Shown here piece after piece: positions 1 through 64,000 of a stretch of 64,000 nt of DNA. The stretch's first letter is position 1, and each line of letters opens with the position of its first letter. The notes under the pieces were generated by a model. The model did no database searches. It was not told where the DNA came from and worked only from the letters and a program-made list of their open reading frames with translations. This DNA comes from Dysgonamonadaceae bacterium (GTDB lineage Bacteria; Bacteroidota; Bacteroidia; Bacteroidales; Dysgonomonadaceae), in NCBI GenBank assembly GCA_031254645.1, contig JAIRUA010000007.1:1-64000 (forward strand), written 5' to 3'. The translations under genes and the position numbers were made by a program.

Positions 1-3000
1 CCGATGTCAAAGATACAAATTTTTGAAAGCAATTCACAACTACTTGTTTCCATTCGTTTGCAGTTTTAATGTTGTTTCCGATGTCAAAGATACAAATTTT
101 TGAAAGCAATTCACAACTACTCGGTAACGAGGTGTCTGGTAACTTGGGTTGTTTCCGATGTCAAAGATACAAATTTTTGAAAGCAATTCACAACACAGGA
201 ACTTCCCTCTCTATAACTGTCTCAGTTGTTTCCGATGTCAAAGATACAAATTTTTGAAAGCAATTCACAACAGATGTAGATGCAACGTTAAACACATATA
301 AGTTGTTTCCGATGTCAAAGATACAAATTTTTGAAAGCAATTCACAACTTAAACGGATAGTTTTATACGTTCCACGAGTTGTTTCCGATGTCAAAGATAC
401 AAATTTTTGAAAGCAATTCACAACTTTACAAGTTAATATATTTTCACTCATTTTGTTGTTTCCGATGTCAAAGATACAAATTTTTGAAAGCAATTCACAA
501 CCATTGTCAATAAGACATAAAACAAACACCGGTTGTTTCCGATGTCAAAGATACAAATTTTTGAAAGCAATTCACAACTACTATTTACCCATTTCAAATA
601 CAACCGCCGTTGTTTCCGATGTCAAAGATACAAATTTTTGAAAGCAATTCACAACTAATTGAAAATAAAATGTTTGTATAAATCAGTTGTTTCCGATGTC
701 AAAGATACAAATTTTTGAAAGCAATTCACAACACAGCCGTACTCCGGCAGACAAAATCGCACGTTGTTTCCGATGTCAAAGATACAAATTTTTGAAAGCA
801 ATTCACAACCTGTTACTGATGCGAGTGTATTTCCGCGTTGTTGTTTCCGATGTCAAAGATACAAATTTTTGAAAGCAATTCACAACCGGGAAACGACCGC
901 GTGCGACCTGCAAAAAGTTGTTTCCGATGTCAAAGATACAAATTTTTGAAAGCAATTCACAACTAATAAATCCAACACGACCGTCTGCCTAAAGTTGTTT
1001 CCGATGTCAAAGATACAAATTTTTGAAAGCAATTCACAACTCTTTCGGTGTGTAATCAATGCTGTTATCGTTGTTTCCGATGTCAAAGATACAAATTTTT
1101 GAAAGCAATTCACAACTTTTCATCACGTGAAATAGTTTTGCCGATGGTTGTTTCCGATGTCAAAGATACAAATTTTTGAAAGCAATTCACAACTAGAAAT
1201 GGAAGTAGGCGCGGCAGAAGATTGTTGTTTCCGATGTCAAAGATACAAATTTTTGAAAGCAATTCACAACTAAAACAACCTCATTATCAATAGCTTTTGC
1301 GTTGTTTCCGATGTCAAAGATACAAATTTTTGAAAGCAATTCACAACTCACATACAAATGCCTAAAAACGTGTGTCTGTTGTTTCCGATGTCAAAGATAC
1401 AAATTTTTGAAAGCAATTCACAACTCCGGGAATGAAATTGAATAAAACGCGATAGTTGTTTCCGATGTCAAAGATACAAATTTTTGAAAGCAATTCACAA
1501 CTTCTTTCTTGTTCGGCATATTCTCGAATTTGTTGTTTCCGATGTCAAAGATACAAATTTTTGAAAGCAATTCACAACTTTTTTGACCTCTGCGTTTGAT
1601 TCCTTGCAGTTGTTTCCGATGTCAAAGATACAAATTTTTGAAAGCAATTCACAACTGGACGGGCACAACGACCCAAACGACCGCCGTTGTTTCCGATGTC
1701 AAAGATACAAATTTTTGAAAGCAATTCACAACCCCCTCCAGAAAACAGATGAGAATTTTAGGGTTGTTTCCGATGTCAAAGATACAAATTTTTGAAAGCA
1801 ATTCACAACAAAGGAATGAAAGCCGAAACATTGGAAGTTGTTGTTTCCGATGTCAAAGATACAAATTTTTGAAAGCAATTCACAACTCCCGCATCCTTTA
1901 GCCTTTGCAAGTGCTGGTTGTTTCCGATGTCAAAGATACAAATTTTTGAAAGCAATTCACAACTATAAGATTCACATTTCAAACTCTAATAAGTTGTTTC
2001 CGATGTCAAAGATACAAATTTTTGAAAGCAATTCACAACTAACTATCTGCTAACTATATAGTTGCGAAAGTTGTTTCCGATGTCAAAGATACAAATTTTT
2101 GAAAGCAATTCACAACTCTTTAATCGATTGTGTTGGCACTGTTCGGTTGTTTCCGATGTCAAAGATACAAATTTTTGAAAGCAATTCACAACTGTTTAGT
2201 CGATTGTGTTGGCACTGTTCGAGTTGTTTCCGATGTCAAAGATACAAATTTTTGAAAGCAATTCACAACTCTTTCAATGCTATCATAAAATGGAAGTACG
2301 TTGTTTCCGATGTCAAAGATACAAATTTTTGAAAGCAATTCACAACTTGAATCGGTTGTTGATAATTTTGCTGTGCGTTGTTTCCGATGTCAAAGATACA
2401 AATTTTTGAAAGCAATTCACAACAAGATCTCCTATCGTTACTCCATTCTCCTTGTTGTTTCCGATGTCAAAGATACAAATTTTTGAAAGCAATTCACAAC
2501 CCCACGCGGTGGGAAGCACAATCAGCGACGGTTGTTTCCGATGTCAAAGATACAAATTTTTGAAAGCAATTCACAACCATATAGTTGCTCTTTTGATATT
2601 TCAAACTGTTGTTTCCGATGTCAAAGATACAAATTTTTGAAAGCAATTCACAACCAAAATTTACAGGTGAAGATATACGAGAAAGTTGTTTCCGATGTCA
2701 AAGATACAAATTTTTGAAAGCAATTCACAACTGTCGAACTCTGTTTTCTTTCTTTTAGCAGGTTGTTTCCGATGTCAAAGATACAAATTTTTGAAAGCAA
2801 TTCACAACTATTTGCTTCGATTCGTCCGAATCACGGCGGTTGTTTCCGATGTCAAAGATACAAATTTTTGAAAGCAATTCACAACTGAATCCGAGTTGCT
2901 TAAAAAGTTTTCCGAGTTGTTTCCGATGTCAAAGATACAAATTTTTGAAAGCAATTCACAACAACTTTTTTCCGATGCTGTTACGTGCCATAGCTGTTTC

Positions 3001-3039
3001 CGATGTCAAAGATACAAATTTTTGAAAGCAATTCACAAC
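1..3039 (-). CRISPR. CRISPR array, 47-bp repeats, 39 spacers (type II-C-like)
   Basis: Forty copies of a 47-bp repeat are separated by 29-30 bp unique spacers, with a period of 76-77 bp. On the plus strand the repeat starts GTTGTTTCCG and ends AATTCACAAC. The first copy lacks 7 bp at the window edge, and the array continues to the left. The rightmost copy (2993-3039) has one changed base (GCTG instead of GTTG) and is otherwise exact. Length and sequence resemble repeats of Bacteroidetes type II-C Cas9 systems, whose crRNA-sense form begins GTTGTG; that gives minus-strand transcription. No cas gene, tracrRNA or leader is visible. The right end abuts the integrase gene directly. Array identity is certain; subtype and direction are inferred. 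Confidence 0.98.
2117..2222 (-). repeat. Pair of near-identical adjacent spacers
   Basis: The spacers at 2117-2145 and 2193-2222 match at 27 of 29 positions, differing at plus-strand positions 2 (C/G) and 7 (A/G). All other spacers look unrelated to each other. With minus-strand crRNAs these two positions are in the PAM-proximal seed. Confidence 0.95.
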
Positions 3040-3805
3040 TGATGCTCGACCTGTCAAAACAGTGTATATCAGCATATGCCATTCCAGTAAAGATTTGAAA
3101 AACGAACAAATCTTTAACACGTTGCAATGGTTTTGTTGTCGGCTCGAAACTGACAATTTTGTCGATTTCGCTCTCTGTGAGAAATATAGGGTCTTTTCCC
3201 CTGCCTTTTTTTACTTCAAATTCATCATAAGGGTTGTATTTGCAAAGTCCTTTTCTAACTGCTTTTTCAATGTATCGCCTGAAAAGCGAGTGCCGTTTAT
3301 ACAGGGTGGGTGGCGACTTGATGTGCTTTCTTAAATACAAATCAAAATCCTCTATATTGCCATAAGTGCAATCGGAAAAGACTTTTATTTTTCCAAATTC
3401 TTCCAATCTTCGAAGAAATGAATTGTGATATTCCACCACATTTAATGAGGGGTCAGTTTTCTTCATATATTCCCGAATAAACTCGGAAACGGAGTGAAGC
3501 TGCTCCGGATTTTTGTCCCAATTCTTAATACACTCAAATGTCGGGCAATCGTCCGAAAGACAAAACGCTTCTATTTTATTATATAGTCGCTTCGCCTTGC
3601 CTGTTATCTGTGCAGCATTTTGGTGGTTCTTGCAAGTAAAACCGTTTTTATCCGAAAATTGATTTTTGTACAAATGTATGCCTGTCGAGATTAAAACTTT
3701 TCGCACAGACTTGTTTAGGCGTACCTCTATTTGAAGCAGCCCACGTTTTGATTCAGTTGCTACGTTGATTCTATCGAATACGTAGCGGATTGATAAACTT
3801 TCCAT
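2981..3805 (-). pseudogene. Tyrosine recombinase/integrase truncated by the CRISPR array
   Basis: Residues 1-255 resemble a Bacteroidetes tyrosine recombinase: an arm-type DNA-binding N-terminus (about 1-100), a SAM-like core-binding domain (about 110-210), and the first part of the catalytic domain (VKDLFVFQIFTGMAYADI). The homologous frame then runs into the last CRISPR repeat at 3039 and stops at 2981, so the last 20 or so residues are translated repeat. The R-H-R-Y catalytic portion, roughly 130-150 residues in full-length relatives, is absent from the window. The gene points away from tRNA-Ser, the usual position of an integrase at an attachment site. It is probably inactive. Either the array interrupted it or a deletion joined the two; a C-terminal fragment may lie beyond the left edge. 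Confidence 0.85.
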
Positions 3806-3833
3806 TTTACAACTATTTATTGAGGTTGATAGT

Positions 3834-3896
3834 TTTTGTACCGTTTTTTGTACTGAACCCGCATTTAGTACAAAAAAATGGTGTAAAATGGTGTAA
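3834..3896. other. Inverted and direct repeats between integrase and tRNA-Ser (possible att arm sites)
   Basis: TTTTTTGTACT (3844-3854) and AGTACAAAAAA (3867-3877) form a perfect 11-bp inverted repeat around a 12-bp loop. A related TTTTTGTAC lies at 3834, and AAAATGGTGTAA occurs twice in a row (3875-3886 and 3885-3896). Their position between the integrase start and the tRNA 3' end fits arm-type integrase binding sites. A terminator or operator is an alternative. Confidence 0.5.
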
Positions 3897-3936
3897 TCTT
3901 ATGTAGTAATATGTAAGCTAAACTGTTCTAAGACAG

Positions 3937-3964
3937 GAAAAACAGCCCTAAATAGCTGTTTTTC
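3937..3964 (-). terminator. Terminator after tRNA-Ser
   Basis: GAAAAACAGC and GCTGTTTTTC form a perfect 10-bp stem with an 8-nt loop three bases after the tRNA 3' end, with a T-run in the descending arm on the minus strand. Confidence 0.75.
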
Positions 3965-3966
3965 AG

Positions 3967-4051
3967 CGGAGAGAGAGGGATTCGAACCCCCGGTACCTCT
4001 CAGTACAACGGTTTTCAAGACCGCCGCAATCGACCACTCTGCCATCTCTCC
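3967..4051 (-). tRNA. tRNA-Ser (TGA)
   Basis: An 85-nt tRNA with a long variable arm. Acceptor GGAGAGA pairs with TCTCTCC, the discriminator is G, the T-loop is TTCGAAT, and the anticodon loop CTTGAAA gives anticodon TGA. CCA is not encoded. It neighbours the truncated integrase and is the likely integration target of that element. A TACCTTTG promoter lies at 4075-4082. Confidence 0.96.
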
Positions 4052-4074
4052 TTGCATTATTTCAAATGCGAGTG

Positions 4075-4082
4075 CAAAGGTA
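4075..4082 (-). promoter_or_regulatory. Promoter -7 box of tRNA-Ser
   Basis: TACCTTTG on the minus strand fits the Bacteroidetes consensus TAnnTTTG. The following leader GCACTCGC is shared with tRNA-Val. Confidence 0.7.
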
Positions 4083-4166
4083 CAACAATTTTTGAATATA
4101 AAAAATTTTATCTCAATTTTGTAGCGTAAATTTTTCAAAAAAAGGGAAAGTACGGAAAATAAGCAT

Positions 4167-4174
4167 TAACTTTG
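4167..4174 (+). promoter_or_regulatory. Promoter -7 box of the DEAD-box helicase
   Basis: TAACTTTG fits TAnnTTTG and lies 20 bp before the start codon at 4195. Confidence 0.55.
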
Positions 4175-4194
4175 TGTTCAAATAAAATATACTG

Positions 4195-5475
4195 ATGCAA
4201 TTTACCGATTTACCCCTCTGCGATGCGCTTCTAGAAGGTTTGCAGGCAATGAATTTTAAGGAAGCTACACCTGTGCAAGAGATGGCTATTCCTGTGATTT
4301 TAAGCAAACAAGATGTGATTGCTTGCGCTCAAACCGGCACAGGAAAAACCGCCGCGTTTCTACTTCCTCTATTGAATAATTTACAAACCGAGCCACACGA
4401 CGAGCATAAAATAAATGCCATTATTATGGCGCCCACACGCGAATTAGCACAACAAATCGACCAACAAATGGAAGGTTTTTCCTATTTCACTCCTTTTTCA
4501 TCGGTGGCTGTCTACGGCGGAAACGACGGCGATGCGTGGGATGTACAAAAAGGTGGACTAACAAACGGTGCCGATGTGGTAGTTGCTACACCGGGTAGAT
4601 TACTGTCACACATTAAATTGTATGATATTGACTTCTCGGGCGTAAAGTATTTTATTTTAGACGAAGCAGACAGAATGCTTGATATGGGGTTTTTCGATGA
4701 TATTATGAGGATCGAAAAACTGTTACCAAAAGATCGCCAAACAATTATGTTTTCTGCCACAATGCCACCCAAAATACAAGAGCTGGCAAAAACCATTCTT
4801 CGTAATCCGGCAGAAATCACCATTGCTATCGCTCGTCCACCCGAAAATATTTTGCAATCGGCATACATTTGTTACGAGCCACAGAAAATCGAAATCGTCA
4901 AACATCTTTTCCAAGATAAGAAACCAAATAAAGTAATTCTTTTTTCGGGTTCGAAACTGAAAGTGAAAGAAATTGCCAAAACGTTGCGAAAAATGGGATT
5001 GTCAGCAGATGAAATGCACTCCGACCTCGACCAAGCGCAACGCGATTTCGTAATGCGTGAGTTCAGAAACGAGCGAGTGGATATTCTCGTTGCTACTGAT
5101 ATTGTGTCGCGTGGCATTGATATTGATGATATTACACTTGTTATTAATTTCGATGTTCCTTACGATGTGGAAGATTATGTACATCGTATCGGACGTACGG
5201 CGCGCGCCGGCGATTCGGGAATGGCAATCACATTTGTTTCTCCCAAAGAGCAATATCGTTTTTCGCAAATAGAACAGTTTTTACAAAAAGAAATATACAA
5301 AATTCCTGTTCCTGCCGAGTTGGGCGAAGCACCGAAATACAATCCTGTACAAGAAGAACGTCCGAAACGTTCATTTTCGGGTAAAAAGAAAAAATTTAAT
5401 CACAGAGGAAAGGGAAGTTCTTCGTCAAAACCGAATGATAGAAAACCGAGAAGTAAACCGAAAAAATCGGAGTGA
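4195..5475 (+). CDS. DEAD-box ATP-dependent RNA helicase (RhlE-like)
   Basis: This 426-residue protein has the complete DEAD-box set: Q motif around residues 21-28, Walker A AQTGTGKT (45-52), PTRELA (about 80), DEAD in LDEADRMLD (about 157), SAT (about 187), and HRIGRTARAG (about 332). Such helicases unwind short RNA duplexes in ribosome assembly and mRNA turnover. After the helicase core comes a lysine- and arginine-rich tail of about 45 residues, typical of RhlE-type proteins and likely to bind RNA. It stands alone, with its own promoter and a strong terminator (5496-5539). The family is certain; the exact paralogue is not. Confidence 0.95.
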   Translation: MQFTDLPLCDALLEGLQAMNFKEATPVQEMAIPVILSKQDVIACAQTGTGKTAAFLLPLLNNLQTEPHDEHKINAIIMAPTRELAQQIDQQMEGFSYFTPFSSVAVYGGNDGDAWDVQKGGLTNGADVVVATPGRLLSHIKLYDIDFSGVKYFILDEADRMLDMGFFDDIMRIEKLLPKDRQTIMFSATMPPKIQELAKTILRNPAEITIAIARPPENILQSAYICYEPQKIEIVKHLFQDKKPNKVILFSGSKLKVKEIAKTLRKMGLSADEMHSDLDQAQRDFVMREFRNERVDILVATDIVSRGIDIDDITLVINFDVPYDVEDYVHRIGRTARAGDSGMAITFVSPKEQYRFSQIEQFLQKEIYKIPVPAELGEAPKYNPVQEERPKRSFSGKKKKFNHRGKGSSSSKPNDRKPRSKPKKSE

Positions 5476-5495
5476 AATTTCAGCTAACATATTCT

Positions 5496-5539
5496 AAAAA
5501 AGACTTCCCAAGTCCTACAAACTCGGGAAGTCTTTTTTT
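5496..5539 (+). terminator. Rho-independent terminator after the helicase gene
   Basis: AAAAAAGACTTCCC and GGGAAGTCTTTTTT form a long stem followed by a T-run. The A-run on the other side lets it also serve the leftward kor operon. Confidence 0.9.
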
Positions 5540-5558
5540 ATTTTATCTTGTACAGATT

Positions 5559-5786
5559 CTAGCTTTTACCTTTAAGTCCCAATATCAAAATCACAAATAC
5601 AATACATATCGGTATACTTAAAAATAATCCCAGAATAAGACTACCTACGATACACGCAACAAATCCACCAATTGCTAATGTCTTCTTTTTCTTCCTTAAA
5701 CCTAAAATCAAAGGTATTAAACCAAATATTACACCTGCAAGCAAGGATCCTATTACAACTCCAACATTAAAAGCAATCTCTTCCAT
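5559..5786 (-). CDS. Small hypothetical membrane protein, end of kor operon
   Basis: A 75-residue, very hydrophobic protein with two or three membrane segments (about 8-29, 38-58 and 59-72) separated by the basic stretch RKKKK, and ending GLKGKS. It starts 13 bp after the korC stop and is probably the last gene of that operon. I do not recognise a family, and no motif suggests a function. Coding is supported by composition, spacing and the clean membrane pattern. Confidence 0.65.
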   Translation of the reverse strand: MEEIAFNVGVVIGSLLAGVIFGLIPLILGLRKKKKTLAIGGFVACIVGSLILGLFLSIPICIVFVILILGLKGKS

Positions 5787-5799
5787 AAATCTTTAAATC

Positions 5800-6354
5800 T
5801 TAAACCGCCCTCTGTTCCAACTCAATTTTTTCCATTCCCAACAAAATTGCCTTTTCATTCATCGGCAAAAGCTTATGATGACGCTCCGGAAGCGATTTCT
5901 TCAATCCTTCCATCACGTTTTCAATCTGCACAATGGGCGAAATTTTAAGTAAACCACCCAAGATTATCATATTGAAAACCTTCGTATTTTGCATCTTCGT
6001 TGATTCTTCCATCGCGTTGATACAATAGACATTTATATCTTTGCGCTCCGGTTTTTTGTTGATACCGTAACTATCGTAAATTAGAATGCCACCCGGTTTC
6101 AATTTTGGCTCAAATTTGTCTAACGATGGCTGATTGAGCACAATAGCCACATCGTATTTATTCACTACGGGCGAACTAATAGGTTTATCGGACACAATAA
6201 CCGTTACATTTGCCGTACCACCACGCTGCTCGGGACCATAAGCCGGAAACCACGATACTTCTTTATCTTCCATAATGCCCGAATAGGCAAGGATTTTTCC
6301 CATTGACAATACGCCTTGTCCGCCAAATCCCGAAATAACTATTTCTTGTAACAT
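5800..6354 (-). CDS. korC: 2-oxoacid:ferredoxin oxidoreductase, gamma subunit
   Basis: A 184-residue gamma subunit (POR_gamma domain) beginning ISGFGGQGVLSMGK, with the family-typical EQRGGTANVTV segment near residue 43. With KorA, KorB and KorD it forms the enzyme that converts 2-oxoglutarate (or a related 2-oxoacid) plus CoA to acyl-CoA and CO2, reducing ferredoxin, in anaerobes. It is the fourth subunit gene in the order D-A-B-C. A 116-bp gap with a GCTAAT-family palindrome separates it from korB, which may affect transcript levels. Substrate is inferred from gene order. Confidence 0.92.
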   Translation of the reverse strand: MLQEIVISGFGGQGVLSMGKILAYSGIMEDKEVSWFPAYGPEQRGGTANVTVIVSDKPISSPVVNKYDVAIVLNQPSLDKFEPKLKPGGILIYDSYGINKKPERKDINVYCINAMEESTKMQNTKVFNMIILGGLLKISPIVQIENVMEGLKKSLPERHHKLLPMNEKAILLGMEKIELEQRAV

Positions 6355-6365
6355 AACTTCTTTTT

Positions 6366-6461
6366 AATTTGCTAATATGCTAATAAATAATGTGCTAATA
6401 CAAGAGCATTGATAATATCTTGATAATTGAATTAGCAAATTAGCAAATTATTTATTAGCAC
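6366..6461. repeat. Intergenic palindrome, GCTAAT family (copy 1)
   Basis: An arm with repeated GCTAAT words (6366-6399) faces a complementary arm with ATTAGCAAATTAGC words (6430-6461), between korB and korC. It shares the word GCTAATAAATAATGTGCTAA with the palindrome at 32480-32610. Confidence 0.85.
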
Positions 6462-6470
6462 ATTTATTAT

Positions 6471-7232
6471 TTAGATATTTTTGAGGTCACCTAACGGATA
6501 TACCGGAAACATATTTTTTACCATCCAATCGTTTGACGCTGTGGGCGAAAGTTTCCAACCCGAACTACAAGTCGAAACTACTTCCACAATCGACGTTCCT
6601 TTTCCTGCCATAGCGTTTTCAAACGCAAGTTTAATTGCTTTTTTGGTTTTTCTTACTGCTGCAGCCGTGTGCACGCTCGAACGAGTTGCATAGCAAACAC
6701 CATCGAGCAGCGCCATTAAATCAACTATTTTCAATGGATTACCCATTGTTTGCACATCACGTCCGGTAGGGCTGGTGGATGTTAACATTTTATTGAGTGT
6801 AGTAGGCGCCATTTGCCCGCCGGTCATTCCATAAATGCCGTTGTTAATGAAAATAATAGCGATATTTTCGCCTCGATTTGCCGCGTGAATCGTTTCTGCC
6901 GTACCGATAGCAGCCAAATCGCCATCGCCTTGATACGTAAATACCATTTTGTCAGGATTCAACCGCTTTACAGCCGTAGCCACTGCTGGTGCACGTCCGT
7001 GCGCAGCCTCTTGCCAATCAATATCGATATATTTGTAAGCAAAAACGGCGCAACCAACCGGCGCAATACCAATGGTTTTATCTTCTAAGCCGAGCTCTTT
7101 GATAACCTCGGCGATGAGTTTATGCACCGTGCCGTGCGAACACCCCGGACAATAGTGCATATACATATCGTTCATCAATTCCGGTTTGGCATAAACCAAA
7201 TTTTCGGGACTTACTATATTACTTGTGTTCAT
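6471..7232 (-). CDS. korB: 2-oxoacid:ferredoxin oxidoreductase, beta (TPP-binding) subunit
   Basis: A 253-residue thiamine-pyrophosphate subunit. It has HYCPGCSHG near residue 28, whose cysteines in the family help hold the iron-sulphur cluster or TPP site, and QGDGDLAAIG followed by NNGIYGMTGGQ, the TPP/Mg-binding motif. It joins KorA to form the active site. I chose the start at MNTSNIVS (7232), 8 bp after the small gene upstream; a longer in-frame start at 7304 would overlap that gene and lacks homology. The C-terminus reads PVYPLGDLKNI. Confidence 0.93.
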   Translation of the reverse strand: MNTSNIVSPENLVYAKPELMNDMYMHYCPGCSHGTVHKLIAEVIKELGLEDKTIGIAPVGCAVFAYKYIDIDWQEAAHGRAPAVATAVKRLNPDKMVFTYQGDGDLAAIGTAETIHAANRGENIAIIFINNGIYGMTGGQMAPTTLNKMLTSTSPTGRDVQTMGNPLKIVDLMALLDGVCYATRSSVHTAAAVRKTKKAIKLAFENAMAGKGTSIVEVVSTCSSGWKLSPTASNDWMVKNMFPVYPLGDLKNI

Positions 7233-7240
7233 ATTTTTTA

Positions 7241-7405
7241 TTATTGTCTTTTTGAAAATCTGAAAATAAGATAGAAAACGGTGGCGATAGCCCCGCATAT
7301 CCAAAAAAGTTGTTTGTTTTCTTCAAGTCCTAATTTAAAATAGACCAACAGCGCGCCAACAGCAGCCAGCAAAAAGAGAATAAGGGCAATGTTTCTTATG
7401 TTCAT
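7241..7405 (-). CDS. 54-residue two-helix membrane protein inside the kor operon
   Basis: An open frame from ATG at 7405 to TAA at 7241 encodes MNIRNIALILFLLAAV, a first membrane helix (about 5-23), a short loop GLEENKQ, a second helix (about 32-49), and the basic end RFSKRQ. It sits between korA (14 bp upstream) and korB (8 bp downstream), all on the minus strand. No known family is recognised. The tight spacing and balanced two-helix pattern with a basic tail argue for a real gene. A role in tethering the oxidoreductase to the membrane is speculation. Confidence 0.7.
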   Translation of the reverse strand: MNIRNIALILFLLAAVGALLVYFKLGLEENKQLFWICGAIATVFYLIFRFSKRQ

Positions 7406-7419
7406 ATTCAAAAATGTAA

Positions 7420-8544
7420 TTACTTGATTATTTTATCTTTAAAACCATCTAATACACCTTCGGGCGTGGGAACAATTCCGCCCATACGTCCGTAATGCTC
7501 TACAGGAATAGTTCCATTGACTGCTAAACGAACATCTTCTATCATTTGCCCGGCATTCATTTCCACAACAAGTATTCCTTTTACTTTTTGTGCATATTCG
7601 CAAATCGCTTTCGATGGAAATGGCCAAAGTGTAATCGGACGAATGAGTCCAACTTTGATACCTTCTTCTCGTGCCAATTCAACAGTTTTCAAGCAAATAC
7701 GAGCCGATGAACCGAAAGCAACTAATATATAATCGGCATCTTCGCAATTAATTGCCTCGTAGCGCACTTCATTTTCTTCGATTGTTTTGTATTTCGATTG
7801 AAACTTGATATTGCGCATTTCCATCAACGCAGGATCCATTTCGAGCGAAGTAACGATATTCGGCTCTCTGTCAGCCGATTTTCCGAGCGTAGCCCACGGA
7901 CATTGTTTGCGAATTTCTGCTTCCGTTCTGCGCGCTTTGAATTCGGGAAGACGTACTTTTTCCATCATTTGTCCGATGATACCATCAGTCAAAATACACG
8001 CCGGATTGTTATATTTGAAAGCCAATTCGAAGCCTAAACCTACAAGATCTGCCATTTCTTGCACAGAATTGGGTGCAAGTGTGATCAGTTTATAGTCGCC
8101 GTGCCCCCCACCCTTTACAGTCTGAAAATAATCGGCTTGTCCAGGTTGAATCGTTCCCAAACCGGGACCACCGCGTTGCACATTCACTAAAAGACACGGT
8201 AATTCGGCACCTGCCAAATAGGAAATTCCTTCTTGCTTCAAACTCATCCCCGGACTTGACGATGTAGTCATTGCATATTTTCCACAGCCGGCTCCGCCAT
8301 ATACCATATTGATTGCTGCTACTTCGCTTTCGGCTTGCAACACGACCATTCCTGTGGTTTCCCAAGGAGCTTCATCCATCAGTGTTTCAATAATTTCGGA
8401 TTGCGGTGTAATCGGATAACCAAAGTAACCATCTACTCCATAGCGAATGGCTGCGTGGGCGATGGCTTCGTTTCCTTTCATTAATGTAATTTGACTGTCG
8501 CCGATTTTGGCTTCCGCCGAACGTTGTTTCAATTCTTCTGACAT
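7420..8544 (-). CDS. korA: 2-oxoacid:ferredoxin oxidoreductase, alpha subunit
   Basis: A 374-residue alpha subunit with the pyrimidine-binding POR_N domain (GYFGYPITPQSEI near 40; EVAAINMVYGGAGCGK; TSSSPGMSLKQEGISYLAGAE) and a C-terminal POR domain with GSSARI and MNAGQMIEDVR, ending LDGFKDKIIK. It supplies the substrate and CoA side of the active site with KorB. It starts 9 bp after the ferredoxin-like korD. The sequence fits 2-oxoglutarate or branched 2-oxoacid enzymes better than pyruvate enzymes, because the subunits are separate and in D-A-B-C order. Confidence 0.94.
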   Translation of the reverse strand: MSEELKQRSAEAKIGDSQITLMKGNEAIAHAAIRYGVDGYFGYPITPQSEIIETLMDEAPWETTGMVVLQAESEVAAINMVYGGAGCGKYAMTTSSSPGMSLKQEGISYLAGAELPCLLVNVQRGGPGLGTIQPGQADYFQTVKGGGHGDYKLITLAPNSVQEMADLVGLGFELAFKYNNPACILTDGIIGQMMEKVRLPEFKARRTEAEIRKQCPWATLGKSADREPNIVTSLEMDPALMEMRNIKFQSKYKTIEENEVRYEAINCEDADYILVAFGSSARICLKTVELAREEGIKVGLIRPITLWPFPSKAICEYAQKVKGILVVEMNAGQMIEDVRLAVNGTIPVEHYGRMGGIVPTPEGVLDGFKDKIIK

Positions 8545-8553
8545 AGCGATGAT

Positions 8554-8787
8554 TTATTGAGTGATTTTTTTACGATATATCGTCAGACAGCTGTCAGGAC
8601 AAACATATCCACAGTTGGCACAGCCAATACAATCATCGGGGTTTTTCATATATACATAGTGATATCCGCGGTCGTTTACCTCACGTGGTTGTAATTCCAG
8701 CACATCGGAAGGACACGACACGACACAAACACCGCATCCTTTACAACGCTGCGTATTTACTTCTACATAACCTTTTACTTTTGCCAT
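8554..8787 (-). CDS. korD: 2-oxoacid:ferredoxin oxidoreductase, delta (2x[4Fe-4S]) subunit
   Basis: A 77-residue ferredoxin-like subunit with two CxxCxxCxxxCP motifs, CKGCGVCVVSCP (about 15-26) and CIGCANCGYVCP (about 51-62), which bind two [4Fe-4S] clusters and pass electrons from the TPP site to ferredoxin. The start MAKVKGYVEV at 8787 is preferred over an upstream in-frame start at 8847, because the promoter box at 8825-8832 lies between them. It is the first gene of the kor operon. Confidence 0.93.
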   Translation of the reverse strand: MAKVKGYVEVNTQRCKGCGVCVVSCPSDVLELQPREVNDRGYHYVYMKNPDDCIGCANCGYVCPDSCLTIYRKKITQ

Positions 8788-8824
8788 TTTTATATATTGG
8801 AGTGATTTTGTTATTGTTTTTGTG

Positions 8825-8855
8825 CAAATGTAATAGTTGTTTCGCAAAATGTCAA
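8825..8855 (-). promoter_or_regulatory. Promoter of the kor operon
   Basis: On the minus strand TACATTTG (8825-8832) is preceded, after 20 bp, by TTG (8853-8855), matching the Bacteroidetes -33/-7 pattern. It lies 37 bp before korD. Confidence 0.65.
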
Positions 8856-9112
8856 TTTATCAATGTTAATTCTTGTGTATTTACAGGTATCAATTCTATT
8901 GTTTTGCAATTAATTTCATTCTTATTGTTTTATTTATGCTGTAAAATGTTTTTTGTGTGCGAATACAGTTTTGATTAAGAAGATATCTGTATTATTTTTG
9001 GTAAAATGATAAGTTTCAAAAAATCGGCTTTTAAAATCAAATGCGCATTTTGAATTATCGAAAAAATCGATAACACAAAATGCGCATCTAAATTGCCAAT
9101 TAGCAATTAACC

Positions 9113-9406
9113 CTACAACTTATTCTCTACATTCCACACAAAAGCGCTCATACCAAGCTCTTCTGCTTGAGCGTTGAGTGCGCGTAATTTTTCGAGTAAA
9201 ATGGTTGCTTTTTCATCTTCCATCACACTGAGGATTGTACTATTTTTTGTAGGCCAAGCGTGCGTGCCATAATGTGGCTCACCTGAGATGCTTCCACGAC
9301 CTATGGTTTCTGCCCAACGGCTAAACCCGCGAATTTCGAGCTTGTCGAACAATTCCATTATCGTTCTATCAAGCGATTGTCCGTATGATATAAATACTGC
9401 TTTCAT
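9113..9406 (-). CDS. Small PII-like/hypothetical protein linked to the RND efflux operon
   Basis: A 97-residue soluble protein (MKAVFISYGQSLDRTIM; GFSRWAETIGRGSISGEPHYGTHAWPTKNSTIL; VEDEKA-type segment; FVWNVENKL). Length and the alternating pattern suggest a small ferredoxin-like alpha/beta fold such as PII/CutA, but no signature is clear and the function is unknown. It is the last gene of the efflux operon, 122 bp after the pump gene, beyond a tandem-word palindrome. I recall similar genes next to RND pumps in other Bacteroidales, which would suggest a pump-associated role. Confidence 0.75.
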   Translation of the reverse strand: MKAVFISYGQSLDRTIMELFDKLEIRGFSRWAETIGRGSISGEPHYGTHAWPTKNSTILSVMEDEKATILLEKLRALNAQAEELGMSAFVWNVENKL

Positions 9407-9410
9407 TTTT

Positions 9411-9527
9411 TTGAAGTTATTGAAGTTAAGAAGTTACGGAAGTTACAGAAGTTATGGAAGCTTAGGGTTAAGTTTTTCATCCTCAACTTCCATAACTTCT
9501 GTAACTTCTTAACTTCCGTAACTTCAA
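9411..9527. repeat. Intergenic palindrome built of GAAGTTA words
   Basis: The left arm (9411-9460) is a chain of GAAGTTAnn units. The right arm (9487-9527) is its complement, including a perfect 22-bp core. It lies between the RND pump gene and the small PII-like gene. Confidence 0.85.
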
Positions 9528-9528
9528 A

Positions 9529-12500
9529 TTATTCTATCTCAATCATATTATCTTTTCTCTCTTTTTTCGCCCTACCAATATTAAATGTTGCATACACCGT
9601 GGGCACAACAAGTAGTGTTAGAAGCGTAGAGAATGTCATACCACCGATAATGGCGATACCCATCGGTTGCCACATTTCCGAGCCCTCGCCGGCACCGATT
9701 GCCAACGGCATCATACCGAAAATAGTAGTGAGCGATGTCATCAATACGGGACGAAGACGTGATTTACCTGCAGTAATCACTGCCTCATTGATAGGCAGTC
9801 CGCGCTCGCGCTGCAGGTTGGTAAAATCGACAATGATAATACCGTTCTTGACGACAATCCCCACAAGCATTATTGCCCCAATGAGTGCAATCAAACTCAA
9901 TGGTGTGTTCGTAATCCAAAGTGCCAAAAATACACCGGTAAAGGCAAATAACACTGAAATCATAATGATAAGTGGCTGACTGAATGACTCAAACTGTGTT
10001 GCCATTACAATGTAAACCAACAAAAGAACCAATACCAACAATAGTCCCATATCTCGAAACGCGTTTTCCTGATCTTCTACCGAACCGGACAACACAACGG
10101 TAACACCGGCAGGTGTAACGGTTTCTCTGATCACTTCACGAGCGGCATTGGCAATTGTTCCCAAAGGTACGCCGTCGCCAAGGGCAACACTAACAGTTAC
10201 AACACGTTGTCGGTCTTCACGCTGAATAACAGGCGGAATAAAATCTTCAACAATCGTAGCTACTTCTCTCAACATTATGGTGGCACCTTGATTGTTCATC
10301 AACCTGATATTCAGGATGTCATCTACCGAGCCACGGAACTCTTCATCGTAACGAACCACAATGTTGTATTCTTCGCCGTCTTCACGGAAAACAGATGCGG
10401 TAAGTCCGTTGATCCTATTGCGCACAAAAGTAGCAGCGGTGGCTGTGTTGATACCGAATCGGGCAAGTTTTTCGCGGTCAAATTCTACGCGCATTTCCGT
10501 ACGCATATCTTCGCGGCTAATATTTACCTCACGAGCACCCGGTACTTCGCGCATTTTTGCCTGAATTTCTTTCGCAATGGCAGTAGTTTCATCGAAGTCA
10601 AAACCAAATATTTTGATATCGACCGTTCCGCTACCCATCATTCCACCCATTGAAGCACCAACGGTATAGGTGGTTACTTCGGGATAAAGGTCAACCTCTG
10701 CACGAACCACATCTTCCAGTTGCTGCTGCGTACGATTTCTATCTTTTCTATCCTTCAAAATCATTGTGTATGATACACCGTTTACACCCGTATTTCCGAA
10801 AAGGGCTGCAAATCCACCTTGATCACTCGCACCGGAACTAACGGCTAAATACTTGATTTCGGGAATCAATTCCATAAAACGTGCTTCTAGCCGCTCGGCA
10901 AAAGCAACAGTTTGTTCCAAGTTGTAATTCACGGGCAAGTCTATCGACACTTCTACTTGACCTTGATCTTGCGCCGGCATAAAGTCTTGCGGAACCATTG
11001 AGAACAACAAGATACTCACAACAAATATACCACCTGTAGAAAGCAACGTAATTAATTTATGATTCACTACCCAATTCAACAAACGAGCATATCCGTGGTC
11101 GAGTTTATCCAAAAACGCATCAATCGGCTTGAAGACAATACCCAACCCTTTATACGTGTGTGCATTTTTGTATTTCATCATATAGGCGGCGAGCATTGGC
11201 GTGAGTGTAACGGCAGCAACAGTAGAAACCGTGGTTACGATGGCGATAATCCAGCCCAATGGTTGGAACAGGATTCCTGCCATTCCACCTACCATTGTCA
11301 ATGGTAAGAATACTGCCAAAAGCGTTAAAGTGGTGGCGATAACCGCAAGCCAAACCTCATTCGTACCATAAATGGCGGCATCTTTCGGTCGCGCTTTTCG
11401 TTCCAAATGTTTCGTGATGTTTTCGAGTATCACAATGGCATCGTCCACCACGAGCACGAGGGCTATCGACAAAGAACTCAATGAAATGATGTTCAACGTA
11501 CCACCTGAAAACATCAGATAGATAAACGCTGTGATAAGCGAAACCGGAATGGTGAGACAGATGATAATCGTAGCACGCCAGCGTCCCAAGAAAAACAGAA
11601 TAACGAGAATTACAAAAAGAAATGCGTACATTACCGTTTCTGTTAAACTATTGATACTGTTTGTAATAAAAGTAGATGTATCAAACAATACGCCGAGTTC
11701 TACGTCGGGGGGCAAAGTGGCTCTCAATTCGGGCAACATTGCATTGATTGCATTGGCAATATCTACGGTGTTGGCACCCGATTGTTTCTGAATAATCATC
11801 ATCACACTACGCTGTCCGTTAAGGGTTTCTCGCACGGTCATCGTTCTAATGGTATCCGACACATGCGCTACATCGCGAACACGGATTTCTCTTCCGCCGA
11901 AGTTGACGACAACAAGGTCGTTAATTTCGCTCACATAGTTAAATTCGGCTTGTGTACGAATCGCTAATCTTTCCGACCCAATATCCATTGCACCAGCGGG
12001 AATCGCCAAGTTTTCCTGTGCGATGACTTGTCCGATTTGCTCAATGGTGATGCGAAATGCTTCCAATCTTTTCGGGTCTACGTTTACTTGAATTTCTCGT
12101 TCGGGCGCACCGCTGATATTTACCGCACCCACACCGTCGATTCGGTTGAGTGAGTTTACTACTCTTTCATCGAGTAGTTTATAAATACCACCGTAACTCT
12201 CTTCGGCTGTGGCGTATAAATACATCACAGGCATCATACTCGACGAAAATTTGAGAATCATCGGCGTTTGCACACCGTCGGGGAATTGACTTTCAATCCG
12301 TCCGATTACATCTCGAATTTCGTTAGATGCTTCGTCGAGATTTGTTCCCCACTCAAATTCGAGGGCAACGATTGAGGTATTTTCGCGTGAACTTGACACT
12401 AGACGTTTCATATTCGACACCGAGTTCAAGTTGTTTTCGAGTACCCTCGATACGTTTTGCTCAATATCTGCCGCACTCGCGCCGGGGTAGGCGGTAATAA

Positions 12501-12639
12501 CGGTCAGGTAGGGAATTTCGATATCGGGGTACAAGTCAACCGACAAGCGAGTGAGTGAGTATCCGCCAAAAACGAGCACGCCTACTAATATTAATATGGT
12601 AGAAATCGGCTTGCGAACCGACATTTCGTATATTTTCAT
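9529..12639 (-). CDS. RND (HAE1/AcrB family) efflux pump, inner-membrane transporter
   Basis: A 1036-residue RND transporter, the normal length for AcrB-like pumps. It has 12 expected membrane helices in two repeats, two large periplasmic loops, and the proton-relay helix with VDDAIVILENI (about residue 405) carrying the paired acidic residues. The start MKIYEMSVRKPISTILI and the helix ALIGAIMLVGIVVKNGIIIVDF are typical. It uses proton motive force to export drugs, detergents or similar compounds through the TolC-like channel encoded upstream. It is third in the operon after tolC-like and membrane-fusion genes; a REP-like insertion (12675-12792) separates it from the latter. Substrates cannot be inferred. 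Confidence 0.96.
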   Translation of the reverse strand: MKIYEMSVRKPISTILILVGVLVFGGYSLTRLSVDLYPDIEIPYLTVITAYPGASAADIEQNVSRVLENNLNSVSNMKRLVSSSRENTSIVALEFEWGTNLDEASNEIRDVIGRIESQFPDGVQTPMILKFSSSMMPVMYLYATAEESYGGIYKLLDERVVNSLNRIDGVGAVNISGAPEREIQVNVDPKRLEAFRITIEQIGQVIAQENLAIPAGAMDIGSERLAIRTQAEFNYVSEINDLVVVNFGGREIRVRDVAHVSDTIRTMTVRETLNGQRSVMMIIQKQSGANTVDIANAINAMLPELRATLPPDVELGVLFDTSTFITNSINSLTETVMYAFLFVILVILFFLGRWRATIIICLTIPVSLITAFIYLMFSGGTLNIISLSSLSIALVLVVDDAIVILENITKHLERKARPKDAAIYGTNEVWLAVIATTLTLLAVFLPLTMVGGMAGILFQPLGWIIAIVTTVSTVAAVTLTPMLAAYMMKYKNAHTYKGLGIVFKPIDAFLDKLDHGYARLLNWVVNHKLITLLSTGGIFVVSILLFSMVPQDFMPAQDQGQVEVSIDLPVNYNLEQTVAFAERLEARFMELIPEIKYLAVSSGASDQGGFAALFGNTGVNGVSYTMILKDRKDRNRTQQQLEDVVRAEVDLYPEVTTYTVGASMGGMMGSGTVDIKIFGFDFDETTAIAKEIQAKMREVPGAREVNISREDMRTEMRVEFDREKLARFGINTATAATFVRNRINGLTASVFREDGEEYNIVVRYDEEFRGSVDDILNIRLMNNQGATIMLREVATIVEDFIPPVIQREDRQRVVTVSVALGDGVPLGTIANAAREVIRETVTPAGVTVVLSGSVEDQENAFRDMGLLLVLVLLLVYIVMATQFESFSQPLIIMISVLFAFTGVFLALWITNTPLSLIALIGAIMLVGIVVKNGIIIVDFTNLQRERGLPINEAVITAGKSRLRPVLMTSLTTIFGMMPLAIGAGEGSEMWQPMGIAIIGGMTFSTLLTLLVVPTVYATFNIGRAKKERKDNMIEIE

Positions 12640-12674
12640 CTGTTTATTTTTTTGCTATTAAGTTCTTGTTTTTT

Positions 12675-12792
12675 AACCCGAATGGGTTTAATTTTCATAA
12701 CCGCAGGTCATCGACCTGCGGACAAACACACAGATCAAACTCTGCCTGAAAGGCAGGACAAGCAAGTAATATAAAACTCTCCCTTTCAGGCA
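12675..12792. mobile_element. REP-like element, deletion derivative of the Y1-transposase element ends
   Basis: In order: hairpin AACCCGAATGGGTT (12675-12688); TTTTCATAACCG; inverted pair CCGCAGGTC/GACCTGCGG (12701-12721); palindrome CTGCCTGAAAGGCAG (12742-12756); and CCTTTCAGGCA (12782-12792). The same modules in the same order precede the transposase gene at 29350, and the last piece matches its downstream end. It is therefore a non-autonomous copy lacking the gene, placed between two efflux genes. Confidence 0.85.
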
Positions 12793-12800
12793 ATTATCAA

Positions 12801-13829
12801 TTAATTAACTACTTCAACACTTGTTCCTTCAACTAGTCCGCTCAAACCTTCTGTAACTACTCTTTCGCCGGCTTCGATACCCGAAATCACTTCAAATTCA
12901 TTCCCGAATCGAGCGCCAAGTTCCACTTTTTTGTACGAAACTGTGTTGTTGCTATTGAGTGTAAATACATATCTATCACCCGTACCCTGTTGTCTTACAA
13001 CGCTTCGGTCGGGAACTACAACACGCTCAACATCGCCAAAATTAATCGTTACGCGGGCGAACATTCCGGGACGAACGCGTAAATCGGCGTTTGGCAACGT
13101 GATTTCGGTTCTAAATGTGCGGGTGAGCGGGTCGATTGTTGGGTGAACAAGGCTTACTGTTCCTGTGAACGTTTCATCGCCAAACACATCAAGACGAACA
13201 TCAACCGACATTCCTCTTTGTATGCGTGTAAAGTTTGATTCGGGTACATTGATGAGAATTTTCACAGGACTAATACTTTGCACCGTCAAAATTGGGATAC
13301 CTGCCGGCATATCACCCGGATCGTAATTGCGAGCTGTTACTACACCGTTTATCGGACTTACGAGCGTGGTGTTTTCCGACAAATTATTGTATTGCGCTTC
13401 AGCAACATCGAGTTGCGCTTTCATCTGATCCACTTGTTGTTGCGAAATACCGCCAATGGCAAGTAATTCTTGAAAACGCGCATAGTCGCGCTTTAATGTT
13501 TCAATTTGCACTTGTTGTTGTGCCAAATTGGTGCGATCCATTTCTACCAACGGTTGTCCTCTTCTCACGGTCTGACCTACGTCCACCAAAATTCGGCGAA
13601 TACGTGCGGGAATACCTGCTGCAATGTTATTAACCGCCTCTGCTTCTACCGTTGCCGTGAATGATTGCAACTGTTCTACAGGGCGTACTTGTACTTGTTC
13701 TACACGCACTCTTGTTCTTTCGGGAGTGGTTGTATTTTCCGTGTTATTTTCTTTGTTGCCGCCGCAAGAGACGAAAAGTATCGCAGCAATCGTTAATGAA
13801 AACAGTTTTGTTAATTTGTTCTTGTTCAT
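12801..13829 (-). CDS. Membrane-fusion protein (AcrA/HlyD family) of the RND pump
   Basis: A 342-residue periplasmic adaptor. It begins with a lipoprotein signal peptide ending LFVSC|GG (Cys about 22). A biotinyl-lipoyl half-motif (GIPARIRRILVDVGQTVRRGQPLVEMD), a short coiled coil (TNLAQQQVQIETLKRDYARFQELL), the second lipoyl half and a beta-barrel domain follow. It links the inner-membrane pump to the TolC-like channel. It is second in the operon, 77 bp after the channel gene across a short hairpin (13851-13887). Confidence 0.95.
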   Translation of the reverse strand: MNKNKLTKLFSLTIAAILFVSCGGNKENNTENTTTPERTRVRVEQVQVRPVEQLQSFTATVEAEAVNNIAAGIPARIRRILVDVGQTVRRGQPLVEMDRTNLAQQQVQIETLKRDYARFQELLAIGGISQQQVDQMKAQLDVAEAQYNNLSENTTLVSPINGVVTARNYDPGDMPAGIPILTVQSISPVKILINVPESNFTRIQRGMSVDVRLDVFGDETFTGTVSLVHPTIDPLTRTFRTEITLPNADLRVRPGMFARVTINFGDVERVVVPDRSVVRQQGTGDRYVFTLNSNNTVSYKKVELGARFGNEFEVISGIEAGERVVTEGLSGLVEGTSVEVVN

Positions 13830-13850
13830 ATTATATTTTATTTTTTGTTT

Positions 13851-13903
13851 AAAGATTTAAGGCTTAGGTTCAAAACCTTAAATCTTTAAATTTTTAAATC
13901 TTT
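13851..13903. repeat. Intergenic hairpin, TTTAAA/AAAGATTT word family
   Basis: AAAGATTTAAGG (13851-13862) and CCTTAAATCTTT (13876-13887) form a perfect 12-bp stem, followed by more TTTAAATCTTTG words. It lies between the channel and adaptor genes. Confidence 0.8.
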
Positions 13904-13906
13904 GAA

Positions 13907-15259
13907 TTATCGAAAAGAGTATCCTAATGTTCTTTCCAAATCGGCTTTTGAATTCAAATAATTTGCAATTGCCTGATGGTATGATAATTGTGCTTGCGTA
14001 AGTTGTTGCAGTGCGTTTTGTGTTTCGATAAACACGCCTGCTCCTACTTCGTAACGCTTCAATGCAATTTCATAGCCGCGCTGTGCCATATCCTGATTTC
14101 CGCGAGCAGCTTCAGCTTGTTGTACAGCACGCTCCATATTATTGAGCGCAGTTTGCACTTGTAGATTGAGCGATTGTTCTAAGGCATTACGTTGAGTGGC
14201 AAGCTGTTGAATCTGATTTTGCGTTTGGCGTTCGTTGGCTCTATTTGTAAAAATACCCGAAAGTGGAATATTTAACTGTACACCTCCTAACAAGCCTTGT
14301 GAGAACCAATCTCTTGTGGCATCCATAGGCTGTCCTGTAAAAGGATTATTTCCCGCCTTATTTCCTGTACCTGCATAGGTATAAGACCCAAAAGCAACGA
14401 GCGTTGGCAATTTTTGCGTGCGTTGAATCATAAGCGCACGTTGTAACTGTTGCTCTTGAATATCAAGTTGTCTGAGATCCGAATTATTATTCATCGACAA
14501 ATCAAACAAGTTACCTACATTTGAAATATCTGCTTTATAATCAGCAAGATTTCCGATAATTTTAATGGGTTGTGCTGTTTCCATTCCCATCAAAATCTGT
14601 AACATCATAATGGTTTGGTTGATACCCATTTCCACATCCAAAATCGTGGGCTGTAAATTCGTCATTTGTACTTGTGCCGAAATGGCATCAAATTCAGAAC
14701 CTAAACCCAATTCGAAACGCTTGTTTGCTTGCTCAAATGCATCTTTGGCAAGGCTATACGCCGTCATCAATGAAGCGTGCGAATCTTGTGCCAACAAAAC
14801 ACCATAAAATGCTTTCGTTACATCGCTGCGAAGTTGCACACGAGAAGCCATTGCGCGTTCCACGGCAAGTTGCATATCCAATTCGGTCATTTTAATTGAA
14901 TGCCACAAGGCAGGTACAAAAAGAGGCAAAGAGAGATTTAAGCCCATAGTTGCATTGAATTGAGTAGGCATTTCGATGACCATACCCCCAATAGACATAG
15001 TACCGGGTCGCAAATAATGCGCATATTGCCCGGATGCACTCAAAGAAGGCAAAATATTGTTCCAAGCGGCTTGCTTCGAATAATCGACACGTTGAATTTC
15101 CATTTCAGCCACTCGGATTGACGGACTTTCACTGAGGGCAATCTGCAATGCGGTGTTGAGGTCAAGACGCAATGTGTCGGACTGCTGCCCCTTTGTTTGA
15201 AATAAACCTGTTACGCCAAAAAAGAGGGCGATAAACAGAGTAAGTTGTTTGAAGTTCAT
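13907..15259 (-). CDS. TolC-family outer-membrane efflux channel
   Basis: A 450-residue TolC-type protein with an N-terminal signal peptide (LFIALFFGVTGLFQTKGQ) and two OEP repeats rich in long heptad-patterned helices, ending NSKADLERTLGYSFR. It forms the outer-membrane and periplasmic duct of the tripartite pump. It is the first gene of the operon, followed by the adaptor and the RND pump. No TetR-type regulator lies upstream, unlike many related operons; the next gene upstream encodes a membrane LytTR protein in its own unit. Confidence 0.95.
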   Translation of the reverse strand: MNFKQLTLFIALFFGVTGLFQTKGQQSDTLRLDLNTALQIALSESPSIRVAEMEIQRVDYSKQAAWNNILPSLSASGQYAHYLRPGTMSIGGMVIEMPTQFNATMGLNLSLPLFVPALWHSIKMTELDMQLAVERAMASRVQLRSDVTKAFYGVLLAQDSHASLMTAYSLAKDAFEQANKRFELGLGSEFDAISAQVQMTNLQPTILDVEMGINQTIMMLQILMGMETAQPIKIIGNLADYKADISNVGNLFDLSMNNNSDLRQLDIQEQQLQRALMIQRTQKLPTLVAFGSYTYAGTGNKAGNNPFTGQPMDATRDWFSQGLLGGVQLNIPLSGIFTNRANERQTQNQIQQLATQRNALEQSLNLQVQTALNNMERAVQQAEAARGNQDMAQRGYEIALKRYEVGAGVFIETQNALQQLTQAQLSYHQAIANYLNSKADLERTLGYSFR

Positions 15260-15421
15260 ATAATTTTTTGTTTATTGCAAATTTGCAGTTCATTTCGTTT
15301 AAATATTCATCAACTATTTTGATATCTTTTCCTGTGAAAATACCACGAATAAAGTTAATCATCTATTGTGATAAACAATCTTCAGATTGAAAATGTTCTC
15401 TTCACGCTTGAAGTTGCGGTG

Positions 15422-15429
15422 CAAAATTA
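15422..15429 (-). promoter_or_regulatory. Possible promoter of the RND operon
   Basis: TAATTTTG on the minus strand fits TAnnTTTG but has no clear -33 partner and leaves a 160-nt leader. The 242-bp gap 15260-15501 holds nothing else I can identify. Confidence 0.35.
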
Positions 15430-15501
15430 CGACATAATACTCAACTATTATACATAAATCTTGCCGAAACGGAAAAAACAAGAACCGAAATGTCCATTTT
15501 T

Positions 15502-16314
15502 TCACAATCCCAACACTTCTCGTAATCTTTTATATCCCGATGCGCTAATCTTCAGCTTATCGCCATTGCTGAGCGTGAGTTGCTGACTTTGCTTTTCGTA
15601 CAGTTCGATGCGCAAAATTTTCGATACATTAACTAAATACGAACGATGCACTCGCACAAATTCCATTTCGGGTAGACGCGCCTGATAAAATTTTATCGTG
15701 TCCTCTTTCAAAAACTTTCCCGTATCGGTAAAAATGCGTACATAATCACCTTCGGCTTGAAAGTAAACGATTTCCGAAATGGCAATTACGTTAATTTTCT
15801 GTCCGGTTTTAATGACAATGCGTTCTAATTTTTCCAATCTTTCGGTTTCCAACACTGTTTCATCTGTTTCTTCGTTTATCGGCTCGTTGGTTTGCTGTTT
15901 ATTAAGTTGTAGTTGAAAAGACAAAACAATAATCGGATAAATCAAAAATGCAAGAATTGCCTTTGTATATGAGATGTTGTTTATTTCTTCCATTTGGCTT
16001 TCACCAAAAATGGTATACAACGTAAGCAAACTTAATCCGTTCCAAATTGCCATAAACAAAAGTCCCACAACGAAATAGTTTACAAATCGCTGTCGAAAAT
16101 CCAACGCTTTGAAATTCCCATATTTAACCACTTTCCAAAGCAGAAAAGTCAATCCGAAAAGAAACAGTGCATCAAATATTCCGCAAAGTGCATATTGAAC
16201 AAATGGAAACGACACAAACCTGTGAAAAGCAACAGCTTGCAACAATCCATACACAATGCACGAAAACGCAATCAGTAATGAATAGACAATATTGTTTCTA
16301 TTGATTATTGCCAT
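15502..16314 (-). CDS. Membrane-bound LytTR transcription regulator
   Basis: A 270-residue protein with four membrane helices (about residues 8-150), a linker with ETERLEKLERIV, and a C-terminal LytTR DNA-binding domain (VIAISEIVYFQAEGDYVRIFT to ASGYKRLREVLGL, about 172-270). No receiver domain is present, so the signal presumably comes through the membrane part. I chose the start MAIINRNN at 16314, which overlaps the preceding gene by 17 bp; a start at 16338 is possible. The overlap implies translational coupling to the LiaF-like protein. LytTR domains bind pairs of short direct repeats upstream of their targets. Confidence 0.88.
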   Translation of the reverse strand: MAIINRNNIVYSLLIAFSCIVYGLLQAVAFHRFVSFPFVQYALCGIFDALFLFGLTFLLWKVVKYGNFKALDFRQRFVNYFVVGLLFMAIWNGLSLLTLYTIFGESQMEEINNISYTKAILAFLIYPIIVLSFQLQLNKQQTNEPINEETDETVLETERLEKLERIVIKTGQKINVIAISEIVYFQAEGDYVRIFTDTGKFLKEDTIKFYQARLPEMEFVRVHRSYLVNVSKILRIELYEKQSQQLTLSNGDKLKISASGYKRLREVLGL

Positions 16315-17101
16315 AATATCGAATTTCGCAGCCGCCAAAAAGCACTTCGCCTGTGATAATTAACCTGCGTGAATTATCTATTTCAAATGTATGAGATTGC
16401 CTTTTTTGGTTTTCTTCTACACCGCCAAACATAGCATCAATTTTCTGCTCTACTTTCCACGTATCGGGTATGCGCAATTCGACACCGCCAAAGAGCACCT
16501 CGAAACTCAAATGTGTATCGCCTTCGGGCAAAGTTGTTTTGCGCAAATCGAGTTCCACACCGCCAAAAAGCACTTCTATTTTTCCGCCACGAAACACAGG
16601 TTCAAGAAAAACATCTTCCGCACCGCCAAAAAATACACTTCGATTGTAAATGCCATCTATTCCATTTACAGATTTTGAAGAACCAAAAGTGGTATTTTTA
16701 CGACCACTTTTCCAAATGAAAAGGAATTTTCTCTTACCGAAAAATATGCCAAAAACAGTGCCGATTCCGACTAAGATAATTAATAGAGGCCAATAGTTTC
16801 GAGCAAAATCGCTGTCTACCCAAGACAACGTTTCGGGATAAACCGCCGCCACTTTCGGCAGAAAGAAAAAGATGCTCAATGCCAAGAAAACAAGCGTTGA
16901 AAAATAGTTTCTATTGATTAATGAGATAGCGGTAAATATGACAAAAATGATTTGCCACGAAAACACAAGCCCGCGAAGCGATGGATCTACCCAACCCATA
17001 TTAGAAGCAAGCAAAAGCGTACCTATTAACGTTAATAAAAGTCCGAAAAAAACACTTGCTCTTTTTCCCGAACAGCCTGAATGTTGTTTGTAATTATTCA
17101 T
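16298..17101 (-). CDS. LiaI/LiaF-like membrane protein with FGG repeats
   Basis: A 267-residue protein with about four membrane helices in residues 18-125, then a soluble C-terminal region built from five FFGGAE/LFGGVE/LFGGCE units at about 155, 174, 205, 223 and 254. This pattern is seen in LiaF-like and related toast-rack beta-solenoid domains that sense envelope stress. It overlaps the LytTR membrane regulator downstream, so the two probably act together: the LiaF-like protein restrains or signals to the regulator. The promoter is at 17210-17217. The signal is unknown. Confidence 0.85.
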   Translation of the reverse strand: MNNYKQHSGCSGKRASVFFGLLLTLIGTLLLASNMGWVDPSLRGLVFSWQIIFVIFTAISLINRNYFSTLVFLALSIFFFLPKVAAVYPETLSWVDSDFARNYWPLLIILVGIGTVFGIFFGKRKFLFIWKSGRKNTTFGSSKSVNGIDGIYNRSVFFGGAEDVFLEPVFRGGKIEVLFGGVELDLRKTTLPEGDTHLSFEVLFGGVELRIPDTWKVEQKIDAMFGGVEENQKRQSHTFEIDNSRRLIITGEVLFGGCEIRYYGNNQ

Positions 17102-17425
17102 ACGATTATTTTATTTTTTTTATGGTGGTATGGAACTCGCGATAATCATATTCTTTGGTTTGAACTTATTTTAATGCTCGTTTCATATCCGTAATTTTTA
17201 ATTTTGATGCAAAGATACGGTAAATCAGTGCAATTAGCCAATAGAGAATCGACAAATGAGGATATTTTCCCGATGAGTGAAGCAAACTCTACGATAAAAC
17301 CGGACAAGATTTTATCCGATAAATAAATCCAAACACGCTTTATCTGCAAAAGTACTAACATTACGGCTTCCGATAATTGTATAAATGCGACATTCTTTTC
17401 GAAATATAGAAACAACACACACGTC
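17102..17425. other. Intergenic region with promoter only
   Basis: This 324-bp gap holds the promoter of the LiaF-like operon at 17210-17217. A 90-codon open frame at 17146-17418 has no recognisable pattern or homology and is not called. I see no RNA gene or repeat. Confidence 0.6.
17210..17217 (-). promoter_or_regulatory. Promoter -7 box of the LiaF-like/LytTR operon
   Basis: TATCTTTG on the minus strand matches TAnnTTTG and gives a leader of about 105 nt before the start at 17101. Confidence 0.6.
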
Positions 17426-18127
17426 CTACCTCATTTCTTCCAAGAATAAATCCTTATACGTATTTCCAATAGCAATTTCATACTTGCCAATAAAAATATC
17501 ATTGTTGTCGAAAGCCTCAATTTTATTTTTATTGACGATATAAGATTTATTTACACGCAAAAAAATATCCGCCGGAAGTTGCTCTTGAATGGCTTTAACG
17601 GTAATTTTCGTAATAATCTTTCGCTCATTGGTTTGAATAACAATGTAATCTTTCAATCCTTCGATAAAGAGAATGTTATCGAACAAAATACGATAAAACC
17701 GACGATCGGATTTTACGAAAATATGATTCGTTGAAACGCTTTCGAATTGGTTTTTCTGCGATTTTTCGGAAAGTAGCAAACGGTAATCGTACGCTTTTTC
17801 TACCGCCTTTTGAAAGCGAGGCAGTTCTACGGGTTTCAAAAGATAATCGATAGCGTCCAACTGGTAACTATCTACCGCGTATTCAGGATAAGCTGTTGTA
17901 AAAATCACAAGCGTTTCCTTCGGAATTGTTTTGGCAAATTCTATTCCGCTTGCACCGGGCATACGAATGTCCAAAAACACCAAATCTACCGGATTTTCGT
18001 GTATAAATTGTCCGGCAAAATCGGCGTCGGAAAAACTACCAAGCAATTTTAATATTGAGGTTTCTTTAACCAGCAATTGTATGGCTTTGCGCCCCAACGG
18101 CTCGTCATCGACAATAATGCAATTCAT
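17426..18127 (-). CDS. LytTR-family response regulator
   Basis: A 233-residue two-domain regulator. The receiver domain (1-120) has acidic pocket DDE, phospho-acceptor Asp in LVFLDIRMPG (about 53), the conserved Thr/Ala region FTTAYPEYA, and Lys in LLKPVE. The C-terminal LytTR domain (about 132-233) contains ILFIEGLKDYIVIQT and FLRVNKSYIVN. The gene overlaps the end of the histidine kinase gene by 4 bp (ATGA), so kinase and regulator are translationally coupled and form a pair. Confidence 0.95.
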   Translation of the reverse strand: MNCIIVDDEPLGRKAIQLLVKETSILKLLGSFSDADFAGQFIHENPVDLVFLDIRMPGASGIEFAKTIPKETLVIFTTAYPEYAVDSYQLDAIDYLLKPVELPRFQKAVEKAYDYRLLLSEKSQKNQFESVSTNHIFVKSDRRFYRILFDNILFIEGLKDYIVIQTNERKIITKITVKAIQEQLPADIFLRVNKSYIVNKNKIEAFDNNDIFIGKYEIAIGNTYKDLFLEEMR

Positions 18128-19899
18128 ATCTTGTTTTCTATTTTTATCGTTAATTGAACGGTGTAAATGGTTTCGTCTTCGTGAATATCAAGCGAGTAGT
18201 TTTTGTTGTAAAGCAACTCTAAACGACGACGGACATTCACCAATCCTAAACCGCTAAACTCGTTTTTTTGTTGTGGGTTGAATGGTTTTGAGTTTCGGCA
18301 CGAAAAATACAAATCGTTTTCTTTTATACTGAAAGTCAGATGTATATACGAAAGATTTGTCGTATCGTTGTTATGCTTTACCGCATTTTCTACAAAAGGA
18401 ATAAAAAGCAATGGCGGTACGGATTGATTTTCAACGTCTTCTTCAACGATAATTGTAAATTCGAAATAATCACGGCGGATTTTTTCCAAATTCAAATAAT
18501 CGGTCAAAAATTGAATATCGTTTTTCAGCAACACTTCTTTTTTTGTGCTATCGTTGAATTGATATTTCAACATATCGCTCATTTTGTGAAGAATAACAAC
18601 TGCTTCTTGCGGATTTTCGCGAATAAGTACCAAAATATTATTCAGCATATTGAACAGAAAGTGCGGATTGATTTGGTTTTGTAACTGTTCCAATTCTACC
18701 CGCATTGTAGTTTCCTCTAATTGAGCGATATAACGTTCGTTTCGTATCCAATGTTGGAAAAATACAAAAGCAGTTGTTCCGGCAAATATGAATGCAATTT
18801 GAGTAATTTGCCCAATCATAAATATAACAAAAATACCTGTCACTTCTCCTATAAGATCCATAGGTACAAATAGAGTCAGAAAGATAGTCAGAAAGAAAAC
18901 AACAGCTGAAATGATAGTAATCACATAGGTTATCCATTTGTTTTTGAAAAGAAGATGCGGAAGTAATACATAAACGTTAAGATAGATAAGACCCAGAAAT
19001 ATAACTAAAGTGACACCGGCTTCCAAAACAGGATATGAACTGTTGGGATTGATACTCGCGCTTGCAATAAATCCTATAGCGATAATAAACAAAAGGTTAC
19101 GTATAAAACGATACCGACTTTCTATCAGAAAATTCAACAATTGCTGCTGTTTGCCAAACAATTGTTTCGTTTTTTCTATAGAAGACGAAGAAAATTGTTT
19201 TTGGTCACTTTCATATAATTGTGAACGTAACGATTTGCTGAGTTCCAACAACATATCAACAGCTTCCTGCGGAAAAGAAATAACCATAGAAGCCGCTTTA
19301 TCCAGTATATTGAAAAGTTTATCGGAATCAACTTTTGTGCGCATTTTTTCGAGTTCAGCGCAAAGACCGATTTCTTCCAATTCATAAATTCGCTCACCTG
19401 ATTTCCACCAATGCAGTAAAAAAACAACCAAAGAAGTAGCAATCAAACTAATAAAATAAGCGACCAGACTGGATAGAATATCGAAGAGTAAAACAGCATT
19501 ATCCGAAAAAAAACCGTATTCACTTGGTGGTAATTGATAAATGGAAATCGTTACCCATTCAAGCAATATGGTTGCGGAAAGACAAAAAAGTGCCAATCCG
19601 AACAATGCGCCGGCATAAGCTGTATACTTGGCAGAAAATAAAAAGCGTGGGACAAGCCAGTGAAGATTAAAAAAAGCGGCACAAGAAAATATAATTGTAA
19701 GTACAAGAATATCAGTAACAATCAGACGATTATCCCACTCAGAAAAACCAAAAGCGTGTTGCCCAATTGCTACAAATGCCATCACAACACCCAAAAGTAT
19801 ATGACGTACTATTCGGTATTTCGGGTCGGAAAAAAAGGGGCTTAATGACACAGTTTTATCCGATTTTTGCTTTATATGTTTGATTTTATCCTTCAACAT
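18124..19899 (-). CDS. LytS-type histidine kinase with a duplicated, degenerate first module
   Basis: A 591-residue kinase made of two tandem modules. Module 2 (about 265-591) has four membrane helices, a coiled linker, the His_kinase motif INPHFLFN with phospho-acceptor His413, the N-box VENAVKHN and a G-box GLGLVNVRRRL. Module 1 (about 25-240) has the same four-helix region, HWWKSGERIYELEE linker and PQEAV segment, but its motif reads VDSDKLFN, with Asp193 replacing His, and no ATPase domain follows. It seems to be an internal duplication turned into an input or dimerisation module. The promoter box TATCTTTG (19904-19911) is 4 bp from the ATG, so the mRNA may be leaderless. Confidence 0.93.
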   Translation of the reverse strand: MLKDKIKHIKQKSDKTVSLSPFFSDPKYRIVRHILLGVVMAFVAIGQHAFGFSEWDNRLIVTDILVLTIIFSCAAFFNLHWLVPRFLFSAKYTAYAGALFGLALFCLSATILLEWVTISIYQLPPSEYGFFSDNAVLLFDILSSLVAYFISLIATSLVVFLLHWWKSGERIYELEEIGLCAELEKMRTKVDSDKLFNILDKAASMVISFPQEAVDMLLELSKSLRSQLYESDQKQFSSSSIEKTKQLFGKQQQLLNFLIESRYRFIRNLLFIIAIGFIASASINPNSSYPVLEAGVTLVIFLGLIYLNVYVLLPHLLFKNKWITYVITIISAVVFFLTIFLTLFVPMDLIGEVTGIFVIFMIGQITQIAFIFAGTTAFVFFQHWIRNERYIAQLEETTMRVELEQLQNQINPHFLFNMLNNILVLIRENPQEAVVILHKMSDMLKYQFNDSTKKEVLLKNDIQFLTDYLNLEKIRRDYFEFTIIVEEDVENQSVPPLLFIPFVENAVKHNNDTTNLSYIHLTFSIKENDLYFSCRNSKPFNPQQKNEFSGLGLVNVRRRLELLYNKNYSLDIHEDETIYTVQLTIKIENKI

Positions 19900-19903
19900 T
19901 TTG

Positions 19904-19911
19904 CAAAGATA
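19904..19911 (-). promoter_or_regulatory. Promoter -7 box of the duplicated kinase gene (leaderless)
   Basis: TATCTTTG is followed by CAAA and then the ATG at 19899, so transcription would start at or within a few bases of the start codon. Confidence 0.65.
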
Positions 19912-19960
19912 TAAATTTGAACGCTAATTTTGACAATCAGCGTTCAATATCTACATTGCA

Positions 19961-22315
19961 TTAAAACTCTATTTTATAACTGATATTCGGTATTACAACT
20001 GCACCCATTTGCCTTTCCGGACGATTGGTGAAGTAATTAAAAACATATCCGTCAAACTCTTTGGTGCCTGTTACATTTATCATTTGTAACGAAATTCCGT
20101 GCGTCAACTTATCACGATTAATTTTGTAACTAACGGTAAAATGACCGACAAGCTCAGTCGGAAGTTGCGGCTCATAAGCGTGCGAATAGTTGTACACAAT
20201 ACGTTGTTCCGCTATCGAAGCCGCTTCATCTATGGGAATATAACGTTCACCGCCTTGTAACGTAACACGAATACTCGCACCTAAAATATTTTGCTTTTGC
20301 CGTCCCACTTTCCACTCTTTCCCACCCAATGCATTTATTATAAAATTACGATTTAAGCGAGTATTTCGCCACACACCATCACCGCCCGTGTAGCGCGACT
20401 CAAACAATGAAGTGGTAAAAAGATAATAATATCCTCCGTGCAAATACCGCTCAAGTGTGAAATCAATACCATAATTTCGTCCTTTTCCCTCGTTTACCAA
20501 CGCATTCATTAACCAAAAATCGCGGTGGTTTATGATGGACATTACACTGTTTTTTTCTACCGGAATATTGTAAAGATGTTGAAAATACGGCTCAACTTTG
20601 AAACGTAAATTTTCGGAAATCGACCAATCGTAAGATGCTACAAAATGGTGCGCTTTGGCAAAATCCAAGTTTTTATTGACAAATTCGTCGTTTACAAGCA
20701 CAAAATAATAATCCGTATTTTCGCGTCGGCTATGCTTTCCATAAGCAAATCCGAAAGAATGTCTCGGCAAAGCTTGCCAACGAATACTTGCACGCGGCTC
20801 AACAACGGCTTTTTCGTTGAGGCGGAAATACATACCGTGTAGGCCGACACTTGTTGTCAATCGGCTGTTTAATCGAAAAACCGACTGACTAAAGGCAGAC
20901 AATGCTGTTGAATTACCTTTACTTTTCGCAAAATTGAGCATATCATCCGGTGGGACTTGGAAAAAATCTTCGACCATCCAATAATCCAAATCGTAAAACA
21001 GTCTTGTAACATTCAAACCTGTACGATTAGTATGCGCTGCACTAAACTTAGTGTTAAGATAGGTATTGAAAGCCACGTTCCAATTTGTATTTTTCATATC
21101 GGCAACAGTAAATCTGCTCATATCAGTGTAAACGTGCTCCAACCCTATTTTATTCAAATTATAGTTACCCGATAGCGAACTTCTCAAATAGGAATTTTCG
21201 CCAATAAAAATCCTGTGCCCTACTCCACCGACAGCTTTGGTTTGTCTATAATCGCCTTCGCCTTCAAAAATATTATCCCATTTTGTTGTATCGGTAGAAT
21301 TAGAATTTCGCATTAAATAGTGGTCTTTGATACCTATTCCCCAAACAGAAAAAGTACCTGATCGCTGTGTCGGAAAATTCATTTTGAATGTAAAATCTTG
21401 ATAACGCATACCCGCTGCTTCGGTAACCAAATCGGGCAGTAAATCGCCCATAAGTGCCATTGATGAATATCGATAATTGAACAAATAAGATGCGCGTCCG
21501 CCTTTTTTAAACGGGCCTTCGGAAGCAAATTCAACACCCAATGTCCCAATTTGTGCCGTATATTCATAATTTTGGTTGTTTCCATTGCGCAACTGCATAT
21601 CAAATACACCCGAAAGCGCATTGCCGTATTGCGCTGGAAAAGCGCCGGTAAAAAAATCGGAATTACCCAGCACCTGTGCACTCAAAGCCGTAAGAATACC
21701 GCCACCAACGCCGGTCATATCCGAAAAATGCGTAGGATTAATGGCTTCTACTCCTTCTATTCGCCACTGCAAAAACAAGGGCGAATTACCACGTATAGCA
21801 ATACCATTGCTGTTCATTCCACCGGCAACGCCTGCGAAAGCGGTTACTAAACGAGCCGGATCGTCAAATCCGCCTGCATAGCGACTCGCTTCTTCCACAC
21901 TTAACATTCGTGCACCTGCTAAAGCCATTTCGTTGAGTGGAACTTCTTTGTTTACTCGCGGACGAACAACTACTTCGCCCAACTCTTGGATATTTTCACG
22001 CATCGCAATTTTCAGAAAAACTTCTCGCGCCGAAGTTACCAGTATTTCTCTGAAAACGCTCGGTTCAAATCCGATAAAACTACATTCAATATCATAACGA
22101 CCGACAGGTAAGTTGTTCAATGTGAAATTTCCTTCTGAATCGGTGGTTGTTCCGATAATTGGGTCTGAATGAAGTAGCACTACCGATACAAAAGGTAGCG
22201 TTTGCCCCGAAGCGACATCGGTTACCACGCCACGAATGTTCCCAACAGGCTGTGCCACAAGCAGCGCAGGTTGCAATAGTGTAATGAATAGAAAGATTTT
22301 GTAAATACTTTTCAT
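19961..22315 (-). CDS. TonB-dependent outer-membrane receptor
   Basis: A 784-residue receptor. The signal peptide (IFLFITLLQPALLVAQ) is followed by a carboxypeptidase-like regulatory beta-sandwich (about 24-110; GNIRGVVTDVASGQTLPFVSVVL), a plug domain with GGMNSNGIAIRGNSPLFLQWRIEG-type features, and a 22-strand-type barrel ending in ISYKIEF with a terminal Phe. It imports a large or scarce substrate using TonB energy. There is no SusD partner, so a polysaccharide system is unlikely; a metal chelate, peptide or cofactor fits better. It stands alone with promoter TACCTTTG at 22348-22355. Confidence 0.92.
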   Translation of the reverse strand: MKSIYKIFLFITLLQPALLVAQPVGNIRGVVTDVASGQTLPFVSVVLLHSDPIIGTTTDSEGNFTLNNLPVGRYDIECSFIGFEPSVFREILVTSAREVFLKIAMRENIQELGEVVVRPRVNKEVPLNEMALAGARMLSVEEASRYAGGFDDPARLVTAFAGVAGGMNSNGIAIRGNSPLFLQWRIEGVEAINPTHFSDMTGVGGGILTALSAQVLGNSDFFTGAFPAQYGNALSGVFDMQLRNGNNQNYEYTAQIGTLGVEFASEGPFKKGGRASYLFNYRYSSMALMGDLLPDLVTEAAGMRYQDFTFKMNFPTQRSGTFSVWGIGIKDHYLMRNSNSTDTTKWDNIFEGEGDYRQTKAVGGVGHRIFIGENSYLRSSLSGNYNLNKIGLEHVYTDMSRFTVADMKNTNWNVAFNTYLNTKFSAAHTNRTGLNVTRLFYDLDYWMVEDFFQVPPDDMLNFAKSKGNSTALSAFSQSVFRLNSRLTTSVGLHGMYFRLNEKAVVEPRASIRWQALPRHSFGFAYGKHSRRENTDYYFVLVNDEFVNKNLDFAKAHHFVASYDWSISENLRFKVEPYFQHLYNIPVEKNSVMSIINHRDFWLMNALVNEGKGRNYGIDFTLERYLHGGYYYLFTTSLFESRYTGGDGVWRNTRLNRNFIINALGGKEWKVGRQKQNILGASIRVTLQGGERYIPIDEAASIAEQRIVYNYSHAYEPQLPTELVGHFTVSYKINRDKLTHGISLQMINVTGTKEFDGYVFNYFTNRPERQMGAVVIPNISYKIEF

Positions 22316-22347
22316 TTTTTTGTCGTTTAATCGTTTTTATTTTTGGA

Positions 22348-22355
22348 CAAAGGTA
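22348..22355 (-). promoter_or_regulatory. Promoter -7 box of the TonB receptor gene
   Basis: TACCTTTG on the minus strand, 32 bp upstream of the start at 22315. Confidence 0.6.
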
Positions 22356-22492
22356 TGTGATATTTAGTGGGGAAAAATAGTTTTTCGACAAAGTGGGAAG
22401 AATAGTAGACGAAATGAATAGTTTGGCTATTTTGAAACAAAAAAACCGACAAAAGACTACTATTATTTACCAACCAAATGAGAAAAGTTGTT

Positions 22493-22500
22493 TATCTTTG
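22493..22500 (+). promoter_or_regulatory. Promoter -7 box of the exonuclease/phosphatase fusion gene
   Basis: TATCTTTG, 18 bp upstream of the ATG at 22519. It is divergent to the TonB receptor promoter. Confidence 0.6.
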
Positions 22501-22518
22501 TGATTAAAATTGCTCAAA

Positions 22519-24378
22519 ATGAAAAAAATATTTTTACTCGTTAGTTTATCTTTCTTTTTTATTGTTGGATATGCACAGTCTTATCCGCAAACCGAAAACA
22601 CCATCCGAGTGATGAATTATAATATCCGAAACGGAATTGGGATGGATAACAAAACTGATTTACAACGAATTGCCGATGTAATTCTTGCTCTTGCACCCGA
22701 TGTGGTGGCGTTGCAAGAGTTGGACAGTGTAACCAACCGGAGCAATCAGGTAGATGTGCTGCGGCATTTGGCATCTCTTACGGCAATGTTTCCTGTATAT
22801 GGCGCTGCTATTCCTTTTGACGGCGGAAAATACGGTGTTGGTATATTATCGAAAGAAAGACCTTTATCGTGGAAAAATATTCCGTTGCCTGGACGAGAAG
22901 AAGCCCGTACATTATTAATAGTGGAGTTCAACGATTATGTGCTTGCCAACACGCACTTTTCGTTAAACGAAGAAGATCGTTTGGCATCGGTAGAAATTAT
23001 CAATCAGGCTGCGAAAAATTTCGATAAACCGGGGATTCTTGCCGGGGATATCAACGCCCTACCCGATTCGCCTGTATTGGAAGCATTTAATGAAAATTGG
23101 ATTACCTTGTCTAATCCCCAACAGTTTACTTTTCCTTCCGACAGTCCGAATCGTACCATCGACTACATTTTGGGATATACACCCAAAGGCTATACCTATT
23201 CCGTATGGCAAGCCCGTGTAGTTCAAACGCTTGCATCCGATCATTTGCCGCTTTTTGCCGATATTCGGTTGAAAACAACAGAAGACAATATTTTCCGCAC
23301 GCCTGTTTATCTTCAAAATCCGGCAACAGATGGTATGACCGTTATGTGGCTTACCAATGTTCCCGCTTACAGTTGGGTGGAATACGGAACGGATAGTTTG
23401 GATATGCAAATAGCGAAAACTTGGGTAGAAGGTATTGCAATGGCTAACAACAAGTTGAATCGCATTCGATTAGACGGATTGCAGCCCGGTACACATTATT
23501 ATTATCGAGTGCATTCGCGAGAAATCACATTGTATCAAGCGTACCGAAAAGAATTTGGGCACACCGCCAGCAGCGAAATCAGAAGTTTCACAACATTAGA
23601 TGACAATCAAACCGATTTCACAGCGATAATTTTCAATGATTTGCACGATATTTTTCCACTTTTCGACAAATTAAACGAACAGATTAAAGATATTCAAGCA
23701 GATATTATTTTTTTCAATGGAGATAACATTTCTGATGTGCAAACCGAAGAAGCAGCCGTGCGCACCATTTCGCATTTCACTCGCGGCATTGGTGGTGATA
23801 AAGTTCCTTCTATTTTCGTACGCGGAAACCACGAAGCGCGCGGAGCTTATTCGCCATTTTTGTGGAACTTGTTGGGAAAAGTGGGCGTAAACCATTCGTA
23901 TGGCGCTTTCAATATCGGCGATACGCGTTTCGTGGTGCTTGATGTCGGCGAAGACAAACCCGACGATCATTGGGTTTATTACGGAATGAATGATTTCACC
24001 CAATTTCGTAAAGACCAAGCAGAATTTCTGAGAAAAGAAATCGCTTCCGATGAATTTAAATCGGCAGAAAGAAGAGTATTGATACACCATATCCCAATTT
24101 ATGGTTGGGAAAATTCTTTTACTGACTCCTTCATTCCGGGACGTGATTTTTGGGGCGATATTCTGGCAGAAGCGCCATTTGATATTGCTATCAACGGTCA
24201 TACTCATCGTTTTAGATATGTTCCCAAAGGTGAATCAGGGAATAACTTTCCTGTTGTGATTGGTGGCGGAAACAACGAACGAAGTGCAACCGTTTTAATT
24301 CTACAAAAGCAAGGCAATCAGATGACATTGACGGTGTTGAACGCCGAAGGGGAAACATTATTGTCGTTAGAACTTTGA
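22519..24378 (+). CDS. Secreted EEP-domain / metallophosphatase fusion protein
   Basis: A 619-residue exported protein (signal peptide IFLLVSLSFFFIVGYAQS). The N-terminal half (about 25-255) is an endonuclease/exonuclease/phosphatase domain with VMNYNIRNG, VALQELDS, NTHFSL, LAGDINALPDSP and SDHLPLFADI, so the metal and catalytic residues are present. Next comes a fibronectin-like purple-acid-phosphatase N domain (about 262-350). The C-terminal calcineurin-like metallophosphoesterase (about 365-600) has NDLHD, NGDNISD, RGNHEARG and NGHTH. It could hydrolyse nucleic acids, phosphodiesters or phospholipid-derived phosphates outside the inner membrane. I start at ATG 22519, not the TTG at 22510. 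The substrate is unknown. Confidence 0.9.
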   Translation: MKKIFLLVSLSFFFIVGYAQSYPQTENTIRVMNYNIRNGIGMDNKTDLQRIADVILALAPDVVALQELDSVTNRSNQVDVLRHLASLTAMFPVYGAAIPFDGGKYGVGILSKERPLSWKNIPLPGREEARTLLIVEFNDYVLANTHFSLNEEDRLASVEIINQAAKNFDKPGILAGDINALPDSPVLEAFNENWITLSNPQQFTFPSDSPNRTIDYILGYTPKGYTYSVWQARVVQTLASDHLPLFADIRLKTTEDNIFRTPVYLQNPATDGMTVMWLTNVPAYSWVEYGTDSLDMQIAKTWVEGIAMANNKLNRIRLDGLQPGTHYYYRVHSREITLYQAYRKEFGHTASSEIRSFTTLDDNQTDFTAIIFNDLHDIFPLFDKLNEQIKDIQADIIFFNGDNISDVQTEEAAVRTISHFTRGIGGDKVPSIFVRGNHEARGAYSPFLWNLLGKVGVNHSYGAFNIGDTRFVVLDVGEDKPDDHWVYYGMNDFTQFRKDQAEFLRKEIASDEFKSAERRVLIHHIPIYGWENSFTDSFIPGRDFWGDILAEAPFDIAINGHTHRFRYVPKGESGNNFPVVIGGGNNERSATVLILQKQGNQMTLTVLNAEGETLLSLEL

Positions 24379-24472
24379 TTTCTTCAAAATTTTTCAACAA
24401 AAAAGTCGATAAATGACTATTGTCATTTATCGACCCAAAAAAATGAAGAAAGTTATTTAACTATGGAATATT

Positions 24473-25090
24473 TTAGAAACGATAACCTACACCAAGGCTA
24501 AAAGCGTGTGGAAACATTTTCCCATAATCACGACCTTCGTCCATCATATTGAGAACACCAATTTTGTAACTTGCATTGATTTGCATTCTATTACTCAACT
24601 CAAGTCCGAACAATGCACCAAAACCGAAATCGAAACGGCGAAGAAAACTTTCGTCTTCGAATTTTTCATACACATCAATATCGGCTCTGTCCATCTTTGC
24701 ACTCAAACCCAATCCCACATAAGGACCAACACCTGCGAAAATTTTGCCGCCATCAACTGTATTCCATTGACTCAAAGCATATACAGGAAGCTCCATTCCC
24801 CAATAGTGGAAATTGTCTTTTTCTCCTTCACCTTTGAGTTCGGAACTTCTGAAATTGAACAAAAGTTCCGGCTGAATAGCAAAATGTTCGCAGAAATCAT
24901 ACTTCATAAATCCACCTAGATTTGCCCCAAATCCGATTTTACTTTCCATCCCGTCCAAATCGGACAAAATGAAACTCGACATATTGGCATCTGCTTTCAC
25001 ACCAAAACTAACTCTCTGTGCACTTGCTTGCACAACTCCCAATCCAAAAACGATTGCTAACGATAAAATAATCTTTTTCATAAAATTCAT
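24473..25090 (-). CDS. Outer-membrane beta-barrel protein (porin family/OmpA-barrel-like)
   Basis: A 205-residue protein with a signal peptide (IILSLAIVFGLGVVQASAQ) and alternating strands rich in glycine and aromatic residues. It ends with SLGVGYRF, whose terminal Phe is a barrel-assembly signal. The pattern fits the eight-stranded outer-membrane barrel family (PorT/OmpW-like annotations) common in Bacteroidetes. The role may be structural or adhesion; it cannot be fixed. It stands alone, with promoter TAACTTTG at 25137-25144. Confidence 0.85.
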   Translation of the reverse strand: MNFMKKIILSLAIVFGLGVVQASAQRVSFGVKADANMSSFILSDLDGMESKIGFGANLGGFMKYDFCEHFAIQPELLFNFRSSELKGEGEKDNFHYWGMELPVYALSQWNTVDGGKIFAGVGPYVGLGLSAKMDRADIDVYEKFEDESFLRRFDFGFGALFGLELSNRMQINASYKIGVLNMMDEGRDYGKMFPHAFSLGVGYRF

Positions 25091-25136
25091 TTTTAAGTTT
25101 ATTGTTTGAAAAATTGATTTGTCTTGTTTGACGTTG

Positions 25137-25144
25137 CAAAGTTA
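25137..25144 (-). promoter_or_regulatory. Promoter -7 box of the outer-membrane barrel gene
   Basis: TAACTTTG on the minus strand, 46 bp before the start at 25090. Confidence 0.55.
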
Positions 25145-25207
25145 CGATATATTGAGGAGTGTTGGTGTCGAAATATTACCGAAACGGAAATTTAGGCGAC
25201 TGAAAGC

Positions 25208-25309
25208 AACCCCTAAATCCCCTAAAGAGGACTTCAGATTTGTTGCATTATTCATCAATCCTCAATCATTTTCACACTCTCAAAGTCCTCTTTAGGGGAT
25301 TTAGGGGTT
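25208..25309. repeat. 27-bp perfect inverted repeat overlapping the 3' end of a gene
   Basis: The arms 25208-25234 and 25283-25309 are exact reverse complements (27/27), built from CCCCTAAATCCCCTAAAG. The right arm lies inside the HdeD-like coding sequence and encodes KTPKSPKED. Confidence 0.95.
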
Positions 25310-25818
25310 TTAAATTTCAGCCAATTAACAAGTTCCATTATTCCATACACTAAGCAAGTTATACCAATCAAGATGAAAAGTGTTTCGGCAGTTTTGAAAG
25401 GATTGAGCAATACAAGGACACCGGCAATTAAAATCAGAAACGGAATTACATAAAAACCAATGGAAACATTCGCGAATTTCCGCGCTCGAATTAATGTGAC
25501 AATCTGCTCGATGGCACCAAATAGGATAATCAAGCCCAAAAGAAACATCAAAACTGTAACAAAGAAACCCGGAATCGACACCAATAGTATACCAAAAAGT
25601 AAACTACCAATTGCCGTAAACAAAAATGGCATATCTTGCCGTTTTTCTTTTCCGGAGGTGAAATAAGCAATTAGCGAAATTGCGCCCGGAAGAATGAAAA
25701 AGATACCAATTGCAATCACTATATAAAGAATTGCACTTTTAGGTATCCAAATGAGTAATACGCCAAGCAAAATAGCAGAAATGGCGCGAAGAATAAAGTA
25801 ATTAATTGTTTTTCTCAT
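25255..25818 (-). CDS. HdeD/DUF308-type membrane protein
   Basis: A 187-residue integral membrane protein with six hydrophobic helices in three helix pairs, the repeated DUF308 pattern (LLGVLLIWIPKSAILYIVIAIGIFFILPGA; LLFGILLVSIPGFFVTVLMFLLGLIILFGAIEQI). HdeD proteins are linked to acid or envelope stress, but the mechanism is not known. After the last helix the C-terminal tail KTPKSPKEDF is encoded by one arm of the 27-bp inverted repeat (25283-25309), so the tail may have been acquired from a repeat rather than inherited with the family. Confidence 0.88.
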   Translation of the reverse strand: MRKTINYFILRAISAILLGVLLIWIPKSAILYIVIAIGIFFILPGAISLIAYFTSGKEKRQDMPFLFTAIGSLLFGILLVSIPGFFVTVLMFLLGLIILFGAIEQIVTLIRARKFANVSIGFYVIPFLILIAGVLVLLNPFKTAETLFILIGITCLVYGIMELVNWLKFKTPKSPKEDFESVKMIED

Positions 25819-25907
25819 AATTATAAGTTTATATTATGTGCAAAGTAAGCGATAAAATTTAGATTTTCCAAGCCTTCAAGAGTTGAAAAGTCTAAAGAAA
25901 TTGCAAT

Positions 25908-26669
25908 CTATTGCGCATACCACTTCTTAAATTTCGGCACTTTTTCCTTGCTCACAATCATTTTTTCGGGAATATTTATCGTCAGATTGACCGATAATTT
26001 ATTGCCAAACCAAAACGCAATATCTTTGATTGCATCATGATTCACAATGTATTGACGATTGGCGCGAAAAAAATTCACAGGGCTGAGCTGCGATATTATT
26101 TCGTCTAACGAGCTATCCAAATGATATGTTTTTTGGCTGAAAGTAACGATTTTCGCCATCTTATTTTCCGAAAAAACAAAAGCAATTTCTTTCGTCGGAA
26201 GCGGCAATAATTTATCTTTATATGGTATGAGAAAATGCGACTTATACACATTTTTTTGCTCGTTAAACGCGGCAATTATATTGGTTATCAACGTCGAATT
26301 GTCCGTTTTGTTCGAAGCTATATTTTTATATTTGGAAATAGCACGCTCCAAATCCGTTTTCGTTATCGGTTTAAGCAGATAGTCTATGCTATTCACTTCA
26401 AACGCTTTAAGCGCGTATTCATCGTAAGCGGTAGTAAAAATTATCGGACATTTTACTTCCACTTTATCAAATATTGAAAACGATGCACCATCTGCCAAAT
26501 GAATATCCATAAAAGCCAAGTCGGGCGAAGAATTTTCCAGAAACCACTCTACACTTTCTTCCACACTTTGCAAAGTAGCAATTATCTCAATTTCAGGACT
26601 TACCACTTCGATAAGTCGCACTAAATTTTGTGTGGCAATTAGTTCATCTTCAATTATTATTGCTTTCAT
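25908..26669 (-). CDS. LytTR-family response regulator
   Basis: A 253-residue regulator. The receiver domain (1-120) has acidic residues EDE, phospho-acceptor Asp in DLAFMDIHLADG (about 55), FTTAYDEYALKAF and Lys in LLKPIT. The LytTR DNA-binding domain (about 145-253) contains FRANRQYIVNHDAI. It is the last of a three-gene unit: kinase (28235-27195), small outer-membrane protein (27182-26712), regulator. It pairs with that kinase. Confidence 0.94.
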   Translation of the reverse strand: MKAIIIEDELIATQNLVRLIEVVSPEIEIIATLQSVEESVEWFLENSSPDLAFMDIHLADGASFSIFDKVEVKCPIIFTTAYDEYALKAFEVNSIDYLLKPITKTDLERAISKYKNIASNKTDNSTLITNIIAAFNEQKNVYKSHFLIPYKDKLLPLPTKEIAFVFSENKMAKIVTFSQKTYHLDSSLDEIISQLSPVNFFRANRQYIVNHDAIKDIAFWFGNKLSVNLTINIPEKMIVSKEKVPKFKKWYAQ

Positions 26670-26711
26670 ATTTTTCTTTTTTTGCGGTTGTTGAGCGGAG
26701 CCGAAGCATTT

Positions 26712-27182
26712 TCACCAATCAAACGTGTATCTCAAACTAACGCCAAAACCAAAATACCAATGGTTTGTGTAGTTGCCCGTGAAATTAATGGCAGGTTTCC
26801 AATCGACGGAAAGAGAAAATGGTGCATTAGGAAATGCGTATTCTAAGCCGCCAATTAAATCGGCGCCAAACAAAAAGGAATTGTTCCCATTGTTCGGACT
26901 TTTATTGAGACTGCCAATATGCGCACCAACGCCTACAAACCAATCCAAATTATCATACCCAAGAACAGGATTTTGATACACCCACATTCCGGTTACTTTG
27001 AAATAATCGGGCGAAAAACTCAATATTCCTTCCACCGCATTTGCCGGCATAAAGAACTGTTTCAATGTAATTCCATTGTCAAATCCCACTCGCAAACCAA
27101 GACCGGTGTTATGATTTTGGGCACTTAACGGTATTGCAAATAATGCAATGAATAACGCGGCATAAAATAGTTTCTGTTTCAT
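26712..27182 (-). CDS. Small secreted beta-barrel-like protein between kinase and regulator
   Basis: A 156-residue protein with signal peptide (FYAALFIALFAIPLSAQ) and short amphipathic strands rich in glycine, tyrosine and tryptophan, ending SLRYTFDW. It resembles small outer-membrane barrels, but I recognise no family. It is 12 bp downstream of the kinase gene and 42 bp upstream of the regulator gene, so it is co-transcribed with both. It may be the sensed component or an accessory of this two-component system. Confidence 0.8.
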   Translation of the reverse strand: MKQKLFYAALFIALFAIPLSAQNHNTGLGLRVGFDNGITLKQFFMPANAVEGILSFSPDYFKVTGMWVYQNPVLGYDNLDWFVGVGAHIGSLNKSPNNGNNSFLFGADLIGGLEYAFPNAPFSLSVDWKPAINFTGNYTNHWYFGFGVSLRYTFDW

Positions 27183-27194
27183 ATTTTCATATTT

Positions 27195-28235
27195 TTAATT
27201 TTTTATCAATGGAATTTCCACACGAAAAACATTATCTGCATTGCTGATGATAACTTCTTCTTGAAACAACAATTTGTATCGTTCACAAAGATTTGCCAAA
27301 CCAATTCCTGAACTTACAGAAGTAGATTCTTTGGCTCGAATATTGTTTTCAACCACGATTGTATCTGTTTCTGTAGTAAAAATTCTTACAGTTAGCGGAT
27401 ATTTCGCGCTGATAACATTGTGTTTAATGGCATTTTCAACCAGTAGTTGAATACTTATCGGCATAATATTGTACGATAAATATTTTTCCAAAATATTGGT
27501 GTTTATTCGAAAATTTTCGCCGTAACGTATTCTTATCAAATGAGCATACGAGTTAGTAAAATCTATTTCGTCGCGTAGTGTTGTAGTTTCTTTGTTTTGA
27601 ATTGTATATCGAAATACGGAGGATAACTTTTCCACATATTCACGCGCTCGATTGTTTTCAAAACTAATCAATCCGTTGAGCGTATTCAATGAATTGAACA
27701 GAAAATGCGGGTCGATTTGGTTTTTCAATGCTTCGTAACGATTCCGTATGTTTTCAGCGATAAGTCGCTCATTTTCAATAAGAATTTGTTGTCGTAAGTG
27801 ATTACTATACAGTTGTGAGGTTGCGAGCCAAATAATAACTGCAAGTACAAGATTACTTACCATTTGGATGACAATGACTAATGCTCGTACTTCAAGTTCC
27901 TCTTTAATCAAAGCTGAAACGAAGTAAGCAATAACACCTAAGCTAAAAGTCATTGTAAAACAGCCAAATATGATAATGAGCGTTTTTCTGTTTGTGGATA
28001 ATGGAAGCTGTATTATCTTGAAAGCGAACTGGAATAATAGGAAGATTATCAATGCGCTACCTAAAAAGGCTTTCCCCGACTGAAACAATCGCCAATCTAC
28101 ATATCGTGAATTTTCACCAAACATCGTTACAAATATATTTAATATGCTGATAAATGAGGAAATAGATATGGCCAAAGTCAATGCTATTCTCCAATTCAGA
28201 GGATTTGTATTTTTTTTCACAAAAATGGGTGTCAT
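27195..28235 (-). CDS. LytS-type sensor histidine kinase
   Basis: A 346-residue kinase with four membrane helices (about 15-155), a coiled linker, His_kinase motif IDPHFLFNSLNTL (His about 197), N-box LLVENAIKHN (about 288) and a GIGLANLCERY G-box (about 320). Signals are likely sensed within the membrane or through the small barrel protein encoded next. It pairs with the LytTR regulator at 25908-26669. A promoter box TATATTTG is at 28265-28272. Confidence 0.93.
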   Translation of the reverse strand: MTPIFVKKNTNPLNWRIALTLAISISSFISILNIFVTMFGENSRYVDWRLFQSGKAFLGSALIIFLLFQFAFKIIQLPLSTNRKTLIIIFGCFTMTFSLGVIAYFVSALIKEELEVRALVIVIQMVSNLVLAVIIWLATSQLYSNHLRQQILIENERLIAENIRNRYEALKNQIDPHFLFNSLNTLNGLISFENNRAREYVEKLSSVFRYTIQNKETTTLRDEIDFTNSYAHLIRIRYGENFRINTNILEKYLSYNIMPISIQLLVENAIKHNVISAKYPLTVRIFTTETDTIVVENNIRAKESTSVSSGIGLANLCERYKLLFQEEVIISNADNVFRVEIPLIKN

Positions 28236-28264
28236 ACTTTTTATATGTACTTTTTTCTAATCTG

Positions 28265-28272
28265 CAAATATA
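28265..28272 (-). promoter_or_regulatory. Promoter -7 box of the kinase/barrel/regulator operon
   Basis: TATATTTG on the minus strand, 29 bp before the start at 28235. Confidence 0.5.
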
Positions 28273-28388
28273 TGGATAAAAGCGTAAATCGGCTAATAAA
28301 TATCCGCCGAAACGGAATTTTTGGGGACTAAAAAGACAAAAATAGTTCATTCTATGACAATTAATTTAGAAACTATTTCGATTTTTAT

Positions 28389-28396
28389 TACCTTTG
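28389..28396 (+). promoter_or_regulatory. Promoter -7 box of ispE
   Basis: TACCTTTG, 19 bp upstream of the ATG at 28416. Confidence 0.6.
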
Positions 28397-28415
28397 TGGA
28401 AAAGAAAAAAGTCAA

Positions 28416-29225
28416 ATGATTTGCTTCCCAAACGCCAAAATAAATCTCGGACTCAACATCGTTTCAAAACGACCGGATGGTTATCACAATCTCGAAACCG
28501 TTTTTTATCCTATCGGATTAAAAGATGCGTTGGAAATAGTGTCATCTGTGAGTGGCGAGAAATATCGTTTTTTTCAATCGGGCATTTATATTCAGGAAAA
28601 TACCGATGACAATTTGGTGATAAAAGCGTTGAATTTGATTTCGGAAGAAAAAGATATTCCGCCCATTGATATTCATTTGTTGAAAAAAATTCCTTTTGGT
28701 GCGGGATTAGGTGGTGGCTCGTCGGATGCGGCATTTATGCTTCGATTGTTAAACGAGACTTTTCAGCTTCAATATTCCGATGAAAAATTGATGCAATTGG
28801 CTACAAAAATCGGTGCCGATTGTCCGTTTTTTATCAAAAATCGTCCTGCATTTGCTACCGGTATTGGCGACGAATTGGAGGATATTAATATCAATCTCGA
28901 CAACTATTTTTTCATATTGGTAAAACCACCAATCGCCGTTCCTACAAAAGATGCTTACGCAATGATTATGCCGCAACAACCCGAAATTTCATTAAAAGAA
29001 ATCGTGCAACTTCCTATTTCCGAATGGAAAAATGTGGTGAGAAACGATTTTGAAGTGCCTGTTTTCAAAAAATATCCCGAAATTTCCGCGGTAAAAAATC
29101 GATTGTACGATTTGGGAGCAATTTATGCTTCGATGAGTGGGTCTGGGTCGGCGGTTTTTGGGATTTTTGAGAAAAAAATTGATGTTGAAGATGAGTTTGA
29201 CGGGTGTTTTGTGTGGAAAAAGTAA
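28416..29225 (+). CDS. ispE: 4-diphosphocytidyl-2-C-methyl-D-erythritol kinase
   Basis: A 269-residue GHMP kinase. It starts with FPNAKINLGLNIVSKRPDGYHNLET, the IspE signature with the catalytic Lys, has the ATP-binding PFGAGLGGGSSDAA loop (about 93-106), and the C-terminal MSGSGSAVFGIF motif (about 237). It phosphorylates CDP-methylerythritol in the non-mevalonate route to isoprenoid precursors. It has its own promoter and no pathway neighbours here; a Y1-transposase element lies just downstream. Confidence 0.96.
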   Translation: MICFPNAKINLGLNIVSKRPDGYHNLETVFYPIGLKDALEIVSSVSGEKYRFFQSGIYIQENTDDNLVIKALNLISEEKDIPPIDIHLLKKIPFGAGLGGGSSDAAFMLRLLNETFQLQYSDEKLMQLATKIGADCPFFIKNRPAFATGIGDELEDININLDNYFFILVKPPIAVPTKDAYAMIMPQQPEISLKEIVQLPISEWKNVVRNDFEVPVFKKYPEISAVKNRLYDLGAIYASMSGSGSAVFGIFEKKIDVEDEFDGCFVWKK

Positions 29226-29242
29226 ATATTTTTAGACCAAAA

Positions 29243-29334
29243 GGCTTGAAAAGCCAAATTTTCATAACCGTAGGTCAAAGCGAAGCGGCGACCTGCGGAC
29301 AAAACGCAACACTAAACATCTGCCTGAAAGGCAG
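29243..29334. repeat. Left palindrome cluster of the Y1-transposase element
   Basis: Hairpin GGCTTGAAAAGCC (29243-29255); CCGTAGGTC/GACCTGCGG (29268-29298); and CTGCCTGAAAGGCAG (29320-29334), ending 15 bp before the transposase start. These are likely single-strand hairpins recognised by the transposase. Confidence 0.9.
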
Positions 29335-29349
29335 AACCAAAACAATTAT

Positions 29350-29799
29350 ATGAGTTATGTAAAACTATTATATCACGTTGTTTTCTGCACAAAACACAGA
29401 AAAAATACAATTCCCGAAGCACACGAAAAGGAATTGTATGCTTACATTATGGGCATTATCAATAACAAAAAATCGAAACTTTATCGCATTGGCGGAACAG
29501 AAAATCATTTACATTTGCTATTTGATATGCACCCAACTTTTGCACTATCTGATTTTATGCGAGAAATAAAAGAACATTCGAGCAAATGGTTAAAACTAAA
29601 TCCTAACTTTCCCGATTTTGAAGGTTGGGCAGTCAGTTTCGCAGGATTTACTTATAATTTGAACGACAAGCAGATGATTACCAATTATATTATCAATCAA
29701 AAAGAACATCATAAAATAATCAGTTTTGAAGATGAATACAGGCAATTTTTAATTGATAATGGGATAGAAATCGACGAAAAATATTTTTTGAAAAATTGA
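29350..29799 (+). CDS. Y1-family (REP-associated) tyrosine transposase
   Basis: A 149-residue HUH single-strand transposase. The HUH motif is H53-L-H55 in GGTENHLHLLF, and the likely catalytic tyrosine is Y113 in ITNYIINQKEHH. These enzymes cut and rejoin single-stranded DNA at hairpins and use no terminal dimer of long inverted repeats. Length and the flanking palindromes fit REP-associated transposases (RAYT), which may be domesticated to move REP sequences. IS200 TnpA is the alternative. The frame is intact and could be active. Confidence 0.92.
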   Translation: MSYVKLLYHVVFCTKHRKNTIPEAHEKELYAYIMGIINNKKSKLYRIGGTENHLHLLFDMHPTFALSDFMREIKEHSSKWLKLNPNFPDFEGWAVSFAGFTYNLNDKQMITNYIINQKEHHKIISFEDEYRQFLIDNGIEIDEKYFLKN

Positions 29800-29806
29800 A
29801 AGGGTT

Positions 29807-29897
29807 CTGCCTTTCAGGCAGTTTTCCTCGTAGCTTTGCTACCTTAGGTCGTCGCTTCGCTTTGACCTAAGGTTATGAAAATTTGGCTTTTCAAGCC
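29807..29897. repeat. Right palindrome cluster of the Y1-transposase element
   Basis: CTGCCTTTCAGGCAG (29807-29821), CCTTAGGTC/GACCTAAGG (29842-29872) and hairpin GGCTTTTCAAGCC (29885-29897). It is the inverted counterpart of the left cluster, starting 8 bp after the transposase stop. Confidence 0.9.
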
Positions 29898-29934
29898 ACT
29901 CTATAAAAATCAAACAAATACTTAACTAAAATAT

Positions 29935-32481
29935 ATGACTAAAAAAATCTTCCCGTGCCTCATTGCACTAACATTACTAGCAGCAAATTTATTTGCACAA
30001 CAAACATTTTCGCCCGAACGGATTTACACAACTACATCAATCCCGCTGCAAAAGCCGGTAATACTGGACAGTGTAAACCTGCGCGACACCAAATTTTCCG
30101 ACGAAATATTACTCACAACACCGGTTTCATTTCCGGCACAAGAGCGTTTCACTACCGTATTAATGCCCGACACGGCAGGATTTTTCCATTTGCCCAAACC
30201 GCAAACCGAAAGAGCGTTTCAATTGCTTTCGTTTTTCGTTTCCGGTAATCAATTCGGCAAAGGAACGCTCACGGTAACATCGCCTAATCAACTCGAATTG
30301 TGGGTGGACGGCACCCGGCGCACTACCAAAACGCAGGCAAACGATAGCCTACACCAAGCCGGCTCGGTCAATTACACATTGAACGGAAATATCAACAATC
30401 AACGTGTTGTTATCAAGATGCTTACTTCAAACGAAAACGAATTGGCACCTGCAGTAAAAATCGAAGTAAAAACCGATGCTGAAAATGAAAATCTCATTTA
30501 TACATTTAGTAATAGCGACGAACGTCTTATTCAAATCCAAGATATTTTGGAAGGAAGACACGTAGGTTCTTCACAAATTTCGCCAAAAGGCAGATTCGTG
30601 CGATTGAATATCAGCGAAACACTTCCGGGTGGCGAATCGCGCAGTTTTGTAGAGATTTATGACACGCGTACCAATCGTACCATTATATCGGAACCCAATA
30701 ATCGTCAGAATCTCAACTGGTTTCCAAATAGCGACTTACTTACTTTTACGCGTGATACGGAAAACGGCAGAACATTGTTTACACTCGATCCGCTGACAAT
30801 GGAAATCAAAACACTTGCCGAAAATCTTCCGAGAGAAAACTTTACGCTTGCACCCGATGGAAAATCCCTGTTTTTCTCAACGCGTGAAACCATCAATGTA
30901 ACAGCACCCAATCAATTAAACAGATTGATTAGCATCAATGACCGTTTGCCCGGCAATCGCGACCGTCATTTTCTTTTCCGTCATCATTTCGATACAGGAC
31001 TTACGCAACAACTGACATTCGGTCGTCGCTCGGCATCCATCAGCGATATTTCTAACGATGTGAAATATATGCTTTTCTCTACTTTTGCCGAAGATCTGAC
31101 GGAACGCCCATTCAGAACGAGTTCGCTTTACAAGCTCAATCTCGAAACAATGGCGATTGATACGATTTGGGAAGACCAACGCTTTATCAGTTCGGCTCGT
31201 TTTTCACCCGACAATACGCAACTTCTCGTCTTAGCGAGTGCCGAAGCATTTGACGGCATCGGCGAAAATATTCTTCCCGGACAGATTTCGAATTTTTACA
31301 ATAATTCGGCATTTATCTACGATTTGGCGACGAAAAGAGTCGACCCAATCACGAAAAATTTCAACCCAAGCATATCTTCGCAAATGTGGAGCAAACACGA
31401 TGGACATATTTATTTTCGTACCGACGATCGCGATCGTGTAACTGTGTATCGCTACAATGTGCGCACAAGAAATTTTGAGCTACTACCTCTAAAAGAAGAT
31501 GTTGTACGTGTCTTTAATCTTGCTGACGATGCTGCATTCGCCACATATGTGGGACAAAGTTCATCAAATTCCAATCGTGCGTATCTATTGAATTTACGCA
31601 ATTTGCAATCCATATTGATTTCCGACCCATTCGCCGAAAGATTAAATACACTCACGCTTGGCGAAGTGAGGGATTGGAATTTTACAAGCTCTTTTGGCGA
31701 TGTCATCGAAGGTCGATATATTTTGCCGCCAAATTTTGACCCGACGAAAAAATATCCGCTCATTGTATATTATTATGCGGGGACAACACCCACAACACGC
31801 ATTTTCGAAAGTACTTATCCGTTACACGTGTATGCAGCGCAAGGCTTCGTAGTTTACACACTGCAGCCAAGTGGTACAATCGGCTACGGACAGGAGTTTG
31901 CAGCACGCCACGTCAATGGTTGGGGCGGACAAACGGCTGACGAAATCATCGAAGGTACAAAAAAATTCGTTGCTGCGCATTCGTTTATTGACGGTTTAAA
32001 AATCGGAAATATCGGCGCTTCTTATGGCGGATTTATGACGCAATATCTCATCACAAAAACCGATATTTTTGCCGCTTCCGTTTCGCACGCCGGTATTAGT
32101 AATATCACAAGTTATTGGGGTGAAGGATTTTGGGGATTTTCGTATAGCGGAGGTGCAAGCGCCGGCAGTTTCCCTTGGAACAACCGACAGTTGTATGTTG
32201 AACACAGTCCGCTTTTTCACGCCGACAGAATTAATACGCCGTTGTTGCTTTTACACGGAAGCGAAGACACAAATGTGCCTATTGGCGAAAGTATTCAGAT
32301 GTTTAAGGCGTTAAAGCTACTGGGAAGACCGGTTGAATTTATCGAAGTAGCCGGCGAAAACCACTCCATTCAACAATATGATAGACGCATTGCGTGGAAT
32401 TACGCTATTTATGCTTGGTTTGCGAAATGGTTGAAAGATGATTCAAATTGGTGGAATTCGATGTATTCGGACGGGTTATAA
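29935..32481 (+). CDS. S9-family prolyl oligopeptidase/dipeptidyl peptidase
   Basis: An 848-residue exported serine peptidase with signal peptide (LIALTLLAANLFAQQ). A beta-propeller-like region (about 200-580) precedes an alpha/beta-hydrolase domain. The catalytic triad is Ser in GASYGGF (about 695), Asp in HGSEDTNVP (about 778) and His in GENHSI (about 809). Such enzymes release dipeptides or cleave peptides after proline or other residues in the periplasm, which suits a peptide-using Bacteroidales. It is longer than classical DPP-IV (about 720) because of an extra N-terminal domain. It ends at a long palindrome that probably terminates transcription. Confidence 0.93.
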   Translation: MTKKIFPCLIALTLLAANLFAQQTFSPERIYTTTSIPLQKPVILDSVNLRDTKFSDEILLTTPVSFPAQERFTTVLMPDTAGFFHLPKPQTERAFQLLSFFVSGNQFGKGTLTVTSPNQLELWVDGTRRTTKTQANDSLHQAGSVNYTLNGNINNQRVVIKMLTSNENELAPAVKIEVKTDAENENLIYTFSNSDERLIQIQDILEGRHVGSSQISPKGRFVRLNISETLPGGESRSFVEIYDTRTNRTIISEPNNRQNLNWFPNSDLLTFTRDTENGRTLFTLDPLTMEIKTLAENLPRENFTLAPDGKSLFFSTRETINVTAPNQLNRLISINDRLPGNRDRHFLFRHHFDTGLTQQLTFGRRSASISDISNDVKYMLFSTFAEDLTERPFRTSSLYKLNLETMAIDTIWEDQRFISSARFSPDNTQLLVLASAEAFDGIGENILPGQISNFYNNSAFIYDLATKRVDPITKNFNPSISSQMWSKHDGHIYFRTDDRDRVTVYRYNVRTRNFELLPLKEDVVRVFNLADDAAFATYVGQSSSNSNRAYLLNLRNLQSILISDPFAERLNTLTLGEVRDWNFTSSFGDVIEGRYILPPNFDPTKKYPLIVYYYAGTTPTTRIFESTYPLHVYAAQGFVVYTLQPSGTIGYGQEFAARHVNGWGGQTADEIIEGTKKFVAAHSFIDGLKIGNIGASYGGFMTQYLITKTDIFAASVSHAGISNITSYWGEGFWGFSYSGGASAGSFPWNNRQLYVEHSPLFHADRINTPLLLLHGSEDTNVPIGESIQMFKALKLLGRPVEFIEVAGENHSIQQYDRRIAWNYAIYAWFAKWLKDDSNWWNSMYSDGL

Positions 32482-32610
32482 TATGCTAATTTGCTAATAA
32501 ATAATGTGCTAATGCAAAGCAATAGATTACTTAATTAGAAAAAGCGCGGATATTGATTAAGATATCCGCGCTTTGCATTAGCACATTATTTATTAGCAAA
32601 TTAGCATATT
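32480..32610. terminator. 41-bp perfect palindrome (GCTAAT family), bidirectional terminator
   Basis: Arms 32480-32520 and 32570-32610 are exact reverse complements (41/41). Inside is a second hairpin, AAAGCGCGGATAT/ATATCCGCGCTTT. It lies between convergent genes and overlaps the stop codon of the peptidase by two bases. Confidence 0.9.
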
Positions 32611-32614
32611 AATT

Positions 32615-35158
32615 TTACCCGCATTTCGAAGCGCCACAATTCGTACACTTCAAACAACCTTCCTGAAACACAAGCGTTTCCTGAGCACAAACCGGACATT
32701 TTTGCCCTTTGGCTTCGGCGTGGTTTGGCAGGTATTTTTTGAGTGCACGTTCAACACCGTTTTTCCACGTATTAATGGTTTCGCTGTCGAGTTCGAGCCC
32801 ATTTACGAGCTTGATTACTTGATCGATAGGCATTCCGTAACGAAGTACACCCGAAATCAATTTGGCATAATTCCAAAATTCGGGGTCAAACTTGCTATCT
32901 AATCCTTCGATAGTGATTTTGTAACCTTTACGGTTTTTGAATTGAAAATCGTATCGCTTAACTCCTTCATTATCATACGCTTTAATAATCGTTCCCGAAT
33001 GAACGTTTTTCGGAAGCATAATGCCATCGTCTTCATCGTTAATCCCGGTAAAAATTTCATACGGACGACCGTTGAGCAAGCCGATAAATGCAATCCATTT
33101 CTCTTTATTGTTCTGAAATTTAATCACATCAGCTTCCAATTCCGTAGGACGTGAAGTTACAATTTGTGGTAATTCGTAGCAATCTTCGTCTTTTTTCGAT
33201 TCTTCTTTTTTGTCGTTCGAAATAAGTACGCCCGCACGCGAACCGTCACGATAAACCGTACAACCTTTACAGCCACTTTCCCACGCTTCCATATAAAGCT
33301 GCCCTACAAGCTCTTCCGACACATCAGCGGGCAAATTAATGGTTACACTAATTGAATGATCAACCCATTTTTGAACGCGCCCTTGCATTTTTACTTTTTG
33401 TAACCAATCCACATCGTTGGAAGTAGCTTTGTAGTAAGGTGATTTTGCTACAAGTTCATCAATTTCTTCGTTGGAATAATTTTTAGTAGTCTGGTAACCA
33501 TTCGCTTCCATCCACGTAACAAATTTATGATGAAACACGACATACTCTTCCCACGAATCACCGTTTTCGTCTATAAAATCTACTTTTACGTCTTTATCGT
33601 TCGGATTTACTTTGCGACGACGTTTGTAAACCGGCATAAAAACAGGCTCAATGCCCGACGTGGTTTGCGACATCAAACTCGTTGTTCCTGTTGGTGCAAT
33701 CGTAAGACAAGCGATATTTCTTCGTCCATACTGCACCATATCTTTATACATTTGAGGATCTGCATCTTTCAAGCGATTGATGAAAGGGTTTTTTTCTTCA
33801 CGTTTCGCATCGAATACTTCAAATGCGCCACGCTCTTTTGCCAGCTCTACTGAAGATGCATAAGCATTCAATGCTACTGTTCGCTGCACTTTTTCTGCAA
33901 AATCGTTTCCTTCATCGCTGCCATATCTGATACCTAACGCCGCCAACATATCGCCTTCGGCAGTGATTCCCACGCCGGTACGACGACCTTGCAGCGTTTT
34001 TCGTTGAATTTTTTTCCACAAATGACGTTCTGTTGCCCTCACTTCGTCCGATTCGGGGTCGGCTTCGATTTTTTCGAGGATTTTATCGATTTTTTCTGCT
34101 TCCAAATCAATAATATCGTCCATAATACGCTGCGCCAATCGCACGTGTTTTCCGAACAATTCGAAATCAAAGTAAGCATTTTCTTTGAATGGATTTACGA
34201 CATATGAATAGAGGTTGATTGCCAACAATCGACAACTGTCATACGGACACAAAGGGATTTCGCCACACGGATTCGTAGAAACAGTATGAAAACCAAGATC
34301 AGCATAACAATCGGCAACCGATTCGCGAATAATCGTATCCCAAAACAACACGCCCGGCTCTGCCGAACGCCACGCATTGTGCACAATTTTCTGCCAAAGT
34401 TCTGTGGCGTTAATAGTTTTTGTGTATTTTGGCTTGGTAGAATTAATCGGATATTGTTGAACATAAGGTCTGTTTTCCGATGCAGCTCGCATAAATTCAT
34501 CGTCGAGTTTTACCGAAATATTCGCACCCGTTACTTTTCCTTGTTCGAGCTTTGCATCGATAAAGTCCTCAGAATCGGGGTGTTTGATAGAAACGCTCAA
34601 CATCAGCGCACCACGACGACCATCTTGTGCCACTTCGCGTGTAGAGTTTGAATAACGTTCCATAAACGGCGCCAATCCGGTGGAAGTAAGTGCCGAATTT
34701 TTCACAGGCGAGCCTTTGGGGCGGATGTGCGAAAGGTCATGTCCCACTCCACCGCGACGTTTCATCAATTGTACTTGCTCCTCATCTACACGGATAATAG
34801 CACCATACGAATCGGCGCTACCTTCCATACCAATCACAAAACAGTTTGATAATGAAGCTACTTGAAAATTATTACCGATTCCGGTCATCGGACTTCCTTG
34901 CGGAATAATGTAACGGAATTTGTCGAACAAATCAAACAATTCTTTTTCATTCAGCGGATTGGCGTATTTTTTTTCGATTCGCGCCACTTCGTCCGCCAAT
35001 CGTCGGTGCATATCTTCGGGCGACTTTTCGTAAATATCGCCGAGACTGTCTTTCAACGCATATTTGCTTACCCATACTTTGGCAGCAAGTTCATCGCCTT
35101 GAAAGTATTCCAACGATGCTTGATAGGCTTCGTCAAAAGTGTAAATTTTCTTTTCCAT
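32615..35158 (-). CDS. nrdJ: Adenosylcobalamin-dependent (class II) ribonucleotide reductase
   Basis: An 847-residue class II reductase that makes deoxyribonucleotides with B12 and needs neither oxygen nor a separate radical subunit, which fits an anaerobe. Visible are NPCGEIPLCPYDSCRL with the active-site cysteine region, APTGTTSLM phosphate-binding loop, and a C-terminal zinc-ribbon-like CPVC...CTNCGASKCG that regenerates the active-site thiols. The start MEKKIYTFDEAY (35158) is chosen; an upstream in-frame start at 35299 adds 47 residues without homology. No cobalamin riboswitch was recognised upstream. Confidence 0.93.
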   Translation of the reverse strand: MEKKIYTFDEAYQASLEYFQGDELAAKVWVSKYALKDSLGDIYEKSPEDMHRRLADEVARIEKKYANPLNEKELFDLFDKFRYIIPQGSPMTGIGNNFQVASLSNCFVIGMEGSADSYGAIIRVDEEQVQLMKRRGGVGHDLSHIRPKGSPVKNSALTSTGLAPFMERYSNSTREVAQDGRRGALMLSVSIKHPDSEDFIDAKLEQGKVTGANISVKLDDEFMRAASENRPYVQQYPINSTKPKYTKTINATELWQKIVHNAWRSAEPGVLFWDTIIRESVADCYADLGFHTVSTNPCGEIPLCPYDSCRLLAINLYSYVVNPFKENAYFDFELFGKHVRLAQRIMDDIIDLEAEKIDKILEKIEADPESDEVRATERHLWKKIQRKTLQGRRTGVGITAEGDMLAALGIRYGSDEGNDFAEKVQRTVALNAYASSVELAKERGAFEVFDAKREEKNPFINRLKDADPQMYKDMVQYGRRNIACLTIAPTGTTSLMSQTTSGIEPVFMPVYKRRRKVNPNDKDVKVDFIDENGDSWEEYVVFHHKFVTWMEANGYQTTKNYSNEEIDELVAKSPYYKATSNDVDWLQKVKMQGRVQKWVDHSISVTINLPADVSEELVGQLYMEAWESGCKGCTVYRDGSRAGVLISNDKKEESKKDEDCYELPQIVTSRPTELEADVIKFQNNKEKWIAFIGLLNGRPYEIFTGINDEDDGIMLPKNVHSGTIIKAYDNEGVKRYDFQFKNRKGYKITIEGLDSKFDPEFWNYAKLISGVLRYGMPIDQVIKLVNGLELDSETINTWKNGVERALKKYLPNHAEAKGQKCPVCAQETLVFQEGCLKCTNCGASKCG

Positions 35159-35550
35159 ATTTCTTATAAAACTGTATTTATGAGATGAATAACGTTCGTG
35201 ATCCGATTTCCAAAATGTAAAAACAATCCTTTCCCAACAACTGATTCTATTTGAGACTACAAAATTGAGAAAAGTTTTGAAAAGCACAAAATAAATCAAC
35301 GATTATTTATCAACATAAAGTTAAGTTTTCCAAAATAAAAATTAAGCATCTGTATATCAATCTATTTTGTTTATAAATCAGAAATAAAATTTTCAAAAAA
35401 GATAATTCTATAAAAACAAAAGATAGTAAAAGACGCAACTATTATTCAAAAAATAAGGGCGAGAATATAATATTCAGCCCTTATCTTATGTTACCAAAAG
35501 TACACTATAAGTTTGTTCAACCTACGAATGGTGCTATGTTTAACATTTTT
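35159..35550. other. Intergenic region between nrdJ and lepA
   Basis: This 392-bp AT-rich region holds the lepA terminator (35446-35487). The remainder should hold the nrdJ promoter, but no clean TAnnTTTG box was found, and no riboswitch or reading frame was recognised. Confidence 0.6.
35446..35487 (-). terminator. Rho-independent terminator after lepA
   Basis: ATAAGGGC (35453-35460) and GCCCTTAT (35477-35484) form an 8-bp stem followed on the minus strand by a T-run. Confidence 0.85.
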
Positions 35551-37338
35551 CTAATCCAACTTCAACACCGCCAAAAAAGCTTTTTGCGGAACTTCCACAT
35601 TTCCAACCTGCTTCATCCGTTTTTTCCCCTCTTTCTGTTTTTCTAAGAGTTTACGTTTACGCGAAATATCACCACCGTAACATTTCGCCGTAACGTCTTT
35701 ACGAACAGCCTTTATGGTTTCGCGCGCAACAATTTTCGCCCCAATGGCTGCTTGAATAGCAATATCGAATTGTTGACGAGGGATTAACTCTTTGAGTTTC
35801 TCGCACATACGACGACCGAATGTTTGTGCATTATCGAAATGCGTGAGCGTAGAAAGCGCATCAACAGATTCACCATTGAGCAGGATATCAAGTCGCACAA
35901 GTTTCGCTTCACGATAATCGTGCATATGATAATCAAACGAAGCATAACCTTTCGAAATACTTTTCAGTTTATCATAAAAGTCAATAACAATTTCACCCAA
36001 CGGAATATCGTAAATAATTTCCACACGGTCGCCCGAAATATACTCCTGTTTAATCAAAATACCACGTTTTCCAAGACAAAGTGTCATAATTGGACCGATA
36101 TACGTAGTATTTGTAATTACGGAAGCACGAATAAACGGTTCTTCGATGTAATCAATCTGCGTAATATCGGGTAATCCTGCCGGATTGTGCACTTCCTTCA
36201 TATTCCCTTTTTTGTCATAAACTTTATAGGAAACGTTTGGAACTGTTGTAATTACGTCCATATTAAACTCACGTTCAAGTCGTTCCTGAATAATTTCCAT
36301 ATGAAGCAATCCAAGAAATCCGCATCGAAAACCGAAACCTAACGCTACCGACGATTCAGGTTGAAACGTAAGCGAAGCATCATTCAATTGCAGTTTTTCG
36401 AGCGACGAACGTAAATTTTCAAAATCCTCAGCATCAATTGGATAAACACCGGCAAAAACCATTGGTTTTACTTCTTCGAAACCGTCGATAGCCCTATCGG
36501 CAGGTCGTTTCACGTGCGTAATTGTATCGCCTACTTTTACCTCTTTCGACGTTTTGATACCGGAAATGATATAGCCTACATCGCCACAGCGAACTTCATC
36601 GCGCGGTACCATATCAAGACGTAAAATGCCCACTTCGTCGGCATCATATTCTTTTTCCGTAGCGATAAATTTTACCAAATCACCTTTGCGAATACTACCG
36701 TTTACGATTTTGAAATAAGCAATAATCCCGCGAAACTGATTAAAAACCGAATCGAAAATTAACGCTTGCAGCGGCGCATCGGGGTCGCCTTGCGGCGCAG
36801 GAACTCGTTCAACAATAGCAGCAAGAATATCTTCAATGCCAATGCCTGTTTTTCCGCTGGCGCGAATAATATCTTCGCGCGGACAGCCAAGCAAATCGAT
36901 AATTTGGTCTTCCACCTCATCGGGCAGCGCACTTTCCAAATCTACTTTATTGAGAATCGGAATAATTTCCAAATCGTTATCAATTGCCATATAAACGTTT
37001 GAAATCGTTTGTGCTTGAATGCCCTGTGCCGCATCAACCACCAACAACGCGCCTTCACACGCAGCAATCGAACGCGACACTTCGTAAGAAAAATCAACGT
37101 GTCCGGGCGTATCAATTAAGTTGAGCGTATATTTTTCGCCCTTGTACTCGTATTCCATTTCGATGGCGTGGCTCTTGATTGTGATGCCGCGCTCGCGCTC
37201 CAAATCCATACTGTCAAGCACTTGCGCCTTTAAGTCTTTGCTATCCACCGTTTTGGTAAATTCCAATAAACGGTCGGCTAATGTACTCTTACCGTGGTCG
37301 ATATGTGCAATGATGCAAAAGTTTCGTATATTCTTCAT
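35551..37338 (-). CDS. lepA: Elongation factor 4 (ribosome back-translocase)
   Basis: A 595-residue GTPase of normal LepA length. G motifs: AHIDHGKST (G1, about 10-18), RGITIKSH (G2), DTPGHVDF (G3), NKVD (G4). The LepA-specific C-terminal domain ends [16 protein letters not shown]. It remodels stalled ribosomes, mainly during initiation and under ionic stress. It starts 6 bp after asnS on the same strand and is co-transcribed with it, ending at the terminator 35446-35487. Confidence 0.97.
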
Positions 37339-37344
37339 TCTAAA

Positions 37345-38742
37345 TTAAAATTCTGCGTTATTCGGCGTTCTCGGAAACGGAATCACATCGCGAATATTCG
37401 CCATTCCGGTAATAAAAAGCATCAATCGTTCAAAGCCAAGACCAAAACCGGCGTGAGGTGCGGTGCCGAATTTGCGAATTTCGAGATACCACCAGATAGA
37501 TTCGGTACTCATTTCCATTTCGTTCACACGGGTCATTAATTTTTCATAATCTTCTTCACGCTCAGAGCCGCCGATAATTTCGCCGATTTTCGGAAAAAGC
37601 ACATCCATTGCACGAACGGTTTTGTCGTCGTCGTTTTGTTTCATATAAAATGATTTGATGTCGCGCGGATAATCAGTCAAAATTACGGGACATTTAAAAT
37701 GTTTTTCCACCAAATATCGCTCGTGCTCCGACTGCAAATCTGTTCCCCATGATACGGGAAACTCGAATTTTTCTCCCGATTCTTCCAGAATCTTCACACC
37801 TTCGGTATAAGTGAGACGAACAAAATCGTTTTCGACAACAAAGTTCAATCGTTCAATTAACTCCTTATCGTACATATTGTTGAGAAACTCAATGTCTTCG
37901 TAGCAATTTTCCAATGCATAGCGAATCAGGTATTTGAGAAAATCTTCCGCCAAATCCATATTATCCGTAATGTCATTGAACGCCACTTCCGGCTCAATCA
38001 TCCAAAACTCAGCCAAATGGCGCGGTGTGTTGGAGTTTTCGGCGCGAAATGTGGGACCAAACGTGTAAATCGCGCCCAACGCCATTGCACCCAATTCACC
38101 TTCCAACTGTCCCGAAACCGTGAGATTGGTTTGACGACCGAAAAAATCTTGCGAAAAATCAACTTTCCCTTCTTCCGTACGTGGCGGATTATTTATATCA
38201 ATGGTCGAAACTTCGAACATCGAGCCTGCGCCTTCGGCGTCGGAAGCTGTGATTACCGGCGTATGGAAATAATAGTAACCTCTGTCATTGAAATACTTAT
38301 GAATGGCAAACGACATATGATGTCTCATTCTGAAAATCGCCCCGAAAGTATTTGTGCGAGGGCGCAAGTGTGCGACTTCGCGCAAAAATTCGAGTGAATG
38401 TCCCTTTTTTTGCAACGGATAAGCGATAGGGTCTGCTGTGCCGTAAATTTCGATTTCATCAGCGTGAATTTCGGCGCGTTGTCCTTGTCCCTGTGATTCT
38501 ACAAGCCTACCATTCACGTTGATACACGCACCGGTAGTTATCGGCTTTAGCATTTCTTCATCGAAATTGGTTAAATCAATAACTACTTGTACATTATTTA
38601 TCGTCGTTCCGTCGTTCAACGCAACAAAACTTACTTGTTTGTTTCCGCGACGAGTTCGTACCCAGCCTTTTATGTTTACTTCTGCGCCGAAATCTTCACG
38701 TTTTAAGAGATCGGCTATTTTTGTTCTTGTTATTTGTTTCAT
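37345..38742 (-). CDS. asnS: Asparaginyl-tRNA synthetase
   Basis: A 465-residue class IIb synthetase with an N-terminal OB-fold anticodon domain ([24 protein letters not shown], about 20-100) and the class II catalytic core with [38 protein letters not shown] and C-terminal [15 protein letters not shown]. It charges tRNA-Asn. The NT rather than ND features in the motif 2 region ([12 protein letters not shown]) favour asparagine over aspartate specificity. It is upstream of lepA, and an ATTTTAGATTTACG-type palindrome precedes it. Confidence 0.95.
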
Positions 38743-38749
38743 AAGTTTG

Positions 38750-38832
38750 GATTTTAGATTTACGATTTACGATTTTAGATTTATAGGTCAAGTGCTTACA
38801 AATCTAAAATCGTAAATCTAAAATCGTAAATT
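38750..38832. repeat. Intergenic palindrome of GATTTTAGATTTACG words
   Basis: Arms 38750-38782 and 38800-38832 are nearly complementary chains of GATTTTAGATTT/ACGATTT words. It lies between the rluB-like gene and asnS and overlaps the last bases of the former. A single word recurs at 42480-42492. Confidence 0.85.
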
Positions 38833-40153
38833 AATCAAATGCTCCCATTCTCAACATATTCACTTCCTGCTCAGACAGATAGCGCCACTTTCCACGCGAA
38901 AGCTTCTTTTTCGTCAATCCGGCGAAATAAACGCGGTCGAGTTTAACGACACGATAACCGAGTTTCTCAAAAATGCGACGTACAATACGGTTACGTCCCG
39001 AGTGAATTTCGATACCTACTACCGAAAGGTCTTCTTCGGTTACGTAACTGATGGCATCGGCGTGAATTTCACCATCTTCCAATTCTATGCCGTCGGCAAT
39101 AGCTTGCATATGCTCCATTGTCACCGGTTTATCAAGCCACACTTGATAGATTTTTCGTTTTTCGTATTTTGGATGCGTAAGTTTTGAAGCCAAATCACCG
39201 TCGTTTGTCAATAACAACACACCTGTGGTAGAGCGGTCTAAACGACCAACAGGATAAATGCGCTCTTGACAAGCACTTTTCACCAAATCCATCACTGTTT
39301 TACGGTTTTCGGGATCATCAGTGGTGGTAACAAATCCTTTCGGTTTGTTGAGCAGCACATATACTTTGCTTTCAGGCTGAACGGGTTGGTCGTGGAACAT
39401 AATCGAATCAGCGCGAGTAACTTTCGTACCGAGTTCTGTTACCACCACGCCGTTTACTTTCACTACACCTGCTTGAATGAACTCATCGGCTTCGCGACGC
39501 GAACAGATTCCTGCATTTGACAAATATTTGTTCAAACGCAATGGTGCATTCAGGTCAGCGTTTTCCTTGTATTTAATTTGCGTGAACGGCTTTTTCTTCT
39601 TTATAAGTTTTTTCTGACCTCCGCCACCTTGGTTGTTAGCATTATACGGTCTGTTGTTTCCGTATGGCTGATTTCTATCGCCATAACCACCTTGTCCTTT
39701 ATTATTATTATTGTATGAGCGATTTGGCCTGTTGTCGCGATTTCCGTAACCACCATCATCATTGTTACGATGTCCGTAACTTCCGCCGCCGTTGTTGTCG
39801 TAGTTTCTACGGTCTTGTCCGTAATTTCCTCTATTATTATTATTTACTTGCTGCGTTACACGCTCACCAACTCGCATACGACGCTTTTTAGCTCCGTCTT
39901 GGCTGTCTCCGTTTCCGTATGAATTTCCTCCTTGTTGAACATTGTCGTGGTTACGATAGCTTTGGTTATACGATTGATTATAAGATCTCTCTCTGTTGTC
40001 TGATGAGTGATAACTTCTGTCGTTTTGTGTTCTTTGATTGTATCCTCTTTCACGGCTATATCCTCCTTGATTTTCGTTTGAAGAATAGTGTCTCTCGTTG
40101 TTCGCATTATCGTAATTACGTCTTGGGCGAAACTCTTCATTGTTTGATGTCAT
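38831..40153 (-). CDS. rRNA pseudouridine synthase (RluB/RsuA type) with long low-complexity N-terminus
   Basis: A 440-residue protein in two parts. Residues 1-195 are low-complexity, dominated by Asn, Gly, Arg, Tyr, Gln and Ser (runs such as SYNQSYNQSY and NNRPYNANNQGGGG), without a fold. Residues 207-440 are a standard RsuA/RluB enzyme: S4 RNA-binding domain (LRLNKYLSNAGICSRREADEFI) and pseudouridine synthase core with PVGRLDRSTTGVLLL, where the Asp is the catalytic nucleophile. It isomerises a uridine in 23S or 16S rRNA. The extension may bind RNA or drive condensation. It follows purB by 67 bp. Confidence 0.93.
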   Translation of the reverse strand: MTSNNEEFRPRRNYDNANNERHYSSNENQGGYSRERGYNQRTQNDRSYHSSDNRERSYNQSYNQSYRNHDNVQQGGNSYGNGDSQDGAKKRRMRVGERVTQQVNNNNRGNYGQDRRNYDNNGGGSYGHRNNDDGGYGNRDNRPNRSYNNNNKGQGGYGDRNQPYGNNRPYNANNQGGGGQKKLIKKKKPFTQIKYKENADLNAPLRLNKYLSNAGICSRREADEFIQAGVVKVNGVVVTELGTKVTRADSIMFHDQPVQPESKVYVLLNKPKGFVTTTDDPENRKTVMDLVKSACQERIYPVGRLDRSTTGVLLLTNDGDLASKLTHPKYEKRKIYQVWLDKPVTMEHMQAIADGIELEDGEIHADAISYVTEEDLSVVGIEIHSGRNRIVRRIFEKLGYRVVKLDRVYFAGLTKKKLSRGKWRYLSEQEVNMLRMGAFD

Positions 40154-40220
40154 TTTTCCTTTTGTTTTAATATAAACCTCACGGTTTTTTAATTTTATAA
40201 ATAATGTTTCTTTTTGATTT

Positions 40221-41564
40221 TTAAACTCCTGTATAATTGCTTGGATTTATTGCTTTTAATTCATTTTTTATCTCATCGTTTACATGTAGTGTATCAATAA
40301 ACGCCGAAATGCTTTCTTGATTGATATGTGCATTGGTACGTGTCAAATCTTTCAACGCTTCGTAAGGTTTCGGATAACCTTCGCGGCGCAAAATCGTTTG
40401 AATACCTTCGGCTACCACAGCCCAATTATTTTCCAAGTCACGTTCTATTGCTTCTTTATTTAATAACAACTTACCAAGCCCTTTTGTTGCACTTTTTAAT
40501 GCAATTAATCCGTGCGCCATCGGTACACCGATATTTCGAAGCACAGTCGAGTCGGTTAAGTCTCTCTGTAATCGGGAGATAGGCAACTTTGAGGACAAAT
40601 GTTCCAATATTGCATTGGCGATTCCAAAATTTCCTTCCGCATTTTCAAAATCAATGGGATTTACTTTGTGTGGCATTGCTGATGAACCAACTTCGCCTTC
40701 TTTAATTTTTTGTTTGAAATACTCCATTGAAATATATTGCCACACATCGCGACAAAAGTCAATGACGATATTATGAATACGTTTTAATGCATCAAACGAT
40801 TCGGCAAAAGCGTCATAATTAGATATTTGTGTAGTATATGCTTCACGTTGCAATCCTAATTTTTCGGATAAAAATCGATTACCAAAGTCTTTCCAGTCCA
40901 CTTCGGGATAGGCTACGTGGTGTGCATTAAAATTTCCGGTTGCTCCGCCGAATTTTGCTTTCGCGGGAATCTCTTTCAATACTTTTATTTGCTCGCAAAG
41001 GCGATAAGCAAATACTTGAAATTCTTTTCCTAAGCGAGTTGGTGATGCCGGTTGTCCGTGCGTACGTGCCAGCATCGGTATATCTTTCCATTCTTTGGCG
41101 TATTGATTAATGAGCGAACGAAGGTTTTCTAATTCGGGAATATAATCCAACTCCAACGCATCTTTCCACATCAATGGCGTTGCTGTGTTATTGATGTCTT
41201 GTGATGTTAATCCGAAATGGATAAATTCTTTGTAATCAGACAAATTGACTTCGTCGAATTTTTCTTTTAGAAAATATTCAACAGCTTTTACATCGTGATT
41301 GGTAGTGCGTTCGATTTCTTTGATATGCGCAGCATCACTTTCCGAAAAGTTGGCTACGATATCGCGCAATGCCGCCATTTTTTCGTCTTGAATTTGATTC
41401 AACGGCTCAATACCCTGTTCGCAAAGTGCAATGAAATACTCCACTTCAACGTGGGTACGATATTTTATGAGTGCATATTCCGAAAAATAGTCTGCCAAGC
41501 CGGCTGTTTTATCTCTATATCGTCCATCAACGGGCGAAATTGCTGTCAGTTCGTTTAATTTCAT
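40221..41564 (-). CDS. purB: Adenylosuccinate lyase
   Basis: A 447-residue member of the fumarase/aspartase superfamily. It begins LTAISPVDGRYRD, the PurB signature of the longer bacterial subclass, with TNHDVKAVEYFLK (about 92), HFGLTSQDINNTA (about 116) and the flexible catalytic loop GSSAMPHKVNPIDFENAEGN (about 296) containing the catalytic Ser. It acts twice in purine synthesis, releasing fumarate from SAICAR and from adenylosuccinate. It is the first gene of a leftward series (purB, rluB-like, asnS, lepA). Promoter TATTTTTG at 41602-41609. Confidence 0.96.
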   Translation of the reverse strand: MKLNELTAISPVDGRYRDKTAGLADYFSEYALIKYRTHVEVEYFIALCEQGIEPLNQIQDEKMAALRDIVANFSESDAAHIKEIERTTNHDVKAVEYFLKEKFDEVNLSDYKEFIHFGLTSQDINNTATPLMWKDALELDYIPELENLRSLINQYAKEWKDIPMLARTHGQPASPTRLGKEFQVFAYRLCEQIKVLKEIPAKAKFGGATGNFNAHHVAYPEVDWKDFGNRFLSEKLGLQREAYTTQISNYDAFAESFDALKRIHNIVIDFCRDVWQYISMEYFKQKIKEGEVGSSAMPHKVNPIDFENAEGNFGIANAILEHLSSKLPISRLQRDLTDSTVLRNIGVPMAHGLIALKSATKGLGKLLLNKEAIERDLENNWAVVAEGIQTILRREGYPKPYEALKDLTRTNAHINQESISAFIDTLHVNDEIKNELKAINPSNYTGV

Positions 41565-41601
41565 ACGATTGCTTTACTTTCTTATTTTCATTAAGAGAGT
41601 A

Positions 41602-41609
41602 CAAAAATA
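41602..41609 (-). promoter_or_regulatory. Promoter -7 box of purB
   Basis: TATTTTTG on the minus strand, 37 bp before the start at 41564. Confidence 0.55.
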
Positions 41610-41663
41610 GTGATAAATCCTGTTTTTGAGAAATTATTTGAGATAATTATTTGGGGATAAATA

Positions 41664-41692
41664 AAAAAGGTTGTCTATTTTTGACAACCTTT
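41664..41692 (-). terminator. Terminator after tRNA-Val
   Basis: AAAGGTTGTC and GACAACCTTT flank a short loop, followed on the minus strand by a T-run, directly after the tRNA. Confidence 0.85.
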
Positions 41693-41693
41693 G

Positions 41694-41768
41694 TGGGCGT
41701 TGACGGATTCGAACCGCCGACCCTCTGCTTGTAAGGCAGATGCTCTGAACCAGCTGAGCTAAACGCCC
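41694..41768 (-). tRNA. tRNA-Val (TAC)
   Basis: A 75-nt tRNA. Acceptor GGGCGTT pairs with AACGCCC, discriminator A, T-loop TTCGAAT; the anticodon loop CTTACAA gives TAC. CCA is not encoded. Promoter TATCTTTG at 41795-41802. Confidence 0.97.
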
Positions 41769-41794
41769 ATTGCACTTGTTTTCAAAAGCGAGTG

Positions 41795-41802
41795 CAAAGA
41801 TA
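41795..41802 (-). promoter_or_regulatory. Promoter -7 box of tRNA-Val
   Basis: TATCTTTG followed by GCACTCGC, a leader shared with tRNA-Ser. The same box TATCTTTG occurs in every CRISPR repeat. Confidence 0.7.
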
Positions 41803-41882
41803 TACTCTTTTTTTGATGTGACAAAATAAAAATCAAATATTTTTCAACTATTTTTCGTATTATGCTCCAGATAAGCATTTTC

Positions 41883-42440
41883 TCATATACGTTTTACCTG
41901 ATAATCGCACTTTATTTTTCCATTTTCTAAATTCGTCAATTTACTCTTAATCATTCGCTTGCGAAGTGCAGAAATGTGGTCAATAAACATCACGCCATCT
42001 AAATGGTCATATTCGTGTTGGATAACACGTGCCATAAAACCAGAATAAGTTTCGTCGTGCGATTGCAAGTTTTCATCAAGATATTGTATGCGAATTTCTC
42101 CTTGTCGCGGTACTTTTTCATGAATACCGGGTATGCTCAAACAGCCTTCTTCTACTTGTTCCGTATCGCCTTTTCGTTCAATGATATGTGCATTGATAAA
42201 CACTTTTTTGAAATCTTTAAATTGTGGGTTTTCTTCATCGGCAAGCGGACTCAAATCGACCACAAAAATGCGATCAGTCAGCCCGATTTGCGGTGCAGCC
42301 AATCCGATACCATCGGCATTGTACATTGTTTCGTACATATTTTCAATCAACTCGTCCAGTTTGGGATAATTCGCAGCATCAATATCCTGCGTTTCTTTGC
42401 GTAAAACGGGCTGTCCGTAAGTATATATGGATAAAATCAT
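41883..42440 (-). CDS. def: Peptide deformylase
   Basis: A 185-residue metalloenzyme with all three motifs: GIGLAAPQIG (about 44), EGCLSIPG (metal-binding Cys, about 104) and HEYDHLDG (HExxH, about 146). It removes formyl groups from new proteins. I start at MILSIYTYG (42440); an alternative start at 42464 adds eight residues and lies at the promoter box TACCTTTG (42462-42469), so it is unlikely. Confidence 0.95.
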   Translation of the reverse strand: MILSIYTYGQPVLRKETQDIDAANYPKLDELIENMYETMYNADGIGLAAPQIGLTDRIFVVDLSPLADEENPQFKDFKKVFINAHIIERKGDTEQVEEGCLSIPGIHEKVPRQGEIRIQYLDENLQSHDETYSGFMARVIQHEYDHLDGVMFIDHISALRKRMIKSKLTNLENGKIKCDYQVKRI

Positions 42441-42461
42441 AGTTGTTTTGTTATGAGAGGA

Positions 42462-42469
42462 CAAAGGTA
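42462..42469 (-). promoter_or_regulatory. Promoter -7 box of def
   Basis: TACCTTTG on the minus strand, 21 bp before the start at 42440. Confidence 0.6.
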
Positions 42470-42575
42470 GTAAAAATTTACGATTTTAGATTAATACGTT
42501 GATAAATTGCATTGTGCTAAACTTCTATTTTATATGAAAAATAAAGCTCGGTTATTATATTTGAGAAAAAATGTG

Positions 42576-42583
42576 TATCTTTG
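42576..42583 (+). promoter_or_regulatory. Promoter -7 box of tmRNA
   Basis: TATCTTTG, 24 bp before the tmRNA 5' end. Confidence 0.6.
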
Positions 42584-42607
42584 TACTCTGATTGGTAATA
42601 AACCATT

Positions 42608-43004
42608 GGGGTTGTTTGGCTTTGACAGCGAGTAGAAAAGGTTTGTAAGCATGCAGTGCGTTGTCGGTTTGCACTATAATCTGAAACGTCAAAACATTAA
42701 CTGGCAATAACAATTACGCTCTTGCTGCTTAATCGAAGTATAGTAGATTGCAAGCTTAATCTGTGCACAGGTGCATAGACAAGACATCGTCCGGAAGCTG
42801 TGGCTTCGAAGCGTTCCGATACGGCGGTGCAGGTAAATCGGAGATAGGGTAAGTGAGGCTTTGACGCTTATCCGAAACTAAAAAGATAAGGATTGAGTAT
42901 GGTGTCTTCAATCGCGCTCTTTCCCGACAGACAAAATGAAGATAAGCATGTAGAAAGCAAATTGTTTCCTTGTTTGGACGAGGGTTCGACTCCCTCCAAC
43001 TCCA
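42608..43004 (+). ncRNA. ssrA: tmRNA
   Basis: A 397-nt transfer-messenger RNA. The ends pair as a tRNA acceptor (GGGGTTG with CAACTCC), the T-arm GGGTTCGACTCCC is near the 3' end, and the 5' part has the conserved GGCTTTGACAG. The tag frame at 42703-42732 reads GNNNYALAA then TAA. It rescues stalled ribosomes, and the tag marks the protein for proteolysis. Bacteroidales tags that I know start with GE, so GN is a variant. An apparent reading frame on the other strand is not a gene. Confidence 0.96.
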
Positions 43005-43007
43005 CAA

Positions 43008-43095
43008 TAAAGATTCAAAGATTTAAAAGTTCAAAAATTCAAAGATACAGCTAAAAGTATCCTTGAATTTTTGAACTTTTAGATCTTTAAATTTC
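43008..43095. terminator. Palindrome of TTCAAAGATTT words between tmRNA and murA
   Basis: An arm at 43008-43048 pairs imperfectly with 43057-43093 over more than 30 bp. It separates convergent units and probably terminates both. Confidence 0.75.
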
Positions 43096-44401
43096 AATCC
43101 ACCCTCAAAATCCTTGCACCCAATGCGTTCAATCTCACATCAATATCCTGATATCCTCGGTCTATTTGGTCAATATTATGAATCGTACTCGTACCTTTGG
43201 CACTCATTGCGGCAATAAGAAGCGAAATTCCGGCACGAATATCGGGCGAAGTCATTGTCATTCCTTTCAAACGGAAACGACTGCCCAAACCAATCACGGT
43301 AGCTCGATGCGGATCGCATAAAATTATTTGCGCACCCATATCTATCAGTTTATCAACAAAAAAGAGACGACTTTCGAACATTTTTTGATGAATCAACACA
43401 CAGCCTTCGGCTTTTGTAGCGGTTACAAGCATCACACTCAATAAATCGGGCGTGAGTCCGGGCCACGGTGCATCGGCAATAGTCAAGATAGAACCGTCGA
43501 TAAACGATTCGATTGTATAACCCTCTTGTCGAGGAATATACAAGTCATCGCCTTGTTGCTCAATTTTAATACCGAGACGACGGAAACTTTCCGGAATAAT
43601 ACCAAGATTTTCAACAGAAGCGCCTTGTATTGTAATTTCCGAAGCGGTCATTGCTGCCATTCCGATAAAACTACCGATTTCAATCATATCAGGTAATAAA
43701 CGGTGGTGCGTACCGGAAAGCTTTGTTACACCTTTTATTATTAATCGATTAGAGCCGATTCCTTCGATTTTGGCACCCATTCGCACCAGCATTCTGCTCA
43801 ATTGTTCCAAATATGGTTCACAGGCGGCGTTGTATATGATGGTTTCGCCTTCGGCAAGCGCGGCGGCCATTAACAAGTTGGCAGTTCCGGTAACGGACGC
43901 TTCGTCAAGTAGGATATATTGTCCTTTCAACTGTTTGGCTTCGAGACTAAAAAGCTGTTTTTTTTCATCGTAAACCAATTCAGCGCCGAGTTTCATAATA
44001 CCATTGAAGTGTGTATCGAGACGACGACGACCGATTTTATCGCCTCCCGGTTTTGGAACACAAGCGCGACCAAATCGTGCCAATATCGGACCAATAATCA
44101 TTATTGAGCCCCGCAACGCTGCCGATTTTTTCATAAATTCTTCGGATTCGAGAAATTCCAAATCAATACTTTCGGCTTTAAACGAATAAGTGTCCATATT
44201 CAGCTTCCTCACTTGCACACCCATATCGCCAAGCAAAGCGATAAGATTGTTTACATCAAGAATATTCGGAATATTTTCGATAACTACTTCTTCTTGTGTG
44301 AGTAATGTAGCGCAAATGATTTGCAATGCTTCATTTTTTGCGCCTTGCGGTATGATTGTTCCTTGCAGGCTGTGTCCGCCTTCGATGATAAATGATGACA
44401 T
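43094..44401 (-). CDS. murA: UDP-N-acetylglucosamine 1-carboxyvinyltransferase
   Basis: A 435-residue EPSP-synthase-fold enzyme starting the peptidoglycan pathway by transferring enolpyruvate to UDP-GlcNAc. Conserved features: QGAKNEALQI near residue 19 (substrate Lys-Asn), the active-site loop KPGGDKIGRRRLDTH (about 117), and DMIEIGSFIGMAA (about 236). In most MurA the loop reads PGGC; here Asp replaces the catalytic Cys. Cys-to-Asp forms remain active and resist fosfomycin, so intrinsic resistance is expected. It stands alone, with promoter TAAATTTG at 44496-44503. Confidence 0.95.
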   Translation of the reverse strand: MSSFIIEGGHSLQGTIIPQGAKNEALQIICATLLTQEEVVIENIPNILDVNNLIALLGDMGVQVRKLNMDTYSFKAESIDLEFLESEEFMKKSAALRGSIMIIGPILARFGRACVPKPGGDKIGRRRLDTHFNGIMKLGAELVYDEKKQLFSLEAKQLKGQYILLDEASVTGTANLLMAAALAEGETIIYNAACEPYLEQLSRMLVRMGAKIEGIGSNRLIIKGVTKLSGTHHRLLPDMIEIGSFIGMAAMTASEITIQGASVENLGIIPESFRRLGIKIEQQGDDLYIPRQEGYTIESFIDGSILTIADAPWPGLTPDLLSVMLVTATKAEGCVLIHQKMFESRLFFVDKLIDMGAQIILCDPHRATVIGLGSRFRLKGMTMTSPDIRAGISLLIAAMSAKGTSTIHNIDQIDRGYQDIDVRLNALGARILRVD

Positions 44402-44417
44402 AAAATCAGTTTTAGGG

Positions 44418-44480
44418 GTTTCAAAGTTTCAAGTTTCAGAGGTTTCAGACTGAAATCTTGAATCCTCGAAACGTTGAAAC
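44418..44480. repeat. Intergenic palindrome of GTTTCAAAG words (copy 1)
   Basis: GTTTCAAAGTTTCAAG and TTTCAGAC...GAAACGTTGAAAC arms lie just upstream of murA. The words recur at 47221-47294. Confidence 0.75.
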
Positions 44481-44495
44481 AAAATTGCTATTTCG

Positions 44496-44503
44496 CAAAT
44501 TTA
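44496..44503 (-). promoter_or_regulatory. Promoter -7 box of murA
   Basis: TAAATTTG on the minus strand; the palindrome 44418-44480 would lie in the murA leader. Confidence 0.45.
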
Positions 44504-44537
44504 CGGATTTTATTTTATTTCTCATCTAATTTCTTCG

Positions 44538-44545
44538 TATTTTTG
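44538..44545 (+). promoter_or_regulatory. Promoter -7 box of queC-queF
   Basis: TATTTTTG, 22 bp before the ATG at 44568. Confidence 0.55.
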
Positions 44546-44567
44546 TACTTGCAAATGAAAAATCTGT

Positions 44568-45233
44568 ATGAAGGATTATAAAAACGAAGATGTTCTCGTG
44601 CTTTTTTCGGGCGGACAAGATTCTACCACCTGTCTTTATTGGGCAAAAAAGCATTTCAAAAATGTGCTTGCGCTTTGTTTTACTTACGGACAACGACATT
44701 CACAAGAAGTGGACAATGCGCGTAGAATAGCTGAAATGGCAGACGTTTCGTTCAAAGAATTAGACGCAAGTATTATTTCAGAGTTAGCACCTAATTCGCT
44801 GACCAATTTATCAATAACAATGGACGAAGAAAAACCGGCAAATGCACTGCCCAATACATTTGTACCCGGCAGAAATATGTTGTTTCTCACATTTGCAGCG
44901 GCGATTGCTTACGCGCAAGGCATTAAGCATTTGATTACCGGTGTGTCGGAAGCCGATTACAGTGGCTATCCCGATTGTCGCGATACGTTTATTCATTCTG
45001 TGAATTCGTCGTTGAATTTGGCAATGGATTATTCGTTTTTGATTCATACACCGTTGATGTGGCTTGATAAGAAAAACGTGTGGCGACTTGCCGACGAATT
45101 GGATGTTTTCAACATCGTAAGAAACGAAACGCTCACGTGTTATAATGGTATCATTGCCGATGGTTGCGGAAATTGTCCGGCGTGTAAATTACGTAAAAAA
45201 GGATTAGAAGAATATTTATTAGCACGCAGATGA
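44568..45233 (+). CDS. queC: 7-cyano-7-deazaguanine synthase
   Basis: A 221-residue PP-loop ATPase. [12 protein letters not shown] (about 12-23) is the ATP-binding loop, and C-terminal [13 protein letters not shown] holds the zinc cysteines. It turns carboxy-deazaguanine into preQ0 for queuosine synthesis. The pathway continues with QueF encoded 45 bp downstream. The last codons (LLARR then TGA) run into a GCAGATGAC-family palindrome that provides the stop codon. Confidence 0.96.
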
Positions 45234-45260
45234 CACAGACTTTTAAGGATCTGTGTGCTA
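45219..45260. repeat. Palindrome of GCAGATGAC family (copy 1, queC-queF)
   Basis: TAGCACGCAGATGACACAGA faces TCTGTGTGCTA. The queC stop TGA is inside the left arm. Confidence 0.8.
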
Positions 45261-45278
45261 AAATCGAAAAATAAAATT

Positions 45279-45737
45279 ATGCAAACAAAAAACCTAACCC
45301 ACTTAGGCGCACATACCGAATACAAACAAGATTACGCGCCTGAAATGCTCGAAGCATTCGACAATAAACATCAAGGAAATGATTATTGGGTAACATTCGA
45401 TTGTCCCGAATTTACAAGTCTTTGTCCCATAACCAATCAACCCGATTTCGCCACCATCCGCATCGACTATATTCCCGATGTAAAAATGGTGGAAAGTAAA
45501 AGTTTAAAACTATACTTGTTCAGTTTTCGAAATCACGGCGCATTTCACGAAGATTGCGTAAATATCATAATGAAAGATTTAATCGAATTGATGAATCCGA
45601 AATACATTGAAATCACGGGAATTTTCACACCACGTGGCGGCATAAGTATTTATCCATACACAAATTACGGACGAAAAGGGACGAAATTTGAAAAATTGGC
45701 GAAAGAACGACTGTTTGCGCATTCTGTGCCATTGTAG
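45279..45737 (+). CDS. queF: NADPH-dependent 7-cyano-7-deazaguanine reductase
   Basis: A 152-residue tunnelling-fold enzyme of the short, single-domain QueF type. The catalytic Cys is in [12 protein letters not shown] (about residue 49), and the QueF signature is [16 protein letters not shown] (about 75-90). It reduces the nitrile of preQ0 to preQ1, the base inserted into tRNA. I start at ATG 45279; an in-frame TTG at 45255 lies in the palindrome. It forms an operon with queC. Confidence 0.95.
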
Positions 45738-45745
45738 TTGAAGGG

Positions 45746-45843
45746 GAACGCAGATGACGCGGATAATGCGGATTTTCGCAGATCTTTTCTTTTTCAAGAA
45801 CAATTATCTGCGAAAATCCGCATTATCCGCGTCATCTGCATTC
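45746..45843. terminator. 38-bp palindrome of GCAGATGAC family (copy 2, after queF)
   Basis: Arms 45746-45783 and 45806-45843 match at 37 of 38 positions, built from GCAGATGACGCGG and ATAATGCGGATTTTCGCAG. It begins 8 bp after the queF stop and probably ends the queC-queF transcript before the efflux promoter. Confidence 0.9.
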
Positions 45844-45870
45844 TAAAAACTTCTTTTTTCCGTACACTAC

Positions 45871-45886
45871 TGTCCGAAAACGGACA
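45871..45886 (+). promoter_or_regulatory. Perfect palindrome TGTCCG-N4-CGGACA, likely activator site
   Basis: A perfect 6-bp dyad with a 4-bp spacer, centred about 66 bp upstream of the sigma-54 promoter GG pair at 45932. Position and form fit an upstream activating site for the NtrC-type regulator encoded at 52206. Such regulators bind dyads as dimers. Confidence 0.65.
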
Positions 45887-45930
45887 TTCTTGAAAAACGC
45901 AAATATCTATATATCAAAAAAATAAATCTT

Positions 45931-45946
45931 TGGCACGCATATTGTT
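45931..45946 (+). promoter_or_regulatory. Sigma-54 (-24/-12) promoter of the ABC efflux operon
   Basis: TGGCACGCATATTGTT matches the sigma-54 consensus TGGCACG-N4-TTGC(A/T) at all but one key base: the -12 C is T. Predicted start near 45957, 17 bp before the ATG. The cluster encodes a sigma-54 activator, which supports the call. Confidence 0.75.
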
Positions 45947-45973
45947 TATTATAGCAAAAAACAATAAACAATT

Positions 45974-47221
45974 ATGGACAGAGAAATTCCTCAAAGTGTA
46001 AAACGAAAAAGAATAAGAAAAAGGATCATACAAATCGGTGCTATCGCATTGGGGTTGGTTGTATTTTCGGTTGTCATATCGATGTTAATGAAAGACAGCA
46101 TTTCACGAAGCGCGCTCACAATTGGCGTAATAGATAAAGGCAATATTGAAGTTTCGGTAACCGCTTCGGGCAGATTAGTCCCTTTGAGTGAGGAGATTAT
46201 CGTTTCACCCATCAGCAGCCGGATTTTGGAAATTTACAAAAATGCGGGCGATGAAGTAGAAGAAGGAGAACCGTTACTACGATTGGATTTGGCTTCGGTA
46301 GAAACAGAATATCGCCAAAAACTAGACGAAAGAGAAATCAAACGTAGTCGCCTTATCCAACTACAAATACGATTGGAAAACACGATTTCCGAGCTACAAA
46401 TGCAACAACAAATAAAGTTGATGCGCTTGCAACAATTGGAAAACGATCTTGTGAGCGAAAAACATTTAGACAGCATCGGCGCTAGCACCAGAGACAGAGT
46501 GCGCCATGCCGAATTGGCTTACGGTGAAGCACGTCTCGAACTGCAACAATTGGCACAAAAAATCGAAAACGAAAAACGAACATCGGAAGCCGAACTAAAT
46601 ATCCAACGATTAGAATTGAGTATTTTTGAAAAAACGTTGCAAGAAAACGAGAGATTATTGAAAGATGCTCGTATTCTTTCGCCAAAAAAAGCGACGTTGA
46701 CATTTATCAATAACCAAATAGGTGCACAAATAGCACAAGGAACGGCGGTAGCGATTGTATCCGATTTAACACGTTTCAAGGTGGAAGCAGAAATTTCGGA
46801 CGGACATCGTGAGCGATTAAGTATCGGCTCAACAGCACTAATTGAAATCGGAAATGTGCAACTCAACAGCACAGTTGTCAATATCAAACCATCTATCCAA
46901 AACGGCATTATCGAATTTACCGTTATCCCCGACGATTCTGAAAATCCAAACCTGCGCAGCGGACTCCGTGCCAATGTGTATGTGCTCTACGGACGAAAGC
47001 AAGATGTATTGCGCATTCCCAATCGCGGACAATTCCGAAACGGACGCGGTCATTACTTCGTGTGGGTAATCAATGGAGATAAAGCCGAAAAAAGACGTGT
47101 CGGAATCGGCGATATGAGTGTTGATTCCTACGAAGTTACAAGCGGATTATCAATCGGCGAGGTAGTCATTTTGTCAGATATGGAACGATTTGAAGGGCGT
47201 GAAATAATTAAAATAAAATAG
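45974..47221 (+). CDS. Membrane-fusion protein of ABC efflux system (HlyD/MacA-like)
   Basis: A 415-residue periplasmic adaptor anchored by one N-terminal helix (IQIGAIALGLVVFSVVISML, about 18-38). Lipoyl half-motif (about 60-95), a long coiled coil of about 110 residues (95-215; KLMRLQQLENDLVSEK), the second lipoyl half and a beta-barrel with C-terminal domain follow. It connects the ABC permeases to the TolC-like channel encoded later in the operon. It is the first gene after the sigma-54 promoter, followed by the ATPase, two permeases and the channel. Confidence 0.93.
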   Translation: MDREIPQSVKRKRIRKRIIQIGAIALGLVVFSVVISMLMKDSISRSALTIGVIDKGNIEVSVTASGRLVPLSEEIIVSPISSRILEIYKNAGDEVEEGEPLLRLDLASVETEYRQKLDEREIKRSRLIQLQIRLENTISELQMQQQIKLMRLQQLENDLVSEKHLDSIGASTRDRVRHAELAYGEARLELQQLAQKIENEKRTSEAELNIQRLELSIFEKTLQENERLLKDARILSPKKATLTFINNQIGAQIAQGTAVAIVSDLTRFKVEAEISDGHRERLSIGSTALIEIGNVQLNSTVVNIKPSIQNGIIEFTVIPDDSENPNLRSGLRANVYVLYGRKQDVLRIPNRGQFRNGRGHYFVWVINGDKAEKRRVGIGDMSVDSYEVTSGLSIGEVVILSDMERFEGREIIKIK

Positions 47222-47294
47222 TTTCAAAGATTTCATAGTTTCAGAAATCTCAGACTGAAATCTTGAAACTTTGAAACCATTGAAACACTGAAAC
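47221..47294. repeat. Intergenic palindrome of GTTTCAAAG words (copy 2)
   Basis: GTTTCAAAGATTTCA...CAGACTGAAATCTTGAAAC words form facing arms. The same words occur at 44418-44480. It lies between the adaptor and ATPase genes; the first base is the stop codon's last base. Confidence 0.8.
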
Positions 47295-47303
47295 AAAAAA
47301 GTT

Positions 47304-47972
47304 ATGTCAATCATCAATTTACAAAACATCACCAAAATCTACCAAACAAAAGAGGTAGAAACAGTAGCATTAGAAAATGTAAATTTAGAAGTAAACGAGG
47401 GCGAGTTTCTCTCTGTAATGGGACCTTCGGGTTGTGGAAAAAGTACGATGCTCAATATTATGGGTTTACTCGATTTACCGAATGAAGGAAAAGTGCTGAT
47501 AAACGGCACCGAAACCAATCAAATGAAAGACGGACAATTAGCCGAATTTCGAAACGAAACACTTGGATTTATTTTTCAAAGTTTTCATTTAATCAATTCG
47601 CTGAATGTGTTGGACAATGTAGAACTTCCTCTGCTTTACCGCAAATCTACCGACAAAAGTCGACGCGAATTAGCAAAAGAAGTGCTTTCAAAAGTGGGAT
47701 TATCGCACAGGATGAAGCATTTCCCATCGCAACTTTCGGGCGGACAATGTCAACGTGTAGCCATTGCACGTGCTCTTATCGGCAATCCAAAAATTATTTT
47801 GGCTGACGAGCCTACCGGAAATCTCGATAGCAAAATGGGCGAAGAAATTATGAATTTGCTACACACTGTCAATCAAGCAGGCACAACCATCGTAATGGTT
47901 ACGCACGATGAGTCTATTGCGAAAGAAACACAGCGAATTATCAGGTTTTTTGATGGACGTAGGATACAATAA
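47304..47972 (+). CDS. ABC transporter ATPase (MacB/LolD type)
   Basis: A 222-residue ATPase with Walker A GPSGCGKST (about 40-48), Q-loop FIFQSFHLI, signature LSGGQCQRVAIARAL (about 142), Walker B IILADEPTGNLDS (about 163) and H-loop VTHDES. This subfamily works with FtsX-type permeases that act as mechanotransmitters rather than as channels. Two such permeases follow. It drives substrate expulsion through the adaptor and outer-membrane channel. Confidence 0.96.
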   Translation: MSIINLQNITKIYQTKEVETVALENVNLEVNEGEFLSVMGPSGCGKSTMLNIMGLLDLPNEGKVLINGTETNQMKDGQLAEFRNETLGFIFQSFHLINSLNVLDNVELPLLYRKSTDKSRRELAKEVLSKVGLSHRMKHFPSQLSGGQCQRVAIARALIGNPKIILADEPTGNLDSKMGEEIMNLLHTVNQAGTTIVMVTHDESIAKETQRIIRFFDGRRIQ

Positions 47973-47977
47973 TTTTA

Positions 47978-48055
47978 TGGTTTAAAGTTTAAAAATTTAA
48001 GGTTTAAGGTGGTCGCTGAGTAAACCTTAAACTTTAAACCTTAAACCCTTAAATA
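47978..48055. repeat. Intergenic palindrome of TTTAAGGTTTAA words
   Basis: GGTTTAAAGTTTAAAAATTT and ACCTTAAACTTTAAACC arms between the ATPase and first permease genes. Related words lie at 58770-58853. Confidence 0.8.
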
Positions 48056-48066
48056 GAAAAAGAATT

Positions 48067-49329
48067 ATGTACAAAATATACTTCAAACAAGCCATACAAA
48101 TGCTGAAACAAAACAAGTTTATCAGCATCATTTCCATTGCAGGAACGGCGTTAGCGATTATGATGATTATGACACTTATCGTTGTCAATGAGGTGAAAAA
48201 CATCAGTATCGCACCCGAAGACAAAAGGGATAGAACGCTGTATATTACTTTTCAAGTCGAAAGAGAAAGAGTTAATGAAAGCAGCTTCAATACACGAAGC
48301 GGCGATGTGTCACCCAACATATTCAACAAATATCTTTCAGATTTGAAAACACCCGAATACATATCAATAATGAGTGATTTCAATCCTGAATTCAAACAAA
48401 CCGTTAACGTAGAAGGTGAAAGCAATTACTTTCAATTCCCCAGGAGGATAGTAGATGCTTCGTATTGGAATATTTTTTCTTTCGATTTTATTGACGGAAA
48501 TCCGTTTTCGGAAGAAGATTTTCAATCGGATGTGCGCAATGTTGTTCTGTCGGAAAGCATAGCGAGAGAACTTTTTAAGGGCGAGAAAGCTGTCGGGAGA
48601 ACGATACAGATCAATTTTGAAAACCATAGAGTTACAGGCGTTGTAAAAGATGTTTCTACCGTATTCAAATACGCCTCCGGAGGTATTTGGGTTTCCAGAA
48701 GGTCTCACGGAGCTGTATTATTGGTAGCAAGAGATAAACAGGATTTCCCCACCATTATTGCCGAAGTACGAGAAGCAGAAAGAAGGTATGGTATTGAAAA
48801 TGAGCCTTGGTTCCTATACTTCAGAGGTCCCGAAAATCAAAAAGTAAATAATATGGATAATATGTGGCGCGGGAACAACGAAGAAGAATTTAGGAACGTA
48901 ATAAAAATAGAAAACAGACGCAGAATTTTCTTATTTGCTGTCTTGCTGATAATCCCTGCGCTCAATCTTTCGGGATTTAGCCTTTCACGCATTAAAAAAC
49001 GGACTTCCGAAATCGGTGTGAGAAAAGCATTTGGAGCAAAAAAGCACACCATTCTCATACAAGTATTATATGAAAACTTGATTACATCATTGATTGGCGG
49101 ATTTATCGGGTTAATTTTCTCATACATAGCCGTTGTTTGGCTCAAAAACTGGCTGCTCGGTGTAACCGACAGCAGCACCATTCCACTCAACGCTTTTTTA
49201 TCTCCAGCGATATTTGTGATAGTATTTGCAGTATGCGTATTGCTCAATTTGCTTTCGGCAGGATTGTCCGCCTTGAAAGCCTCGCGAATGTCAATAGTAA
49301 ACTCACTTAATAAAAACGATCAATTATGA
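48067..49329 (+). CDS. ABC permease, MacB/FtsX family (first of two)
   Basis: A 420-residue permease: one N-terminal helix (about 20-40), a periplasmic MacB_PCD-type domain (about 45-280), and three C-terminal FtsX helices. The cytoplasmic coupling segment KKRTSEIGVRKAFGAKKHTILIQVLYEN (about 310) contacts the ATPase. It overlaps the next permease by 4 bp (ATGA), so they are translated together and probably form a heterodimer. Confidence 0.93.
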   Translation: MYKIYFKQAIQMLKQNKFISIISIAGTALAIMMIMTLIVVNEVKNISIAPEDKRDRTLYITFQVERERVNESSFNTRSGDVSPNIFNKYLSDLKTPEYISIMSDFNPEFKQTVNVEGESNYFQFPRRIVDASYWNIFSFDFIDGNPFSEEDFQSDVRNVVLSESIARELFKGEKAVGRTIQINFENHRVTGVVKDVSTVFKYASGGIWVSRRSHGAVLLVARDKQDFPTIIAEVREAERRYGIENEPWFLYFRGPENQKVNNMDNMWRGNNEEEFRNVIKIENRRRIFLFAVLLIIPALNLSGFSLSRIKKRTSEIGVRKAFGAKKHTILIQVLYENLITSLIGGFIGLIFSYIAVVWLKNWLLGVTDSSTIPLNAFLSPAIFVIVFAVCVLLNLLSAGLSALKASRMSIVNSLNKNDQL

Positions 49330-50597
49330 TACAACACATTTTTAAAATCATTTGGAACGAGCGCAAAACAAATGTGTGGTTGCTATTGGAGTATATCATC
49401 ATTTTTTGTATTCTTTGGTTTTGCACCGATTACCTTTACACAATGTTGCACAGTTATTTCAGTCATAAAGGTTACGACTTGAAATACGTTTACGATATTC
49501 AAATGCAAAAAAAACCGATTTCCGGTGATATGGAAATAGACGACTATGCGCTTGCAATGACATTTTTGGAAAGAATAAATCGCCATCCCGGCATCGAAAC
49601 TGTTGCTTTTTCTACGGTTTCAGTTCCGTATCAACCTGGAACGTGGACAACAAGATATTATATAAACGGACAGGATTCTATTTTTATGAATGATATACAA
49701 AGAAAAAGAGTTTCATCGGGTTATTTTGATGTATTCAGAATAAATGTAGAGGGAGATATTTTTGATTGGCAGGATTATACAGATAGAGAAAAAATAATCA
49801 TAACGCCATTGCGAGGCGATAGGTTTGGAAATCACACAATGCTTTTTCCTATTTCAGAAATACATTCGCTTGATAACAGGCATTGGCAAAGCGGCGAAAT
49901 TGAAAGAGTACATCAGGTAGCAGGTACGGCTGATAGAATTATCAGACTTTTTCATCAACCGGCTATGAGTAGTCTTTTTGAGCCTTTACAGCGAGAAGAT
50001 GTGAATTTGCAAAGCAATAATATATCTGTGAGAGTAAAACCTGAAGCAGATAAAGGTTTTGCCGAGAGATTTGTACGAGAAATGCGTGAACAGCTAACTA
50101 TCGAGCCTTACTTTTTGTCATCGGTTACATCTGCTCAACATTTGCAAACACAACTGACTACATTTTATGGAATAAGAAATCATATGAATTCCACTTACGC
50201 CATTACATCATTCCTCATTGTCAATATTTTTCTCGGTATCCTCGGCGCTTTTTGGTTTCGCACACAATCACGCCGCAGCGAAATCGGTTTGCGCCTTGCA
50301 CTCGGCTCATCACGACGAAAAGTGCAAGGAATGATGTTGTTGGAAACAATGATGCTATTGAGTATCGCGAGCGTAGCTGCGACCATTATTTGTTTGCATT
50401 TGAGTAATCCTGAAATCCTTCGTATGTTGGGCATTCCCTTTGTGGATAAGGCAAGGTGGGGAATTGGAAATGAGCAAAATTTTATCAATTTTGGTATTAC
50501 ATTTGGATTTTTGGCGTTAATTTCGATGCTTGCAGTGTGGCATCCTGCAAGGCAAGCAGCGAAAATTATGCCGGCAGAGACATTGCACGAGGAATAA
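49326..50597 (+). CDS. ABC permease, MacB/FtsX family (second of two)
   Basis: A 423-residue permease of the same layout: an N-terminal helix (about 15-35), a periplasmic domain, and C-terminal helices around RRSEIGLRLALGSSRRKVQGMML, which is the coupling segment. The periplasmic domain differs greatly from that of the first permease, as expected for a heterodimer with specialised halves. Confidence 0.92.
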   Translation: MIQHIFKIIWNERKTNVWLLLEYIIIFCILWFCTDYLYTMLHSYFSHKGYDLKYVYDIQMQKKPISGDMEIDDYALAMTFLERINRHPGIETVAFSTVSVPYQPGTWTTRYYINGQDSIFMNDIQRKRVSSGYFDVFRINVEGDIFDWQDYTDREKIIITPLRGDRFGNHTMLFPISEIHSLDNRHWQSGEIERVHQVAGTADRIIRLFHQPAMSSLFEPLQREDVNLQSNNISVRVKPEADKGFAERFVREMREQLTIEPYFLSSVTSAQHLQTQLTTFYGIRNHMNSTYAITSFLIVNIFLGILGAFWFRTQSRRSEIGLRLALGSSRRKVQGMMLLETMMLLSIASVAATIICLHLSNPEILRMLGIPFVDKARWGIGNEQNFINFGITFGFLALISMLAVWHPARQAAKIMPAETLHEE

Positions 50598-50604
50598 ATT
50601 TATA

Positions 50605-50641
50605 ATTCAAAGATTTAAGTACCGCGCTTAAATCTTTGAAT
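50605..50641. repeat. Intergenic hairpin of ATTCAAAGATTTAAG words
   Basis: ATTCAAAGATTTAAG (50605-50619) and its complement (50627-50641) form a perfect 15-bp stem, between the second permease and the channel gene. Confidence 0.85.
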
Positions 50642-50672
50642 TTTTGAATCCTTGAATAAAAAAGAAGAGAAA

Positions 50673-52133
50673 ATGAGAAAAATTCTACTCACTTTATTAA
50701 TAACACTTCCGCTGAAAATGAACGCGGATACCATCCATATTCATTTGAATGATGCGATAGAACTCGGAATATCGAGGTCGGTAGATGCCGTAGTCGCACA
50801 AAATCAATACGTTTCCGCCTATTGGGAATACAAAACTTTTAGAACAGAATTATTGCCCGAAGTGATTTTCAACACTACCCTGCCCCATTATTCGCGATCA
50901 TACAATTCGTTTCAAAATCCAGATGGCTCGTTTAGTTACGTTGGTAACGATTATAGTTTGATAAACACCTCGTTTTCAATCAATCAAAATATTCCGCTCA
51001 CAGGTGGGCGAATCGCCGTAGAAAGCAGTTTCGAACGATTGCGGCAACACGGCAACAATGCTTCATCGCACTATAAATCCATTCCGGGACGGATTTCGTT
51101 GGAACAACCGCTCTTTGGATTTAATCGCGTGCGGTGGTTGCAACGAATTGAGCCGATAAAATACAGCGAAGCACAAAAACGTTTGGTGAGTAACCAAGAA
51201 GAAATTGCACTGACCGTGATTGAATATTATTTCAATTTACTGCTTGGGCGTATCAATTTGGATATGGCGAAGCAAAATCGAGACAATGCCGAAAGATTAT
51301 ATATAGTGGCAGAAGCGCGCCACGAAATGGGACAACTATCGCGTGTAGATCTGTTGCAAATGGAAGCATCCAAGCTAAGAGCGCAATCCTCACTTACAAA
51401 TGCGCAAGCATCGTTCAATGCGCGAATGTTTCAGTTACGTTCATTTTTGGGAATTGGTGAAGATATTGTTTTAGAACCTGTTGTACCTGAATTTTTGACA
51501 GACGATATTCCGACGCTTTTCTACCCGGATGTGTTAGCAATGGCATTAGAGAACAACGCTTTCACGCAAAATATTCGGAAAAGAATGTTAGAAGCATCGC
51601 GCAACGTGAGTCAATCAAGAGCTGATAGATGGAATATGCGGCTGCTCGCCTCTTTCGGAATGTCGGGACAGGAAAGTTATTTTAGAGATGTTTTTCATCA
51701 CAACAATTGGCGAAACGAACAGATTGCCACCATTGGCATTTCTATTCCCATTCTCGATTGGGGAAAAGGAAAAGGCAGAGTACGCATTGCCGAAGCAAAC
51801 CGCGAAGTGGTAGAATCACGTATCGAAAAAGAACAAATGGACTTCAATCAAGAGATTTTCTTAAAAGTACAACACTTTAATAACCAACCGGAACAGCTTC
51901 GTCTTGCCCACGCCACAGACGCCATTGCGCAGCAACGATACGACACTTCAGTAGAAGCGTTTATTCTCGGTAAACTCGATATTTTGAATTTGAACGATTC
52001 GCAAATGGCAAAAGACGAAGCTCGTAGAGATTATATTAATCAAATGTTTTTGCTTTGGTCGTATTATTATCAGATTCGGAGTTTGACATTGTTTGATTTT
52101 TTAAGTAATGAGATGTTGGGAGAACACAGATGA
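50673..52133 (+). CDS. TolC-family outer-membrane channel of the ABC efflux system
   Basis: A 486-residue TolC-like protein with signal peptide (ILLTLLITLPLKMNA) and two OEP repeats. The second repeat includes IGISIPILDWGKGKGRVRIAEANREV. I start at ATG 50673; an in-frame TTG at 50652 lies in the spacer. The last codons (GEHR, TGA) lie in the left arm of the GCAGATGAC-family palindrome at 52122-52183. It completes a tripartite ABC exporter. Confidence 0.92.
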   Translation: MRKILLTLLITLPLKMNADTIHIHLNDAIELGISRSVDAVVAQNQYVSAYWEYKTFRTELLPEVIFNTTLPHYSRSYNSFQNPDGSFSYVGNDYSLINTSFSINQNIPLTGGRIAVESSFERLRQHGNNASSHYKSIPGRISLEQPLFGFNRVRWLQRIEPIKYSEAQKRLVSNQEEIALTVIEYYFNLLLGRINLDMAKQNRDNAERLYIVAEARHEMGQLSRVDLLQMEASKLRAQSSLTNAQASFNARMFQLRSFLGIGEDIVLEPVVPEFLTDDIPTLFYPDVLAMALENNAFTQNIRKRMLEASRNVSQSRADRWNMRLLASFGMSGQESYFRDVFHHNNWRNEQIATIGISIPILDWGKGKGRVRIAEANREVVESRIEKEQMDFNQEIFLKVQHFNNQPEQLRLAHATDAIAQQRYDTSVEAFILGKLDILNLNDSQMAKDEARRDYINQMFLLWSYYYQIRSLTLFDFLSNEMLGEHR

Positions 52134-52183
52134 CAAAAAAAGAAAATCCGTACAAATCCGCCTAATCCGTGTCATCTGTGTTC
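52122..52183. repeat. Palindrome of CAGATGAC family (copy 3, channel gene-regulator gene)
   Basis: GAACACAGATGAC (52122-52134) and GTCATCTGTGTTC (52171-52183), perfect 13-bp arms. The stop of the channel gene is in the left arm. It may end the sigma-54 transcript. Confidence 0.85.
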
Positions 52184-52193
52184 AAAAAAATAT

Positions 52194-52201
52194 TATTTTT
52201 G
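52194..52201 (+). promoter_or_regulatory. Promoter -7 box of the NtrC-type regulator (leaderless)
   Basis: TATTTTTG is followed by CACT and then the ATG at 52206. The regulator and kinase are thus probably expressed from a housekeeping promoter. Confidence 0.6.
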
Positions 52202-52205
52202 CACT

Positions 52206-53570
52206 ATGATATTAATATGTGATGACGACAGCGCAATCCGCTCCTCTCTTGAACTTGTATTAAAGCGTGCAGGTTACGAAACCGCGTCTGTTTCCAATCC
52301 CAAAGATGCAATTGATTTCGTACGCCGGCAAACGCCACAATTGATACTGATGGACATGAACTATTCGCTCAGCACATCAGGCGAAGAAGGACTTATTTTG
52401 TTGAAACAAACGAAATTATTTTGTCCCGATGTACCCGTTATTCTTATTACGGCGTGGGGTTCTATTAATCTTGCCGTGCGTGGAATTCAGGCGGGCGCGT
52501 TCGATTTTGTTACCAAACCTTGGAACAATTTACAGTTGTTGAATACCATACAAACCGCGTTACAACTCAACAACAAAGCAGAAGAAAAAGAGAAAGACGA
52601 CAAAGAAACTTTCGGCTACGACAAAATAATCGGAAAATCACCCTTACTCAAAAACGTTTTCAACACCATTGAGCGCATTGCCAAAACCAACGCGGCAGTG
52701 CTGATTACAGGTGAAAGCGGTACGGGAAAAGAATTGATAGCCGAAGCGATTCACAACAAAAGTTTGCGCAAAAACAGCCCTTTCATAAAAGTAAATCTCG
52801 GCGGAATTTCGCAGTCATTGTTTGAAAGTGAGATGTTTGGACACAAAAAAGGTGCGTTTACCGATGCACATTACGACCGACAAGGGCGATTTGAATTAGC
52901 AAACAAAGGCACGATATTTCTCGACGAAATCGGCGATTTGGATGCCGCAGGTCAAGTAAAATTATTGCGTGTGCTACAAGACCAAACCTTTGAATCACTT
53001 GGAGATAGCAAAACCAAACAGGTTGACGTGCGCGTAGTGAGTGCCACCAACAAAAACCTACCCGATATGGTGGCAAAAGGCACTTTTCGTGAAGATTTGT
53101 TTTATCGTATTAATTTGATTTCGATACACGTTCCGGCTTTGCGTGAGCGATTAGAGGATATTCCATTATTGGTCAATCACTTCGTAAAACAACAAACAGA
53201 ACAAAACGGATTGAAAAATGTAGAAGTAAGTCCCGAAGCTATCTTTTTCCTTCAAACATTGCCTTATCCGGGCAATATTCGTGAGTTAAAAAACTTGGTT
53301 GAGCGCACCATTCTCGTATCGGGAAAATCGTGCATTTCCGACAAGGATTTCAAAGAACAATACAAAGAAGTGTCATCTGTTGGCAACAATTTACTCACTT
53401 CGGTTTATCCGATAGAGGAAATGGAAAAAAATATGATTTTGAAAGCAATGTCGTTGTATGGCAGCAATTTATCGAAAGTCGCTTTGGCACTTGGACTGAC
53501 GAGACAAGCGTTGTATCGGAGATTGGAAAAATATGAAATTAATTGGCACGCAGATGCCGCAGATTTATAG
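52206..53570 (+). CDS. Sigma-54-dependent response regulator (NtrC type)
   Basis: A 454-residue enhancer-binding regulator: receiver domain (1-120) with phospho-acceptor Asp in LILMDMNYS (about 50); AAA+ domain (about 140-375) with Walker A GESGTGKE (about 174), the sigma-54 contact loop GAFTDA (usual GAFTGA, so Gly is replaced by Asp), Walker B TIFLDEIGD and the R-finger region FREDLFYRINL; and a C-terminal Fis-type helix-turn-helix (NLSKVALALGLTRQALYRRLEK). It likely activates the promoter at 45931 by binding 45871-45886. The last residues (WHADAADL) are encoded by a GCAGATG-family palindrome. Confidence 0.95.
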   Translation: MILICDDDSAIRSSLELVLKRAGYETASVSNPKDAIDFVRRQTPQLILMDMNYSLSTSGEEGLILLKQTKLFCPDVPVILITAWGSINLAVRGIQAGAFDFVTKPWNNLQLLNTIQTALQLNNKAEEKEKDDKETFGYDKIIGKSPLLKNVFNTIERIAKTNAAVLITGESGTGKELIAEAIHNKSLRKNSPFIKVNLGGISQSLFESEMFGHKKGAFTDAHYDRQGRFELANKGTIFLDEIGDLDAAGQVKLLRVLQDQTFESLGDSKTKQVDVRVVSATNKNLPDMVAKGTFREDLFYRINLISIHVPALRERLEDIPLLVNHFVKQQTEQNGLKNVEVSPEAIFFLQTLPYPGNIRELKNLVERTILVSGKSCISDKDFKEQYKEVSSVGNNLLTSVYPIEEMEKNMILKAMSLYGSNLSKVALALGLTRQALYRRLEKYEINWHADAADL

Positions 53571-53677
53571 GATTTACGCAGATTTTTATCGTCATTCCGT
53601 GCTTGACACAGAATTCCCTTGTTTATATGGAGATTGCGGGTCAAGCCCGCAATGACGAGTCTGTATCATCTGCGTGC
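53546..53677. repeat. Nested palindrome of CAGATG family (copy 4, regulator-kinase)
   Basis: Outer arms GCACGCAGATG (53546-53556) and CATCTGCGTGC (53667-53677) enclose a second imperfect palindrome (about 53590-53657) built of TCGTCATT...CTTGAC and GTCAAGCCCGCAATGACGA. It overlaps the end of the regulator gene. Confidence 0.85.
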
Positions 53678-53691
53678 TAAAAAACATAGAT

Positions 53692-54990
53692 ATGAAATCG
53701 AAATTTCTCTTTTGGCTATTATTCTTCATCGTTTTCGGATCGCTCATTTTCTTTGGGTTTCAATATTTTGAAACGAATCCTACGACTTTTTTCATCGTCG
53801 AAGGTATAACGCTTTTAGCATTGGTTTTATTTATCATCTTATATCGCAGATTGATAAAGCCTTACAAACTTATTGCCGACAGTATGGAATTACTGAAAGA
53901 GCAAGATTTTTCTACTCGCTTACGCACGATTCCCGACAGCGAAGCGAATCAATTAATTCTCGTTTTCAACAAAATGATGGATAAACTAAAAGACGAACGA
54001 CTACAAGTACGGGAGAAAAACCACTTTCTCGACCTCCTCATAAAAGCCTCACCGCAAGGTGTTATTATTCTCGATTTCGACGAATACATTACCGATATTA
54101 ATCCGTCCGGGCTTCGCTTGTTGAATATTACGGACAAAAACAATGTGTTAGGAAAAAAGATAAAAAATACTTCCATTGCTATTGCCCAATCGCTTTCCGA
54201 ATTGCAATCGGGCGACGATATTATTATTCGTCCTTCGGGCATAACTGCCTATCGCTGTGCACGTTCATCGTTTATCGACAAGGGATTCAATCATCCGTTT
54301 ATCCTTATCGAAGAATTGACTGACGAGCTATTAAAAGCCGAAAAAAAATCCTATGAAGGATTAATTCGCACAATGGCACACGAAGTCAATAACTCCATCG
54401 GAGCCATCGGCTCAACGCTAAATGTGGTTTCCGATATGATTAAAGAAACTGAAAATCAAGACTTCGAAGATGTTCTTCCGGCTATTGATGCATCATTCGA
54501 ACGATGCAGACACTTGGGAAAATTTGTGAGTAATTTTGCAGAAGTAATCAAACTGCCTACGCCACACAAAACCGATGTCGATTTGAATGAGTTAGTAAAA
54601 TCTGTTGAAGCACTGACCGCTATCGAATGCCGAAAACGAAACATAAATCTCGAATTGCAACTTCTCGACGAGAACAAAAGAGTTCGACTCGATGCTATTC
54701 AGTTTGAGCAAGTGTTGGTCAATATCATTAAAAACGCATACGAGGCAATCGAGCAAGATGGCACAATACAACTCACCATTTCTGCTGATCCGCCATCCAT
54801 CGTTGTTCGCAATAACGGACCCGAAATATCGTGTGAAGTCGCTCAAAACCTTTTCGTTCCGTTTTTTTCCACCAAACCTGCGGGACAAGGAATCGGGTTG
54901 GTTATCGTACGTGAAATATTACGAAATCATGATGCGGACTTCAAGTTTTATTCCGAAAAAGGGTGGACGATTTTTGAGATTAGGCTTTGA
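53692..54990 (+). CDS. Sensor histidine kinase partner of the NtrC-type regulator
   Basis: A 432-residue kinase with two N-terminal membrane helices (FLFWLLFFIVFGSLIFFGF and FFIVEGITLLALVLFIILYR) and almost no periplasmic loop, a HAMP-like linker, a PAS domain (about 115-200), HisKA-type motif RTMAHEVNNSIGAIG (His about 225) and HATPase with VLVNIIKNAYEAIE and GQGIGLVIVREIL. The short loop suggests intramembrane sensing, for instance of envelope damage or the exporter's substrate. I start at ATG 53692 rather than GTG 53674. Confidence 0.94.
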   Translation: MKSKFLFWLLFFIVFGSLIFFGFQYFETNPTTFFIVEGITLLALVLFIILYRRLIKPYKLIADSMELLKEQDFSTRLRTIPDSEANQLILVFNKMMDKLKDERLQVREKNHFLDLLIKASPQGVIILDFDEYITDINPSGLRLLNITDKNNVLGKKIKNTSIAIAQSLSELQSGDDIIIRPSGITAYRCARSSFIDKGFNHPFILIEELTDELLKAEKKSYEGLIRTMAHEVNNSIGAIGSTLNVVSDMIKETENQDFEDVLPAIDASFERCRHLGKFVSNFAEVIKLPTPHKTDVDLNELVKSVEALTAIECRKRNINLELQLLDENKRVRLDAIQFEQVLVNIIKNAYEAIEQDGTIQLTISADPPSIVVRNNGPEISCEVAQNLFVPFFSTKPAGQGIGLVIVREILRNHDADFKFYSEKGWTIFEIRL

Positions 54991-55028
54991 TACGTAAAAA
55001 AGGCAGACACACAGATCTGCCCCTACAT

Positions 55029-55829
55029 TTATTCTTCGTTGCGTTCATAATAACGCACCCAATCAACGAACATATACGCAGGTAAATTGTCCGGATTAGT
55101 AGTACTGTGCAAACTCACACCGAATGTCAAATCGAAATCTTGGTCGTTAAACGGAAATTGTCCTTCCATATCGGTTAAAATACGTGGATACATTTTTGTT
55201 CTCAGATCGTTTACGTAAAACACCAAACTATCAGGATATCTTTCCATAACAAAAGTATGATACTTATCCGGATTAACACCTACCAATGTCATTGCCGGCG
55301 GGTTTTCTTGCATCTCTTGTGTATAATCCGACGAAACTGCGTTATAGATAAACAAGTCAGTACCATATCGACTCATTATATTGATAAAGATATTTTCGGT
55401 TTCTTCCGATTTATTGGTGGGAAGAAGCGACATATAATAAATCGCACCCGGCACAGAAATTGTACGCAATCTTGCTTCGATTCGGCTCGTTTTTGCCATT
55501 TTTTTGTGTCTCACTGTGGTAATTCCGCCTGTAATAAACGGTTGTTCTGCATTTTCTATCGGATTGTTCAATCCAAGAAGCACAATGTTTCCCTCATGAA
55601 AGCGAGCGACAGCATCGTTGTTGCTCATAAATCGATCATTGAAATTTTTACCTCGCGGTAGCTTCGACCAAATATTTGTGTCTAAAGATGGTCCATCGAA
55701 ATTGTCTTCCCAAACGAGAGTCCAACCTTTTCTATACTTTTCATCTTCATTCTTGCTGCCTGAACAAGAAATCATTCCGACAATAACCATTACTGCCAAC
55801 AGCAGTATTATGCTCTTTTTCATATACAT
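55029..55829 (-). CDS. GH16-like lipoprotein lacking catalytic residues
   Basis: A 266-residue lipoprotein (lipobox GMISC, Cys about 22). The fold matches glycoside hydrolase family 16: WTLVWEDNFDGPSLDTNIWS (about 36), a middle strand region, and the C-terminal YMFVDWVRYYE. Active GH16 enzymes have E-I-D-I-M-E; the corresponding segment here is F-I-N-I-M-S (148-153), so nucleophile, helper Asp and acid/base are all gone. It is probably a carbohydrate-binding or structural surface protein rather than a hydrolase. It stands alone, with promoter TAAATTTG at 55866-55873. Confidence 0.82.
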   Translation of the reverse strand: MYMKKSIILLLAVMVIVGMISCSGSKNEDEKYRKGWTLVWEDNFDGPSLDTNIWSKLPRGKNFNDRFMSNNDAVARFHEGNIVLLGLNNPIENAEQPFITGGITTVRHKKMAKTSRIEARLRTISVPGAIYYMSLLPTNKSEETENIFINIMSRYGTDLFIYNAVSSDYTQEMQENPPAMTLVGVNPDKYHTFVMERYPDSLVFYVNDLRTKMYPRILTDMEGQFPFNDQDFDLTFGVSLHSTTNPDNLPAYMFVDWVRYYERNEE

Positions 55830-55865
55830 ACAATTTTTTTAGTTCTTTTTTTACGAATCACGGTA

Positions 55866-55873
55866 CAAATTTA
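55866..55873 (-). promoter_or_regulatory. Promoter -7 box of the GH16-like gene
   Basis: TAAATTTG on the minus strand, 36 bp before the start at 55829. Confidence 0.5.
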
Positions 55874-55954
55874 TGCAAAACTTTTCAATTCTCGTTCTTT
55901 TGGATAACAAAAATGCATATACAATAGTCCATTTTGAAATCATCTGAAATCATT

Positions 55955-57187
55955 TTATCCATTCAATGCTTGACAAATATCGTCAAAAAGTTCTTCTGCA
56001 CTTTCCAAGCCTACCGAAAAACGAATTGTTGTATCTTTTACGTCCATTGCCACACGCTGTTCAGGCGTGAAAACGCCATAAATGGTACTCGCAGGATGTA
56101 TGATAAGCGAACGATTATCAAATAAATTGGTAGAACGACGAATCAGTTTTAAATTATTCAAGAAAGTGAAACATCGTTCACGCGATTCGAGGTCGAAAGT
56201 GAGCATCGCACCCGGCAATTCGCCGAACTGTTTCCGGCTGATTTCATAATACGGATTATCCGGTAAGCCGGTATAATTCACACGCTTCACTTCGGGCAAC
56301 GACTGTAGCTTTTCCGCCAATTTCAGACAAGTTCCCGCTTGTCGTTTAAAACGAATGCTGAGTGTTTCCAATCCAAGCGTTTGCATATAAGCCGATTGTG
56401 GTGTCATATAGGCGCCTAGATTTCGTTGCACCTCTTTGCGAAGTTTAAAATTGAAAGCATTTTCCGATTCTGTGGGTACAGATTTCAATTTCGACGAATG
56501 AGCCCAATCAAATGTACCATAGTCAATTATCAATCCGCCAAGACTTGTTGCGCCGCCCGAAATATATTTTGTACTCGCCACAATTTCAATATCAATACCG
56601 AAATCTGCCGCACGAAAAACCGTAAACGGCACTAGCGTAGTATCGGCAACAAACGGAACATTTTTTTTGTGCGCTACATCGCTCAACATTTGCAAATCTA
56701 CCACCTCCATTTGTGGATTGGCAATCACTTCGGCGAATACGGCACAAGTATTTTCGTCGATGCAAGCGGCTGTCTCTTCGGCGTTTGTCAAGTCGCAAAA
56801 ACGAATTTCGATACCGAAAGCCTTCAATGTACTCACAAAAAATGAATAGGTGTTTCCAAACAGCAAACTCGTGGTAACAATATTACTCCCACTCCACGCC
56901 AAAGTGAAGAACGCATTACTAATTGCCGCCATTCCGGAATTGAGAGCCGTTACACCGTGCGCTTTCACAATGTTTTTTACCCGATTTTCAAAATACTCTA
57001 CCGTAGGATTCGAAATACGAGAATAGAAATGTTTGTCTTCTTTTCCAGTGAAAACTTTCTCCATTTCTTCCGCCGTCTCAAATTCATACGCTAATGTATT
57101 GTATATCGGCATTGAGAGCGTGCCATAAGGGTCTGGTTTTGGATAGGGCGTGCTCATTAGTTGCCCTTCGTAGTTGTTTTGTTGCAT
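55955..57187 (-). CDS. PLP-dependent sulfur amino-acid enzyme (Cys/Met metabolism family)
   Basis: A 410-residue member of the cystathionine gamma-synthase family. YSRISNPTVEYFE (about 52) is the family phosphate-binding region, and the PLP lysine is in ASTKYISGGATSLGG (about 207). The sequence most resembles O-acetylhomoserine sulfhydrylase or methionine gamma-lyase-type enzymes; these cannot be told apart here. The start at 57187 is 5 bp after the SPOR gene stop; a start at 57211 would overlap that gene. It is co-transcribed with the SPOR gene. Confidence 0.9.
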   Translation of the reverse strand: MQQNNYEGQLMSTPYPKPDPYGTLSMPIYNTLAYEFETAEEMEKVFTGKEDKHFYSRISNPTVEYFENRVKNIVKAHGVTALNSGMAAISNAFFTLAWSGSNIVTTSLLFGNTYSFFVSTLKAFGIEIRFCDLTNAEETAACIDENTCAVFAEVIANPQMEVVDLQMLSDVAHKKNVPFVADTTLVPFTVFRAADFGIDIEIVASTKYISGGATSLGGLIIDYGTFDWAHSSKLKSVPTESENAFNFKLRKEVQRNLGAYMTPQSAYMQTLGLETLSIRFKRQAGTCLKLAEKLQSLPEVKRVNYTGLPDNPYYEISRKQFGELPGAMLTFDLESRERCFTFLNNLKLIRRSTNLFDNRSLIIHPASTIYGVFTPEQRVAMDVKDTTIRFSVGLESAEELFDDICQALNG

Positions 57188-57192
57188 ATATT

Positions 57193-58146
57193 TTACCTTT
57201 TCAATATCCAAGCGTCGTTATATGCCGGATGTTCTTTATGTATCTTTCTCAATTCAATTTCCGCAGCCGAGCGATCGCTGTACGAAGCGGCGGTTACAAA
57301 AAATCTTCCCGAACGTTCGATTTTTGTGGCTTGGGAAAAATCGCCGTTTGCGGTAAGTAAATCCAGTGTTTTGTTTGCACCTTCAATATAAGAAAATACG
57401 CCAATTACGATATAATATGCCGGTTGATTTTCGACTATTACTTCTTCAGTAATTTGATTATCATGCATTTTTTCGATTTTTTCCGATGCAAATATTATTT
57501 CATCTTCGAGTTGTATATCTTGAACTTCTTCGCTTGTGGGTATTATCACTGCGGTAGTCGTTTTTTCGATAACGGGAAGCATTTGTGCCGCTTGTCGTTT
57601 CACATTTGTATCGCTTACCGGATAAATAAACGTCAAAAGTACAATAGCGACAACGGCAGCCACCCTTGCACCAATGGTGCGCCAACCGATTTTTTCGCTT
57701 TCGCGTTTCATCGGAAGTTTCGGCACAGGCATTTGAATGAGCGGCTTCAGCGATGCTTTCGACAGTCCAAAAAACTCCGGACGAACAAATGTAGCAGGCG
57801 TATATATAAAATGTTCATCGTCTTGCATCGTAAACACACCCAATTTCCCTAATTCCAAGTGGCATTGTTCACGCAATTGTTTTTTCAAAACTTGTACCTC
57901 TTGTTCGATTTTGCGCGTAGCCGTTTCGAATGAGAGCGCGGATGTTTTCATATATAATTGCGCCAGTAAGCCATCATTATGTTTCAAATCGCGATTAAAC
58001 ACCAATTCGCATATCGGTGCATAGAAATCGGAAATTCCTTCGCGATGAGACGACACAACATTGACTACGAAGCCACCCAGATCGGGCACGACCACGCAAT
58101 TATGTTCGTGAAGCAAAAACTCTATATGAGATAACAAGTCGTTCAT
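57193..58146 (-). CDS. HU-like (CCDC81) / SPOR domain membrane protein
   Basis: A 317-residue protein: an N-terminal pair of HU-CCDC81-like domains in the cytoplasm (1-130; LLHEHNCVVVPDLGGFVVN), one membrane helix (VAAVVAIVLLTFIYPV, about 165-182), a periplasmic linker, and a C-terminal SPOR domain (about 245-317; YYIVIGVFSYIEGA). SPOR domains bind denuded glycan at division septa; HU-like domains may touch DNA or proteins, so it could connect division wall and chromosome. Promoter TACCTTTG (58151-58158) lies 4 bp before the ATG. Confidence 0.9.
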   Translation of the reverse strand: MNDLLSHIEFLLHEHNCVVVPDLGGFVVNVVSSHREGISDFYAPICELVFNRDLKHNDGLLAQLYMKTSALSFETATRKIEQEVQVLKKQLREQCHLELGKLGVFTMQDDEHFIYTPATFVRPEFFGLSKASLKPLIQMPVPKLPMKRESEKIGWRTIGARVAAVVAIVLLTFIYPVSDTNVKRQAAQMLPVIEKTTTAVIIPTSEEVQDIQLEDEIIFASEKIEKMHDNQITEEVIVENQPAYYIVIGVFSYIEGANKTLDLLTANGDFSQATKIERSGRFFVTAASYSDRSAAEIELRKIHKEHPAYNDAWILKR

Positions 58147-58150
58147 ACGG

Positions 58151-58158
58151 CAAAGGTA
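58151..58158 (-). promoter_or_regulatory. Promoter -7 box of the SPOR gene (leaderless)
   Basis: TACCTTTG, then CCGT, then the ATG at 58146. Transcription would start at the start codon. Confidence 0.65.
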
Positions 58159-58198
58159 AAAACTAATGTGCTAATGTGCAAATAAAAAATGTGCTAAT

Positions 58199-58762
58199 TT
58201 ATCCGCCTGTAATTTTTCTCGAATTACGATTCGCAAAATCTTTCCAGTCTTTATATTTTGTGGCGCCTGTGTTCACATTTGATTGATAAAAATGGCATAA
58301 TGCTGCAGCCAATCCATCGGAAGCATCAAGTTGCGGCAGCATATTCTCATCGGAAATATACAATATTTTTTGCAACATATAGGCAACTTGCTCTTTCGAA
58401 GCGCGTCCGTTTCCTGTAATCGCCATTTTTATTTTCAGCGGCGCATATTCTACAATGGGAATGTCGCGCGAAATTGCCGCCGCCATCGCCACACCCTGCG
58501 CCCTACCGAGTTTGAGCATACTTTGTACGTTTTTCCCGAAAAAAGGTGCTTCAATAGCTACTTCATCGGGCAAAAATTCGTCGATAAGACCAATAATACG
58601 AGCGTAAATTTTTGCCAATTTCAAGTAATGGTCGTCGTATTTTGCGAGTTGCATAATGCCCATTGCCAAAAGTGACGGTTTGTTGTCGAGTACTCGCAGA
58701 ATACCATATCCCATTACTTGTGTGCCGGGGTCAATACCCATTATAATGCGTTCTTTTTGCAT
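58199..58762 (-). CDS. ruvC: Holliday-junction resolvase
   Basis: A 187-residue resolvase with catalytic acids in [12 protein letters not shown] (Asp about 10), IEAPFFGKN (Glu about 70) and [12 protein letters not shown] (Asp about 145-148). It cuts Holliday junctions with RuvAB during recombination. It lies after the DUF4286 gene, an arrangement I know from other Bacteroidetes, with a TTTAA-word palindrome between them. Confidence 0.95.
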
Positions 58763-58769
58763 TTTCGTT

Positions 58770-58853
58770 GTTTAAGGTTTAATGGTTTAAAGTTCAAGGC
58801 AAACGAGCTTGAAACCTTAAATTCTTAAATCTTTAAATTTTAAACCCTTAAAT
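58770..58853. repeat. Intergenic palindrome of TTTAAGGTTTAA words
   Basis: GTTTAAGGTTTAATGGTTTAA and CCTTAAATTCTTAAATC/TTTTAAACCC arms between the DUF4286 gene and ruvC. Related to 47978-48055. Confidence 0.75.
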
Positions 58854-59150
58854 CGTTTGCATTACCGTAGCAAATCCCACAATTTTTTCTTTGAATTTCT
58901 CTATCAATGGGGTAGTAACAGCAGCACTTTCCGTCTTATTCCATTGTTCTAGTTTATCAAGAGTATCTGTTGTGAATTCGAGGGCATACGAAAACCCCTT
59001 ATCTTCGTGTTCGCCATAAATGCGCGAAAAACGAGGCGTAGCGAGTAGTCCGTTTTTTATTGTTTGCGGAATAAAATATTGTTGAATGTATTCGACAAAT
59101 TCTTGTTGAATACTTTCTTCGATGTGGAAAGTAGTGTTATAAATAATCAT
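58848..59150 (-). CDS. DUF4286 family protein
   Basis: A 100-residue soluble protein (MIIYNTTFHIEESIQQEFVEYIQ; LEFTTDTLDKLEQWNKT) of the DUF4286 family, a small ferredoxin-like fold typical of Bacteroidetes. The function is unknown. It is next to ruvC on the same strand, in what seems a conserved neighbourhood. Confidence 0.85.
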   Translation of the reverse strand: MIIYNTTFHIEESIQQEFVEYIQQYFIPQTIKNGLLATPRFSRIYGEHEDKGFSYALEFTTDTLDKLEQWNKTESAAVTTPLIEKFKEKIVGFATVMQTI

Positions 59151-59251
59151 ACTTCAATTTTATTATTATTTTGAGTACAAATATACGAAAAAAGACACAG
59201 CTTTTGGCTGTGCCTTTGTAAAATCTATTTTTTCCTCAGAAAAAAATAAGT

Positions 59252-60790
59252 TTATATCAAAAATAGCGCATACACAATGCCAGCTATTCCCGCACCAACG
59301 AGAATATACACCGGAAGCTTCGGCATCTCACCTCCTTTATCCATTGCCCTACCAAACAAGAAGAATACAAACGGGTGCACTAGAAACGGCATTGCGAAAA
59401 TAAACGGAAGCAATTCCGCTACTTCAGCACCAAACATCCCGCCTTGTGTGGCAGCGAACAAACCAAAGTGGGAAAGTGATGAAGTGGCACTTACAGCAAC
59501 ATTGTTGAGTGGCATTCCGAAAAGACTCAATAATACAAAGCTGCCAAATATCGCAGCAAGTTGCCAACCGAGCGAAAACTTCATTAACCCTGTGATTTCT
59601 TTATTGTCGTTCCCCTTCGCATTTTTAAGCGTTCTTAAAGACCAAGCTGTCAGTAAAATTCCGGCTACAAGCACAATTAGTGCAGGAATCATCGTTAAGT
59701 GTCCCCTTTCCGCACTAACAGCTAAAATCGAAAACACGAAAATATGTGCTGTAAAAGGTACGTTAATCATAATAGGAGCTCTCACTGCTGCTGCTTTACC
59801 AAGATCGCCTGCGGTACAAGCACCTGTCAAACCGGCGTGCGATAAACCTCCGGCGAGTCCGGGTGCCAAATTACGAACATTCGCCGTTTTGGCAAAAAGC
59901 ATCAACAATGCGATACCGCCAAACATCCATAGGATTTGACCAAAAAATCCGAATGCTAACACTGAATTCATTCCCGAAATAGAGAATGCCTCTGTCATTC
60001 GAGAGCCTCCAATGATAAAGTTTCCGGCAAGCACAATAGGTAATCCGGCAAATAATAATGACTTAATCGTTGGACCAAAGCTCCATTTATAGAAAAATGC
60101 ACCCAAAGTACAAGTAACTAACATCGCAAAGAAAATCTGTGGCAATGCGATAATCGGACGAATCCATTCAGCGATATGAAAAGTGAGCATCAATACAAGA
60201 ATAATGATAGACATTTCCAAAACACCTTTTTGAATGTAGAGTCTTTTGTTTTTGAATTTGGCTTTGTAGTCGATAAGAATAATGGCACAAACCAAACCGA
60301 TGTAAGCGTACAACGGATAGTATTTTGTTAAACTGGTGCCTTCTGCACCCAATAATAATTTATATGCGGTTTCGATACCTACAAGCAGAAAGAATGTACG
60401 CGCAATATAAACAAGTTGCGTCCTGTTTGTTCCTACACAAACTTCTTCATCGGAAGGAAGTACAAACTCATCGGGATCAAGCTTGATTTTGTTAAATACT
60501 TTTCGCAACTCTTGCCCACCGACAAAAAACGAGGCTATCAGCGGGATAATGGTAGTTTTACTGAGAATATCTATCATCTGAAACTCAGGTAATCCGGGTG
60601 TAGAAACACCACTCAACACCATTATAAGACCCATAGCCAATCCAAAAACGACGATAAGCAATATCGGCGAATAACGGGTACCGGCAACTGCTGTGCGTGC
60701 AACCAGCACTAAGGGAACTAATAAGAAAATAGACAACCAAAACTGATTAAATATCTGCATTTTAGCCACTTGCATTGAAATTTCTTCCAT
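59252..60790 (-). CDS. Multi-pass membrane protein, transporter-like
   Basis: A 512-residue protein with about 13-14 hydrophobic helices. It has conserved-looking glycine-rich helices (GLAGGLSHAGLTGACTAGDLGKAAAVRAPIMIN) and a hydrophilic insertion near 115-135 (KIKLDPDEFVLPSDEEVC). I do not recognise a family; length and helix number fit a secondary transporter such as a Na+/carboxylate type. It stands alone. Confidence 0.75.
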   Translation of the reverse strand: MEEISMQVAKMQIFNQFWLSIFLLVPLVLVARTAVAGTRYSPILLIVVFGLAMGLIMVLSGVSTPGLPEFQMIDILSKTTIIPLIASFFVGGQELRKVFNKIKLDPDEFVLPSDEEVCVGTNRTQLVYIARTFFLLVGIETAYKLLLGAEGTSLTKYYPLYAYIGLVCAIILIDYKAKFKNKRLYIQKGVLEMSIIILVLMLTFHIAEWIRPIIALPQIFFAMLVTCTLGAFFYKWSFGPTIKSLLFAGLPIVLAGNFIIGGSRMTEAFSISGMNSVLAFGFFGQILWMFGGIALLMLFAKTANVRNLAPGLAGGLSHAGLTGACTAGDLGKAAAVRAPIMINVPFTAHIFVFSILAVSAERGHLTMIPALIVLVAGILLTAWSLRTLKNAKGNDNKEITGLMKFSLGWQLAAIFGSFVLLSLFGMPLNNVAVSATSSLSHFGLFAATQGGMFGAEVAELLPFIFAMPFLVHPFVFFLFGRAMDKGGEMPKLPVYILVGAGIAGIVYALFLI

Positions 60791-60914
60791 ATACTTTTTT
60801 TATGATTTTTTTTAGCGGCGTAAAGGTACAAAAAAAGTGCCAATAGACAAAATTATAAAGAATTCTTTTAACACTGTAACTACGACTTCGAAATGTTAAA
60901 AATGGGAATAAGAA

Positions 60915-60945
60915 TTGAAACAACAAAATAATCTGCTTACATTTG
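60915..60945 (+). promoter_or_regulatory. Promoter of the CYTH gene
   Basis: TTG (60915-60917) - 20 bp - TACATTTG (60938-60945), a good -33/-7 match. Confidence 0.6.
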
Positions 60946-61001
60946 TGTTCACAAACTTGCAATTGTGCAAAAAGAGTGCGATAAAAGCTTATAAATAAAC
61001 A

Positions 61002-61466
61002 ATGCACGAAATCGAAAGAAAATTTTTAGTAAACGGCGAATTCAAAAATTTAGCCATCGAATCTATACGCATTGTACAGGGATATCTGTCGTCAACACCT
61101 GAGCGCACTATTCGCGTACGCATCAAAGGCGAAAAAGGATTCCTCACTATCAAAGGCATCAGTAATGCAAGCGGCACAACGCGCTTCGAATGGGAAAAAG
61201 AGATTCCGATTGCAGAAGCAAAGGCGCTGCTTAATATTTGCGAGTCGGGCGTTATCGACAAAACGCGCTATTTGGTAGAAGCAGACCCTTACATTTACGA
61301 AGTAGATGAGTTTTACGGTGAAAACGAAGGTTTAACAATAGCGGAAATCGAATTGCCGAACGAAGACGCAGTTTTCACGAAGCCAGAATGGTTGGGCGAA
61401 GAAGTAACGGGCAATGTGCGCTATTACAATTCGATGTTGATGAAAATGCCTTATTCGAAATGGTAA
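61002..61466 (+). CDS. CYTH domain protein (triphosphate tunnel metalloenzyme)
   Basis: A 154-residue protein of the CYTH family. HEIERKFLV at the N-terminus is the ExExK signature, followed by basic tunnel residues (RIRVRIKGEKGFLTIKG-type) and acidic Mg ligands (EVDEF; IAEIELP). Family members hydrolyse tripolyphosphate, thiamine triphosphate or similar, or cyclise ATP. Small bacterial ones are mostly triphosphatases; the substrate is not known here. The DUF4010 gene follows on the same strand. Confidence 0.92.
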   Translation: MHEIERKFLVNGEFKNLAIESIRIVQGYLSSTPERTIRVRIKGEKGFLTIKGISNASGTTRFEWEKEIPIAEAKALLNICESGVIDKTRYLVEADPYIYEVDEFYGENEGLTIAEIELPNEDAVFTKPEWLGEEVTGNVRYYNSMLMKMPYSKW

Positions 61467-61569
61467 TTTAAAAATTCAAAGATTCAAGAGTTCAAACATT
61501 GTAAGATCCCTAGGCGTACATCTTTGAACTTTTGAATCTTTAAGTCTTTGAACTTTTTAAACGTTTGAA
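61467..61569. repeat. Intergenic palindrome of TTCAAAGATTCAA words
   Basis: TTTAAAAATTCAAAGATTC and complementary TTTGAACTTTTGAATCTTTAA words face each other around GATCCCTAGGCG. Same word family as 43008-43095 and 50605-50641. Confidence 0.75.
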
Positions 61570-61578
61570 TTAAATTTT

Positions 61579-62862
61579 ATGGAACAATTTTTATATATTC
61601 CTGAAAGCTACATCCAGTTTTTTATGGTAGTGCTCTACTCCTTAGTAATAGGGCTTTCACAGCGAAAATTGAGAATGAAAAGTGAAGAAAAAGAACCTTT
61701 CTTCGGCTCCGACCGTACTTTTACACTGATCGGGATACTTGCCTATATTCTTTATGTGATTGACCCCGATACGAAAGTTTTTTGGGGAATCGGCGGTTTA
61801 ACGTTGGTATTTTTACTGGGAATCAACTATTGTTTTAAGCTATACCATTTGCAGCGTTACGGCATCACCACCATTATCACGGCGTTTATCACTTATTGCA
61901 CGCCGGCATTAATCATCACACAAACTTTCGAATTTAGTCTTTTGGTGTTGGTTATCGTGCTGCTACTCACCGAAATGAAAGAAACATTCATTTCGTTTGC
62001 CAAACGAATGAACAACGATGAGTTTCTTACCTTGGCGAAATTTCTCATCATTGCCGGTATTATTTTGCCGATTCTCTCCAATGAACGTTTCGTTGAAAAT
62101 ATCGATTTGACACCGCGCAAGATATGGCTCACTACGGTCATTATTTCCGGTATGTCGTATGTGAGTTATTTGATGCAAAAATTTGTCTTTCGCCATTCGG
62201 GTTTGCTCGTTGCCGGCATCTTCGGGGGATTATACAGTAGTACGGCAACAACGGTTGTACTGGCACGAAAAAGTGTGAAAGCGCCCGATTATTTGCAAAA
62301 TCGCTATAGCGGAGCTATTGTAATGGCTACCGGAATGATGTTTTTACGCTTGGCGATTTTGTTGTTTATTTTCAATATTCCGTTGTTTTATCAAATGTGG
62401 CATTATTTTTTCATTCTGTTTGTCCTGTCAATGGGTATTGGTTTAGGTATTTATTATTATAAATCGCCCACGCATGAACAGTTGAGAAAATTCAATACCG
62501 CCACGGAAGATAAAAATCCGTTAGAATTTAAGGTCGCATTAATTTTTGCTGCATTATTTGTATTCTTCACGGTTGCAACCACTTATACCATTCAAGAATT
62601 TGGCGAACAGGGGTTAAAAGTGTTAGCACTTCTTGTCGGAATTACTGATATCACGCCTTTTGTGATTGGTCTGTTTCAGGGAAGTTATGATATCACGGCT
62701 GCTGCAGTTATTTCGGCTACATTCTTGGTGTTGTTGAGCAGTAATGTGCTGAAATTAGTGTACGGCTTAATGGCTGGCTCTAAACGGATTTACAAAATGT
62801 TGATTGTCGGTTTTTCGGGCATTTGTGTGGCTACATTGATAGCATTGTTGATTGTGATGTAA
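61579..62862 (+). CDS. MgtC/DUF4010-type membrane protein
   Basis: A 427-residue integral membrane protein with about 12 helices. The N-terminal part resembles MgtC/SapB (LVIGLSQRKLR...RTFTLIGILAYI), and the C-terminal part is DUF4010 with GGLYSSTATTVVLARKS (about 215) and DITPFVIGLFQG. The family is widespread and its transport role is unproven. It follows the CYTH gene. Confidence 0.88.
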   Translation: MEQFLYIPESYIQFFMVVLYSLVIGLSQRKLRMKSEEKEPFFGSDRTFTLIGILAYILYVIDPDTKVFWGIGGLTLVFLLGINYCFKLYHLQRYGITTIITAFITYCTPALIITQTFEFSLLVLVIVLLLTEMKETFISFAKRMNNDEFLTLAKFLIIAGIILPILSNERFVENIDLTPRKIWLTTVIISGMSYVSYLMQKFVFRHSGLLVAGIFGGLYSSTATTVVLARKSVKAPDYLQNRYSGAIVMATGMMFLRLAILLFIFNIPLFYQMWHYFFILFVLSMGIGLGIYYYKSPTHEQLRKFNTATEDKNPLEFKVALIFAALFVFFTVATTYTIQEFGEQGLKVLALLVGITDITPFVIGLFQGSYDITAAAVISATFLVLLSSNVLKLVYGLMAGSKRIYKMLIVGFSGICVATLIALLIVM

Positions 62863-62879
62863 TGTTTCTCATTAGCACA

Positions 62880-62911
62880 TTTGCATATTAGCAAATTATA
62901 CATTACCTTTG
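62880..62911 (+). promoter_or_regulatory. Promoter of tRNA-Ala
   Basis: TTTG (62880-62883) - 20 bp - TACCTTTG (62904-62911), a full match to the Bacteroidetes consensus, 17 bp before the tRNA. Confidence 0.8.
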
Positions 62912-62928
62912 CATCCTTATTTATTCAC

Positions 62929-63002
62929 GGGGGGCTAGCTCATCTGGCTAGAGCGCAACACTGGCAGTGTTGAGGTGACCGGTTCGAGTCCGGTGCTCTC
63001 CA
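62929..63002 (+). tRNA. tRNA-Ala (GGC)
   Basis: A 74-nt tRNA. Acceptor GGGGGGC pairs with GCTCTCC, discriminator A, T-loop TTCGAGT; the anticodon loop CTGGCAG gives GGC. CCA is not encoded. Confidence 0.96.
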
Positions 63003-63009
63003 CAAATAC

Positions 63010-63045
63010 AAAAAGGAATTTTGATACTAAGATTCCTTTTTTTGT
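63010..63045 (+). terminator. Terminator after tRNA-Ala
   Basis: AAAAAGGAAT (63010-63019) and ATTCCTTTTT (63032-63041) form a 10-bp stem ending in T's. Confidence 0.85.
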
Positions 63046-63111
63046 ATCAAAACCTGTCAACTCCAACACAAACTTTCTATCAAATAATTTCGTCATTTTC
63101 AAAATATTTCG

Positions 63112-63119
63112 TACTTTTG
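63112..63119 (+). promoter_or_regulatory. Promoter -7 box of gapA
   Basis: TACTTTTG matches TAnnTTTG and gives a leader of about 55 nt before the ATG at 63180. Confidence 0.6.
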
Positions 63120-63158
63120 CAACTTCAATAAATAAAGAAAGTATTTAGGATTATCTAA

Positions 63159-64000
<842 letters not shown>

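What the first reader, a model, noticed from the sequence alone, without database searches (positions are those of the whole stretch)
1..3039. Each CRISPR repeat contains a Bacteroidetes promoter
In minus-strand sense, bases 26-33 of the 47-bp repeat are TATCTTTG, identical to the -7 boxes in front of tRNA-Val and tmRNA in this window. GTTG at bases 1-4 lies 21 bp upstream, near the -33 spacing. Transcription would start near the last 10 bases of the repeat and yield one spacer plus one repeat, so crRNAs may arise without a leader and perhaps without RNase III. Repeat-borne promoters are known in Neisseria and Campylobacter type II-C arrays; the sequence suggests an independent solution using the Bacteroidetes promoter form.
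Basis: partly seen in the sequence, partly recalled or inferred. Interest (0 to 1): 0.8.

Follow-up and report, generated by a model that had tools for sequence, protein, structure and literature searches.

The report
CRISPR repeats carrying a Bacteroidota promoter
Each repeat of this bacterial CRISPR array contains the DNA start signal (promoter) typical of the Bacteroidota phylum, and the same signal is kept in CRISPR-Cas9 repeats across much of the phylum, which suggests that every immune memory is switched on by its own repeat rather than by one promoter at the end of the array.

Summary
The 47-bp repeat (39 full copies in the window, 44 after joining the neighbouring contig) reads TATCTTTG at bases 26-33 of the minus strand, identical to the -7 boxes of tRNA-Val and tmRNA. 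[quoted passage not shown] Its tracrRNA, on the neighbouring contig, has its own TATTTTTG box and pairs with repeat bases 1-26, so crRNA sense is minus and the box lies just outside the paired segment.

The promoter reading survives comparison. Among 60 dereplicated cas9-linked Bacteroidota repeats, TAnnTTTG occurs in crRNA sense in 20 and in antisense in 1; shuffled repeats give about 1. A profile learned only from tracrRNA promoters finds the box in 44-48-bp repeats (z about 12). Spacing from the repeat's invariant TTG to the box peaks at 19, as in tracrRNA and tRNA promoters (19-20); here it is 21. TA and TTTG are conserved while 'nn' and the sequence behind the box vary. The outermost array copy often loses its tracrRNA-pairing half but keeps the box.

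No RNA data were available, so transcription is inferred. RNase III independence and independent origin are not shown. Repeat promoters are known in II-C; this appears to be a new sigma-ABfr-type variant.

The parts
1..3039 (-). type II-C CRISPR array: 39 full 47-bp repeats plus a partial copy at the contig edge; continues on contig C20 (112-bp exact overlap), 44 repeats and 43 spacers in all
   Evidence: Rfam CRISPR-DR49 matches the repeats on the same strand just below its cut-off
2993..3039 (-). 5'-most (oldest-end) repeat in crRNA sense; single change A46G, promoter box intact
3007..3014 (-). TATCTTTG -7 box of the 5'-most repeat (repeat bases 26-33); the same box is in every other repeat
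   Evidence: position by direct count
3036..3039 (-). GTTG, candidate -33 element (repeat bases 1-4), 21 nt before the -7 box
   Evidence: same gap statistic in tracrRNA and tRNA promoters peaks at 19-20
3000..3002 (-). predicted transcription start zone of the first unit (repeat bases ~38-40), by analogy with the box-to-tracrRNA offset
   Evidence: inference (tracrRNA box usually 9-13 nt before the anti-repeat)
3040..3805 (-). truncated tyrosine recombinase (phage integrase SAM-like domain) whose frame runs into the first repeat; possible read-through source
41795..41802 (-).
42576..42583 (+).

Best explanation
Each repeat of this type II-C array is a promoter for the next spacer. The primary Bacteroidota sigma factor (sigma-ABfr) recognises TTG near the start of the repeat (-33) and TATCTTTG at bases 26-33 (-7). 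It starts RNA about 5-7 nt past the box, in the last ~10 bases of the repeat, and the RNA reads through the 30-nt spacer into the next repeat. Bases 1-26 of that next repeat pair with the tracrRNA, which is made from the opposite strand by the same kind of promoter next to the leader. Shown here: the motif, its strand, conservation, spacing, position outside the tracrRNA duplex, and retention in degenerate terminal repeats. Inferred: sigma binding, the start site, and that these starts supply most crRNA.
For: (1) The tracrRNA gene on contig C20 fixes crRNA sense as minus; its anti-repeat pairs with repeat 1-26 (-22.8 kcal/mol) and the box starts at 26, so pairing does not explain the box. (2) Exact TAnnTTTG in repeat bases 17-end: 20/60 dereplicated repeats in sense, 0/60 antisense (1/60 over the whole antisense repeat), shuffles mean 1.1, max 6 in 3000 rounds. 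At <66% identity, 7/16 with shuffle max 4. In a first set of 36 it ranked first of 4096 XXnnXXXX patterns by exact hits and third by near hits. (3) A profile built only from 40 tracrRNA promoters scores 44-48-bp repeats at mean 6.5 bits in sense, 0.0 antisense, 1.7 shuffled, z 12.4. (4) TTG-to-box gap peaks at 19-20 in tracrRNA promoters (20/40) and tRNA promoters (6/13), and at 19 in repeats (17/46). (5) Differences between related repeats: TA+TTTG 9%, nn 39%, sequence behind the box 49% (similar). (6) 5'-most copies keep the box in 46/49 arrays but the tracrRNA-pairing part in 30/49; 16 arrays lost the pairing part and kept the box, 0 the reverse. (7) Non-type-II repeats of the phylum: 0/17 (weak control).
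Against: No transcript data. Shared ancestry is not fully removed by dereplication. The gap here is 21, off the 19-20 mode. Degenerate terminal copies often lose the TTG (kept 26/49), so the -33 part is unproven. The inner tail of terminal copies is also kept (42/49), so retention is not specific to the box. Several 36-bp Bacteroidota repeats have no box.
Confidence: 0.8

Rival explanations
1. The mid-repeat motif is a recognition site for Cas1-Cas2 spacer integration (or another repeat-binding protein), and its likeness to the -7 box is incidental.
For: Repeats are integration targets and internal repeat motifs matter for integration in other types (general knowledge); the motif sits mid-repeat.
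Against: The motif has exactly the TAnnTTTG form with free nn, is found in one strand only, varies in position (22-32) but keeps -33/-7 spacing, matches the form of the neighbouring tracrRNA promoters, and is kept in the outermost copy at the non-leader end.
Confidence: 0.08
2. The array is transcribed from outside, by read-through of the integrase remnant or tRNA-Ser side, and the boxes are weak or idle.
For: The integrase frame runs in the same direction into the first repeat; tRNA-Ser lies about 930 bp upstream on the same strand; no minus-strand terminator-like site was found between.
Against: Does not explain box conservation, spacing and terminal-copy retention in arrays with unrelated flanks. 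Repeat promoters are the rule in studied II-C arrays (PMC3656092, PMC12080349).
Confidence: 0.07
3. The match is chance or inherited AT-rich sequence without function.
For: In one window the chance of TAnnTTTG in a repeat strand is about 3%, and repeats share ancestry.
Against: Excess over shuffles and antisense persists down to 66% identity clusters; the substitution pattern spares TA and TTTG but not nn.
Confidence: 0.05

Closest known systems
Repeat-borne crRNA promoters of Campylobacter jejuni type II-C (Dugar 2013, PMC3656092)
   Same: Type II-C with cas9, cas1, cas2; a promoter element inside each repeat reading into the next spacer; RNA start set by the repeat.
   Different: There an extended -10 (GGTAAAAT) at the very 3' end of a 36-bp repeat with starts at spacer base 5; here a TTG / TAnnTTTG pair wholly inside a 46-48-bp repeat with a predicted start still inside the repeat.
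Neisseria meningitidis type II-C repeat promoters (Zhang 2013, cited in PMC8092290 and PMC5006608)
   Same: Promoter in each repeat; no leader promoter needed; RNase III dispensable there.
   Different: Proteobacterial promoter form; RNase III question untested here.
Flavobacterium columnare / F. psychrophilum II-C (Hoikkala 2021, PMC8092290; PMC10309648)
   Same: Same phylum; repeat-encoded promoter proposed from TTG 33-35 bp before each spacer; in F. columnare eight reads run toward the leader.
   Different: Only the TTG half was named and no -7 box was reported. The F. columnare repeats are 36 bp, a length class in which most repeats examined here lack TAnnTTTG.
Riemerella anatipestifer CRISPR1 (PMC5006608)
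   Same: 47-nt II-C repeat beginning GTTG; 16-nt anti-repeat TGAAAGCAATTCACAA, as in these loci.
   Different: Its authors reported no promoter in the repeat.

Membership tests
Type II-C CRISPR-Cas | cas9, cas1, cas2 present | tested here: met
   on contig C20, which joins the window by an exact 112-bp overlap
Type II-C CRISPR-Cas | no csn2 (II-A) or cas4 (II-B) | tested here: met
   the ORFs examined around cas9 on C20 are cas2, a four-helix-bundle protein, cas1, RhuM, cas9, then unrelated genes
Type II-C CRISPR-Cas | tracrRNA with anti-repeat | tested here: met
   L004 ~11406-11498 (+), box TATTTTTG 11394-11401, terminator 11469-11498
Repeat-promoter arrays of type II-C | host-type promoter element in each repeat, crRNA sense | tested here: met
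Repeat-promoter arrays of type II-C | primary transcripts starting at each unit | not testable with these tools
   no RNA data
Repeat-promoter arrays of type II-C | RNase III dispensable for function | not testable with these tools
   varies in known members (C. jejuni uses RNase III)
Sigma-ABfr promoters (TTTG -33, TAnnTTTG -7) | TAnnTTTG at -7 | tested here: met
   exact match in all repeats; consensus as given in PMC7366714
Sigma-ABfr promoters (TTTG -33, TAnnTTTG -7) | TTG/TTTG at -33 with usual spacing | tested here: inconclusive
   TTG at gap 21; mode 19-20 in tracrRNA and tRNA promoters; GTTG also starts repeats that lack the box

The most novel reading that the evidence does not exclude
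Across Bacteroidota (and an Ignavibacteria relative), most type II-C arrays with 46-48-bp repeats are driven by sigma-ABfr promoters built into the repeat. The extra ~11 bp relative to ordinary 36-bp repeats holds the -33/-7 spacing next to the tracrRNA-pairing segment. The outermost repeat decays to a 'promoter-only' repeat, losing the tracrRNA-pairing part, which would otherwise make a useless crRNA, while still transcribing the first spacer.
Probability: 0.55. Interest if true: 0.7.

Novelty: new variant of a known kind. Interest (0 to 1): 0.6.

Why it matters
It would explain how a large share of gut and environmental Bacteroidota make their Cas9 guides, why their repeats are longer than usual, and why earlier authors found no promoter (R. 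anatipestifer) or only half of one (F. columnare). It predicts exact crRNA 5' ends, and it means repeats taken from these systems for tools would bring a promoter with them. The decayed 'promoter-only' terminal repeats make the idea testable from sequence and with single-repeat reporters.

Tried and rejected
Literature searches for TAnnTTTG with CRISPR repeats found nothing beyond the Flavobacterium papers. A sigma-70 scan upstream of the array was no better than shuffles. Automatic orientation by the anti-repeat misread a few loci where array remnants matched (L043-L048, L064, L096, L101); these were re-oriented by the conserved 5' GTTGTG. My first terminal-repeat scan had an identity threshold that favoured retained inner halves, so it was redone with suffix matching. 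Pairing with the tracrRNA as the reason for box conservation was rejected for the 46-48-bp class. The non-type-II control (17 arrays) is small and of shorter repeats, so it carries little weight.

Full report
What is there. The window starts inside a CRISPR array. In minus sense the 47-bp repeat is GTTGTGAATTGCTTTCAAAAATTTGTATCTTTGACATCGGAAACAAC; 39 full copies lie in window 1-3039, 38 of them identical, with spacers of 29-30 nt. The window is contig C22 of the assembly. The end of contig C20 overlaps its start exactly by 112 bp inside the array, which gives one array of 44 repeats and 43 spacers. C20 carries cas9 (1610 aa), an inserted RhuM-family gene, cas1 and cas2, and no csn2 or cas4: type II-C.

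Direction. Between cas9 and the array lies a tracrRNA gene on the opposite strand. Its anti-repeat pairs with repeat bases 1-26 (duplex -22.8 kcal/mol), it has a -7 box TATTTTTG with TTG 19 nt upstream, and it ends at an intrinsic terminator. crRNAs therefore read on the minus strand, from the integrase remnant at 3040-3805 toward cas9.

The observation. TATCTTTG at repeat bases 26-33 and its identity with the tRNA-Val and tmRNA boxes are confirmed; tRNA-Ser and tRNA-Ala have TACCTTTG. By the window's own frequency a single repeat strand would carry TAnnTTTG about 3% of the time, so the single case is suggestive only.

Comparison. I fetched cas9 loci from about 60 unnamed Bacteroidota genomes and 80 named ones, found their arrays, and oriented the repeats by the tracrRNA-pairing end. 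Dereplicated to under 83% identity there are 60 repeats. Exact TAnnTTTG from base 17 on occurs in 20 in sense and 0 in antisense; shuffles give 1.1 on average and never more than 6 in 3000 rounds. At under 66% identity it is still 7 of 16. Similar boxes stand 7-14 nt before most recognisable anti-repeats. A profile built from 40 such tracrRNA promoters, with no repeat in it, scores the 44-48-bp repeats at 6.5 bits in sense, 0.0 in antisense and 1.7 in shuffles.

Spacing. In tracrRNA promoters TTG ends 19-20 nt before the box in 20 of 40, and in tRNA promoters in 6 of 13. In repeats the invariant TTG at bases 2-4 is most often 19 nt before the box; in this window it is 21. GTTG also begins repeats without a box, so it is weak evidence alone.

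Constraint. Between related repeats the TA and TTTG letters differ in 9% of cases, the two free letters in 39%, and the stretch behind the box in 49% (same trend). Example: three close 36-bp repeats read TAGATTTG, TAATTTTG and TAGTTTTG. In the 46-48-bp class the anti-repeat usually stops at bases 24-27, just before the box, so base pairing does not explain the constraint.

A natural test. In II-C arrays the 5'-most repeat serves no spacer as a tracrRNA-pairing handle, but under the promoter model it must still start the first spacer. In 49 arrays with upstream sequence the 5'-most copy keeps the box in 46, the pairing segment in 30 and the TTG in 26. Sixteen lost the pairing segment and kept the box; none did the reverse. 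In one the replaced sequence ends exactly at the box (L165), and in another only the free letters of the box changed, TATCTTTG to TAAATTTG (L128). Limit: the inner tail behind the box is also kept in 42 of 49, so the pattern fits 'promoter half kept' but does not single out the box, and the TTG is often lost.

Exceptions. Several 36-bp Bacteroidota repeats (for example GTTGTGGTTTGATTAAAGATTAGAAAACACGATATT) have no box and end in GATATT, TACATT or TAGATT. A number of long repeats have only near-boxes such as TATTTTTA or TTTCTTTG. The rule is therefore broad, not universal.

Mechanism. By the offset between box and anti-repeat in tracrRNA genes, RNA would start near bases 38-40 of the repeat, leaving about 8-10 nt of repeat, the whole spacer and the next repeat. 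A 3' cut in the next repeat is still needed. In C. jejuni RNase III does it (PMC3656092); in Neisseria it is dispensable. Nothing here decides that for this locus.

Known and new. Repeat promoters are the accepted pattern for II-C (PMC3656092, PMC12080349). For Bacteroidota they were proposed from a TTG alone (PMC8092290, PMC10309648) and denied in R. anatipestifer (PMC5006608). I found no report of the -7 box in these repeats in the open-access library searched; subscription papers were not available. Verdict: a new variant of a known kind, with transcription itself still to be shown.

Noticed in passing
L004:5444-6499 (G000:C20), between cas9 and cas1: A RhuM-family gene (Pfam PF13310; PADLOC candidate PDC-S05) sits inside the cas operon between cas9 and cas1, overlapping both ends by a few bases.
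   Followed up: partly
window 2981-3805 and 3966-4051: A truncated integrase running into the oldest repeat, next to tRNA-Ser on the same strand: the array's old end abuts what looks like the remnant of an element integrated at tRNA-Ser.
   Followed up: no
window ~2114-2221: Two adjacent spacers are near-identical (27 of 29 letters), differing at a few sites, as if taken from two related invaders or as an update against a variant.
   Followed up: no
L043-L048, L056, L089 and similar: 36-bp Bacteroidota type II repeats without TAnnTTTG end in TACATT, TAGATT or GATATT, placed like the -10 elements at the 3' ends of Campylobacter and Neisseria repeats.
   Followed up: partly
tracrRNA genes in most loci, e.g. 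L004:11394-11498: The tracrRNA region after the anti-repeat (TAAGGATTATTCCGTTGTGAAAACAT) is strongly conserved across Bacteroidota and could serve as a tracrRNA finder.
   Followed up: partly
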